From positions 1 through 43,794 of IMG/VR virus record IMGVR_UViG_3300027899_000025: a stretch of 43,794 nt of DNA. One strand, written 5' to 3'. Below, one piece after another: positions 1 through 43,794 of this stretch. The notes under the pieces are model-generated. The model worked only from the letters and a program-made list of their open reading frames with translations, made no database searches and was not told the DNA's origin. Origin of the DNA: a virus. Position 1 is the stretch's first letter. Each line of letters begins with the position of its first letter. Both the position numbers and the translations under genes were made by a program.

Positions 1-1702
1 TGAGTTAGTACATCAAGTTACTGTAAAAGGTTTAACTAGTGATCCTAAGTTCAGAGCTGATATGGAAAAGTTATTAGCTGAAGCTAAAAATTATATTAGA
101 ACTCCTGAAGCTGAACAACAATTTGGTTCAAAGCCTTTATACGGTACAATGAACGTTGAAGAATTTGTGGCTGAAGCATTGTCAAATGATACATTCCAGG
201 CCATGCTTAGTAACATTCCTTACGCCGCTACCGGGAAATCTTTATGGGAAGAGTTTACTGATACGGTTAAACGTTTTTTAACAAAAATATTTGGCCCTAG
301 AGTTGATTCATCTTTATTGGATGAAGCCATGTATTTAATTACTAATAAGCTAGAGGCTGATATAGCTGGGCCTGCTGCATCTACTACAGGTGCTACAGGG
401 GGAACAGCAACTACCACAATAACTCGTAGCACTCCTGTTAGTATAATTCAGAAAGATGCTCTTGGATTATTTGAAAAACTAGCTGCTGATTACCGTGCGT
501 ATTATAAGATAAATAAAGGTGGTACTTTAGGATTAACAGATGATGAACTAGTAGACTCTCAAGAGTTTGAAGATTATGTTCAAACATCAGACAGAGCTGG
601 TAAAATCATTGATGCTTACAACGGTGGTAAACCAGCAACTACAACCACTACTACCACAACAAAAACAACTGTTAAAAAAACTACAGCTCCTGCAAACAAA
701 TGGTCAGCTGGTAAACAGTATAGTTTTACAGGAACAGTACAAAGAAAAGATGGTACCTCAATTGATCTTACTAAAGTTAATATGGAGGTTGTTGAAGACC
801 AAGGTGCATCTGTAGATCCTGATACAGGAATAGCAGAACGCATCATTGTATTAAAAGATTTAACAACAGGTGAAGAATATATCATTGACTTAGGTTCAGC
901 CGCAGGTAAAGCTGTTGTTGTAGAAGATATAGCGGCAGCACCAGTAACAGATCCACACTTTGAAAAGTGGTCTAACATAATTAAAAATGCTGCAAGTGCT
1001 AAAGAGCTTTATAAAATAACTCAGCAGATTGATGCTACAACAGAAGGAATGAGTCCAGAGCTAATGGATTTAATAGGTGTGAGAAGAGCAGAACTTCCTC
1101 AGATAGATGAACCTGTAGGTGAAAACTTATTTGAACTTTATGATGAAATCAAATCAGGTCAGAAGCTTGAAGAATTTATGGATAAAGCCCGTGAGGTTTT
1201 AGCTACAGGAACAATGGCTCAAAAGAACTATTATGCCTCCGTGTTTAATCAACCTTTTAATTCTGTATTACTTGATAAACTAGAAAAGGATAAGAAGACC
1301 CAATTAGCAAATGAGTTTGAATTTACTGATCTTATTCCTGATACAATTGTCAGATTAAATAATGGATTTACGTCAATGATTGTTGGGAAAATAGAAGGTA
1401 ATACTGTATATTTGCTAACACCGCAAGACAGACAAACAAATAATATGAGCAATGCCCTAAAGGTAACACCTGATGATTTTAAAAAAGAAATCAAGTACAT
1501 TGAAGGAGACTTCGTAGCTGATGTAACAACTACTCCAGACATAACAGATGCTGAAAAAGCTGATGTTGAATCAGAAGCTAAAGCTTTTAAAGATAAAATT
1601 GATCCTGCTGAAGCTTTAGCATTAGCTAAAAAATTTGCTGAAATGCCCACAGATGAGAGAAAAAAAGATATAAGTAATAAATTCAAATCTTGTAAATTAT
1701 AA
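1..1702 (+). CDS. Zinc-metallopeptidase-domain protein, C-terminal part (5' end outside the window)
   Basis: The reading frame is open from the first bases. Before the internal ATG at 62 it encodes ELVHQVT, and base 1 is the third base (T) of the preceding codon, which fits CAT (His). The window therefore seems to start inside an HELVH (HExxH) zinc-peptidase motif, and the true start lies upstream. About 40 residues later comes an EEFVAEAL helix and then a basic amphipathic helix (KRFLTKIFG), the same order as in the zincin domains of the next two genes. The rest is low-complexity and probably modular: Thr-rich linkers near codons 105-125 and 195-215 after the ATG at 62, then two segments of unknown fold. 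It ends 6 bp before the next giant gene, so the two are probably co-transcribed. Role inferred: a virion-associated polyvalent protein that may process itself or neighbours. The metallopeptidase call is moderate because the first His is not visible. Confidence 0.65.
   Translation, partial: ELVHQVTVKGLTSDPKFRADMEKLLAEAKNYIRTPEAEQQFGSKPLYGTMNVEEFVAEALSNDTFQAMLSNIPYAATGKSLWEEFTDTVKRFLTKIFGPRVDSSLLDEAMYLITNKLEADIAGPAASTTGATGGTATTTITRSTPVSIIQKDALGLFEKLAADYRAYYKINKGGTLGLTDDELVDSQEFEDYVQTSDRAGKIIDAYNGGKPATTTTTTTTKTTVKKTTAPANKWSAGKQYSFTGTVQRKDGTSIDLTKVNMEVVEDQGASVDPDTGIAERIIVLKDLTTGEEYIIDLGSAAGKAVVVEDIAAAPVTDPHFEKWSNIIKNAASAKELYKITQQIDATTEGMSPELMDLIGVRRAELPQIDEPVGENLFELYDEIKSGQKLEEFMDKAREVLATGTMAQKNYYASVFNQPFNSVLLDKLEKDKKTQLANEFEFTDLIPDTIVRLNNGFTSMIVGKIEGNTVYLLTPQDRQTNNMSNALKVTPDDFKKEIKYIEGDFVADVTTTPDITDAEKADVESEAKAFKDKIDPAEALALAKKFAEMPTDERKKDISNKFKSCKL
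631..690 (+). repeat. ACN-rich low-complexity tract encoding a Thr/Lys linker
   Basis: This run of ACA/ACT/ACC and AAA codons encodes about eight consecutive threonines followed by a Thr/Lys-rich stretch. It separates the N-terminal peptidase-like part from the C-terminal part of the first protein. It is probably a flexible interdomain linker. Simple codon repeats like this are prone to slippage, so length may vary between related phages. Confidence 0.7.
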
Positions 1703-1708
1703 TTAATA

Positions 1709-4700
1709 ATGAGTTGTTTATCACAAGAAGAAATAAGAGAAGCTCTATTCGGTTTAGTAGCTGGTGATTTATATGATAAAGCTAAAGAAGATCAAGTAAT
1801 TGACTTACCAGCTTATATAAAAGAAGTATATGATTTTGTTAAAGAATCATCAGAAGATGAAGCTACAGCTATTAGCGCTGCTGCAATGACTCCATCTATA
1901 GTTAAATTAATTCTTGCTTTAGATAATGAATTAGTTGATAAGCTTGAAACAAAAAATCCAGATCTTGAAAGTGATAACCTGGCATTAATTAAAAAATTTA
2001 AAAACAATACAGATGCTGTAAGGGAAACTGTAGGTATTACTGAAGCTCCTGTATCTAATCCTGAAGATATTAAAGCTGCTGCTTCTATAGCAGTTACTGA
2101 TGTAAGACCTACATCAAAAGTAAAGGAAGCTTTTAATAGATTCATGACTTGGGCATTCCAGACTTTCCGTGTTGACATTGAGAACTACACAGATCCTAGT
2201 AAAGAAACTTGGATGAAACCAAAAGTTGAAGAAGCTTTAAACTTTACAGTACAAAAGAAGATTAATAATGCTTTACAAAAGCAAGGCATTAATGATAGTT
2301 CTGAAATGACTCTTGATGGTGTTAAAGGTGGAGTGTACTTAAAAGCAATGAATGGTAAAGCTTTAAGAGCAGCTCATCTTAATTTAATTCCTAAAAAAGA
2401 AAATGGTGATACACCATTCTTATCTGTAAATGATATTTACATGGTTCTTACTACTGAAGATGGAAAGCCTATACAATTTGATAAAGAAGGAACTGTTGTT
2501 TCAGAAGGGCAAATTGTTTATTTAAGAGCTAAGAGTAAAGCACCAATGGATGAAGATGGTAACTTCATAAGTCCTGATGATAAAGCTTTAGCAAAATACA
2601 TTAATACTAACGTAACTAACAATCCAGATTATAGTGATAAAGCTAAAACAACTGGAGCTAATGCTGTAAAAGCTATTGCTAAAAGTATTCAAGATCAGAT
2701 TGAAACTATGGCTAAAGCAGCAGTACCCAACTTTGATGCTTTACCAGAATCTGATAAAGAAAGACTTAAAAAAGAAGCAGCTGATAGATTAAAAGAAGAG
2801 TACTCTGTATTAGAAAAAATGAGAGAGTACGTTAAAGCTAATCCTAATAAACCATTACTTTCTGTAATGACAGGTGTTGCTGAAGGATTTGTACCATACT
2901 CACCTTATTTACCAACGCCATTAACAGGTTTTGATTTTGAACAAGGTTTTAATCCGCGTGTAGAAACAGAAATTCAAGCAGCTACATCTAACTTATATCA
3001 GTCCGGTACTTACTTTAAGTATCCTAATATTGATCAACCTATAATGATAAATAAAAAACCACTTGTTCAGCAAGAGGATATTTTAAATAGCATTGTTGAT
3101 TTATTTACAAAAGACTTGTGGTCATATGTCAACGGTGTATTGCAACCAGTATCTATTGCAGATAGACAAAACTTAATTCAGCAATTTATTGTAAGTGACT
3201 TACATCATGTATCTTTCAAGGGAGATATGAAATCTGGTACACTTAATTTTTATAATGAAGATGGTAGTGTAAATATTGAAGTTAATGGTAACAAGTTTAA
3301 AGTAAAGTTTGACGGTTCTAAAACAGGTCAAGAAGCTGCAGCTGCTGCTATAAAAAAACATTTAAGTACTGGTATAATTGTCTTTGATGAAAGTGGTAGA
3401 TTTCCTGCAGATAGATCAATAAACACTAAACCAAAAGCGTTAAAAGCTGCTGAAGCTTTAGGTACTCAAATTATTTATGCAGAATATGAAACAAATGCAG
3501 ATGGTGTAAAGACTATAAAACGCAATGATTTAGAAAGAGCTAATAGACCTGGTGTGTATGCTATACAAAAAAGTAGAGAAGGTGCTCCTTATAGTTATGA
3601 AGGTAGTAGTGGACCTGAGTATGATTACTTTCATATAAACGTACCCTCTATTGTTATTAAAAAAGATTTACTTGATACCGATTATAAAGCAATCTCTTTT
3701 ACACAAGAGGGTGATAAAACTATTTTAAATACTAAAGATCAAAAATACAATGACTTTATTAAAAATAATTTTACAACTAATGCTGTACCTTATGACAGAA
3801 AAATTGAGCTTATAAATTCTTCTGTAACTTTTTCACCTACTCCTGAAGCCATGCTTACTATAGCAGGAGAAGGAAAAAAAGCAGAGCCTGTTACAGATGA
3901 AGAAAAAATTGCTGATTACAGATCAAAAGAACAAGCAGAGTTACTTGCTGAAATACCTAATAAAGCTGACTACCCAGATACGTATGGTACAAAGCAAGGT
4001 GGTATGCCAGATGCTTTATATGCTATATATAAACCTATTTATGATAAGTATAATAAATTAATTACTGAGGTATTAGAAGCTAAACCTACTGAGCCAACTA
4101 TTGAGCCATTAACAACAGCTACTACATCATCATTATCTCCAGAAGATATTTTAAATAGTCTAGAGAACATGAGTAATGAATCTGACTTTGAAAGAAACGC
4201 AACATTAAAATTGTCTGGTGCTCGTGGAAGCAATGAACAATTAGATGCTGCAAGAGAATGGTATTCTAAAAGTCCTTTAAGATTTCACTTTCCTTTTAAA
4301 GTTGTATTAGCAGCTCTTAATGCAAAGAGACCTGGTCCTGCCGCTAAGTGGGCAATTGAAGGTATAACCTTATTCCGTTATTTTGACAACCCTGAGGTTA
4401 GTGGTGACTATACAGATTTATATCATGAAGCTTGGCATGGCTTTACTCAAACGTTTCTTACTCCAGAAGAGAGAGAAGCTATGTATGAAGAAGCCCGTAA
4501 GAAGAAAGGTTCTTTTACAGACTACCACGGCAAGCGTGTAACTTTTCAAAGTGCTAGTTGGAAACAACTAGAAGAGTATTTAGCTGAAGACTTTAGAGCA
4601 TACATGATGTCAGGTGGTAAGACCAAAGATAAATCATCACCAACTAAGAACAGTATCTTTACAAGAATCATGAACTTCTTGAAAGAGCTTTTCTCCGGTG

Positions 4701-7700
4701 TAAACATCAATGATGCTACATACAATCCATTAGGTATTCCTAAAATTCAAGCAATGTATGAGAACTTAAAGCTTGGTAATCTTTCCTCTTACAATTTTAA
4801 TGTGGAGAATAGAGACAAGAGTATAGCTTCTTTAAATCATGCTATGATTGCTAGTAGCAAAGACGAAAAAATGCCTGAGATTGATTTTGAGACTACTAAC
4901 AAGATAATGAATAGTCTTGACTCAATCATATCTGCTTATACTAATAGAAGAAATACTACTAAGGATGTAAAATTAAACAGAGAAGTATATAGTTACACAA
5001 CTACTCTAATGAAAGATAGAGTAAGAGCATTAGCTGTATATTCTTATGCTAAGTCTATTTTTGAAAGTGAAGTACTACCTAAGTTAATTAAAGACTTGGC
5101 TGAAGCACAAACTAAAACTGATAATGAATATGAGATTCAAGCAATTGAACAAGACATAATAGGCATACGATGGGCTATTAGTAACTTTGGTAACTTGGTG
5201 AATCTTGCTGATAATAAAGATGGTAAGGATGTAATAGGTTATCACTTAAAGCAATCTAAATTGTTGTCAGAGGAGGATAGAGCTGAGTTACTTGAAGATA
5301 CAAATGAAGTTGATGCTTTAGTAAAAGCTAGTGAGAAATTTGACAGACCAGGTAATGATGTTGGTACGTACGATATGGCTCCTCCTGAAGTTAAATATGT
5401 ATTAGCTAGTATACATAAATGGGAAGGTAATAAACCTGTGCTTAACAGTTACGGTATTCAAGAGCTTACTGATCCATCTGTTGTATGGAATAGAATATCC
5501 AGGACACTTAAAGGAACAATGCAAGCTTCAGAAATGTATGAAAAACTACAAGCTGCTGCAGGTAAAGATCCTATTATTGCTGATTTATTAAAAAAGTTAG
5601 GGCCTGTTACAACACATACAGCAGCTGAAACAGATCTATGGATTAAGTTTTGGAGTGTATTTAACAAGGCTGAAATTCCTTTAATGCAGATGACTGTATT
5701 TAAAGAACAAGATATAGAAGGTAATGAGCTTGATAAGTATTCAATTAAGATTGGTTCTAATAATTCAGTGTCTCGTATAGCTCAAACACGTTGGGCAAAT
5801 ACATTTACTACAGTAACTTCTGATTATAGAAAAAGAGATCCTCAAAAAGCAAATGAGATTTACTTGGATATAAAGAAAGTAATTCAAGAATTTGGTACAA
5901 AGCAAGCTAATGGTCAATACAAATTTACAAGTGCTGAAAATGCTTATGAGTTTTTTAAAGCTATTGGTATAGAACTTAGTGATGCTGATGAATTAAAAGA
6001 CATAGTTAATAAAGGTAAAGGTAAAGCACCTAGAATATTTGAAAGATTAGAGAATATTTTAAGCAGAGGTACTGATAAGATTTATAATCTTAAAGATCTA
6101 TTTAAAGAATATCCGGCTACTGATAACATTAAAGCTTTAAGTTCTGAAACTACTATTGCTGATTTAGCCGGTGAGGAAATTAAATTTGCAGATTATGCAT
6201 CTAATTATGCTGTAAATAATGCTGAGGGTAATATTCAATTTGAACAAAGCTTACACAACAGTATAAGTATTATGGTGAATGCTATAAACAGTTCAACAAG
6301 TTATGCTGATTTGATAAGCAAGTCTTACATGGCGCATTTGGATATTGCAAAGAACCCTTTTGCAAAAGCATCTGTCTGGTTGAATTCTATATACAACATG
6401 GATGAGTATGAGGCTGGTAGTACTACTAGCGTTGGTGTTAAACGTGATCAAAAAGCTGATAAAAATCTTAAAGCTTCAATCAACTTATCTAATCTATCTG
6501 GTGTATCTATTGTTACTAAGTCAAGAGATGAAGGTATTGCCTCAGCAAGCGCTGATGAGTTTACAAAATTGATTTTAGATTTTCACGTAAGTAATATTCT
6601 TGGTCGTCCGGAGTTAATGCGTCACGCAGATAAAGGAACTTCCTTCTCTTTATGGTTAAGTGATGTACTCACGCCAGGTAAAGATAATAAGTCTTATGTA
6701 GATACAATAGACTTTATTAATCCTCTGCCTGTTAATGGTATCAACCAGTATCCTTCTGCTTATGGCAATGCTTCAAAAATATTAAAAGGCTATGTTAATG
6801 CTGAGATGGAGAGGATGGATAAGCTTAAAAATCTTAAAGATCAAAAAGGTTTAATCTATGACGCTAAATATTTAAAAGAAGGTCAAGCCTTTGTAATCTT
6901 TGAAGATGTACTTAGTCCTGGAACCCGTGAATTCTTATCTAAGTATACAACATTAGATAAAGCTAGAGAAGCTGATAAAACTATTGATGATACGCTTAAT
7001 AAAGAAATAGCAAAATATTTTGACAACCAAGCTAAACAGGTTGGTAAGATGATGAAGAGCGCTAATTACATAAGCCCGGCTTTAATTGAGAAAACACGTA
7101 TTGATGCTAACAAGAGTAATAAAGAAAACGTTACTACAGAAACTGTTAAAAATGCTTTAATAAAATCTTTTGTTGTAAACAGTTGGTTACACAACATTGA
7201 ATCAATGGCTATTATCTATGGTGACATTGCTCAATACAAATTAGAAAAAGAAGAGTTCCACAAACGTAATGCAGGTGCTGGTTCTACTGGCGGATTGCTT
7301 GCAAGTGATCCTGTTTTTATTGATTATGTAAATAGTAAAGGACGTGGATATGCAGAGAAGAGAGGCATCTTTGAACCAGATGGTAAGACAAAAAGATTAG
7401 CTACTGATGGATCATTCCAATCAGCTATACTTGAAGATAACAATATCCGCTCTGAATACTTTGAAGATATTACTAATGCTTTAATTGAATCTGAGACAGC
7501 AAAGTTAGGAAGTGCAGATAAAGCTATTAGAAAAGTTTTAGGTTTTGGTGTAGATAAAGACGGTAAAGAAACAGGTGAGATTGGTACTGTAGCAAACCCA
7601 TTTAAAAACGGTAGTGTGCATGCTTACACTGACATGAATGAAGGTGATGCTCAAGGTTGGATTACATTTGACTTTTACAGAGCAGCTTCTATATTAGAAG

Positions 7701-10700
7701 GAGCTTGGACACCAGCTCAAGAAAAACTTTATAAAAAAATTATAAATGAAGAACCTGTTGATTACACTGAAGTACTTAATTTCTTCCCGACTAAAAAATA
7801 TCAATACTGGGGTCCTGTCCAACATAAAGACAAAGATGGTAAAGCTATTGACGGTCCGCCGTTAACAGCCTTTCATAAGTTCTCTTTATTTCCATTAATT
7901 CCTAATGTTATTAAAGGTAAAAATCTGGATGCATTACATACCCGTATGATGGAAAAAGGTATTGACTATGCAATGTTTGAGTCAGGATCTAAGATCTCAA
8001 ATTTTACAAGAATCAACGCTGATGGAAAAGCAGATAAAGATAAGTTTTACTCTACTGTTGATGGTCAAGATAGAACAGTAGATGCTACAGGAGATATGGT
8101 ACCTAATACAGTGTTCTTACAATTCTTAAAGAACCAGTTAGAGATAGCGCCATACTTTAAAGGTAAAGTTACTTTCCCAACTCAGATGCGTAAGTTGATT
8201 GAGAATGGTTTGATGGAAGCTGGTGTACCTACAGATTTTAGAAGAGACGTTAAAAACGTTGCTACTAGAGAAAAACTTTGGAGAGAAGCTTCAGATGAAG
8301 AGAAAAACAAATCTGAATTTTACAAGTTAGTTAAAAACTATGAGCAAAATCTTTCTGATTTAACAAAGCTTAAAATGATAAAGCTTGAAAAAGAAGCTAG
8401 TATTAAGCGTGATAAGAATACTGGTGAGGTTATATTTAATGACGATCTTGCTCAGTTTATCATAAAAGAATTAGACAGACAAGATTTAGCAGAACATGAG
8501 ATAAGCTTTATTAAATCCGGAACAAACAAAACTCTTGCTCATGATTTATCTTATTCATTATCTGCAGAGAAGATTGAGAAGATATTAAACTCTATTGTAG
8601 TTAAACGCTTAGTCAAACAAAAGTTTAAAGGTGAAGGTCTTATTCAGGTATCCGGTGCAGGCTTTGAAGATACATTACGTGGTGAGTTAACTGATGAAGA
8701 AAAAGCTAAGTATGGCACCAATGGATTATCTTTCTATAAAAGAAAAGGTGGACCAAATGGTGAAACTACAGCAATGAAAGTTAAGATTGCTTTACAAGGC
8801 AGCTTTGAGAACTTGCTTTACTTAAATCATAAGGATGGTAAGGAGATTAAAACTCTTAAGAGATTAAATGAAATGCTTAAAGATGAAGAGTGGTTGGATA
8901 TTGGTGATCACCGTAAGATGATTAGCATTACAGGACCACGTATTCCTACACAAGAAAATAACTCTATGGAATTTGCTGAGGTATTTGAGTTCTTACCTAA
9001 ACAAGCTGGTAATATTGTAATACTTCCATCTGAGATTGTAGCTAAGTCTGGTGGTGACTTTGATATTGATAAGATCACATTCATGATGCCTAACATTTCC
9101 TCCGGTATAAAGTGGGATGATTGGTTGGATGTATCATCATCAGCTAAACGTGAAGAGTTACAGAAGACTACTAACTTAGATTTATCAGAAGCTAATGTTA
9201 CACGCATAGTAGAAAACAGAAAAGCAGATGATCAGTCTGTTGAAGATCAAGCTGTGTTAAGTATATTAGCTGAGAACTCTATTAAGAATGTAAATTTTCC
9301 ATTTACTTCTAAAACTGAAGAAGGTCTTGAGAACAGAATACTTGATGATATGAAAAACATACTAGCTCTTAAAGAGAACTACGTAAGTCTTGTACGTCCT
9401 AATGGTACTGATATTGTTAAGCCTCTTGCTGATGAACTTTCATCTAAAGTTATGGACTATAGTCCTAAGAAACGTTTATACAGTGCGCCTAATAGTAGCC
9501 GTATTGCAGGTACGCGTTTGTTTGAGATTCCTTATAACATGTATAAACATACCTCAAACAGTATTGGTAAACAGACTTTAGGTTTAGGTGCTGTAGATAA
9601 TACTTTTAATACAGTGTTTAACCGTGTTGGTGCTAGAATGAATTATGATTATCAAGCTACTAAAAACATTAGAAGGCGTTTAGATTTATTATTTAATTAT
9701 AATACTTTAAAAGATAAAGAAAACCGTGATGTGATTTCATTATCTCACTTGATGGATGTTAATAATGATAATAGTATTTCTTCAATAATTGGTCAGCTTA
9801 TTAATGGCTGGGTAGATATTGCTAAGGATGCTTGGATCTTTAACTTACAAGGGAACAAAGAGATATCACCATCTTTATTATTTATGGTTCAAGCTGGTGT
9901 ACCGTTAAAGCAAGCTGTGTATTTTGTATCTCAACCGGTTATCCGCGAGTATGTAAAAGAAATGCAACAAGCAAAGAGTACATTTTCTGGACCTATGGGT
10001 AAAGGAGGTAAAAATGCTAACATGTTTCGTAGTGATGCTCGTAAGATTATTTTTGAGAAGCTAGGTTATACTGAAGAGCAAATGGCTGTCTTTGAAAAAA
10101 ACAATGAAGCAAAGCAAGAATTCTTAAATGACCGTACACTTGAACTTACAGATAAGAAAACAGGATCTGAGATTGCATTCTTTGATCCTAATAATATAGA
10201 AAAAAACTTAAAGGACAAGATTGATGCTTATGCTGAGGCAAATGAATTAGGTGGTACTTATAAGTATGACGTTAAAGATGAAGCTATATTCTTACACTTT
10301 CTTGAAATAGAAGATATGACTAAGTCAACAACTAAGTTTAAAATGGCTTTAAATGTTGATACGGTTAAAACAAATAGTATTTTTCAAGCTCAAACTAAGA
10401 ATCAATTAATTCAAGATTTAAGATCAGATGGTAAATTACCTGAAGAGCTAGTAGATCTTATCCAAAATGAATCTCCAATTGGAAGCTTTTTTATACAAGA
10501 CTTTCAAATTGGTTTATGGAAAAATCTATTTAAGTTGAGAAATGACGATGACCTTAACAGGTGGATCTTGAATAAAACTAGACAGATGGATTTTAAGGAT
10601 GAAGTTGATGCTACGTTTGGTGATGATGAAAAATTTGTAAATAACTTGAGAAATGACTGGATAAGCTTTTTATTCCAAAATCAGATACGCAAGTTTGATA

Positions 10701-12976
10701 TTGATAAAATAGGTGAGTACAAAGGCTTGATTATCAAAGATACTTTTGATGTTAAAGTAGTACCAAGTCTTAAATATGGTGTGTTTGTTGCTCCAGATAA
10801 AACAGGAGCATTGACCGTGTACATGGATAAAGTAAAACTAAGAAATGACTTTCAGACTATATCTACAAGAACACAGTTAGATGATGTAACCGTTCTTCCT
10901 GATGGCACAACTATTAAACCTGCTGAGCTTAATGCTTCAGCTTTTCCTACACCTGATACTTATTACAAGTTTGTAATTGAACGTGAATTATTAAGAGCTA
11001 TGTATCCTGGTAAAACAAAGTGGCCAGTTCTATTAGAACGTGCTGATGTTTCCCGTAGATTAAAAGATGCATTAGACTCCGCTCCAACTCTTGAAGGTGA
11101 ATCAAAAGAAAAGAGAGAAGCTCGTATAAACACTCAAGTTTATGAAGAGACTATACGTGACATGGCTTTAGAGAATACTTTCAATAACTGGAAGATGTTT
11201 CAAAGTCGTACATCTATGGCTGATCAATTTAATGAGATAGCTGCTTTATATCCTGAGCTTAGAAAGAACTACAGCTTAATAAATGTATTAACAGGAACAA
11301 TACGTAATGATAAAAACAACTCCAACCGTGTTGGCAACTTGCAATTATTAGATTCTCTTTTAGATGCTACTAAGTTAAACTTGTTTAATCAGAACTTAAA
11401 AGATTTATCTGATCCTGGTAAGTTAAAAATTAATACTAAGTCAGCTCAAGAGAGAGCACGTATTGCAGAATTTTTTAACAAGTTTGCTCTTTATGCTTTC
11501 TTACAATCAGGTTTAAACACAAGTGGAAGATTTTCTTTAACTCGTGTAGTACCTCAGGAGATGTTTACTGGAATGATGAGTGAATACATAGGAGACTTTA
11601 TGAAAAACATAAATGAAGTTACCTTTGAGCGCTACTATAAAAAGTTTAAAAGTCTTAATAGTAAAGCTGATGCCTCTTCATTCCGTGATTACACAATAAC
11701 TGATTTTAATATGGTTGCTGATAAGGATAAATCTAAAAAACCAGGTAGTGCAAAAGAAAAGGTAGCTACTGAGAAGATATCTACTATTGATAACTTTTAT
11801 CCAGATAATGCTGGCAATATACTTTACAATGCTAATGATATGCCTTCTGCTGAATCTGATAAACTAGAACCTTTAACTAAGAGTGGTGCTAAAGCTATAT
11901 TAGAAGATAGACCTAATGATGTAGTTGTATTTAATGGTGCTGTTGGTACGCCGGGTGAAGGATCTAAAGGTGAAGCTGCTTTCTCATCTGCGTTAGCAAC
12001 TCATAGTAATTTAATTGCTTTCCCTGTTAAGAGTAATTATAGTATTATAGGGGATGAGCTAGCAAGTTCTGCTATTATATATGATGTACCAGTAGAACAA
12101 GCTACTACTCAACAATCTGCTAGTGTTAAACCAAAAGGTTTTAAACTTTCTATAGATAAGAAAGGTAAAGATCAAGGTAAAGCGGATTTAGCAAATGCCT
12201 TAATTACATACCCTAATGCAAATACATCTAGTTACCAATATTGGAAAGATGCTAAAAAACAAGGTATCCCTGTTAATGATGAAATTCAAACAGGTCCTGG
12301 AGTAGTTGCTATGGTATCTGTAAATGGTAACAATAAAGCTTCAAACCAACAAATAATAGATACTATTCTTGCTGCTAGAGATATAATTGAGAGTGGAGGA
12401 ACAGTAATTATGGATTCTAAATATGATGCTAATAGACCTTGGAACAAAAGTGGAGAAGCTCTTGTTCAAGAAGAATTAGGAAAACCAAGTGGTCAAACTT
12501 CAAAAGGTTATAACTATTGGGGACCTAATCCTGAAACTACTACTCAACTACAAGGAAGTAACATACCAGAAGAAACTCGTGATGGTCAAGATGTGCAAGA
12601 TGATAGTAAAACTCCCCGTCCAATTAACGGCATGGTTATAAAACCGTCACTTAAAGAGTCTATTGATAAGGCTATCCTCTCTATGCAAGAGAAGAAGAAG
12701 TCTGGTATGACTCTGAACTTTCCTGTTAATGGTATTGGACAACACATGATTGGCGCTGACCCTATTACTGGAAAATTAATTGGTGATATTAAGCCTATTG
12801 CATTGTCTAGTTTCGTATATTTGTCTGAGCAGTTATTTGAGAAATTTGGCTATGTCAATCCTAACTATGAAAAAGTACTTGGCTTTACAGGGGAGAAGAA
12901 CCCTATACAGGAAAGTGCTGAAGTTACAGATGATATGCTGGATACAGCTCTTGGTTTCTGTTTTACTAATATATAA
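1709..12976 (+). CDS. Giant polyvalent protein with zincin domain and beta-prime-like RNA polymerase motif (virion RNAP candidate)
   Basis: A 3755-residue protein. Residues 906-910 are HEAWH, followed about 50 residues later by EEYLAEDF (E960 is a possible third ligand) and a basic helix NFLKELFSG: a gluzincin-like arrangement. Residues 2450-2454 are DFDID, inside GGDFDIDKITFMMP and preceded by RIPTQ, FLPKQ and ILPSEIVAKS. This spacing parallels the bacterial beta-prime segment RxPTLHR...NADFDGDQMAVH, whose three Asp bind the catalytic magnesium. Downstream SNSIGKQTLGLGAVDN also resembles single-chain phage RNAPs. Near residues 3490-3580 there is a separate module (KADLANAL...VSVNGNNKASN...GGTVIMDS) that I cannot assign. 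The rest is large and helical. Known from crAss-like phages: giant RNAP proteins are packaged and injected to transcribe early genes. Inference: this protein does the same, possibly after proteolytic release by the zincins. The start ATG follows the previous stop by 6 bp. Confidence 0.8.
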   Translation: MSCLSQEEIREALFGLVAGDLYDKAKEDQVIDLPAYIKEVYDFVKESSEDEATAISAAAMTPSIVKLILALDNELVDKLETKNPDLESDNLALIKKFKNNTDAVRETVGITEAPVSNPEDIKAAASIAVTDVRPTSKVKEAFNRFMTWAFQTFRVDIENYTDPSKETWMKPKVEEALNFTVQKKINNALQKQGINDSSEMTLDGVKGGVYLKAMNGKALRAAHLNLIPKKENGDTPFLSVNDIYMVLTTEDGKPIQFDKEGTVVSEGQIVYLRAKSKAPMDEDGNFISPDDKALAKYINTNVTNNPDYSDKAKTTGANAVKAIAKSIQDQIETMAKAAVPNFDALPESDKERLKKEAADRLKEEYSVLEKMREYVKANPNKPLLSVMTGVAEGFVPYSPYLPTPLTGFDFEQGFNPRVETEIQAATSNLYQSGTYFKYPNIDQPIMINKKPLVQQEDILNSIVDLFTKDLWSYVNGVLQPVSIADRQNLIQQFIVSDLHHVSFKGDMKSGTLNFYNEDGSVNIEVNGNKFKVKFDGSKTGQEAAAAAIKKHLSTGIIVFDESGRFPADRSINTKPKALKAAEALGTQIIYAEYETNADGVKTIKRNDLERANRPGVYAIQKSREGAPYSYEGSSGPEYDYFHINVPSIVIKKDLLDTDYKAISFTQEGDKTILNTKDQKYNDFIKNNFTTNAVPYDRKIELINSSVTFSPTPEAMLTIAGEGKKAEPVTDEEKIADYRSKEQAELLAEIPNKADYPDTYGTKQGGMPDALYAIYKPIYDKYNKLITEVLEAKPTEPTIEPLTTATTSSLSPEDILNSLENMSNESDFERNATLKLSGARGSNEQLDAAREWYSKSPLRFHFPFKVVLAALNAKRPGPAAKWAIEGITLFRYFDNPEVSGDYTDLYHEAWHGFTQTFLTPEEREAMYEEARKKKGSFTDYHGKRVTFQSASWKQLEEYLAEDFRAYMMSGGKTKDKSSPTKNSIFTRIMNFLKELFSGVNINDATYNPLGIPKIQAMYENLKLGNLSSYNFNVENRDKSIASLNHAMIASSKDEKMPEIDFETTNKIMNSLDSIISAYTNRRNTTKDVKLNREVYSYTTTLMKDRVRALAVYSYAKSIFESEVLPKLIKDLAEAQTKTDNEYEIQAIEQDIIGIRWAISNFGNLVNLADNKDGKDVIGYHLKQSKLLSEEDRAELLEDTNEVDALVKASEKFDRPGNDVGTYDMAPPEVKYVLASIHKWEGNKPVLNSYGIQELTDPSVVWNRISRTLKGTMQASEMYEKLQAAAGKDPIIADLLKKLGPVTTHTAAETDLWIKFWSVFNKAEIPLMQMTVFKEQDIEGNELDKYSIKIGSNNSVSRIAQTRWANTFTTVTSDYRKRDPQKANEIYLDIKKVIQEFGTKQANGQYKFTSAENAYEFFKAIGIELSDADELKDIVNKGKGKAPRIFERLENILSRGTDKIYNLKDLFKEYPATDNIKALSSETTIADLAGEEIKFADYASNYAVNNAEGNIQFEQSLHNSISIMVNAINSSTSYADLISKSYMAHLDIAKNPFAKASVWLNSIYNMDEYEAGSTTSVGVKRDQKADKNLKASINLSNLSGVSIVTKSRDEGIASASADEFTKLILDFHVSNILGRPELMRHADKGTSFSLWLSDVLTPGKDNKSYVDTIDFINPLPVNGINQYPSAYGNASKILKGYVNAEMERMDKLKNLKDQKGLIYDAKYLKEGQAFVIFEDVLSPGTREFLSKYTTLDKAREADKTIDDTLNKEIAKYFDNQAKQVGKMMKSANYISPALIEKTRIDANKSNKENVTTETVKNALIKSFVVNSWLHNIESMAIIYGDIAQYKLEKEEFHKRNAGAGSTGGLLASDPVFIDYVNSKGRGYAEKRGIFEPDGKTKRLATDGSFQSAILEDNNIRSEYFEDITNALIESETAKLGSADKAIRKVLGFGVDKDGKETGEIGTVANPFKNGSVHAYTDMNEGDAQGWITFDFYRAASILEGAWTPAQEKLYKKIINEEPVDYTEVLNFFPTKKYQYWGPVQHKDKDGKAIDGPPLTAFHKFSLFPLIPNVIKGKNLDALHTRMMEKGIDYAMFESGSKISNFTRINADGKADKDKFYSTVDGQDRTVDATGDMVPNTVFLQFLKNQLEIAPYFKGKVTFPTQMRKLIENGLMEAGVPTDFRRDVKNVATREKLWREASDEEKNKSEFYKLVKNYEQNLSDLTKLKMIKLEKEASIKRDKNTGEVIFNDDLAQFIIKELDRQDLAEHEISFIKSGTNKTLAHDLSYSLSAEKIEKILNSIVVKRLVKQKFKGEGLIQVSGAGFEDTLRGELTDEEKAKYGTNGLSFYKRKGGPNGETTAMKVKIALQGSFENLLYLNHKDGKEIKTLKRLNEMLKDEEWLDIGDHRKMISITGPRIPTQENNSMEFAEVFEFLPKQAGNIVILPSEIVAKSGGDFDIDKITFMMPNISSGIKWDDWLDVSSSAKREELQKTTNLDLSEANVTRIVENRKADDQSVEDQAVLSILAENSIKNVNFPFTSKTEEGLENRILDDMKNILALKENYVSLVRPNGTDIVKPLADELSSKVMDYSPKKRLYSAPNSSRIAGTRLFEIPYNMYKHTSNSIGKQTLGLGAVDNTFNTVFNRVGARMNYDYQATKNIRRRLDLLFNYNTLKDKENRDVISLSHLMDVNNDNSISSIIGQLINGWVDIAKDAWIFNLQGNKEISPSLLFMVQAGVPLKQAVYFVSQPVIREYVKEMQQAKSTFSGPMGKGGKNANMFRSDARKIIFEKLGYTEEQMAVFEKNNEAKQEFLNDRTLELTDKKTGSEIAFFDPNNIEKNLKDKIDAYAEANELGGTYKYDVKDEAIFLHFLEIEDMTKSTTKFKMALNVDTVKTNSIFQAQTKNQLIQDLRSDGKLPEELVDLIQNESPIGSFFIQDFQIGLWKNLFKLRNDDDLNRWILNKTRQMDFKDEVDATFGDDEKFVNNLRNDWISFLFQNQIRKFDIDKIGEYKGLIIKDTFDVKVVPSLKYGVFVAPDKTGALTVYMDKVKLRNDFQTISTRTQLDDVTVLPDGTTIKPAELNASAFPTPDTYYKFVIERELLRAMYPGKTKWPVLLERADVSRRLKDALDSAPTLEGESKEKREARINTQVYEETIRDMALENTFNNWKMFQSRTSMADQFNEIAALYPELRKNYSLINVLTGTIRNDKNNSNRVGNLQLLDSLLDATKLNLFNQNLKDLSDPGKLKINTKSAQERARIAEFFNKFALYAFLQSGLNTSGRFSLTRVVPQEMFTGMMSEYIGDFMKNINEVTFERYYKKFKSLNSKADASSFRDYTITDFNMVADKDKSKKPGSAKEKVATEKISTIDNFYPDNAGNILYNANDMPSAESDKLEPLTKSGAKAILEDRPNDVVVFNGAVGTPGEGSKGEAAFSSALATHSNLIAFPVKSNYSIIGDELASSAIIYDVPVEQATTQQSASVKPKGFKLSIDKKGKDQGKADLANALITYPNANTSSYQYWKDAKKQGIPVNDEIQTGPGVVAMVSVNGNNKASNQQIIDTILAARDIIESGGTVIMDSKYDANRPWNKSGEALVQEELGKPSGQTSKGYNYWGPNPETTTQLQGSNIPEETRDGQDVQDDSKTPRPINGMVIKPSLKESIDKAILSMQEKKKSGMTLNFPVNGIGQHMIGADPITGKLIGDIKPIALSSFVYLSEQLFEKFGYVNPNYEKVLGFTGEKNPIQESAEVTDDMLDTALGFCFTNI

Positions 12977-12984
12977 CTACACAT

Positions 12985-15900
12985 ATGATCACATGCCCAA
13001 ATCTTAGCGATCCTACTGTAAAAGCACAGTGGGATGCTCTTGTTAACAATCCAGCTCTTGGTAAAAGAGAAGCCATGCGTGAATTCATGGAGGCTGAACT
13101 GAACAACCGTCCAGTGGGTACACCTGAACAAGTAATGACTAAACTAGATTCTAGAAAAGAATTAAACCCTCTTGAGAGTCATGATAAGTTTACAGCAGAT
13201 ATGAAAAAGATCATAGCTGAAAAATCCAATGACCCAGTTCTTACTGATCCTGATACACTCTACGGTTTTGCTTCCGTAGTTCAACCCATTAATACTAAAT
13301 CCTTATCTGTTACTGATACTAGTAATACTCGTGGTATGGAAGTATTAAACAAGCTTGCTGCAGGAACAGGTATCAACTACTCTTTTATTACACCGGAGGA
13401 AGCAGTAATCATCACTGCCAATTCAAAGAACCCTTACACTGTAGGTAAAGCACCCGCATTTTTTCACGGGGGCACTGTATATTTCATTAATGGACTTGTT
13501 AACTCTGAACTTGCGTTTCATGAATTTGCTCACCCTATTGTTCGTACTATACAACAGGACAATCCTGCTCTATTTAAAAAACTATACCTGGATGCTATTA
13601 AAGCTGACCAGACTCTTTTAGAAGAAGCTATTGCTGAATACTCTGATTTACAAGAAGCGTTTGACAATGCTGTTGAAGATGAAGAGAAAACGGCAATCAT
13701 GGAAAAGTTACAGAAAGCCGTAGCTGAGGAAGTCATAGTTAAAGCTCTTACTAGAGGAGCAATGCTTAAAGAAGCAGGTATTAAACCAAGTACTGGTTTA
13801 GCAAAATTACTGAACAATATTTTAGCAGCCATCAAACAAGCTTTGAGAAAAGCATTTGGTAGTAAAGTAACAGTATCCAAGTTGGATGAAACTACTTCAC
13901 TTGATGAACTTGCTACAATGTTACATGCCGGCGGAAACTTTGTTATAAACACTGAGACTGTAAACCAGGAGGATGTTGTTGCGTATAATCAAGACTTTCA
14001 AAAATATGTTGAGGATTTAAAACAAGCAACTGAAGGTGACAAAGGCCAAGCTGTGATGGCTATGGCTAGAAGAATTTACGAAGGTGCTACAAATCAAATT
14101 GAGATGATTATGAAGAACAAGAATTATCAGGAGATGATAAACTTGTTTGCCGATCAATACAACCGTGGTGACTTACAGGAGATGCGTGCTAATGTATCCC
14201 GTTATGCTCGTGAGCTTGAAACTAAATCTGAGCAAATGGTTGAAGATATTCAAAAGACTCAGAGTCAGGTACAATCTGTAGTAGGTGCAATGCTCCGTTT
14301 ACAAGTCATGATGACTAAAATGGAAAAGCATTTGAATGAACTTAGAAAGGATCCTAACAATAGAGACAACGTACACCGTGCTTACTACTATGCAAGAGTA
14401 CTTGAATATTGGCAAAAATATATTTCTGAAGCTCAGGACATGATGATCAAAACAGGGGCTGAAGCTGATTCTCCTATGACTACATTACTTAACAGTATAG
14501 AAACTTCTATAAAGACTTCTGCTAAACACATCAACCAGATGAACAATGAAGGTATCTCTGATATCTTATGGGAACAATGGGAGAGCATGTCTAATAGAGC
14601 TGAAGAACTTTTTAAAGATAAGATTGATAGATTAAAAGCTAGGAAAGGTAGTCAAGCTGCAGTTGATAGAGAGTACACAAACTTCTATGGAATGAATGAA
14701 GCTGACTATCAGCGCTACAAAATGCTTGAGGCTAAAGAAGCTAAAGGCGATGACCTTACTTATGAAGAGAGCAAAGATTTAGAGATTGCTAAAAAAGCTA
14801 GCTTTAATGGTATAGTGATGTCTAGAGAGAAAGTTGCCCGTGCTATTCGTGGTGAGGGAGCGGATGCTAGATACGTTGAATCTTATTTTGAAGGATACCT
14901 TTATAGTAGTGACCCGGTTATTGGTGGCTTTGCTTTGTATTTTAAAAACAACATGACTGAGATGGAAGCTAGAGTTCAATCTAGATTCAATGATATCTCG
15001 GGCCCGCTTAAGGGATTAATTGATGATGCTGGTATTAAGTTTTTAAAACCAGGAGAGCTTGGTAAGAAGATAGGCTTTATTGATAAGTTTGGTTATGTAG
15101 ACAAGGCTGGTGTGTTTCAACAGAAGGAAGTTTACACAATGCTTAACGCTTATAAAGATTACAGGTACGATGTTGATAAATACAACAATGACTTAAAAGA
15201 TTTACGTGACCGTTATAACAGAACTCGTAGTAAAGAAGACCAGGAAGCGTTTGCTGCTAAGCTTGCAGAAAAGAATGCTCACATGCGTAAATGGATGCAG
15301 CAGGAATATGTAGACGAGTACTATGAAAAAGATGACTTACTTGGTAAAGATGCTGCAGATACTATAGGACAAAGAGCTAAGTTTTTAAGAGATGAAATTT
15401 TTAACCGGATGGAAATCTTAAATCTTGCAGCTAACAGAGATGACCAGTTAATAGATAACACTAAAGCTATGGACGAGTTGTGGAAAGAGTACAATCAACT
15501 GTATTCCTCCTATTACTTAAATGGCCAAAAGAAAACAGGTGTTGACTTTGAAGTTGCTCAACGTCTACAACAGCATAGAGATCTTACCCGCAAGTTTCAT
15601 GAGTATAAACCTAGAACAGGTGTGTATGAAAATGAACTAGCTAAGAAGGAAGAGCAGATTAAAGAAAACTTAATTACTTTGCAATATGAACCAGGAACTC
15701 AAGAGTTTGAGGATCAGTATGAGCATTACCGTGATACTTGGATTAAAGCTAATACCATTACTAAAATTAAACCTGAGTTTTATGAAACACGTTCTAAGAT
15801 AATTGAGAATCTTAAAAATATATTATCTAGACCGGCTGCTAGAATTAAAGAACAATTAAAAGCTCTTGAAGCTAAAGGTATCACATCAGTAGCTGATAAA

Positions 15901-18801
15901 AACTTACAGAAAAAATTAGAAGAGCAATTAGTAGCAACAGAAACTAAAGCAAAAAAGACTGACTTTACGGATGCGTTTAAAACTATCTTGGATATTGCCT
16001 CTGGCTACCGTGACAGTGACGGACAACCTATTGGCTCAGATATGCTTGAGGAACGTAAGACTGTTATTAAAGAAGCTCAAGAAGAAATGGAAAACGCCCG
16101 TAATGAATGGGCTGGTTATTCAGGACTTACTCGTGATGAGATGGAGACCTTAAGTGACCTATCTAAAAAGAAAAAAGAGAATGGAGAATTAGAACCTGAT
16201 GAGTTTGATCAGTTTGTTCAGTTGCTTAGCAGAAAAGATTCACTAGGGCTTAATAAGAATGAACGTGCTGAGATTGCTGGTTTATTTGCAGATCTTAGAG
16301 AACTACAAAGTAAAGAGCCAACCACTTATTATCTTAATGCTATTAATCACTGGATGGATGTGATTGATTCTGAAGAGGTGTATAAAGATTTAAACTTTAA
16401 TGAGTTTGATGCAACCAATATTGATAAACTTTACAGTAAAGATATCTTAGATAAGATGTTTGCTAAGAGTCCTGAGTTTGAAAAATGGTTTAATAACAAT
16501 CATATTGAGAAAAACTATAAGGACAAGGATGGTAAAAGTGTAACAAGTCATGAAAGATTATATGTATGGAATGTGATCAGACCTAATGATCCTAACATGT
16601 ATGAGACCAAACCGTCACTTAAGTACTTTACTAGAGTTGTAAAAAAAGAATACAAAAATGGTTATGATAAAAATACAGGTGAAGTTAAATTAATAACAGG
16701 TATTCATAAAGATAACAGAGGAGAGTGGTTACCTAAGCAAGATGTTAATTCACCTTACCATAACCAGGCTTACTATGACTTACAAAAAAATGATCCTAAA
16801 TTATTTAAGCTTCTTGAGTTTCTTAAAGAGCAACATTTAAAAACACAAGATAATCTTACAAAACGTGGCAAGTTGTATTATGATTTTCCGCGTTACGGTA
16901 TGAGTGGTTTAGAAGCTACCCAAGCAAAAGGTGTGAAAGGCACAGCTACAGAAAAACTTAGTCCTATTTCAGCAATGCTTACTAAGATTAAGCAATTTTT
17001 CACAGGAGCAATGGATGAGCAGGGTAGTATATACAACGCCGATATTGCTAACGAGTTAGTTAGAGCTGATGGTTTTGGTGACCAGATTGAGAATATACCT
17101 ATGCAAGGTTTATTTAACTTGGATCTTAAAGATACTTCAACAGATATCATCAATGGTATAATGCGTTACATGTATAATGCAGAACATCACAAGCAGCTGG
17201 TTAAAATGAATCCTATTGCTCAGGGTTTAAAAAACTTATTGGAAGACCCTAACAATAAACTTAAAGAAGCTGATAAGATTAACCGTGCAAACTTTATAAA
17301 CTTTGGTGCTACAACCTATGCTAATAAAAAAGGTAAGTACATAAGAAAAGATGCCTTTTCTCAATACTATGAACGTGACTTTCAAGGACAATCTATAACC
17401 GGCTTTGGTAAAGATATACCATGGATACAGAACGTCCAGAGACATTTGTTTGGCAAGGCTGCGTTTTCATTCTTTGCTTTTAACCTTTCCTCTGGTTTAA
17501 AGAACGCATTAACTAAAAAGTTTCAAAGTTTAATCCTTGCTTCAGCAGGTAATGATCTTACAATAAGTAGTTTGTTTAAAGGAGAAGCTTGGTCAATGAA
17601 ATATATGATGAAGCTAAGTACTTCTGATATCTACGCTAAAGGTCCTAAATCATTAGAGTATCAGCTAGGTGAAATACTTGATCCAAGTCCTAATAGATTT
17701 GAAGAAAAGTTTCATGAGTCAATCACAAGAACATTTGCAAAAGATGTAGTTAGCACAGGTTGGTTTTATAACTTCCGTAAATGGACTGAGCTACAAGCAA
17801 CCATGCAGACATTTGCTGCTATGATGTTTAAGAAAAAAATACCTATGGGTAATCAGATGATTGATTATATGGATGCATGGGAACTTAATCCTCAGGGTAA
17901 GATACAACTTAAAGCGGGTATTGATCCTAAGTGGGGTATAACTTATGATGAAGAAGGTAACATGAGTGTTGGTGCTGAATTTAAAGCTTTTAAAAATAAA
18001 ATTGGTGCTGTCAATACAAAATTGGATGGAGCTTTTGGTAAGCTTGATCAACCATTGATGCAACGTCTTATAGCGTTTAGATTTGTGCAGTTCCTTAAAA
18101 AGCATATGATCACAATGAGTATTAACCGTTTTGGAAGAAACCGTATGGCTCCTGGTTATGGTGAAGTTGATGAAGGTTACTATGTACAAGCTGTTAAATC
18201 TTTACTTAATGCTGTAAAGAATAGAAACATAAATGATATGACAAGAGAAGATGCTGCAGCTTGGATGAGAATTGTTACTGAAGTTGGTGTGCTTTATTTG
18301 ATGGGTCTATTAATGGGTCCTTTATTTGGATGGGATGAAGATGATGAAGATCGCTATAAAAAATTACGTGAGAAAAGTGGTAAACTAGCATTACCTTTTT
18401 TAGCTGATGAAGAAGCTGGTCAAGAATTTGATCTTGGTGGATTCATGGAGTTGCATGCTTTAAATCAGATGTTACAAATTAGAGCAGAGAATGAGCAGTT
18501 TATTCCATGGCCGGGTATGGGTCTTGATAATATATCTACAGTAGTAGATCTTAAGTCACTAGCTTTTGGACCAACAACTGATACATGGCAACGCATAGGA
18601 ACTGACCTGGTTAATATATGGGATGGTAATGAACGTCAATTCTACAAACGCCGCAGTGGACCGTTTAACTGGTCACAACAAGGTGGTCGTCAGATATGGG
18701 CTCATATAGGTAAGATGTTTGGTTTAACAGGTTCTAATATTTCACCAGGTGATATGATTACAAACTGGGATAAGGCACAAAACATGGCTGGCAAAAGATA
18801 A
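12985..18801 (+). CDS. Giant helical protein with N-terminal HEFAH zinc-peptidase motif and hydrophobic C-terminal segment
   Basis: A 1938-residue protein starting 9 bp after the RNAP-type giant gene, so clearly the same operon. The N-terminus (CPNLSDPTVKAQWDALV) looks like a short phage head motif. HEFAH is at residues 179-183, preceded by a strand-like VYFINGLVNSELAF; about 70 residues later AEEVIVKAL and a helix KQALRKAFGS follow, the third copy of the zincin-plus-helix arrangement in this block. Residues 400-1100 are Glu/Lys/Gln-rich and probably coiled coil. Two hydrophobic stretches near 1490-1520 and 1763-1782 (VLYLMGLLMGPLFGW) could contact membrane; an acidic DEDDED patch follows. 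Inference: a virion cargo or ejection protein that may help cross the envelope, with a peptidase domain for processing. Specific function unknown. Confidence 0.75.
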   Translation: MITCPNLSDPTVKAQWDALVNNPALGKREAMREFMEAELNNRPVGTPEQVMTKLDSRKELNPLESHDKFTADMKKIIAEKSNDPVLTDPDTLYGFASVVQPINTKSLSVTDTSNTRGMEVLNKLAAGTGINYSFITPEEAVIITANSKNPYTVGKAPAFFHGGTVYFINGLVNSELAFHEFAHPIVRTIQQDNPALFKKLYLDAIKADQTLLEEAIAEYSDLQEAFDNAVEDEEKTAIMEKLQKAVAEEVIVKALTRGAMLKEAGIKPSTGLAKLLNNILAAIKQALRKAFGSKVTVSKLDETTSLDELATMLHAGGNFVINTETVNQEDVVAYNQDFQKYVEDLKQATEGDKGQAVMAMARRIYEGATNQIEMIMKNKNYQEMINLFADQYNRGDLQEMRANVSRYARELETKSEQMVEDIQKTQSQVQSVVGAMLRLQVMMTKMEKHLNELRKDPNNRDNVHRAYYYARVLEYWQKYISEAQDMMIKTGAEADSPMTTLLNSIETSIKTSAKHINQMNNEGISDILWEQWESMSNRAEELFKDKIDRLKARKGSQAAVDREYTNFYGMNEADYQRYKMLEAKEAKGDDLTYEESKDLEIAKKASFNGIVMSREKVARAIRGEGADARYVESYFEGYLYSSDPVIGGFALYFKNNMTEMEARVQSRFNDISGPLKGLIDDAGIKFLKPGELGKKIGFIDKFGYVDKAGVFQQKEVYTMLNAYKDYRYDVDKYNNDLKDLRDRYNRTRSKEDQEAFAAKLAEKNAHMRKWMQQEYVDEYYEKDDLLGKDAADTIGQRAKFLRDEIFNRMEILNLAANRDDQLIDNTKAMDELWKEYNQLYSSYYLNGQKKTGVDFEVAQRLQQHRDLTRKFHEYKPRTGVYENELAKKEEQIKENLITLQYEPGTQEFEDQYEHYRDTWIKANTITKIKPEFYETRSKIIENLKNILSRPAARIKEQLKALEAKGITSVADKNLQKKLEEQLVATETKAKKTDFTDAFKTILDIASGYRDSDGQPIGSDMLEERKTVIKEAQEEMENARNEWAGYSGLTRDEMETLSDLSKKKKENGELEPDEFDQFVQLLSRKDSLGLNKNERAEIAGLFADLRELQSKEPTTYYLNAINHWMDVIDSEEVYKDLNFNEFDATNIDKLYSKDILDKMFAKSPEFEKWFNNNHIEKNYKDKDGKSVTSHERLYVWNVIRPNDPNMYETKPSLKYFTRVVKKEYKNGYDKNTGEVKLITGIHKDNRGEWLPKQDVNSPYHNQAYYDLQKNDPKLFKLLEFLKEQHLKTQDNLTKRGKLYYDFPRYGMSGLEATQAKGVKGTATEKLSPISAMLTKIKQFFTGAMDEQGSIYNADIANELVRADGFGDQIENIPMQGLFNLDLKDTSTDIINGIMRYMYNAEHHKQLVKMNPIAQGLKNLLEDPNNKLKEADKINRANFINFGATTYANKKGKYIRKDAFSQYYERDFQGQSITGFGKDIPWIQNVQRHLFGKAAFSFFAFNLSSGLKNALTKKFQSLILASAGNDLTISSLFKGEAWSMKYMMKLSTSDIYAKGPKSLEYQLGEILDPSPNRFEEKFHESITRTFAKDVVSTGWFYNFRKWTELQATMQTFAAMMFKKKIPMGNQMIDYMDAWELNPQGKIQLKAGIDPKWGITYDEEGNMSVGAEFKAFKNKIGAVNTKLDGAFGKLDQPLMQRLIAFRFVQFLKKHMITMSINRFGRNRMAPGYGEVDEGYYVQAVKSLLNAVKNRNINDMTREDAAAWMRIVTEVGVLYLMGLLMGPLFGWDEDDEDRYKKLREKSGKLALPFLADEEAGQEFDLGGFMELHALNQMLQIRAENEQFIPWPGMGLDNISTVVDLKSLAFGPTTDTWQRIGTDLVNIWDGNERQFYKRRSGPFNWSQQGGRQIWAHIGKMFGLTGSNISPGDMITNWDKAQNMAGKR

Positions 18802-18816
18802 CTCAACATCTAGCTG

Positions 18817-18853
18817 AAAAAAAAAAGGAGAACCCCGTAAGGCTCTCCTTTAT
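18817..18853. terminator. Bidirectional intrinsic terminator between convergent operons
   Basis: A run of about ten A precedes an inverted repeat GGAGAACC / GGCTCTCC (one internal A-C mismatch, loop CCGTAA), followed by TTTATA. It lies between the stop of the plus-strand giant gene and the stop of the minus-strand transpeptidase-like gene, where a two-way terminator is expected. The T-run is much better for minus-strand transcription than for plus. Confidence 0.85.
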
Positions 18854-18871
18854 AATCTAACTTTGTACCCC

Positions 18872-19507
18872 TCAACTTGTCCGAGAGGATAGGGTTGGAT
18901 TAATAATCCACAACAATGTTTTCTTATTTTGCTGCTTCAATATTTTATCTAGTGTTGTCATGGCATTATTTGAAACGGCGGGACAGCCCCAACCTTCAGC
19001 TACACCATTAGGATACACTTCATAGTTACGGATATCTTCCCAGCCATGCAAAACAATAGTTCTTTTTTCAGCATTGCTGTTTGTTTTTTCTAAACCTTGC
19101 AGTGTATACTTTATATGTATTCCCCAATTACTATAACCGCGTTCATTTATATAGTACTTGCCTATAGAAGAACAATGACTATCAAATGCGTTACTGATTG
19201 TAGGGTTAGTTTTTGATTCATCAAATCCCCATATATTTTTTCCACAACCGTGGCTAACTGTAAAGCTGTGAGTTACTTCATTTTTATTAAAGTCCCAAAC
19301 ATATAATCTATTAAGACCCGAGTGTACACTTAGGTCTATTAAGATATAAAAGTCAGTGTTGACTTTATGTTTAGTGCAATAATCCTTTGCTTCTTTTGAA
19401 TAAGCTCTAGTGTTGTCATTATGTTTACTAACTTCTGGTTTTACAGGAGCATTGCAATTTACCATAAACATACTTAACACTATGCTCAGATAAATCTTTC
19501 TTAGCAT
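18872..19507 (-). CDS. Murein L,D-transpeptidase-fold lipoprotein (YkuD_2 type), lysis candidate
   Basis: A 211-residue protein. The first 17 residues (MLRKIYLSIVLSMFMVN) are a hydrophobic signal followed by Cys18, so it is probably a lipoprotein, though Asn at -1 of the lipobox is unusual. The catalytic region matches the murein L,D-transpeptidase catalytic domain family (PF13645): SHGCGK near 85-90, SSIGKYY near 113-119, IVLHGW (His154) and GWGCPAV (Cys175, the expected nucleophile). Family members form or cut links at meso-diaminopimelate in peptidoglycan. It is the last gene of the minus-strand operon, directly before the shared terminator, and no classical endolysin is visible. Inference: it acts at the envelope in lysis or late wall remodelling. 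A host-wall modification role is an alternative. Confidence 0.8.
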   Translation of the reverse strand: MLRKIYLSIVLSMFMVNCNAPVKPEVSKHNDNTRAYSKEAKDYCTKHKVNTDFYILIDLSVHSGLNRLYVWDFNKNEVTHSFTVSHGCGKNIWGFDESKTNPTISNAFDSHCSSIGKYYINERGYSNWGIHIKYTLQGLEKTNSNAEKRTIVLHGWEDIRNYEVYPNGVAEGWGCPAVSNNAMTTLDKILKQQNKKTLLWIINPTLSSRTS

Positions 19508-19509
19508 AA

Positions 19510-19902
19510 TTAACTTTTGTTTTTAGATAATATTTTATTAATATCAGGTTGTGAATAACTAGGGCCTTTCTGAATCTTACCATCTTCTCTGAAGATAGGC
19601 TTACCATCAGCTCCTAACTTACTCATATTACTGCGTTGAATTTCATTGAAGACTTCTTCAATCTTGTGTTGTAAACCGTGCTTCAGTATAGTTCCACAAA
19701 GAATATACAATTGGTCACCAAGAGCATCAGCTACTTCTATTAAGTCCCCGTTCCAACAAGCTTCCTTGTATTCATCATTTTCTTCTGCCATTAATTTATA
19801 CCGGAGCAAGAAATCATTCTCTGGTAATAATCCTGGCTCTGTTCCGTTTTCTTGTAAGAATACATTGTGGAATTCTTCTACTGCTTTTAATTGTTCTTTC
19901 AT
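19510..19902 (-). CDS. MazG-like nucleoside triphosphate pyrophosphohydrolase
   Basis: A 130-residue all-alpha protein. The MazG-type metal-binding signature is visible as AEENDEYKEA (E40, E41, E44) followed by EVADALGD (E56, D59), the EExxE...ExxD pattern of the all-alpha NTP pyrophosphatase superfamily. Enzymes of this fold hydrolyse (d)NTPs or related nucleotides to monophosphates and pyrophosphate. In phages they are thought to adjust nucleotide pools or alarmone signalling. The ATG overlaps the upstream zinc-ribbon gene's stop (ATGA), indicating coupled translation. The C-terminal 40 residues are polar and specific to this protein. Substrate cannot be told from sequence. Confidence 0.8.
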   Translation of the reverse strand: MKEQLKAVEEFHNVFLQENGTEPGLLPENDFLLRYKLMAEENDEYKEACWNGDLIEVADALGDQLYILCGTILKHGLQHKIEEVFNEIQRSNMSKLGADGKPIFREDGKIQKGPSYSQPDINKILSKNKS

Positions 19903-20141
19903 GATTCCTTTTTCTTTTTAACTGCGTTAATCATACCTTCAATTTCAAATAACAACTCAGGAGTTAATCCTGCTTTTTCTTCATTGGTTAATTGAGCCAA
20001 CTTGAGGTTATCATCATACTTACATAATGATAAACAATTTGCACATAACATCAAGTTCCCTGGAGAAGGTATATCTCCAGGGTCTTTCATTGATGTATAA
20101 TTTGCTATTACTGTATTACAGTGTGGGCATTTTATTTCCAT
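19899..20141 (-). CDS. Small zinc-ribbon protein
   Basis: An 80-residue protein with two cysteine pairs, CPHC at residues 4-7 and CANC near 33-36, the arrangement of a treble-clef or zinc-ribbon. The remaining residues form a probable C-terminal helix ending in a Lys-rich tail. The start overlaps the stop of the upstream gene (TAATG) and its stop overlaps the MazG-like start, so all three are translationally linked. Zinc ribbons of this size usually bind nucleic acid or protein, but no specific family is recognised. Confidence 0.75.
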   Translation of the reverse strand: MEIKCPHCNTVIANYTSMKDPGDIPSPGNLMLCANCLSLCKYDDNLKLAQLTNEEKAGLTPELLFEIEGMINAVKKKKES

Positions 20142-21232
20142 TATAATTGTAAATTAATATCAGTAATAATTGATGAGTCAGCACATCTAGTGCACAATTG
20201 TCCGTCATTCCATACAGCTTCTGCTCCCTGTATCTCGTTACAAGATACACAAGGCCAACCGTCATCTTCTGAATCATCTTCTGAATCATCTTCTCCTACC
20301 ATAGTTGAAAACAACTCAACAGATTTTTCAGGTACAACTTCTTCTTCTAAAGTAACTGGTTCTTCATCCCACGGCGCTGTTTCTACAACCTCTTCTACAA
20401 CCTCTTCTTCTACAACTTGCTCAGCTTCAACCTCTGCTATTACATCTAGTATAGTGATTTGATTACTTATTACTTCCGGTTCACTTTCATTTAAAACGTC
20501 ATCCTGTTTTGTTCCAACAAGCATGAACTCTTGTTCTATGAAGTTATGACTTATAATCTGCTGTTCCATCCAACTTCTAGGGTGAGCTTTCTGTAATGCT
20601 ACGATTATAGCATGATACATATACCATAAGGTATTTGATTCACCATTGATAGCATAGCTTGATTTATTAAACTGCTGCTGTATAATTGACATCTGCTCAG
20701 TAGTAAATAAATTATTTTCAAAAAACATTCTACCAACTAGTTCAGCACGTATCTTAGAGGTTGTTACTAAGTTTAACATCTTGTCTTTCTGAATAAGCAA
20801 ATCTTTAAAATACTCTTCAGCATTTATCAACTGATTATCAATTGTACTAAGCACATCACTGTCAGCATCACCAGTATGCTTGCGGGCATAAGTACCCATG
20901 TTACCACTAACAATAGATGCTAGTGACTCATGTACATAACCACCTATGCAACATTTGAATCTCATGCTTTTATCATAAGAATTACTCCATGTAAATAACA
21001 TGCCGATATCCGGGTCATCACTATACTTCAAGTGATAAATACCTTGTGCAATCTTTGCATCTTGATTACACTTATAGAACTCGCGTTCTATTTCAAATCC
21101 CATCTTCTCAAGGGTTTGCTCTGTTCTTTCTATTACATCTTTGTGAGGAACTACAGTATATGTATCTGTAGCCTCAGGCAAAGGAGCATTAACTAAATAC
21201 TCCTTTGTTGTCATGGTTGGTCTTTTACTCAT
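20141..21232 (-). CDS. DUF932-like phage protein with acidic tail and C-terminal zinc ribbon
   Basis: A 363-residue protein. Residues about 20-245 resemble the phage/plasmid DUF932 family: a region with MRFKCCIGGYVHESLAS, a central acidic helical stretch, then NTLWYMYHAI typical of that family's C-terminal half. It is followed by a very acidic, repetitive linker (about 265-330, many E, V and D) and a terminal zinc-ribbon with CVSC and CTRC pairs. The function of DUF932 proteins is unknown; they are common in mobile elements. The acidic tail could mimic DNA or recruit a partner. It lies 3 bp downstream of the PolB gene stop-start junction and so probably belongs to the replication operon. The family call is from overall pattern only. 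Confidence 0.6.
   Translation of the reverse strand: MSKRPTMTTKEYLVNAPLPEATDTYTVVPHKDVIERTEQTLEKMGFEIEREFYKCNQDAKIAQGIYHLKYSDDPDIGMLFTWSNSYDKSMRFKCCIGGYVHESLASIVSGNMGTYARKHTGDADSDVLSTIDNQLINAEEYFKDLLIQKDKMLNLVTTSKIRAELVGRMFFENNLFTTEQMSIIQQQFNKSSYAINGESNTLWYMYHAIIVALQKAHPRSWMEQQIISHNFIEQEFMLVGTKQDDVLNESEPEVISNQITILDVIAEVEAEQVVEEEVVEEVVETAPWDEEPVTLEEEVVPEKSVELFSTMVGEDDSEDDSEDDGWPCVSCNEIQGAEAVWNDGQLCTRCADSSIITDINLQL
20262..20294 (-). repeat. 12-bp tandem repeat encoding acidic EDDS repeats
   Basis: The 12-base unit TCATCTTCTGAA (plus-strand reading) is repeated nearly three times and encodes an EDDS-EDDS-EDD stretch in the acidic linker just before the C-terminal zinc ribbon. It is a simple in-frame expansion. 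Neighbouring bases 20380-20420 show a looser repeat encoding EEVVEEVVE. Confidence 0.7.
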
Positions 21233-21235
21233 ATC

Positions 21236-23131
21236 TTAAAATAAAGTTGTTTGTTTTGGGCATATGTTATCTATCTCCTTGTATATCTTATCCAGATAGT
21301 ACCTCTCATTAATAAAATAATGTGACCACGGTTTTTCTTGAAACTTGCTTAAATCTTCCTGCATCCACTTACCTGACTCAAGTTGTATCTCTCTCTTGTC
21401 AGACTTGTTTACCTTCATAATCTTACAGCCTTTTTCTGATATGTAATATCTAATTGTTTTCTGTAAGACATCTTTAGTCAGTATCCCTTTCTTCATGCAT
21501 AACTGATGGAATTCCCAATTACCTTTGATTTTTACACCAGCGCAATAGTCTAGTATGTTCTTGTTTTCCATCAAGCTTTTCTCAGGGGGAATATCTTTTA
21601 CAAAATAATTGAACAGGGCTTTGGGTATAACTAAAAAGCTTTTGTTCTTGTGAAGAGCTAGGTTCTCAAACTCAAATCTGCCTTTACACTTATACTTACC
21701 TGCAGTGTTTACTGCTATGTAGTTATTAACGTCAGCTAGAATCAATCTGCTATACTCATCATGCTCTAATTGTAAATTAGTTATTTGTTCCCACTCAGCG
21801 CAAATAGCTAAGTATTTGTCTTTGTATTTCTCCGGTATCATCATCTCTATACCATCAGTGTTTTGCATTAACGGTACACAATCTGGTATACCTTCAGCTA
21901 GCATCTCATACAACATCATCAGGGTCAGCTGACCATTGATTGTAATCTGCATACCAAACTGAGGATCATACAAGAAACTGTTTTCATCAATACTTAATCC
22001 AAATGTTGAATTCAGTATAATCTTAAACACATAGTTCTTTGGATCTTTCTTAGGTATCTTCTTTCTCTCTTCAAAGAACCACTCATACAATTCACAAAAC
22101 TCTTTTGCTGGTAGGTGAGCGGGAGCCCATCCATTTCTAATTGCCAGGTTGGGATAAAAACTAGTAACATCCGAGGACATTATAATCATACCATCACCTG
22201 CTTTATAGATCCCACTTTGTCTTGCACCATGAACACCACCTAAACCAAAGTCAGTCTTAACTCCTTTATATTGCATTGAATACTTAAACCCGCCTTTTGT
22301 ATTAGCCGCGTTTATTGTGACCATTTTAAAATTATCAAGTAAATCTTGAAAAACCGGTGTATTAAATTTAAGATAAGGAACAAGAATATCTTTGATGTTA
22401 ATGAGATCTCTCTTGGTTCTGTACTGTTTTAATTCATACTTGCTAATTCCAACTTTCTTGGACAAGAATAACAAGAATAACTCCTTAGAGATCCTTGGTT
22501 CAGATGCACTGTATAAAGATACACCATACTCTGCAGTAAGATTAGCTCTAAGATTAATTTGATCTTTGCTCAGCTCCATGATTCTTTTAGTGGAGCCCAC
22601 ATCATTCTTACAATAATCTACGATCATTGGAATCTCTGAAGTTTTAATAGTAGCTGTATGATGAATTGGCATCTCTTGAATGTTAGTCCAGTCCATTGAA
22701 TACTGTATCCATTTCAGGCTAGAGCTTTTAGCCGCATTATCCCAATGGTTAAGTTTAAAAACATCTACCTGTCTAATAGGTATATCCTTTTCACTAAACT
22801 CTTGGAACGCGCCGTCATTAGACCTGGTAATGCAGTCCTGAGCTTTTACATAAACAAGCATTGCAACTTCTTCTGCAGTCAGTGTAACTAACCCTTTCTT
22901 CTTTTTAAGAATCATATTAGTAATCTGAGCATCAAATGCAAGACCGTTGTATGAGATATGCCATTCATTGTTTTTGATATTGCTTTCTAAGAATTCTATT
23001 AACTCTTTAATATCATTCTGTGATTCATGTACAATGAATACTTTAGTGGTATCTTCTTTGTGATGCTGAAACACTGCTATGAAACAATTGGAAAGAGTTT
23101 CATAATCCATTACCCAGTGACTTTTACTCAT
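21236..23131 (-). CDS. Family B DNA polymerase
   Basis: The replicative polymerase, 631 residues, short for family B and typical of phages. The 3'-5' proofreading domain shows ExoI DYETL (D9, E11), ExoII YNGLAFD (61-67) and ExoIII YCKND (173-177). The polymerase domain has motif A DVTSFYP (321-327), motif B KIILNSTFG (370-378) and motif C QNTDG (423-427), where the usual first Asp of DTD is Asn. Family knowledge: it extends DNA 5'-3' using dNTPs with two metals held by motif A and C aspartates. The gene begins about 40 bp after a strong terminator, so it may have separate control from the upstream genes. The call is secure; I do not see a terminal-protein domain, so protein priming is not supported. 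Confidence 0.95.
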   Translation of the reverse strand: MSKSHWVMDYETLSNCFIAVFQHHKEDTTKVFIVHESQNDIKELIEFLESNIKNNEWHISYNGLAFDAQITNMILKKKKGLVTLTAEEVAMLVYVKAQDCITRSNDGAFQEFSEKDIPIRQVDVFKLNHWDNAAKSSSLKWIQYSMDWTNIQEMPIHHTATIKTSEIPMIVDYCKNDVGSTKRIMELSKDQINLRANLTAEYGVSLYSASEPRISKELFLLFLSKKVGISKYELKQYRTKRDLINIKDILVPYLKFNTPVFQDLLDNFKMVTINAANTKGGFKYSMQYKGVKTDFGLGGVHGARQSGIYKAGDGMIIMSSDVTSFYPNLAIRNGWAPAHLPAKEFCELYEWFFEERKKIPKKDPKNYVFKIILNSTFGLSIDENSFLYDPQFGMQITINGQLTLMMLYEMLAEGIPDCVPLMQNTDGIEMMIPEKYKDKYLAICAEWEQITNLQLEHDEYSRLILADVNNYIAVNTAGKYKCKGRFEFENLALHKNKSFLVIPKALFNYFVKDIPPEKSLMENKNILDYCAGVKIKGNWEFHQLCMKKGILTKDVLQKTIRYYISEKGCKIMKVNKSDKREIQLESGKWMQEDLSKFQEKPWSHYFINERYYLDKIYKEIDNICPKQTTLF

Positions 23132-23171
23132 AATTTTTTATTCAGTTCAGCTGTTTCCCCTTATATGACAC

Positions 23172-23195
23172 AAAAAGGAGAGCTACTGCCCTCCT
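23172..23195 (-). terminator. Intrinsic terminator upstream of the DNA polymerase gene
   Basis: In the minus-strand RNA the sequence reads AGGAGGGC-AGTA-GCTCTCCT followed by UUUUU: an 8-bp stem (one G-U) with a 4-base loop. It closes the operon ending with the gene at 23220-23636 and lies only about 40 bp before the PolB ATG. Flanking CACA/TGTG may extend the stem. Confidence 0.85.
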
Positions 23196-23219
23196 GTTAT
23201 GTGTGGATTATTTGTTTGA

Positions 23220-23636
23220 TTACTTGATTAACTCAATCTTTGGTTTCTCAGGAGTCACTAATAAGGTGTCATCTAAATGACCCATAAAATTAAATGAATC
23301 TGCATTAACCGCAAGACGTTTGATGATATCAATAATCTCTGTTTTTTCTAAAATGTAATGCTCTGTATAAGCTTCTATATGTAAACGTTGTTCCTTGAAT
23401 GTTTTACCATTTTTACGTGGCGACTTAGTCATAACGGGGTCTCCGTTTTCATCAAGTCTTGGTACCATGTGAATTGTTTCTTTTGTCTCTTTGGACATCA
23501 TGATTAATATTTTACCCTCAGGTTCATATATACCTTCTGTAAAAGGACAATCATTATTAATTGGCATAAGCTTAAAAGCTTTTCTTCCTTGCCATGCGGA
23601 TGTTACTAATAACATTGTTGGTTGTGTTACTGACAT
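23220..23636 (-). CDS. Conserved-type phage hypothetical protein
   Basis: A 138-residue protein with no motif I recognise. The N-terminal half alternates hydrophobic and polar residues (MLLVTSAWQGRKAFKLMPI), suggesting beta strands, and the middle has a short basic segment (KSPRKNGKTFKEQR). It is the last gene before the terminator at 23172 and follows the gene ending at 23667 by 30 bp. A position between nuclease and polymerase genes suggests a replication-linked accessory role, but that is only context. Confidence 0.6.
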   Translation of the reverse strand: MSVTQPTMLLVTSAWQGRKAFKLMPINNDCPFTEGIYEPEGKILIMMSKETKETIHMVPRLDENGDPVMTKSPRKNGKTFKEQRLHIEAYTEHYILEKTEIIDIIKRLAVNADSFNFMGHLDDTLLVTPEKPKIELIK

Positions 23637-23666
23637 GTTTTTTATTTTAAAATTAAGGTTACTAAG

Positions 23667-24233
23667 TTAATGTTTTTCTTTTACAATGTCTAACTTCATT
23701 ATAGAAATATTAAGAGTTTCATGTTCCATATCTGGTAATGAACATAATTCTCCAACTTCTTTAAGAACAGACTCATTTACACCCATCATCTCAGCATATA
23801 TTTTAAAATATCTGTCTGGAAATAAGAAGGAATCAATGTAAGGCAGATTAGCATTATTTAAACCGATGTAGTGTCTAATCTTTCTCTTAAAATCAGGAGT
23901 AAGTTTAGAGTATTTACCGGTTATAACGTTATCCCAGTCAGCCTTTATTGAACTGAAGTCAAAGACATACACGCCTCTACTGTTACCAACTTCTTTAAAG
24001 TCATGAAACAGTTTGTTGCCTATAAGCTTTTGCTTCTCAAATTGTTTGAAATCATCATCATTGCGCAAATAATACAAGCAGCTAAGTTTAGCATCTTCAG
24101 CTTTGTAATTATTATCCCAGGCAATATATGTTTCAATTGGGGTTACGCTTACCCCGCGTTTTATGTCCAAAGACGGGTATAAAAATACCCGGCTTTTCTG
24201 AACATAATCTTTGTACAGAGATTTTATTTGCAT
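23667..24233 (-). CDS. Hypothetical protein in replication cluster
   Basis: A 188-residue protein with mixed alpha/beta character. Visible segments include YIAWDNNY, LSCLYYLRNDDDF and GVYVFDFSS, then a helical C-terminal half with PYIDSFLFPDRYFKIYA. No catalytic signature can be named. It lies 12 bp downstream of the RecE-like nuclease gene and is in the same operon. It could be an accessory to that nuclease or a structural phage-specific factor; no stronger claim is possible. Confidence 0.6.
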   Translation of the reverse strand: MQIKSLYKDYVQKSRVFLYPSLDIKRGVSVTPIETYIAWDNNYKAEDAKLSCLYYLRNDDDFKQFEKQKLIGNKLFHDFKEVGNSRGVYVFDFSSIKADWDNVITGKYSKLTPDFKRKIRHYIGLNNANLPYIDSFLFPDRYFKIYAEMMGVNESVLKEVGELCSLPDMEHETLNISIMKLDIVKEKH

Positions 24234-24245
24234 ACATCTATTTTT

Positions 24246-25268
24246 TTATAAAATTACTTTTGTCTTAGCAAACTTGTATGGCAAATTATAATTCTTCTCA
24301 TTATAATGCCATGCTGCCTCTTCTAGTTTTTCTTCAAGTTTAATTTGCCATTCAGCCAAAGTATCTTTACTTACCTCAAACACATACACCTGTTGATATC
24401 TATCAATCACTACAAAATTAAATACGATTTTATAACCTTCAATGATTGACTCAACATACTCATAGGCAACTAACCTTTCATAAACAGCAGCCTGAGCCCA
24501 ATAGTTATAAAAGTCTATGGTTTCAGGAAAATCTACAATGGTCTTACCTGTAGTCTTTAAGTCATTGACGTAGATAATTTTAGCATCATGGTCAATTTTT
24601 ACATTATCCACAACACCTTTTAATCCAAAGGGTTTATCTGTATGATCAACAGCCATGAAGATCTCATTATAAACATCTATGTTATCCATCTCAGATCTCA
24701 TTAACCCAAGTAACTCACGTACTTCAGCATGATTGCGTAAAACTTCTACAGCTTCTGTACAACGCTGCATGGTAACAGAGTCTAGTAGATCTTTGTTACC
24801 TTTAATCTTCAGAAATTCAAAGTATGACTTTGCATCTTCAGTCAATATCTTTTCCAATCTTTTCTCATCTCCCGTTTTAAATGGAGCTTTCTTGTCATCT
24901 GCTAGAGCTTGATGTAACTTGACATCTTTTAAGTACTCAAGTATTTCTACTGTGTAATTTTCAAGAAGACCTTGTTCTTCATTTGCTTTTGCATAGATGG
25001 CATCTACTAATCGGCGAGTATTTTCTGTAGGTAATACACTAGGCATTAACATAAACTGGCGGTCAAAAGACCCATCATCAAGTAATAAACAGTGTATTAC
25101 TTTTCCATCTATAAGATAGCTGTCTAACTTTTCCTCTTGCTCCTGTAACACATAGTGCTTATAATACAAGGAAGGAGAGTAAAGCATTTTGTTTAGTCCT
25201 GAATAACTCAGGAGCAAAGGCCGAGCATAAAACTCAGCCTCTAGTTCTTGTTTTGTTTTTTTGGTCAT
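24246..25268 (-). CDS. RecE-like PD-(D/E)XK exonuclease
   Basis: A 340-residue nuclease of the exodeoxyribonuclease VIII (RecE C-terminal) type. Family signatures: LSYSGLNKMLYSPSLYYKHY at 20-39 (substrate-entry helix), LIDGKVIHCLLLDD at 52-65 (motif I helix), GVVDNVKID with D221, DLKT at 236-239 (the D-x-K core), and QAAVY at 259-263 (the QxxxY motif). RecE enzymes resect double-stranded ends to give single strands for an annealase. A RecT-like gene lies at 32300-32923, so the pair probably forms a RecET-type recombination system, although the two genes are about 7 kb apart in the same orientation. It overlaps the upstream gene by 4 bp. Confidence 0.85.
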   Translation of the reverse strand: MTKKTKQELEAEFYARPLLLSYSGLNKMLYSPSLYYKHYVLQEQEEKLDSYLIDGKVIHCLLLDDGSFDRQFMLMPSVLPTENTRRLVDAIYAKANEEQGLLENYTVEILEYLKDVKLHQALADDKKAPFKTGDEKRLEKILTEDAKSYFEFLKIKGNKDLLDSVTMQRCTEAVEVLRNHAEVRELLGLMRSEMDNIDVYNEIFMAVDHTDKPFGLKGVVDNVKIDHDAKIIYVNDLKTTGKTIVDFPETIDFYNYWAQAAVYERLVAYEYVESIIEGYKIVFNFVVIDRYQQVYVFEVSKDTLAEWQIKLEEKLEEAAWHYNEKNYNLPYKFAKTKVIL

Positions 25269-26443
25269 ACTTCATCATTTATTAAGGCATTCATATTTAA
25301 ACCTTTCAGTTGCAACTCTTCTTCTGGTTCATCATATAGCTCAGTGTTAAAGTTTACATCTAAGATATTGTTAGCTAAGCCTTCCACAATCTTTTCAGAC
25401 CAAATTAATTTATCAACTGTGTAATAATCACATGATATACGTGACTCAGCCACTTCTGTTAATAAAGGTGTAAGCACATCTAAATTAGTTTGATTTAATA
25501 ACTTGCGTTTAATCAAAGAGTTTATGATCTCTTCATAATCATAAGTATATCTAAGATTACTTATATCAAAGAATTTCATAAAAGATTTAAAATTTATGTG
25601 ATTCCTATTAGAAGACTCATACATTTTATTATGGTATTTATTTACCAATAGCAGTAAGTAAACAGCGCTTCTTTCAAAATCACAATTGGCTATAGCTTCT
25701 ATGGCTAAGTTATGATTAGACTTATCACTGCTCTCAAACAAGCGCTTGATACTTTCATACTGTGTACCATCCATTATCCCTCCGGTGTTTAACTTTTTTA
25801 ATAAAGTTGTTTCACCATATATAGCAGAATCATTAATTATTTCTACAAGCTTTTTATAAGATTCTTCATCTTTAATGCAAACTCCAGATATATCACTGTA
25901 ATAATCATCAAGTTTTTCATCCAAGTCTTTTTCTATAAAAGCTTTAGCAACCATGCTCTTATATCCATTATCTTTAAAACAACGATTCATATGATAATCA
26001 TAGTGCACAAGTTCTGATGTTTGTTGTTTTAGTGAGTTAATTGCTTCAACAATAAAAGTATTATTTGTATTACCATATTTTTCTAGATATTCTAGTAACT
26101 CTGTACGGACATAGTAAGAATTATAAAAGTGAGTTAAAAGCTGTTTGCCATAATCTTCACCTACAATTTTTATATTAGCTTTATCCGGATACTTTACTAA
26201 AGACACTTTATATTTTTCACAAAATGTTTTTACTTTAAACCTTGGTATACTTGAGCCAGGATAAATATAAATCTTATCACCTTTTACTGGTATATAATCT
26301 TTATCCTTCAGTACTGAATTTATTAAATTAGATGGTCTTATAGAGTCATCTTCAATAACATAAACTAATTTGCTTGTAAAAGCTGTCTGAGTATTGTTTG
26401 AAGTTAACGAGGTTCTTGTTTTTATCTTGTTAATCATTGTCAT
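25265..26443 (-). CDS. Protein A of a three-member shared-domain family next to MoxR/VWA
   Basis: A 392-residue protein. Residues 55-95 form an apparently distinct module (DKIYIYPGSSIPRFKVK then PDKANIKIVG) that looks alpha/beta. Residues 229-270 carry a segment (YESIKRLFESSDKSNHNLAI, then SAVYLLLLVNKY) that resembles segments in the proteins at 26430-26930 and 29487-29987. A second likeness to the 26430 protein lies farther on (SLIKRKLLNQTNLDVLTPLL against HLNKKGWLTPEIFQKLMTKL). The DxxNxxLA pattern is reminiscent of HEAT/ARM-like helical repeats. Function unknown. Overlap with the preceding gene by 14 bp suggests coupling to the AAA+ cluster. The start could also be the Met at codon 3. Confidence 0.7.
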   Translation of the reverse strand: MTMINKIKTRTSLTSNNTQTAFTSKLVYVIEDDSIRPSNLINSVLKDKDYIPVKGDKIYIYPGSSIPRFKVKTFCEKYKVSLVKYPDKANIKIVGEDYGKQLLTHFYNSYYVRTELLEYLEKYGNTNNTFIVEAINSLKQQTSELVHYDYHMNRCFKDNGYKSMVAKAFIEKDLDEKLDDYYSDISGVCIKDEESYKKLVEIINDSAIYGETTLLKKLNTGGIMDGTQYESIKRLFESSDKSNHNLAIEAIANCDFERSAVYLLLLVNKYHNKMYESSNRNHINFKSFMKFFDISNLRYTYDYEEIINSLIKRKLLNQTNLDVLTPLLTEVAESRISCDYYTVDKLIWSEKIVEGLANNILDVNFNTELYDEPEEELQLKGLNMNALINDEV

Positions 26444-26930
26444 AAGCTACAGGTTTTAGTTTGTCTTCCGGATTAAGGTGTTTGAATTCAGGCTTCAGCT
26501 CCATTGTAAAGTTATAGAACTTAGAACAGGTTATACCGTTTAATCTAAACACAATATCTGAATTCAATTTAGTCATCAGTTTTTGGAAAATCTCTGGGGT
26601 TAACCAACCTTTTTTATTAAGATGCTCTATAAAGCTAGACTCTCCCATAGTTGATAAACTAAATAAAGATGTATCATCTCTGAATTGTCTACTTGCCTTT
26701 GTTCTAAGATTAACCATTCTTTGTGTAATCCACCAACCTTTTCTAGCCAATTGCCATAGCCAGTAAATTGAATGTTGTATGTTTACTTGGTTTAAGATAA
26801 GCTGTGCCATCTTGTGATCACCTTCATCGGTGCTTGCTAACATTTGAGAAAGTCTCTCATAAGTCTGTTCATTAAGAACGGTAGTGCCGGCTATTACCGG
26901 CACTGTTTGTGTTCCTATTAATTCATCCAT
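26430..26930 (-). CDS. Protein B of the shared-domain family, directly downstream of the MoxR ATPase
   Basis: A 166-residue protein built mainly from the shared domain. Residues 24-62 read YERLSQMLASTDEGDHKMAQ followed by HSIYWLWQLARK, aligning with Protein A and with the 29487 protein (FERIKMMLESLDESDVSLGL). The second half (FIEHLNKKGWLTPEIF) aligns with Protein A. Its ATG overlaps the stop of the MoxR gene (TAATG), so the amounts of the two products should be linked. Inference: a partner or adaptor of the ATPase. No enzymatic residues are seen. Confidence 0.7.
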   Translation of the reverse strand: MDELIGTQTVPVIAGTTVLNEQTYERLSQMLASTDEGDHKMAQLILNQVNIQHSIYWLWQLARKGWWITQRMVNLRTKASRQFRDDTSLFSLSTMGESSFIEHLNKKGWLTPEIFQKLMTKLNSDIVFRLNGITCSKFYNFTMELKPEFKHLNPEDKLKPVAYDND

Positions 26931-28366
26931 TATTTCATTGTCATTTTCATTACAGACTCATTCATCAAAAGCTTTTGGAACTTCTGTTTGTTACCGTTAA
27001 GTATTTTCTTAATAACTATGTATTTCAAGTCATCAGTAAATGCTTCTTCAGTACTCAATTTGATTAATCTGTCAATGTGTTTTTGTGTAATTGAATTCTT
27101 CTCAGAGTAATTAATTGTAAAATTGATTAACCTTGTTGCTAATACACTTGCGATATCAGCACGGTAGTTATGGTCTTTACCAATACATCCACGTAACTCA
27201 CCCATAATATAATCTCCATTGTCATGGCATAAAATATCTTGAGGTCTAACTAACTTATCCAACTTGTTGTTGATAAACGTAGTGAATATAGTAGTAAACT
27301 CAGGCCCTACCGAACCTTCACCAATCATTTGGATCAACGGTAATTCAGCTGAGAAATCCTGGATAGAACTGATACAGTTAAAGAAGGTAGTGATACTTCT
27401 AGCATTTACACGAGTACTTACTAGTTCCTCATGCATCAACAAGAAGTTAATACAACGACCATCAATACCTTGAGTCTCTGCCCAACGTGCCCATACATCT
27501 TTGTCAAACTTCAAGTTCACACTTACAAAACGAGTACGTTGTGCTGAGTCAATTGATTGTACTAAATATTCTCCATTGTCTGGATTAGCTGTCAATAAAA
27601 TATGCCAGTCCTTTGGTAACTTCCATGAGATATACTCTTGTCTGTCTACCAATTCCATCACGGCTTGAATAAATCTTGTGTCAGCACGATTCCAGTCATC
27701 TAAAATTAAGAAACCGCCGCCTTGCTTATCAGCAATCCACTCAGGAGGACAATAAGACATACGCTTGTTTCCGGTAAAGTCATAACCACGCTTTACATAT
27801 TCATTCACAGCATTCTCATCTACCCAGATACACTCACCTTCAGATAAAGATAAGATAGCTTCAGATGATACAGGAACAATCTCTTCTTCTGTAACTTGTT
27901 TCTCTACAGGAACTTCTACTCCCTTCTCAACTTTAACAGCTACTGTTACATCACGAAGAACAAGCTTGCCGTCTGGGCCCATTACTTGCTTCTTAACAAC
28001 TTTGTTTTCTGTTACAGTCTGCACTTGCTTTTCCATAACAGTAATTGTTTTAGTTACAAAACGCTTTTCTGTAGTTGGAATACCAGGTAAAGGTTTACCT
28101 TCTTTGCATAACTGAAACTGTCTGATTGGAAAGCCAACCAAGTCACCCAACTCTTCTATTTGAGCTAAGTTTAACTTTACTACATTCATCCCAGTCTCGT
28201 TGGCTAACTGTAATACAGAACTGGTCTTACCAATACCTGATTCACCAACAATCTCCACAGCTACTGGTGGCTTACCGCCTGACTGTAAGAAGCGATTGTT
28301 ATTCATGATGTGAGTTAAGAATCCTTTTACCTCATCAATATTTAAGTTTACTTGTGCGTTGCTCAT
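26930..28366 (-). CDS. MoxR-type AAA+ ATPase with a charged insertion
   Basis: A 478-residue AAA+ protein. Walker A is GESGIGKTS at 41-49 and Walker B is GGFLILDDWNRAD near 217-229; sensor 1 lies in LLTANPDNGEY (N261) and an arginine-finger-like QRTRF near 276-280. MoxR-family ATPases act as chaperones that remodel or activate partner proteins, usually with a VWA protein encoded next door, as here. Between the first strand/helix and Walker B there is a long Val/Lys/Glu-rich insertion (about 101-165, many V-K-E alternations around PDGKLVLRD) that looks like extended beta-hairpins and is not standard for the family. It is separated by 9 bp from the VWA gene upstream and overlaps Protein B downstream. 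The target is unknown. Confidence 0.88.
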   Translation of the reverse strand: MSNAQVNLNIDEVKGFLTHIMNNNRFLQSGGKPPVAVEIVGESGIGKTSSVLQLANETGMNVVKLNLAQIEELGDLVGFPIRQFQLCKEGKPLPGIPTTEKRFVTKTITVMEKQVQTVTENKVVKKQVMGPDGKLVLRDVTVAVKVEKGVEVPVEKQVTEEEIVPVSSEAILSLSEGECIWVDENAVNEYVKRGYDFTGNKRMSYCPPEWIADKQGGGFLILDDWNRADTRFIQAVMELVDRQEYISWKLPKDWHILLTANPDNGEYLVQSIDSAQRTRFVSVNLKFDKDVWARWAETQGIDGRCINFLLMHEELVSTRVNARSITTFFNCISSIQDFSAELPLIQMIGEGSVGPEFTTIFTTFINNKLDKLVRPQDILCHDNGDYIMGELRGCIGKDHNYRADIASVLATRLINFTINYSEKNSITQKHIDRLIKLSTEEAFTDDLKYIVIKKILNGNKQKFQKLLMNESVMKMTMK

Positions 28367-28375
28367 AATTTGTTT

Positions 28376-29596
28376 TTAATTTAATTTAATTTGTGGACCT
28401 ACTAAATCTGGGTTTAACGGGGATTGACTACTCAATACCCAAAGCATTCTTCCGCGTGCAGGTGTTGGCGCGGATGCTTCACCGTCTGTAAAATAAATCA
28501 GACAGGTAAATTTATTTGTGTTATCATTATAATAATCTATAACCGGTTGGAAGCTTGTGCCTCCTCTACCATGAACTTTAAACTCAGCTCTATGATTGAA
28601 CTTGCTTATGTCACTGATAGCTGTATCTGCTTGTATTACTGTAATCTCAGTACCAGTCTTGTGAATATGATACAACTCTTGTACACACTCATTCAACTCA
28701 TTAGTACTTACAGAACCTGATGTATCAATTGCAAACAATATATGACGGCGAGGCTTGATCTTAAGACCAGGATTCTCTTCATATCTCTTATTGAATTTCC
28801 TACGTATTTTCTTTGTATAAACTTTAGTTGATCCACCTGTGAATCTTCTAAGATATCCTTTCCAATCAAACTTGGGAGGCTCTGTTTTATCTATGTTATC
28901 AAGGATCTCGGCAAATTCTCCTGGTATATTACCTTGAGCTTTCTTAACTTGATCAGCAACTTCCTTAAGAATATGCTCTGTTTGCTTACGGATTAGCTTC
29001 TGTGTTGCCTCAGGTAACGTATCTAAATCTCCCCAACCAGAATGATCAGGAAGATTAACTTTAATATTTCCGTCACCATCTACAGAGATAGTTACCTCAC
29101 ACTCACCTTGCTTCATTCCTTCTAGCATCTTATCCAAGTTAGGACAAGTACCAGGTTGCTTTGCAGCCTTACCTAATTTATCATAATAGTACTGAGTACC
29201 CTTCTTAACTTCAAGATTTAATTCAGGAAATTTATCTAGAGTCATACCACCATCAGGAAGAAACTCAGCATCAATGTACTGATTAATCTCTAAATCCATT
29301 GCTATATTAGCTAAATTATGATCTGTCAGATGTTTAAAATCTGTGATATGAAAGAAGCCTATGTGTAATAACTCATGCTTTAATAAACCTCTTCTGTGTT
29401 TAGAAGATAATTTATCCCAAAATTCTGGACATATATCCAGCTGATAATTTATTCCTTGTAAACTAACACATGCTGTAGGAACTCTTTCACTCCAACGTTT
29501 GTTCAGCATTATCAGGAACATCCCGTAGAATGCTTCCGTCAGCATCAAATCCTTTGAGGTCATTGCTAACTCTTCCGCTCTGTTTGTCATAGTCAT
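28376..29596 (-). CDS. VWA-domain protein with putative metallopeptidase domain (DUF2201 type)
   Basis: A 406-residue protein with two domains. The N-terminal half has HELLH (74-78) followed by NIAMDLEINQYI (97-108), the arrangement of the putative metallopeptidase part of DUF2201 proteins. The C-terminal half is a VWA-like fold with MIDAS residues in AIDTSGSVS (D291, S293, S295) and a later YFTDGEA. Such proteins are encoded beside MoxR ATPases, and the pair is thought to work in metal insertion or maturation of target complexes. The start chosen (ATGACTATG behind an A-rich leader) overlaps the upstream gene by 110 bp; later Met codons at 29563 or 29545 would shorten the overlap. The domain call is firm, the function inferred. 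Confidence 0.85.
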   Translation of the reverse strand: MTMTNRAEELAMTSKDLMLTEAFYGMFLIMLNKRWSERVPTACVSLQGINYQLDICPEFWDKLSSKHRRGLLKHELLHIGFFHITDFKHLTDHNLANIAMDLEINQYIDAEFLPDGGMTLDKFPELNLEVKKGTQYYYDKLGKAAKQPGTCPNLDKMLEGMKQGECEVTISVDGDGNIKVNLPDHSGWGDLDTLPEATQKLIRKQTEHILKEVADQVKKAQGNIPGEFAEILDNIDKTEPPKFDWKGYLRRFTGGSTKVYTKKIRRKFNKRYEENPGLKIKPRRHILFAIDTSGSVSTNELNECVQELYHIHKTGTEITVIQADTAISDISKFNHRAEFKVHGRGGTSFQPVIDYYNDNTNKFTCLIYFTDGEASAPTPARGRMLWVLSSQSPLNPDLVGPQIKLN

Positions 29597-29987
29597 TTAT
29601 TTTAATTGTTAGTTTTTCAATTGGGTTATCACTTAAGCCCAATTTTTTATTAAGATTTACTCTTAACTCATTTGCATATCTATCCATGATAAATTGGATA
29701 TCACATACAGATGAGTTATATTGTTTAGCAATATTAAGTACTGTTTCAAACGTGATAGGTTTATCCAGGTCTACACCTAATTTAAAAAACATGGAGTGCA
29801 TATTGTTTGCATGCATTGCCCACATTCCAGCTTTAACATTAGCTTCTTTTGCCATCAGTAATACATACAAGTGATTATTTTTAAAATCAGTTGTGTCCAT
29901 AGTTGTTAAACCAAGGCTTACATCACTTTCATCAAGAGATTCTAACATCATCTTTATTCTTTCAAATGTGTCTTTTGTCAGTTTCAT
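29487..29987 (-). CDS. Protein C of the shared-domain family, upstream of the VWA gene
   Basis: A 166-residue protein. Residues 5-45 (FERIKMMLESLDESDVSLGL, then NHLYVLLMAKE) align with Proteins A and B encoded on the far side of the MoxR/VWA pair. The rest is helical and ends in a polar tail (GFDADGSILRDVPDNAEQTLE). Its final 110 bp also encode the N-terminus of the VWA protein in another frame, if that gene starts at its first ATG. Inference: partner or adaptor of the MoxR/VWA machine. It follows the GIY-YIG gene by 4 bp. Confidence 0.7.
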   Translation of the reverse strand: MKLTKDTFERIKMMLESLDESDVSLGLTTMDTTDFKNNHLYVLLMAKEANVKAGMWAMHANNMHSMFFKLGVDLDKPITFETVLNIAKQYNSSVCDIQFIMDRYANELRVNLNKKLGLSDNPIEKLTIKINDYDKQSGRVSNDLKGFDADGSILRDVPDNAEQTLE

Positions 29988-29991
29988 TTTA

Positions 29992-30414
29992 TCAAATTTT
30001 ATTTTTATAGAAGCGTCCTAATATATTACCATTAAGATACATGTCATCTTCCAACACGCCTAGTAAAAACTGATGCTTTACCTCCTGGTAAGTCAATTCA
30101 TTCTTGCTATAACATATTTTTAATATTTCTCTTTTTATCACTACCCCGTCTTTATGGGCTTGCTTCAGTGTCTCATTACTACTGTAATAGTTCTGATAGG
30201 CTGTCTTTGTAACACGCTTGTAAGTCTTTAGTCTTTTATCAGTAGGCATAGCTTTCTTGCTTAGCTTTGTTTTAATGTTAGCATAAAAGTTTTTTTTACC
30301 TATATAAGATACAGACTTACCATTAATAATAGCTGACATCTGATATACAAATCCTACAGCATTAACCGGTATGTACTCATCTTTATACTCATGACCTCTA
30401 TATATCCAACTCAT
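29992..30414 (-). CDS. SegE-like GIY-YIG endonuclease
   Basis: A 140-residue protein. The GIY-YIG core appears as GFVYQMSAIINGKSVSYIGK (residues 22-41), with Tyr in both halves and the KK-F extension (YIGKKNFY) typical of the T4 SegE-type nucleases. A conserved-looking NYYSSNETL follows near 75-83. Family members cut DNA at specific sites, often as free-standing homing endonucleases. The gene sits inside the replication operon just after the primase and a micro-gene, with an ATGA start-stop overlap to the latter. Its position suggests past insertion by homing or a domesticated role in host-DNA degradation. Confidence 0.75.
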   Translation of the reverse strand: MSWIYRGHEYKDEYIPVNAVGFVYQMSAIINGKSVSYIGKKNFYANIKTKLSKKAMPTDKRLKTYKRVTKTAYQNYYSSNETLKQAHKDGVVIKREILKICYSKNELTYQEVKHQFLLGVLEDDMYLNGNILGRFYKNKI

Positions 30415-30551
30415 TTTCCACTCATGTTTCTTAACATTTCTACTAACTCTTTTTGCATCAAGGCATTTACCTCAGAGAGTATTTCTATTTTTAGTTCTTC
30501 AGTTAATGTCTGCAATGGCAGGGTCATTATCCAGTCTTCAAACTCATTCAT
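30411..30551 (-). CDS. Micro-protein coupled between primase and GIY-YIG gene
   Basis: A 46-residue protein (MNEFEDWIMTLPLQTLTEEL...). Its ATG overlaps the primase stop in an ATGA, and its own TGA overlaps the next gene's ATG in another ATGA. This double coupling argues strongly that it is translated. It is predicted to be one or two amphipathic helices with alternating Glu and hydrophobic residues (KIEILSEVNALMQKELVEML). Function unknown; a small partner of the primase is a reasonable guess. Confidence 0.75.
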   Translation of the reverse strand: MNEFEDWIMTLPLQTLTEELKIEILSEVNALMQKELVEMLRNMSGK

Positions 30552-31540
30552 TGTAATGCTTGTTTTAAAATTGGGGTTAATACTTGTTTTACTTTTAAAA
30601 GACCGTTGTCTCTACCTGAATCACTGATGTCTTTAGATAATGGAAGCAAGGTGCCTTTTATACCATATGCTTTTTCATATTGAGCCATAGCATTAATACC
30701 CGCCGGATCATTATCAAATAGTGTTGTGATACCTTTATACTTTAACTTAAGAGAATTAATCACATGAAGTGGTATAAGTGTATTCTCACTGTCTGGTGCA
30801 ATAGACTCTGCTTCTTCATACTTTAATGCATCAAAGAACATGATATCTTTAAGAGAGCTGTTAATTACTAAATACTTTTTAGTATACGTCAACTGATCCA
30901 TCCCTTGTATATAATCTCTAACCTTTATAAACTTGCTGTCCATAATCATTGGCTGATAGATCTTATACAATGTACCATCTTCTCTAAAATAACCATACAT
31001 AAAATGTCTATCTTTAATTACAATCTCTTTTAATACACCGTCTTCTTCTCTGCTCATTGTATATGTACCAATAGGATAAACATGATATTTATTAAGCAAG
31101 GTAGTTCCAATATGGAACTTAGTCCAGAACTTCTGATCCAATGTAGTCCAGTTTCTTTTCAGAAAGCTTGTGACTCTATAGCGTTCAATAACTTTAAACT
31201 CAACAGAAGAATGATCAGCACTTTTATTGTTTAGCCAATACTCATAGTCTTCCAGAATCTTTTTTACAGCTTCATTTCTAGATTGTAGATTGAATAATGT
31301 TTCCACAAAAGATATAGAGTCTCCTGATTTATTAGTAGAGAAATCTTTGAACCTATAAGTATCTTTAAATCTTGTGCTAACAAATAGACTCAAGGAAGGT
31401 CTTTTATCATTAGGATTAAAAGGTGACAGCACCATTAAGTTTTGACCACCAAGTCTTTCAGGTAAATTAATATAGTTCTCAAAGATCCACTCAGGTGATA
31501 TGTCTGATAATACGGGCTTAAATTTAGTTGTACTTATCAT
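30548..31540 (-). CDS. DnaG-like TOPRIM primase with degenerate zinc-finger domain
   Basis: A 330-residue protein. The N-terminal 80 residues (LSPFNPNDKRPSLSLF...YRFKDFSTNKSGDSISFV) follow the CHC2 primase zinc-finger layout, but the Cys/His ligands are replaced. The TOPRIM core is seen as KYLVINSSLKD (222-232; the usual Glu is Asn) and TTLFDNDPAG (272-281; D276 and D278). Primases make the short RNA that starts DNA synthesis. The gene lies between a terminator (31551) and the coupled micro-gene, in the replication module with helicase, SSB and PolB. The changed first TOPRIM residue is seen in the sequence; whether it matters is not known. Confidence 0.85.
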   Translation of the reverse strand: MISTTKFKPVLSDISPEWIFENYINLPERLGGQNLMVLSPFNPNDKRPSLSLFVSTRFKDTYRFKDFSTNKSGDSISFVETLFNLQSRNEAVKKILEDYEYWLNNKSADHSSVEFKVIERYRVTSFLKRNWTTLDQKFWTKFHIGTTLLNKYHVYPIGTYTMSREEDGVLKEIVIKDRHFMYGYFREDGTLYKIYQPMIMDSKFIKVRDYIQGMDQLTYTKKYLVINSSLKDIMFFDALKYEEAESIAPDSENTLIPLHVINSLKLKYKGITTLFDNDPAGINAMAQYEKAYGIKGTLLPLSKDISDSGRDNGLLKVKQVLTPILKQALQ

Positions 31541-31550
31541 AATTGTGTAA

Positions 31551-31587
31551 ATGGAAAAAGGGGATTACTCCCCTCTTTTTATTCCAT
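31551..31587 (-). terminator. Intrinsic terminator between SSB-like gene and primase
   Basis: A long inverted repeat: minus-strand RNA GGGG-AGUAAU-CCCC with flanking AAAAAG/CUUUUU and outer AUGG/CCAU. A T-run follows on the minus strand, and an A-run precedes, so it may work both ways. It lies about 12 bp before the primase ATG, leaving almost no room for a separate promoter; it may be a partial terminator or RNA-processing site. Confidence 0.8.
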
Positions 31588-31598
31588 ATTTTTAGTGA

Positions 31599-32282
31599 TT
31601 ATAAAGTGAAATCAGCACCTGCTGGTCCCGTCAAGTTAATGTCATCTGAAGCCGATTCAAATTCACTAACCTCTTCTGTCTTCTTCTTCTTGATATGATC
31701 AAGAGGATCAAACGTTACAACCTTAGCACCATAAGCTGCACCAGCTTTACTGTACTTAGGCAAGAACAAATCATAAGCTGTGTAACCATTTCTGTTGGTA
31801 TACTCTTTACCACCAATACAGAAATCAACAAACTTATCTTTAGAGGGAACATCTTTGTTAAAAGCTGCTATCAAAGATTCAATTGTATCATGCTTGTCAT
31901 CTTGAGATTCTAACCATGCAATGCAATCAAATGCTATGCATAAGTTCTTCATAACTTTCAAGACTTCAGCATCTCTACTGATTTCAATACCGCTTTTAGT
32001 TTTGCCATCAGCATAAGCCCACTCGCTTGCTTTTACATCACCAACTTGACCTGCATGTTTGCCAAGAGATTCATCATCCTTGTTTATCCAAAAACCTTCA
32101 AAGTCTTTACCAACAGGAGAGCCTTCAAGACTCAATACTAAATGATAAGCACCTGGAATGAATTTGAATTCTTCCAAACGTGCACCATTCAATTTACATT
32201 TTTGATTACCTGGTTGTAATGTCTTAGGTACACCACCATCTCCACCGACTTTGATGTCTTTTGTGTTTAATTTTCCGCTCAT
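31599..32282 (-). CDS. ssb: Single-stranded DNA-binding protein candidate
   Basis: A 227-residue protein. The central region alternates strands typical of an OB-fold (YHLVLSLEG, GFWINKDD, FVDFCIGGKEY), and the C-terminus is acidic and ends in a hydrophobic residue (ESASDDINLTGPAGADFTL), similar in kind to the partner-recruiting tails of SSB proteins. It lies between the RecT-like annealase and the primase, the usual company for a phage SSB. It has a Lys-rich KKKKTEE patch before the tail. There is no unambiguous family signature, so the call is from fold pattern, tail and context; a replication accessory of other type remains possible. Confidence 0.6.
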   Translation of the reverse strand: MSGKLNTKDIKVGGDGGVPKTLQPGNQKCKLNGARLEEFKFIPGAYHLVLSLEGSPVGKDFEGFWINKDDESLGKHAGQVGDVKASEWAYADGKTKSGIEISRDAEVLKVMKNLCIAFDCIAWLESQDDKHDTIESLIAAFNKDVPSKDKFVDFCIGGKEYTNRNGYTAYDLFLPKYSKAGAAYGAKVVTFDPLDHIKKKKTEEVSEFESASDDINLTGPAGADFTL

Positions 32283-32299
32283 TTTATTTATTTTTAGGG

Positions 32300-32923
32300 T
32301 TATTTTACTTCAGTTGCTGTTATATTAATTACTTCTGCTATTGTGCCATCATCATTTCTTCTGACATCAGATTCTTTTAAGAATGTATCAGCCATTTCTT
32401 CTGTGGTATATAAGCCCAATAACAAATCAGCACCAATTCTATTAGCGCCTTTAGCTAAACAACGGGCGTATAACATTTCTTTTGGCATACGCTTCCAATT
32501 ATCCTTGGTAGTTAAACCTTGTAGCTCAGCATCTTTCCAAGTGAACGTACACAATTCTTCCATACCATCTCTTACAAATCTAATAGTAGTTCTTCTACCA
32601 CTAGGTCTTTCATCAGGAGTACTCGGTTCAGCATTGTTATTGCCATAGGTGTAAACACCATCTTCAACAGTTACAAAAGCAATACCGCCTTTTCTTAATA
32701 ACGCGTTAGTTGCTTTAGCAGATAAACTTAACTTACCTTGAATAGGTATGATATAGTGAAATGCTTGCATGGTAGGGAATCCTAACTCTTTACCCATCTG
32801 GGCAATAGTAAAGGCATCTTCTACAGTTTTGATGTGAGTTGGAAGCTTCTTTGAATCTATCAAAGTACTTAAGAATTGTTTAAGTGCTTCTTCACTTGTG
32901 GTTGTTAATTGGTTGTTTTCCAT
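32300..32923 (-). CDS. recT: RecT-like single-strand annealing protein
   Basis: A protein of about 207 residues. Family pattern: AQMGKELGFPTMQAFHYIIP, then GKLSLSAKATNALLRKGG, FTWKDAELQGLTTKDNWKR and PKEMLYARCLAKGANRI...LGLYTTEEM, matching the order of blocks in RecT/Red-beta-type annealases. They pair complementary single strands in recombination and replication restart. I choose the ATG at 32923, which follows the upstream stop in a TAATATG junction also used at 36813 and 41015; the ATG at 32947 would add eight residues. The likely nuclease partner is the RecE-like gene at 24246-25268. Confidence 0.8.
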   Translation of the reverse strand: MENNQLTTTSEEALKQFLSTLIDSKKLPTHIKTVEDAFTIAQMGKELGFPTMQAFHYIIPIQGKLSLSAKATNALLRKGGIAFVTVEDGVYTYGNNNAEPSTPDERPSGRRTTIRFVRDGMEELCTFTWKDAELQGLTTKDNWKRMPKEMLYARCLAKGANRIGADLLLGLYTTEEMADTFLKESDVRRNDDGTIAEVINITATEVK

Positions 32924-32924
32924 A

Positions 32925-33473
32925 TTATGATTGTTTAATGATTTCATTTAACCACGGCTTTTGACTTACCGGCTTTTTTAATAAGATAGCTGCCAAATCT
33001 CTAATAGTCAATTGATCTATTGGTAAATCTGTATTGGCATCTACTAAATCAAAATCTTTTGGACTATCAAATTCCAATACAGGAGCTGATGGTTCAGATG
33101 CAACAGTTTTAATATGAATTAACTCTTCTGTTGGTACAAGATACCTAAAGTGTCCCGTAACTGGATGAGGATCCGTCTTCTCATACTCTTCTTCAAAGTG
33201 TGGATTAAAGCGCCATTTATACAACCTTCTTTCAGGATCTTCAGGTACTAGTTCTTTACTGGCAAATTCTACGTAAACGTCTTCACCTTTATTAATTTCA
33301 CTTGCAAAGAATGCAATGTGCAGTTCTGTTTTTCCATATGGTCTATATGCCATCTTAGGAATAAACAATGCGTCTGATACACCTAAATTATCAAGAGTTT
33401 TTTGATGAAACTCTCTTAGTTTTTTAAGTTTATCACGCTTGTCTTCTGGTTTGTCTGTTGTTGATATACTCAT
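32925..33473 (-). CDS. Hypothetical protein between helicase and annealase genes
   Basis: A 182-residue protein. The N-terminus is a charged helix (DKRDKLKKLREFHQKTLDNL), followed by a beta-rich middle (TELHIAFFASEINKGEDVYV...FRYLVPTEEL) and an acidic C-terminal part ending in a short helical segment (TIRDLAAILLKKPVSQKPWL). It overlaps the DnaB-like gene by 4 bp and the RecT-like gene follows at once, so it is surely part of the replication operon. No family is recognised. Confidence 0.65.
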   Translation of the reverse strand: MSISTTDKPEDKRDKLKKLREFHQKTLDNLGVSDALFIPKMAYRPYGKTELHIAFFASEINKGEDVYVEFASKELVPEDPERRLYKWRFNPHFEEEYEKTDPHPVTGHFRYLVPTEELIHIKTVASEPSAPVLEFDSPKDFDLVDANTDLPIDQLTIRDLAAILLKKPVSQKPWLNEIIKQS

Positions 33474-34465
33474 GTTTTTAATCTTCTTTCTTGTGTGGGT
33501 GGTGTATCCATTTCCACAATTTGCATTTTACCAAATTCAGTTTTAAAGAAACTCATTCTTGTGTCTCCATTTCTGCACTTAAGAAAATGCAAAACCATTG
33601 TATCTTTATCAGCTATTATGTACCTATCAGGCCCATAATATCTAATGTTTTGTTTACCGGGTTTGTTAATACCGATAAGTAAATCAGCATGTTGTAACAG
33701 TGCATCTGCTCCAAATAAATCTGATTCAAGTATGTAATTACCGTACTTACCATCTTCAGCTCTCTCTGGGTTGTCAATATTTCTATTCAACTGGCTTAGT
33801 ATGATAAACGCTATTGGGTAACGTCTCTTTAAATTTGTAAGAGCTTCACCTAATGCATTTAACGTGTCATGCTTATCTTTTTCATAAGCAGCTTTCTTCA
33901 GCAAAAGACTGTGATCAAGTGTAATAATGGTTTTTGTATACACTTTTTTACCGTCTTCTCCTATTGTAGAGTGTTCATCCATGTAATCAGCAATGATGTC
34001 TTTAAACTCACCAACCGTACATGGTTCTTCTACAATGTCTATAGGGTAAGTTACCCTAACTTTTGCATAATTGTAACATGCAATAAGCTCTTCATTTGTT
34101 AATTTACCTTCTGCGCTACACAAGTGTTTGTAGCTTTGACCAAGCAGACTTGAATACTCTCTAATAGCTGATGTTCTAGCTAACATTTCAAGTTGAAACT
34201 CCAATACTCTAAACTTCTGACCGGCATTTAGTTTAAAAGCTTCACGTACAATCTGATCTTTGATTAATGTCTTACCACTTGCAGGTCTTCCACCAATTAC
34301 TGTAGTGGAATGCCATTCGAGGCCATCAGTACCAGCATCATTAAACTTGGGCCAAGGAGTTTGAATACTCTTTATTTCTCCCTTCATTCGGCCTTGCAAA
34401 TACAGCAAAGACTCTTGAAATCCATGACGCTGATCTTTCCACGCTTTATTTTTCTTTAGATTCAT
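33470..34465 (-). CDS. dnaB: DnaB-like replicative helicase (RecA-fold domain only)
   Basis: A 331-residue protein matching the C-terminal ATPase domain of DnaB: Walker A GRPASGKT (59-66), Walker B in TIITLDHSLLL, and FIILSQLNRNID, the typical DnaB-type motif that senses nucleotide and DNA. The N-terminal primase-binding domain of cellular DnaB is missing, so it may interact with the primase differently. Helicases of this class form hexamers that unwind DNA 5'-3' at the fork. It is the first gene after the promoter at 34553-34584 and has a structured leader. Confidence 0.88.
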   Translation of the reverse strand: MNLKKNKAWKDQRHGFQESLLYLQGRMKGEIKSIQTPWPKFNDAGTDGLEWHSTTVIGGRPASGKTLIKDQIVREAFKLNAGQKFRVLEFQLEMLARTSAIREYSSLLGQSYKHLCSAEGKLTNEELIACYNYAKVRVTYPIDIVEEPCTVGEFKDIIADYMDEHSTIGEDGKKVYTKTIITLDHSLLLKKAAYEKDKHDTLNALGEALTNLKRRYPIAFIILSQLNRNIDNPERAEDGKYGNYILESDLFGADALLQHADLLIGINKPGKQNIRYYGPDRYIIADKDTMVLHFLKCRNGDTRMSFFKTEFGKMQIVEMDTPPTQERRLKT

Positions 34466-34546
34466 TGGTATAAATAAGAGGATAGCTTTCCCTGGCTGTT
34501 TCCAACCTTCAAACTACTATTTGAACTGAGGGGGTGCTTGATTTCC
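34466..34546 (-). promoter_or_regulatory. Structured 5' leader of the helicase operon: three abutting hairpins
   Basis: Between the inferred transcription start (near 34546) and the DnaB ATG, the RNA can form three hairpins that follow each other without spacer: UUCAAA-UAGUAG-UUUGAA (34508-34525), GGUUG-GAAA-CAGCC with a GNRA-type loop (34494-34507) and AGGG-AAAGCUA-UCCU (34479-34493). They are seen by eye; the folding energy was not computed. The leader may control translation or stability of the helicase mRNA, or may be a site for RNA processing or protein binding. Confidence 0.5.
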
Positions 34547-34552
34547 TTATCA

Positions 34553-34584
34553 CAAATATATCATATTTGAAATAAAAAAGCAAA
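34553..34584 (-). promoter_or_regulatory. Bacteroidota-type promoter for the helicase operon
   Basis: On the minus strand the sequence reads TTTG (34584-34581), a 20-bp spacer, then TATATTTG (34560-34553). This matches the Bacteroidota primary sigma consensus TTTG-N19-21-TAnnTTTG. It lies in one of the few gaps of the minus-strand block and would start transcripts near 34546, about 80 bases before the DnaB ATG. It is direct evidence for a Bacteroidota host. Confidence 0.75.
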
Positions 34585-34585
34585 C

Positions 34586-35209
34586 TCAAATAACCTTTTC
34601 TGAAAAATATTTTTCTTGATTATCACTAGGTCCATTTTCTGCTTGAGCGCACCAATTAGCTAACTCAGAAGCCCAGCTTTTATCAGGATTTTGTTTTCTG
34701 ATAAAGTATTGAGAGGTCTGCATATACTTATAATTAGCACGTTCATACTCATCAACATACATTTTTGTAGCAGATAATATGATTGGCCAGTCATAAGAAT
34801 AAGTCTGGATAAACCATCTCAAAGCCATCTCAATATTCTTCTTATCAGATCTTGCAAACTTACCACTAGGTAATTTCATTTTAGGAAATACCTCTAGAAA
34901 TTCTAAGACTTTGCTACCATAATCTTGACCCATAATCTGATTGTTGGTCTTCTTCTTGGTTACACGGAACAGATTTTCTAATTGCTCCACAAATACTAAA
35001 GCATCAACACTTAATTTGTATGATATCTTATGCTCATCTTCTGTAATCCAACCATCTGCTACCAGACTTCTTAATTCCTGATGAACATTGATAAACTGAG
35101 ATACTTCATTCTCTTTTAAACAACAAAGTAAATAAAACTGATTAGGTGAAAGTTGTTTTTCACGTATTAAATGGAACATCTCCATTAATTCCAAACTCTT
35201 TTTTACCAT
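34586..35209 (-). CDS. Winged-helix-like protein, possible replication accessory
   Basis: A 207-residue protein. Residues 15-75 (LSPNQFYLLCCLKENE...LVADGWITEDEHKISYKLS) look like a winged helix, with a wing-like turn and recognition helix. The C-terminal half is helical and aromatic (MALRWFIQTYSYDWPIILSA, YMQTSQYFIRK), similar in style to the tails of phage replication-initiation or helicase-loader proteins. It is encoded between UDG (overlap 7 bp) and the DnaB helicase. Loader or initiator function is an inference from position and fold. Confidence 0.55.
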   Translation of the reverse strand: MVKKSLELMEMFHLIREKQLSPNQFYLLCCLKENEVSQFINVHQELRSLVADGWITEDEHKISYKLSVDALVFVEQLENLFRVTKKKTNNQIMGQDYGSKVLEFLEVFPKMKLPSGKFARSDKKNIEMALRWFIQTYSYDWPIILSATKMYVDEYERANYKYMQTSQYFIRKQNPDKSWASELANWCAQAENGPSDNQEKYFSEKVI

Positions 35210-35919
35210 ATTATGTCATGATTAAATTGTTTTTTAACTGTCTTTGAGATCTGATTAAACATGTCCTTTGAATCCCATTTCTCAAGATTATTGTGTATTG
35301 CTGCTGCCGGATGAGATACAATGATCTTGTAGTTATTATCAGGTATTGACTCTGCCCATTCCTCCGCTTTCTTACCCATAAATACATACACTGTACCAGG
35401 GTTGTTATACATAAGAATATCAAATAAAAAAGCTATAAAAGGCTGCCAGAGTTTATAATGCTGTCCTACTTTATTTATTGTTGTGGTAAGCGCCGTATTC
35501 AGCATTAACATACCCTGATTAGACCATCTTGCTAGATCAGGATCCCATGTAAATCCGTCTGGATAATGAGTGTCTTCTAATTCTTTATACATGAACTTTA
35601 AAGAAGCTTCAATCTTTCCTAGGTTACTACAAGAAAAAGCAATACCATCTGCTACACCCATATAAGGATATGGATCTTGTCCAATCATAACTACTTTTAA
35701 GTCATTATATGGACATTCTTCAAAAGCTCTAAATACTTGTTTTAATGGTGGTGTAAATCTGTTATTGGCTTTTGCTTCTTTAAGCAATTGCTTTAGAATT
35801 TTATCAAAGTCTTCACTCATGATAAATGTTTTAAGTTTATCTCCCCATCCTGAAGGTTTAAGTTTCTCATAAAGTTTTTGCTTTACATCATCTAAATCTA
35901 TTTTGTTTAAAACTGTCAT
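35203..35919 (-). CDS. ung: Uracil-DNA glycosylase, family 1
   Basis: A 238-residue protein with the family-1 UDG motifs: GQDPYP (80-85, containing the catalytic Asp82), the uracil-binding LMLNTALTT (138-146) and the His loop SHPAAA (202-207; the usual HPSP is HPAA). It removes uracil from DNA, starting base-excision repair. Several Bacteroidota phages carry it beside replication genes; here it is the first minus-strand gene before the divergent gap. Changes in the His loop may alter rate or specificity. No dUTPase is seen in this window. Confidence 0.93.
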   Translation of the reverse strand: MTVLNKIDLDDVKQKLYEKLKPSGWGDKLKTFIMSEDFDKILKQLLKEAKANNRFTPPLKQVFRAFEECPYNDLKVVMIGQDPYPYMGVADGIAFSCSNLGKIEASLKFMYKELEDTHYPDGFTWDPDLARWSNQGMLMLNTALTTTINKVGQHYKLWQPFIAFLFDILMYNNPGTVYVFMGKKAEEWAESIPDNNYKIIVSHPAAAIHNNLEKWDSKDMFNQISKTVKKQFNHDIIW

Positions 35920-35959
35920 AAATTTTAATTGTTTAAATTATTTTTATTATTTTTGTTAC

Positions 35960-36298
35960 ATGGAAAATACCAACCAAAGTGCTGATTCAAGCAAGACTGC
36001 CATTTATATCTCTGATGATACAATAATTACTATTGAAGTCTCAGGTCAATATCTGTCTAAACTTAAAATATTACTTTACAACATATGTGCTGCATATCCT
36101 AATGAAAAACTCACAGAGTTATTTAAAAAATATAAAGATGATGCAAAGCCAGAAACTCCCGATGAACACATGATTGATATACTATTACCTTTAATTAGTT
36201 CACTTGAAAAAGCTGCCGTTGATCAAAAGCTAGTAAAACAACATGTATTCACACAGGAAGATATTGATAAGTTAAAGAAAGATTTTAGCGGAAGTTAA
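35960..36298 (+). CDS. Isolated plus-strand small protein
   Basis: A 112-residue acidic protein (MENTNQSADSSKTAIYISDD...), helical after a short beta-like start (TIITIEVSG), ending in LKKDFSGS. It is the only plus-strand gene between 18.8 kb and the window end. I choose the ATG at 35960; the in-frame ATG at 35903 would add an unlikely aromatic stretch and overlap the UDG start. A TATTTTTG box lies just 4 bp before the ATG, so a leaderless transcript is possible, but a matching -33 TTTG is not clear. Its 3' end overlaps the tail of the opposite gene by 14 bp. Regulator or inhibitor are possible roles, none supported. Confidence 0.65.
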   Translation: MENTNQSADSSKTAIYISDDTIITIEVSGQYLSKLKILLYNICAAYPNEKLTELFKKYKDDAKPETPDEHMIDILLPLISSLEKAAVDQKLVKQHVFTQEDIDKLKKDFSGS

Positions 36299-36689
36299 TT
36301 CCTACCGTATCACCTACTTGTATAATTGACTCAATCACCATCCCTAAATCTTCTTTGGAAGCATCTGCTAAAGATTTGCAGAATAAAACTTTCTCTCCTG
36401 CATGATCTGTTATAAAACACATACCAGACGTCTTTAATATTTCAAGTTTCATATCTTCAAACATGTATCCGAGTTCTTTTGCAAGAAGCCTGATATTTAC
36501 GTGCACTTTTGCTAATTGTGCGAGCGTTCCGTCATCTTTATTAGCTTCTAAAAAGATGTCTATTGTCTGACCCACCTCAATATGCTTGACAAACTCTTCA
36601 TACTTGAGTCTGCTTGTTGCAACAGGTGCTAACTTGTTTTCTGCAGTTTTTACAAATTTACCATGAAATATGTTATGCTTTTGCCCCAT
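36285..36689 (-). CDS. Hypothetical protein
   Basis: A 134-residue protein: basic N-terminus (MGQKHNIFHGKFVKTAENK), a beta-strand region (QTIDIFLEANKDD, KVHVNIRLLAKEL) and another (GMCFITDHAGEKVLFCKS), suggesting a compact beta-rich fold. No family is recognised. It is convergent with the plus-strand gene at 35960 (14 bp overlap of the tails) and its start overlaps the micro-gene upstream by 17 bp. Confidence 0.65.
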   Translation of the reverse strand: MGQKHNIFHGKFVKTAENKLAPVATSRLKYEEFVKHIEVGQTIDIFLEANKDDGTLAQLAKVHVNIRLLAKELGYMFEDMKLEILKTSGMCFITDHAGEKVLFCKSLADASKEDLGMVIESIIQVGDTVGINFR

Positions 36690-36813
36690 TTTTTGTATGT
36701 GCTTTTTTCCAAATTGATTTAGCTTCTTTTAAAGCAATTCTTTCTTCTGGTGTTTTCTTAAACTTTTCAGATTTAAGCTTGTTGATTTCTGTTTTTTGTT
36801 CTGCTGTTATCAT
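36673..36813 (-). CDS. Basic micro-protein downstream of ClpS
   Basis: A 46-residue, Lys/Glu-rich, probably fully helical protein (MITAEQKTEINKLKSEKFKK...). Its start follows the ClpS stop as TAATATG, the same junction type used at the RecT-like gene and at 41015, and its end overlaps the next gene by 17 bp. The charge pattern (many Lys with regularly spaced hydrophobic residues) would suit nucleic-acid or protein binding. Translation is supported only by the junctions. Confidence 0.65.
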   Translation of the reverse strand: MITAEQKTEINKLKSEKFKKTPEERIALKEAKSIWKKAHTKNGAKA

Positions 36814-36814
36814 A

Positions 36815-37096
36815 TTATTCTATTTTTGCGGTTAAACCATTTTCACACAATGCCTCCTTGATGGGCTTGAGTGTTTTCATATCTCCTTCTTTTACGGAGC
36901 ATTTACCATTGTTGTGTATTATTAATGCACATTGTTCTGCTTGAGACGGTTGATGACTGCAGTATTTTGTAAAGCAGTATATAACATGCTCAAACGTGTT
37001 GTGATCATCATTGTATACTACAATGCTTTTTGATTTTGCTACTTGTTCTTCAACAAGTACATCTTCTTCTTCATCTAAAAATGGATCAAATATCAT
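36815..37096 (-). CDS. clpS: ClpS-like adaptor of the ClpAP protease
   Basis: A 93-residue protein. After an acidic N-terminal extension, the ClpS core is clear: VVYNDDHNTFEHVI (26-39), QAEQCALIIHNNGKCSV (52-68), then a C-terminal LKPIKEALCENGLTAKIE. Residues that bind N-degrons in E. coli ClpS are kept here (N29, D30 and H61 equivalents). ClpS hands proteins with destabilising N-termini (Leu, Phe, Tyr, Trp) to ClpA-ClpP. The wording of the sequence is of Bacteroidota type, so it was probably taken from a host. A phage copy could redirect host degradation or protect phage proteins; this is inferred. Confidence 0.9.
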   Translation of the reverse strand: MIFDPFLDEEEDVLVEEQVAKSKSIVVYNDDHNTFEHVIYCFTKYCSHQPSQAEQCALIIHNNGKCSVKEGDMKTLKPIKEALCENGLTAKIE

Positions 37097-37337
37097 CTGA
37101 TTTATTTAAAATGTTAAGCATCTTGTTTCTTTCAGCTATGGCTTCTAGCCTAGGCATGTCTAGTTCTATAATGGATTCACCTCCAATTTCTAAATCAGAT
37201 TCAATCTCATCATACAACTTAACAACCTCATCTAACTTTCTTGCTAAGCCTTTTGTTACGGCTTGCTCTCTAAGAATAGACTGTATATATTTTACTGCTT
37301 CCTTAGTCTTCACTAAGTCCTTTAGGTTGATCTCCAT
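37086..37337 (-). CDS. Hypothetical helical protein upstream of ClpS
   Basis: An 83-residue, strongly helical and charged protein (MEINLKDLVKTKEAVKYIQS..., KGLARKLDEVVKLYDEIESD). I choose the ATG at 37337 rather than the in-frame TTG 12 bp upstream. It overlaps ClpS by 11 bp and the preceding gene by 35 bp. Probably coiled-coil; it could be a ClpS partner, but this is only from adjacency. Confidence 0.6.
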   Translation of the reverse strand: MEINLKDLVKTKEAVKYIQSILREQAVTKGLARKLDEVVKLYDEIESDLEIGGESIIELDMPRLEAIAERNKMLNILNKSDDI

Positions 37338-37548
37338 TGTCTGGTTCAAATAATTTGTTAAACATTGTGTGATTCCAGCACAGTTTTACTTGGCTGCTGT
37401 TGTAGTGCTTTATCTCCCTTGTCTTTTCATTACAGACAACCCAGATTGTATTCTCATGTGGACCATAATCTATTAAGAATAATACTACGCCATCTCCGTG
37501 AGGTGTCTCCACCCACAATACTTGTTGTAATTCATGTATTGCTGTCAT
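37303..37548 (-). CDS. Small beta-rich hypothetical protein
   Basis: An 81-residue protein with strand-like segments (VLWVETPHGDGVVLFLIDYG, TIWVVCNEKTREIKHYNSS), reminiscent of small SH3-like folds that recognise ligand or nucleic acid, but no family can be named. The start overlaps the upstream stop as ATGA. Its last bases overlap the next gene by 35 bp. Confidence 0.6.
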   Translation of the reverse strand: MTAIHELQQVLWVETPHGDGVVLFLIDYGPHENTIWVVCNEKTREIKHYNSSQVKLCWNHTMFNKLFEPDNGDQPKGLSED

Positions 37549-37826
37549 ATTAGTTCTTTGGCTTTAAAGTTATTAATATATTCTTTCATCTCCTCAAGAT
37601 ACTTATAGGTAGAGGTATCTTCAATCTCTCCAGTTACCAACGCACTACCAATAAGCTTCTTGTGTATTTCTCTGAACTGTTTTGCCATAAGCTTAACAGT
37701 AATCAGAGCATTCTTTTTAGCATTATTCATATCATAAGCCGCGTAAGACTTATAGTTCTCAATGTAATGCTGTCTCATAATATCATGAGCTTGTTCTGTA
37801 GCTGTTAATACCTTGTTAAGTTCCAT
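37545..37826 (-). CDS. Helical hypothetical protein
   Basis: A 93-residue, mostly helical protein (MELNKVLTATEQAHDIMRQH..., NALITVKLMAKQFREIHKKL). No motif is recognised. It is coupled to the following gene through an ATGA overlap and begins 2 bp after the preceding stop. Confidence 0.6.
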   Translation of the reverse strand: MELNKVLTATEQAHDIMRQHYIENYKSYAAYDMNNAKKNALITVKLMAKQFREIHKKLIGSALVTGEIEDTSTYKYLEEMKEYINNFKAKELI

Positions 37827-37828
37827 GT

Positions 37829-38050
37829 TTACTCTTTTGGTTTATCATCAACATATTTAGTTATATTAAATAGTATATCATTAAATAATATATAATCTTC
37901 TTCACTAATATGTCTCCAATTAAGCAAAGCTCCATAAGCAGGATTTCTTCTAAGTTTTGTTATTGATATAAAAGGATGTTCAGTATCTACTCTGTCTATT
38001 GTCATCTCACCCCATTTAAGTGACATCCAATAATATTTCTTATCTTCCAT
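37829..38050 (-). CDS. Hypothetical protein
   Basis: A 73-residue protein with two Trp-rich segments (YYWMSLKWGEM, LLNWRHISEEDY). Its start overlaps the upstream stop as TAATG. No family is recognised; the compact, aromatic composition fits a small globular phage protein. Confidence 0.6.
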   Translation of the reverse strand: MEDKKYYWMSLKWGEMTIDRVDTEHPFISITKLRRNPAYGALLNWRHISEEDYILFNDILFNITKYVDDKPKE

Positions 38051-38265
38051 TATAATCCAGCTTTGTTTTTAAAGTGATTAAATACTCCTGGTATATGTTT
38101 CTTATAAGAAGGTTGCGTATCCATGCACCATCTTTTAAGTTCATCTTTTGACTTAAAAGGTTTTTGCCAAGAGCCTCCTTTCATTATCATATTAAATATA
38201 GGCTCCAGTTCATCTATAAAATTTTGTACTGTCCAACCTTCCCATATATGCTTGTTATTTTCCAT
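38050..38265 (-). CDS. Hypothetical protein
   Basis: A 71-residue, basic, helical protein (MENNKHIWEGWTVQNFIDEL..., KPFKSKDELKRWCMDTQPSY). No known motif. It overlaps the upstream gene by 11 bp and the downstream start by a TAATG junction, so it is translated within a coupled chain. Confidence 0.6.
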   Translation of the reverse strand: MENNKHIWEGWTVQNFIDELEPIFNMIMKGGSWQKPFKSKDELKRWCMDTQPSYKKHIPGVFNHFKNKAGL

Positions 38266-38551
38266 CTCTTTGTTTTTTAATTACTTCATCTCTTACATCA
38301 TAAGTTAAATCCATTAACAAATCATATATTTCTTGCTGGTCTCTTGAGGAATCTTCTCCTTCAGTATAGTTGGTTAGTTTGTTTAGACCTTTTTCATATT
38401 CTTTTACAACATCAAATAGCTTTTTAAAGTAAGCTTTAAATTCAAATCTGTGTTCAGGTAAAGTATGAATCAATTCTGATATACATCTAACATGTGCAAG
38501 CATTAATGTAATATTAAGGGTATCTTCTTGTTTTAAGTTCTGATGGGACAT
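38255..38551 (-). CDS. Helical hypothetical protein
   Basis: A 98-residue, helix-rich protein (MSHQNLKQEDTLNITLMLAH..., AYFKKLFDVVKEYEKGLNKL) ending in a charged DVRDEVIKKQRDGK tail. No family recognised. It follows the lipoprotein gene by 11 bp. Confidence 0.6.
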   Translation of the reverse strand: MSHQNLKQEDTLNITLMLAHVRCISELIHTLPEHRFEFKAYFKKLFDVVKEYEKGLNKLTNYTEGEDSSRDQQEIYDLLMDLTYDVRDEVIKKQRDGK

Positions 38552-38562
38552 ATACTTTTAGT

Positions 38563-38796
38563 TTACCACTTGCCGGCATTAGTAATACAATATCTACTTC
38601 CTGTATGAGCATTCATCCAGTCACTAGGAGCTAATATAAAAGTCTTGTTATTACTAGTACACTCATTTTTGATTACTACAGAGTAATCTTGTACATTATC
38701 TGATTGAACTATACCACAATTACATGGGCCTTCATCTTCTTTTTTGCAGGAGCTAACTAAAGCTACAACTGCTATTGCTAATACTATTTTCTTCAT
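38563..38796 (-). CDS. Small secreted lipoprotein
   Basis: A protein of about 77 residues. I choose the ATG at 38796, which gives a classical lipoprotein signal MKKIVLAIAVVALVSSC with lipobox VSSC, followed by KKEDEGPCNC, a typical Bacteroidota charged linker after the lipidated Cys. The mature part holds four more Cys (two in CNC) and could be disulfide-linked. Phage-encoded lipoproteins often mediate superinfection exclusion by blocking DNA entry or receptors; that is a plausible but unproven role. The leader AAAAACAAATAAC before the ATG recurs before the gene at 40156. Confidence 0.75.
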   Translation of the reverse strand: MKKIVLAIAVVALVSSCKKEDEGPCNCGIVQSDNVQDYSVVIKNECTSNNKTFILAPSDWMNAHTGSRYCITNAGKW

Positions 38797-38797
38797 G

Positions 38798-39088
38798 TTA
38801 TTTGTTTTTATAATTAATAATTTTTTCTGCATCCTCTAATGACAAACCATGACCTATACAATCCATAGGATTTAGTGTTTCTTTTGTCTTATAATTTAGA
38901 AGTTCTTCTAAATAAGTTGGTAATTCATTTGGTAAATTCTCACAATTCCAGAACCACCATTGGTCTCCCATACTTTGTGGTGTTGAATGTTGGTAAGTAA
39001 TTCCCAAATCTTTCATTACTATTTGTGGATGCCTATTTTCTTTACAGTTAATTCCTGCTTCCATCATATTATATCTTAAATGTTTCAT
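38798..39088 (-). CDS. Hypothetical protein
   Basis: A 96-residue protein with several Trp and Cys residues (GDQWWFWNCENLPNELPTYL) and a C-terminal helix (SLEDAEKIINYKNK). No family is recognised. It precedes the lipoprotein gene and follows the radical SAM gene by 11 bp; the short gaps suggest one transcript. Confidence 0.6.
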   Translation of the reverse strand: MKHLRYNMMEAGINCKENRHPQIVMKDLGITYQHSTPQSMGDQWWFWNCENLPNELPTYLEELLNYKTKETLNPMDCIGHGLSLEDAEKIINYKNK

Positions 39089-39099
39089 CTTAGTTTGTT

Positions 39100-39954
39100 T
39101 TAAAATATGTATCTAATTGTATTCCAAGGTATAATCTGATCATGTAGTTCAGTCCACTTCTTTATGTACTGAGCTTTAAGGTCATGCTTATACCTTATGT
39201 TTTCTCCACCATACTGTGAGATTTTTCCTTCCTGTATCTCAGGTTTCCATAATAGATCTTCACCAGAAAGATTGTTGGCCAGGTTATACTGATGCTTACC
39301 TTCATTGTGAGTAAGGAAGATTACCTCAGCTTTAACCTTGTCTTTGTTCTTTACAAAGCTATTAACTTGAATAAACAAATCTCCATACTCTAGTAACCAG
39401 TCTTTAGTAACTATTACAGGAGAGAAGTTTATATGAACATCATAACCAGCATCAATAAACTGATCAATGGCTTTTATTCTTTCTTCTATACTACTAGTAT
39501 TAGGCTCTAACTGATCAGCATATACTTGAGGCATAAGACTAAATCTTATTCTAATCTTACCTTCTGGTTTATACTTAAGCAGTTTTTTATTTACATACTT
39601 AGTAGCAAAGGATCCCATGGCTAGCTCATGACCCTTGAAGAAATCAAAGATCTTCTCCCACTCATGGTATTTGGCATGTAAAGCAAAGTCTTCATTACAG
39701 GAGATGTCATAAGTAATATACTTCTCATGTGTTTGGTTAGGCTTCTCTGTAGTAGCAAACCAAGAATGATGATCAATAGCTGTAAGGATGTCTTCTGTGT
39801 TGGTTGCAATATCTAATCCCTCAGGTTTGTGTCTCTTCATGTAGCAGTAAGTACAGTTGTATAGACAGCCATGACCAAAGCTAGGTGATATAAAATCTGT
39901 TGACCTACCACTAGGTCTGATGAGCATAGACTTTCTAGTTACTTTTTCTACCAT
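39100..39954 (-). CDS. Spore-photoproduct-lyase-family radical SAM protein
   Basis: A 284-residue protein with the radical SAM signature CLYNCTYC (C30, C34, C37), which binds a [4Fe-4S] cluster and S-adenosylmethionine. The order SPSFGHGCLYNCTYCYMKRH, then EKYITYDISCNEDFALH (Cys86), RIRFSLMPQ and VHINFSPVIV matches the SPL family. Cys86 is about 50 residues after the cluster, where SPL keeps its hydrogen-donor Cys (C141 in Bacillus subtilis). Family knowledge: SPL reverses the 5-thyminyl-dihydrothymine UV lesion; many relatives outside spore-formers have unknown substrate. It overlaps the upstream gene by 20 bp. It could repair phage DNA or modify a nucleic acid or protein. Confidence 0.88.
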   Translation of the reverse strand: MVEKVTRKSMLIRPSGRSTDFISPSFGHGCLYNCTYCYMKRHKPEGLDIATNTEDILTAIDHHSWFATTEKPNQTHEKYITYDISCNEDFALHAKYHEWEKIFDFFKGHELAMGSFATKYVNKKLLKYKPEGKIRIRFSLMPQVYADQLEPNTSSIEERIKAIDQFIDAGYDVHINFSPVIVTKDWLLEYGDLFIQVNSFVKNKDKVKAEVIFLTHNEGKHQYNLANNLSGEDLLWKPEIQEGKISQYGGENIRYKHDLKAQYIKKWTELHDQIIPWNTIRYIF

Positions 39955-40156
39955 ATCCTGGATACTTGGCTTTATGGTATTCTACCCACATCTCCATAGG
40001 TACTCTATAATACCCCGGATCACCGGATATTGTTATTTCACCAGAGTCATAATAGTTATATGCAGGATTATAGTCTGGGTTTTCTTCAAACCATTTCTTA
40101 GAAGCTTCTCTTATCTTAGAGTTCCACTCTTCTTGATTAAATGTTATTTCTTCCAT
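39935..40156 (-). CDS. Hypothetical Tyr-rich protein upstream of the radical SAM gene
   Basis: A 73-residue protein, rich in Tyr, Glu and Pro (ENPDYNPAYNYYDSGEITIS, VPMEMWVEYHKAKYPGYG). Start chosen at the ATG after an A-rich leader (AAAAACAAATAAC). Its tail overlaps the radical SAM start by 20 bp. It might be a substrate or partner of that enzyme, but there is no direct evidence. Confidence 0.6.
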   Translation of the reverse strand: MEEITFNQEEWNSKIREASKKWFEENPDYNPAYNYYDSGEITISGDPGYYRVPMEMWVEYHKAKYPGYGRKSN

Positions 40157-40157
40157 G

Positions 40158-40562
40158 TTATTTGTTTTTACAAATTTCTATTAGTTTATCTAGACAGGCT
40201 TGTTCTGCTTGTTCATAAGAGGAATGTTTTATTTCTTCACCTTCTTCATCCAGTAAATGATCATGTGGAATAAAATCACCATATTGTTTGTTTACTATTC
40301 TTTCATTTAAGTAGTCAATTTCTGCAGTAAAATGATATGGGTTTATTATATGCATTAACCCATGCTTCTCTCTAAACCATCTAAAGGCTTGTTGTTTGAG
40401 TGGTACTGTTACAGTAAGAAGATCTAAAAAGTTTCTATTAGACATAGTTGTTCCTGGAAACTTAAACAGTTTTTCTGTATTATAGTATGCCAAACAAGAT
40501 TCATCAAATCTTAACTCTTTTAGAGCTACTGCTTGGGTATAGCTAACAAATTGATTTTCCAT
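40158..40562 (-). CDS. Conserved-type Bacteroidota phage protein
   Basis: A 134-residue protein of a kind often met in Bacteroidota phages and prophages: VALKELRFDESCLAYYN near residues 12-28, QAFRWFREKHGLMHIIN near 58-74 and a terminal QAEQACLDKLIEICKNK. The combination KELxFDE, RWFREK and AxLxKLIEI is what I recognise; its function is unknown to me. It lies 1 bp upstream of the next gene's start codon region. Confidence 0.7.
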   Translation of the reverse strand: MENQFVSYTQAVALKELRFDESCLAYYNTEKLFKFPGTTMSNRNFLDLLTVTVPLKQQAFRWFREKHGLMHIINPYHFTAEIDYLNERIVNKQYGDFIPHDHLLDEEGEEIKHSSYEQAEQACLDKLIEICKNK

Positions 40563-40563
40563 A

Positions 40564-40779
40564 TTATTTTATATTAGTTAGTGGATAAACATTAAAGTGT
40601 ACTTTTCCTTTACCACTTTCAAGACTAAACATTGCACTTTTTGCAGCAGCTTTAAGTGCTGCTTTTACATGAAGCTTAGCAAATTCAATCATTGCTTCTT
40701 CTACTGAGTGTTTATGAAACATATCATCAGCATCAAAAGATATTAACCATTCTTCGGCTGTTGGTATTTTATTTTCCAT
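40564..40779 (-). CDS. Small hypothetical protein with Ala-rich helix
   Basis: A 71-residue protein. A helix HVKAALKAAAKSAMFSLES (residues 37-55) follows an acidic N-terminal part (PTAEEWLISFDADDMFH); the end (KVHFNVYPLTNIK) is strand-like. Many phage proteins of this length have this shape with no known function. It overlaps the upstream zinc-finger micro-gene by 11 bp. Confidence 0.65.
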   Translation of the reverse strand: MENKIPTAEEWLISFDADDMFHKHSVEEAMIEFAKLHVKAALKAAAKSAMFSLESGKGKVHFNVYPLTNIK

Positions 40780-40894
40780 TGTCTACAGGTTTAGGTGTAC
40801 ATATATGACCATCACTCCACTTTATTCCTGGAGGAGGTGTTGATTCTGGTGAGCTGTACTTTGTACCACACTCACTACATATAAATTTATTCAT
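40769..40894 (-). CDS. Zinc-finger micro-protein
   Basis: A 41-residue protein: MNKFICSECGTKYSSPEST, then GIKWSDGHICTPKP. CSEC and a later C plus H could bind zinc as a small rubredoxin-like knuckle. It overlaps the next gene by 11 bp and the upstream membrane micro-gene by 8 bp, so its frame is well framed by coupled neighbours. Unknown function. Confidence 0.7.
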   Translation of the reverse strand: MNKFICSECGTKYSSPESTPPPGIKWSDGHICTPKPVDNGK

Positions 40895-41015
40895 CTTTTT
40901 TATTTTTCTTTTTAGTACCGCCATCTGTAAGCATGCCCCAAACTATCACTACAAATAATGATATAAATATTATAGGCATTATTACATAGACTCCTATTGC
41001 TCCCATTGTATGCAT
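40887..41015 (-). CDS. Single-span membrane micro-protein
   Basis: A 42-residue protein with one hydrophobic segment (VYVIMPIIFISLFVVIVWGM) and a basic cytoplasmic-type tail (GGTKKKNKKDE). The start ATG follows the upstream stop as TAATATG; an ATG 9 bp later is an alternative. A small tail-charged membrane protein in a phage may be a holin, an anti-holin or an exclusion factor; nothing further distinguishes these. Confidence 0.7.
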   Translation of the reverse strand: MHTMGAIGVYVIMPIIFISLFVVIVWGMLTDGGTKKKNKKDE

Positions 41016-41016
41016 A

Positions 41017-41358
41017 TTAGTCTTGTTTGTTTAGTGAGTTAATGAATGAGTCAAAATCTTTTATATTATCAGGTACACCATGCCCTCTACCGCTATTAAA
41101 AGCATTCTCTAAATTTTCCTCTGTGTATTTCTTATCAGCCATTTCCATAGCTTGTTGATGCCAATGGTCAAACTCACCTTGCCAATATTCTACATCTTTT
41201 TGCATATCTTCTTGGCATTGAGTGTAGCCAGCCACAAAATTAGTCAACACTTCTTCATATTTATGAAATGTAGATTTATCTTTAATTCTATATTTAGTAG
41301 AACCATACTCATGAGCATTAATCCACATATTATTTTTTATTTCTTCTTGTGTTTTCAT
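41017..41358 (-). CDS. Hypothetical protein with Trp/His-rich helix
   Basis: A 113-residue protein: MKTQEEIKNNMWINAHEYGS, FVAGYTQCQEDMQKDVEYWQ, then GEFDHWHQQAMEMADKKYTE. Long helical segments of this style occur in small phage proteins whose function is unknown. It lies 1 bp from the next gene and begins 2 bp after the deacetylase-type gene's stop. Confidence 0.6.
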   Translation of the reverse strand: MKTQEEIKNNMWINAHEYGSTKYRIKDKSTFHKYEEVLTNFVAGYTQCQEDMQKDVEYWQGEFDHWHQQAMEMADKKYTEENLENAFNSGRGHGVPDNIKDFDSFINSLNKQD

Positions 41359-41359
41359 G

Positions 41360-42259
41360 TTACTGGTTGTTAATTGTTTTTTGACAAATTAATAATGATT
41401 TTATGTGCAGGTCAAGTACAAAGTCATAGTTGTCTTTACGGTATCCACCAAATAAACAAAGTACTACAGGAACACGTTTGCATAGTTTAACTGATACATC
41501 ATTAATCCAATTAGAAAATATCTCAGCTGCTTTAAGCCAGTTTTCTGTACTAAGCTGTCCTCCTAGATCATCTTCATCGTGACTATCAGCGCCGTGACAA
41601 AACACTACGTAATGTACTTTGTTACTTAGAATCATCTCCTCTACGTGTTTTAACTTTTCTTTAAAGTCTTCAAGGTATGAGTTATTACGACCTTGAGGGT
41701 TTATGTTACACCCTTTTGGTATAGCTTTCAGAAGAGTTGGATTAAAACTATAAGCATCATCTATACTGTTACCGTAATGACCATCAAGATCTAGATAAGC
41801 TCCAGATAAACCAAATTCATTATAAATCTTTATAGCTGATATAACCTGACCTGAGAATGTACAGAAACCTGACCCACTATCAGGATGTGCATGATGCATA
41901 CCAGATACGGGAGCAAAGCATATTTGCCCAGGATTCTGAATAGCGTGTCTCTTTGCTGCAAGCAGTGATCCTGTAGTGTAATGCAAACTGTTTACCAATT
42001 CTCTGCTCCAGGGTAATGAATTACTTTTATAATTACCTTTCATGTTAAATACATTATTCACGTATTCTTTAGTGTGAGCTATATAAAAGTCAGTTTTCTT
42101 AATAGGTTGGAAATAATCAATCACATCAAAATATCTTCTATAACCTGTGTTCTCTATCTTTTCCATTAAAAGCTTTGGCTTAAGTGGGCTTTTAGAAAAA
42201 GATTCACTCATCTTAGTACACACTTGTTTGGGCGTGTAAAATGTTTTTATTTTTTCCAT
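41360..42259 (-). CDS. Histone-deacetylase-superfamily zinc amidohydrolase
   Basis: A 299-residue protein with every landmark of the HDAC/acetylpolyamine-amidohydrolase fold: GMHHAHPDSGSGFCTFS with H122 and H123, YLDLDGHYGN with D157, D159 and H161, CHGADSHDEDD with D225, and LFGGYRKDN with Y273. In HDAC8 terms these correspond to the His pair, the zinc ligands D178, H180 and D267, and the transition-state Tyr306. The family removes acyl groups from lysine or polyamines using zinc. Active-site residues appear intact, so catalysis is plausible. A prokaryotic relative (AcuC or polyamine amidohydrolase) is a likelier source than a eukaryote. It sits in the small-gene region, suggesting a host-takeover role. 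Confidence 0.93.
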   Translation of the reverse strand: MEKIKTFYTPKQVCTKMSESFSKSPLKPKLLMEKIENTGYRRYFDVIDYFQPIKKTDFYIAHTKEYVNNVFNMKGNYKSNSLPWSRELVNSLHYTTGSLLAAKRHAIQNPGQICFAPVSGMHHAHPDSGSGFCTFSGQVISAIKIYNEFGLSGAYLDLDGHYGNSIDDAYSFNPTLLKAIPKGCNINPQGRNNSYLEDFKEKLKHVEEMILSNKVHYVVFCHGADSHDEDDLGGQLSTENWLKAAEIFSNWINDVSVKLCKRVPVVLCLFGGYRKDNYDFVLDLHIKSLLICQKTINNQ

Positions 42260-42264
42260 ATTGT

Positions 42265-42522
42265 TTATTGATCTTGCATGTCACCAACTGTTAAGTCAGT
42301 GTCATCAATGTTGTCCATTAGTTCATTCTCTTCTCCAAGAGCTTTTGTTGTTGCTAATAAATGTCTTGTTGTATTCATCATTAACATGAATTCAAAATTA
42401 GGTTTACCATCTCCTCTAGTTGCACCCATTTTATCATCAATAAGCATAGCTTCTATAGATTTAATCTTTTTTAAAAAGCCATATCTTAATTCTTTAGCTG
42501 TAAAGTTTTCTTCTTCCTTCAT
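42265..42522 (-). CDS. Hypothetical helical protein
   Basis: An 85-residue protein: basic N-terminal half (ELRYGFLKKIKSIEAMLIDD), then a helix FMLMMNTTRHLLATTKALGE and an acidic end (DNIDDTDLTVGDMQDQ). No family is recognised. Its start overlaps the upstream stop (ATGA), and it precedes the deacetylase gene by 5 bp, so the two may be co-expressed. Confidence 0.6.
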   Translation of the reverse strand: MKEEENFTAKELRYGFLKKIKSIEAMLIDDKMGATRGDGKPNFEFMLMMNTTRHLLATTKALGEENELMDNIDDTDLTVGDMQDQ

Positions 42523-42725
42523 TGTGTTTTTGGATTTAGGCCTAGTTTCCTAGAGTTATTACTAAAATTATTTAACAAAAGAGCTTGAAGATCCTTCATC
42601 TGCTGATGAATATCAAGCTCTTCACTTGTAAGTATTCTTTTGTCTACAGGATAGCATCTGCCGGTAAGTTGGAATTTAAACCAGTTTCTTTTCTGAGCTA
42701 ATTCTTTTTTAGTTAATGTTATCAT
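42519..42725 (-). CDS. Hypothetical basic protein
   Basis: A 68-residue, Lys/Arg-rich protein (MITLTKKELAQKRNWFKFQL..., QALLLNNFSNNSRKLGLNP), all-helical in appearance. ATGA junctions at both ends link it to its neighbours. No function can be assigned. Confidence 0.6.
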   Translation of the reverse strand: MITLTKKELAQKRNWFKFQLTGRCYPVDKRILTSEELDIHQQMKDLQALLLNNFSNNSRKLGLNPKTQ

Positions 42726-42943
42726 GGTTGTTGTTTTATACCAAACTCAATACCAGCTTGTGAGTTATAAATAAATCTGTCCATAGCTCCTATTGATAAT
42801 TGAGGATTGATTTCTGTTAATAATGACTGAAATTCTTGATGAGGAATTATTACTAGTAATCTCATGTTGCTAGGTATCTCACCCATATTATGAGCAATGT
42901 GAAACCCGAAGGCTTCAATGTCATGTCTTGTTTTTATTTCCAT
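42722..42943 (-). CDS. Hypothetical protein
   Basis: A 73-residue protein: MEIKTRHDIEAFGFHIAHNM, MRLLVIIPHQEFQSLLTEIN, then FGIKQQP. Mixed alpha/beta. Its ATG lies only 13 bp after a terminator-like element, so it must be expressed by read-through or a promoter of unknown type. It couples to the next gene through ATGA. Confidence 0.6.
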   Translation of the reverse strand: MEIKTRHDIEAFGFHIAHNMGEIPSNMRLLVIIPHQEFQSLLTEINPQLSIGAMDRFIYNSQAGIEFGIKQQP

Positions 42944-42956
42944 AAGTGTGATAATT

Positions 42957-42979
42957 AAAAAAGCCGGTCTTTCCCGACT
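42957..42979 (-). terminator. Terminator-like hairpin before the gene at 42722-42943
   Basis: In minus-strand RNA: AGUCGG-GAAAGA-CCGGCU (6-bp stem with one G-U) followed by UUUUUU. It ends any transcript from the intergenic stretch 42980-43141 or the genes upstream of it, and sits 13 bp before the next ATG. Confidence 0.75.
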
Positions 42980-43141
42980 GTCAGTCTTTGATATCCATAA
43001 TGCATATGAATTTAAGCTACCAACATTGTCTATATATACGTCTGCTAAATGTAGTCATCGCTGACTCAGTTGGGTACAGATGTGTATATACGATGGATAC
43101 CCATCTATTTACCCTCATACTCCGACAAGAGTGTGCGCTAT
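42980..43141 (-). other. Non-coding stretch with inverted repeats, possible small RNA
   Basis: This 162-bp stretch holds no convincing gene (the best minus-strand frame is only 33 codons). It contains GATGG-ATAC-CCATC (43092-43105) and a longer GGGTA/TACCC pair around it that would compete with that hairpin, and it ends at a terminator. I find no tRNA arms (no GTTCRA T-loop). It could be a small RNA gene or a long regulatory leader. Confidence 0.35.
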
Positions 43142-43459
43142 TTAGGTAGACCCCAACTTGAACAAATGATGTTCTAAGCTTTCTTTTTTAGCGTCTTTTA
43201 ATATACGATCCAGTTCATTCTCTGCCCACTGTTCACCAGGAGAGCCGAGTAATGCAAATCTGCTTGCGTCAAAATACTGGTAAGGAAAACAGTCATCAAT
43301 ATTAACCTCAGCTAATTTGAAACCAAGCTTTCCCCCTTGTATCCTCATTCTTGTAACTTCAGTTACTGTGTAAATCTCACTTGCTTTAATCCATTTACTT
43401 AAAGGTATACCGTCAGGCCTATCTTTATCATTAATACAAATCACCTTGAACTTGATCAT
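43142..43459 (-). CDS. Hypothetical protein
   Basis: A protein of 105 residues, starting MIKFKVICINDKDRP, with IPLSKWIKASEIYTVTEV, RIQGGKLGFKLAEVNIDDCF and FALLGSPGEQWAENELDRIL. The ATG at 43459 is chosen because upstream in-frame residues are the reading of the previous gene's DNA in another frame. Beta-rich start and helical end; similar small phage proteins exist but no function is known. It overlaps the previous gene by 29 bp. Confidence 0.65.
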   Translation of the reverse strand: MIKFKVICINDKDRPDGIPLSKWIKASEIYTVTEVTRMRIQGGKLGFKLAEVNIDDCFPYQYFDASRFALLGSPGEQWAENELDRILKDAKKESLEHHLFKLGST

Positions 43460-43742
43460 AATCTGAAGTTGTTGGTTCAACATAACCCGGATTCCACTCT
43501 GGATGAGTAGATGATTCTGGTACAAATTGGTTGTTCTCAGATGCAAAATGACGTAAGCTTTTATGATATGCTTCATCACTAGCATGTTCTGATACACCTA
43601 CTGATGGTGTACCTACAGGTAAGAAGTCATCATCTGCTGTGAATATATCCACATCAATTACACCGTTTCCTTTATCCACTGTCATGAATAAAAGCTTTTG
43701 AGTTTTGTTGTCTGTCTTAAAGATAAGCGCTGTTGTTGCCAT
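43431..43742 (-). CDS. Hypothetical protein near the window end
   Basis: A 103-residue acidic protein: strand-rich first half (TALIFKTDNKTQKLLFMTVD, GVIDVDIFTADDD) and a Ser/Glu/Pro-rich tail (FVPESSTHPEWNPGYVEPTT). It is the last gene before the window end; bases 43743-43794 hold no gene. No family is recognised. Confidence 0.6.
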   Translation of the reverse strand: MATTALIFKTDNKTQKLLFMTVDKGNGVIDVDIFTADDDFLPVGTPSVGVSEHASDEAYHKSLRHFASENNQFVPESSTHPEWNPGYVEPTTSDYDQVQGDLY

Positions 43743-43794
43743 TGTTATAATAGATTTTTATTGTGTTTAGGGCCGTATAATAAGTTACTGTCCG

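Follow-up and report, generated by a model that had tools for sequence, protein, structure and literature searches.

In strict deacetylases of the histone deacetylase (HDAC) superfamily the foot pocket is closed by an RPP motif, which the long-acyl enzymes VcHdaH (SGGYHH) and HDAC11 (GGGFHH) lack (PMC11532494). An acidic residue at the rim of the substrate tunnel (D101 in HDAC8, E94 in HDAC11) is thought to hold the peptide backbone (PMC13325672, PMC11532494). Class-IV enzymes of clade A are without this residue, have a closing Arg at the foot end and were inactive on acyl peptides, and non-peptidic substrates have been proposed for them (PMC13325672). Among viruses, HDAC and acetylpolyamine amidohydrolase (APAH) proteins exist in giant viruses (PMC9992855). 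A phage-encoded acetyltransferase, Rac, targets host RNA polymerase (PMC7552054). The papers searched yielded no description of an HDAC-type deacylase from a phage; gp202 of Rhodococcus phage E3 is already annotated 'putative histone deacetylase'.

The gene analysed here, P0001, lies at positions 41360..42259 of the window (the whole stretch of 43,794 nt, 43.8 kb, that forms IMG/VR record IMGVR_UViG_3300027899_000025). It is on the minus strand and encodes 299 aa from an ATG start to a stop codon; the plus strand is full of stops over the same interval. A sequence-only reading of this DNA had given the coordinates exactly, without the strand, and had placed the product in the HDAC superfamily, a classification that is borne out. 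P0001 matches Pfam PF00850 (Hist_deacetyl) with an E value of 2.6e-23 (83.3 bits, over the cut-off of 27.9), and a single-sequence phmmer search recovered HDACs from the PDB, the best being 9gz5 (1.6e-12), then 9gkv (8.7e-11). The AlphaFold2 model, made with 39 aligned sequences, shows a confident HDAC-type fold (pLDDT 92.7, pTM 0.92). In Foldseek searches of the PDB, liHDAC11 (9gz5) came first (E 8.2e-16, TM 0.75) and VcHdaH (9gky/9gkv) next, and these two are the closest solved structures by sequence and fold, with a TM of about 0.75 and 20 % identity. Significant matches in the viral Foldseek library were giant-virus HDACs and an arginase, and the first phage match was a 113-residue fragment. 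With the Pfam match, the catalytic set and the fold all present, P0001 is a member of the HDAC/arginase-deacetylase superfamily. NCBIfam gave no match to P0001, even at E 1.

The family alignment comprises 39 clade members, distant phages included, and the catalytic residues listed by the sequence-only reading (H122, H123, D157, D159, H161, D225 and Y273) stand at those positions and are identical in all of them. The catalytic His pair H122-H123 (41891..41896, minus strand), in PVSG-M-HHAHPDSGSGFCTFSGQ, aligns with the HH of liHDAC11, VcHdaH and HDAC8. The segment D157-L-D159-G-H161 (41777..41791, minus strand), with predicted zinc ligands and the relay Asp, is followed by Y162-G163-N164, in which G163 and N164 are also found in 39/39. 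The predicted third zinc ligand, D225 (41585..41587, minus strand), is in HGADSHxxDDLG, and the catalytic Tyr, Y273 (41441..41443, minus strand), is in LFGGYRxDDY and precedes an invariant R274. K27, W84, Q138, S226 and H285 are among the further positions that do not vary within the clade. The position of HDAC8 Asp183 is Asn164 in every member. As liHDAC11 likewise has Asn here (HQGNG) and Asn is common at this position in class II enzymes, Asn164 is no argument against activity. The gene is under purifying selection, with dN/dS of 0.09-0.10 against three relatives (a fourth pair was saturated). Given the intact catalytic set and the confident fold, P0001 is probably an active Zn-dependent amidohydrolase, which supports the earlier suggestion of an active zinc deacylase at the level of a prediction.

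The substrate channel is where the clade departs from class IV. In a channel-wall segment, residues 175-195 (41675..41737, minus strand), the alignments indicate a rebuilt and shortened sequence, TLLKAIPKGCNINPQGRNNSY replacing the class-IV VFTFSMHQENLYPKKEKSDLDI..., and the AlphaFold2 model has a short helix at residues 175-179 instead of a strand. The segment reads A-I/V-P-x-x-x-N-x-N-P, with N185 in 39/39 and N187 in 38/39. Asn187 aligns to the channel aromatic HDAC11 Tyr209, in a region (residues 175-195) whose alignment is uncertain. One half of the class-IV aromatic pair (HDAC11 F152 and Y209) is kept, as F132 is Phe in 36 and Tyr in three of the 39 sequences, and the other half is not found. 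The L1 motif F-S-K-S-P-L-K-P-K, residues 21-29 (42173..42199, minus strand), is clade-specific, with S22, S24, P25, K27 and P28 invariant; the class-IV L1 motif, HPFD in clade B or HRFD in clade A, was not found in the clade, which has S-x-S-P-x-K-P there. At the acidic rim position, here residue 81, 33 of the 39 sequences have Gly or Ser and no acidic residue is listed.

At the foot of the channel, RPP before the His pair gives way to SG(F/M) (PVSGMHH or SPTSGFHH), so that the foot gatekeeper, residue 121, is a bulky Phe or Met. The foot-end position is Ser or Thr in 39/39. All 39 sequences have Phe directly before GGY (LFGGY), where VcHdaH and HDAC11 have a small Gly or Ser. Position 232, that of the HDAC10-type gatekeeper, is Leu in 35/39 and overall Leu, Met, Phe or Tyr; the Glu of HDAC10 was not found there, and bacterial APAHs are also without it. 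Set against class IV, these residues indicate that the zinc chemistry has probably been kept and the acyl-lysine tunnel altered, which suggests a non-canonical substrate, without naming which.

P0001 belongs to a distinct, deep, phage-centred clade, whose members share at least 42 % identity and are less than 30 % identical to other HDACs over most of their length (up to 44 % over short stretches). In a quick tree, 40 clade rows stand on a common stem that is 4.03 changes per column long (support 100). The clade falls on the side of VcHdaH at support 87, a placement made unsure by the long stem. The clade is not close to the branch with the non-class-IV-like HDACs. A description of this clade was not found in the literature searched (mostly openly readable papers), and it is apparently undescribed so far.

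Relatives at 44-95 % identity are encoded on 49 IMG/VR contigs picked up by a profile scan. The carriers are crAss-like phages (L011-L019), which have other genes in common with the window phage, and large phages, several of 216-482 kb. The closest relatives in GenBank are in huge phages of 636 kb (48 % identity) and 735 kb (44 %); the latter is the record genome size in PMC7162821, where all genomes of >634 kb were predicted to infect Bacteroidetes. Clade members were also found in seven bacterial genomes (43-59 % identity). These carrier counts are lower bounds, as the scans seed on short peptides. PHROGs has no family that matches P0001 (best E 0.14), and seven of 50,697 phage records match it (a different phage HDAC, taken as the query, matches 12). 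The gene is therefore as unusual in a phage as the sequence-only reading held; it is not unprecedented, given the annotation of E3 gp202 and the HDAC and APAH genes of giant viruses (PMC9992855).

Carriage is also sporadic among relatives. Twenty long relatives of the window phage (84-122 kb) were identified by DNA polymerase, and only one of them, an already known carrier, has the clade gene. In a sample of 395 Bacteroidota genomes, the clade gene was found in the genome at the sample's centre and in none of the 394 others; other HDACs are common across the sample. These distributions point to an accessory gene that is probably mobile. The bacterial members are scattered inside the clade in the quick tree (five label changes), which favours repeated exchange over one cellular origin and does not give its direction. 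The P0001 gene has a GC content of 0.344 (window, 0.342) and a GC3 within the range of the other genes, so its composition gives no hint that it was acquired from elsewhere very recently, and recent transfer was rejected on this ground.

Three bacterial copies have features of their own. In Bacteroidetes UBA1312 (L062:3887-5951), the clade gene begins inside the end of a phage-type tyrosine-integrase gene and has a VapE-like gene near it; it is possibly cargo of an integrative or satellite element. In a second bacterium, the clade gene is close to a transposase and an integrase. The copy in a Marinilabiliaceae genome has an internal TGA.

The window phage appears from its genes to be crAss-like, and its host is probably a Bacteroidota bacterium. 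A minus-strand module contains a family-B-type phage DNA polymerase (phrog_1252; annotated family B in some relatives), DnaB-like helicase, uracil-DNA glycosylase (UDG), AAA ATPase and VWA-metallopeptidase proteins, and a primase zinc-ribbon match that is sub-threshold only. Among phages, the UDG is best matched by crAss-like phages of Bacteroides and from gut metagenomes, and a comparable gene set is found in Cellulophaga phage phi14:2 (Crassvirales). Two ORFs of 3,755 aa and 1,938 aa presumably fit the giant virion proteins of Crassvirales. The minus-strand module also includes an SPL-type (spore-photoproduct-lyase-like) radical-SAM protein at 39100-39954 (PF20903, E 1e-22), and the window has, on the same strand, a predicted L,D-transpeptidase with a lipoprotein-like N-terminus at 18872-19507 (YkuD_2, E 8.2e-32).

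The HDAC gene is within a compact run of small ORFs without assigned function. Three ORFs upstream (42265-42522, 42519-42725 and 42722-42943, all minus strand) are tightly packed with it and, by their spacing, likely form one transcription unit with it. The ORF downstream (41017..41358, minus strand) begins 1 bp past the HDAC stop codon and has a weak, sub-threshold Pfam match only. No neighbour conserved beside the HDAC gene was found across the carriers, and no pathway is indicated. PADLOC gave no match for the HDAC or for seven other window genes, five of them HDAC neighbours, and a link to a defence system was rejected on this basis.

Just upstream of the HDAC unit (42950-43140, minus strand) is a candidate for a conserved structured ncRNA of ~190 nt, with an intrinsic-terminator-like hairpin at its end and compensatory changes in 12 of 46 predicted pairs (four sequences). 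It matches no Rfam family. Its covariance model matches related crAss-like phages, including one without the HDAC gene (G418, E 3.7e-24), so the candidate is independent of the deacylase. In the huge phages, the HDAC gene has a recurrent neighbour of 425-660 aa with a GNAT-like LRGTGL motif (L007:6925-8202 and L053:8925-10202, with homologous neighbours in L021-L056), the only neighbour that two of their lineages share, seen in two orientations. An acetyltransferase partner is not claimed, as Pfam gave nothing, PHROGs matches were insignificant, the model has a pLDDT of 45 and the GNAT matches in Foldseek were non-significant and stood among others.

Several activities could be proposed for such a protein. 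The fold and catalytic set are those of lysine deacylases, and P0001 might help takeover as a deacetylase or de-fatty-acylase of host or phage proteins, for example RNA polymerase or translation factors. liHDAC11, the nearest relative with a solved structure, belongs to a clade that robustly removes long-chain acyl groups from lysine (PMC13325672) and shares the bulky foot gatekeeper with P0001. Acetylated host proteins had been among the targets offered by the sequence-only reading; they fare poorly by published criteria (PMC11532494, PMC5454378, PMC13325672), as the acidic residue that positions a peptide is absent. Together with the Asn in place of the channel aromatic and the shortened wall loop, this leaves a protein lysine deacylase unlikely. 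The same reading had also offered polyamines, and an APAH that frees spermidine or putrescine for phage DNA packaging would have a precedent in the active HDAC-superfamily APAHs of giant viruses (PMC9992855). By the same criteria (PMC11532494, PMC5454378, PMC13325672), P0001 has neither RPPGHH nor EGGY, no Glu gatekeeper and no long L2 loop, its L2 region being no longer than that of VcHdaH or liHDAC11 in the alignment, and a directed search of viral sequences found these enzymes in Imitervirales only and in no phages (PMC9992855). We consider this role very improbable.

Bacteroidetes are rich in aminolipids, which counts for a fatty N-deacylase that would use a class-IV-like foot pocket on host aminolipids or other long-chain N-acyl amines. 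Such an enzyme would also fit the SG(F/M)HH in place of RPP, as in the long-acyl enzymes (PMC11532494), the Ser/Thr in place of the clade-A Arg at the foot end (PMC13325672) and the predicted Bacteroidetes hosts of the largest phages (PMC7162821). The invariant Phe before GGY may narrow the pocket, no lipid gene is nearby, and this reading, an alternative to take seriously, is slightly more doubtful than an action on acyl-lysine. A catalytically dead protein, its fold reused as a binder, could account for the rebuilt channel segment and the nonsense codon in one bacterial copy; seven catalytic residues invariant in 39 members, distant phages among them, and purifying selection make it hard to credit.

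The reading we prefer, with slightly better than even confidence, is that P0001 is a catalytically competent Zn amidohydrolase, nearest to class IV/cluster 5 but in a clade of its own, that acts on a non-canonical N-acyl substrate and spreads as an accessory gene. The activity, substrate class and role that we infer would be as follows. By homology, D159, H161 and D225 would hold the zinc, H122/H123, paired with D157/N164, would activate water, and Y273 would stabilise the tetrahedral intermediate, so that the N-acyl group would be released as the free acid. As the tunnel rim and one wall have been rebuilt, the substrate would be neither an ordinary acetyl-lysine peptide nor an acetylpolyamine; it may be another N-acylated molecule, most likely small or non-peptidic, inside infected Bacteroidota cells. 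The clade is too divergent (~20 % identity) for substrates to be transferred safely from known HDACs. The gene would pass between unrelated phages as an accessory gene, and its most plausible role would be to undo host N-acylation or to free an amine useful in infection.

An extension of this proposal, which we regard as speculative and unlikely, is a phage-dedicated HDAC branch that has lost the acyl-lysine channel wall, acts on a so far undescribed non-peptidic N-acyl substrate and reverses an anti-phage acylation by the host, as a counter-defence gene traded among crAss-like phages, the largest known phages and Bacteroidota integrative elements. Carriage as a mobile accessory gene would fit a role outside defence just as well. 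The conserved and probably mobile phage clade, its zinc site intact and its channel rebuilt, provides a defined set of proteins for finding N-acylation relevant to phage infection of Bacteroidota, and bears on what the class-IV clade-A deacylases, which are without a confirmed peptide substrate, act on.

Among the known systems, APAHs (cluster 4), virus-encoded in Imitervirales, and AcuC (cluster 2) have the superfamily in common with P0001. The RPPGHH and EGGY motifs and the dimerising L2 loop of APAHs are absent from it, and membership of either group was rejected on motifs, the absent NCBIfam match and the tree. Phage E3 infects Rhodococcus equi, and its gp202 and six IMG/VR relatives are HDAC-superfamily phage proteins of ~300 aa with GFCTFNG and GGY..DLH. 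At 25 % identity, they group with the clade in the quick tree (support 97), outside the long stem, and are without the clade signatures SPxKP, FSGQ and HGADSH. Other phage records hold different genes of this kind. A 595 kb phage (LR756511.1, L008:5917-6845) has a different HDAC whose reading frame breaks immediately behind DCDMHW, through either an assembly error or a broken gene. Staphylococcus phages UPMK_1 and SA 1306 Kay, Pseudomonas phage Y10 and Microbacterium phage Magritte (gp204) have stretches resembling other HDAC-superfamily genes, some of which may be host DNA in the assembly.

The best match to P0001 in both fold and sequence, liHDAC11 (Leptospira interrogans, class IV clade B; PDB 9gz5/9rjd), shares with it HH, DLDxHxGN (Asn included), GAD, GGY, a bulky residue before HH and Ser at the foot end. 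The two are 20 % identical. L1 is HPFD in class-IV clade B, which also has an acid at the rim (E84) and Tyr209 in the channel; in the phage clade, L1 reads SPxKP, the rim acid is missing, Asn187 and the rebuilt segment take the place of the channel aromatic and its surroundings, and FSGQ stands for the LND of liHDAC11. The second-best fold match, VcHdaH (Vibrio cholerae, cluster 5b, class IV clade A; PDB 9gkv/9gky), for which only weak de-decanoylase activity was found, differs at ~20 % identity in having HHGDG and not HFGNS, Arg at the foot end and an intact channel loop. VcHdaH and P0001 are alike in the absence of the RPP motif and of an acidic rim residue, in GGYR and in a terminal LH, GFPWS of VcHdaH resembles NSLPWS, and VcHdaH is the nearest cellular branch to the clade in the quick tree.
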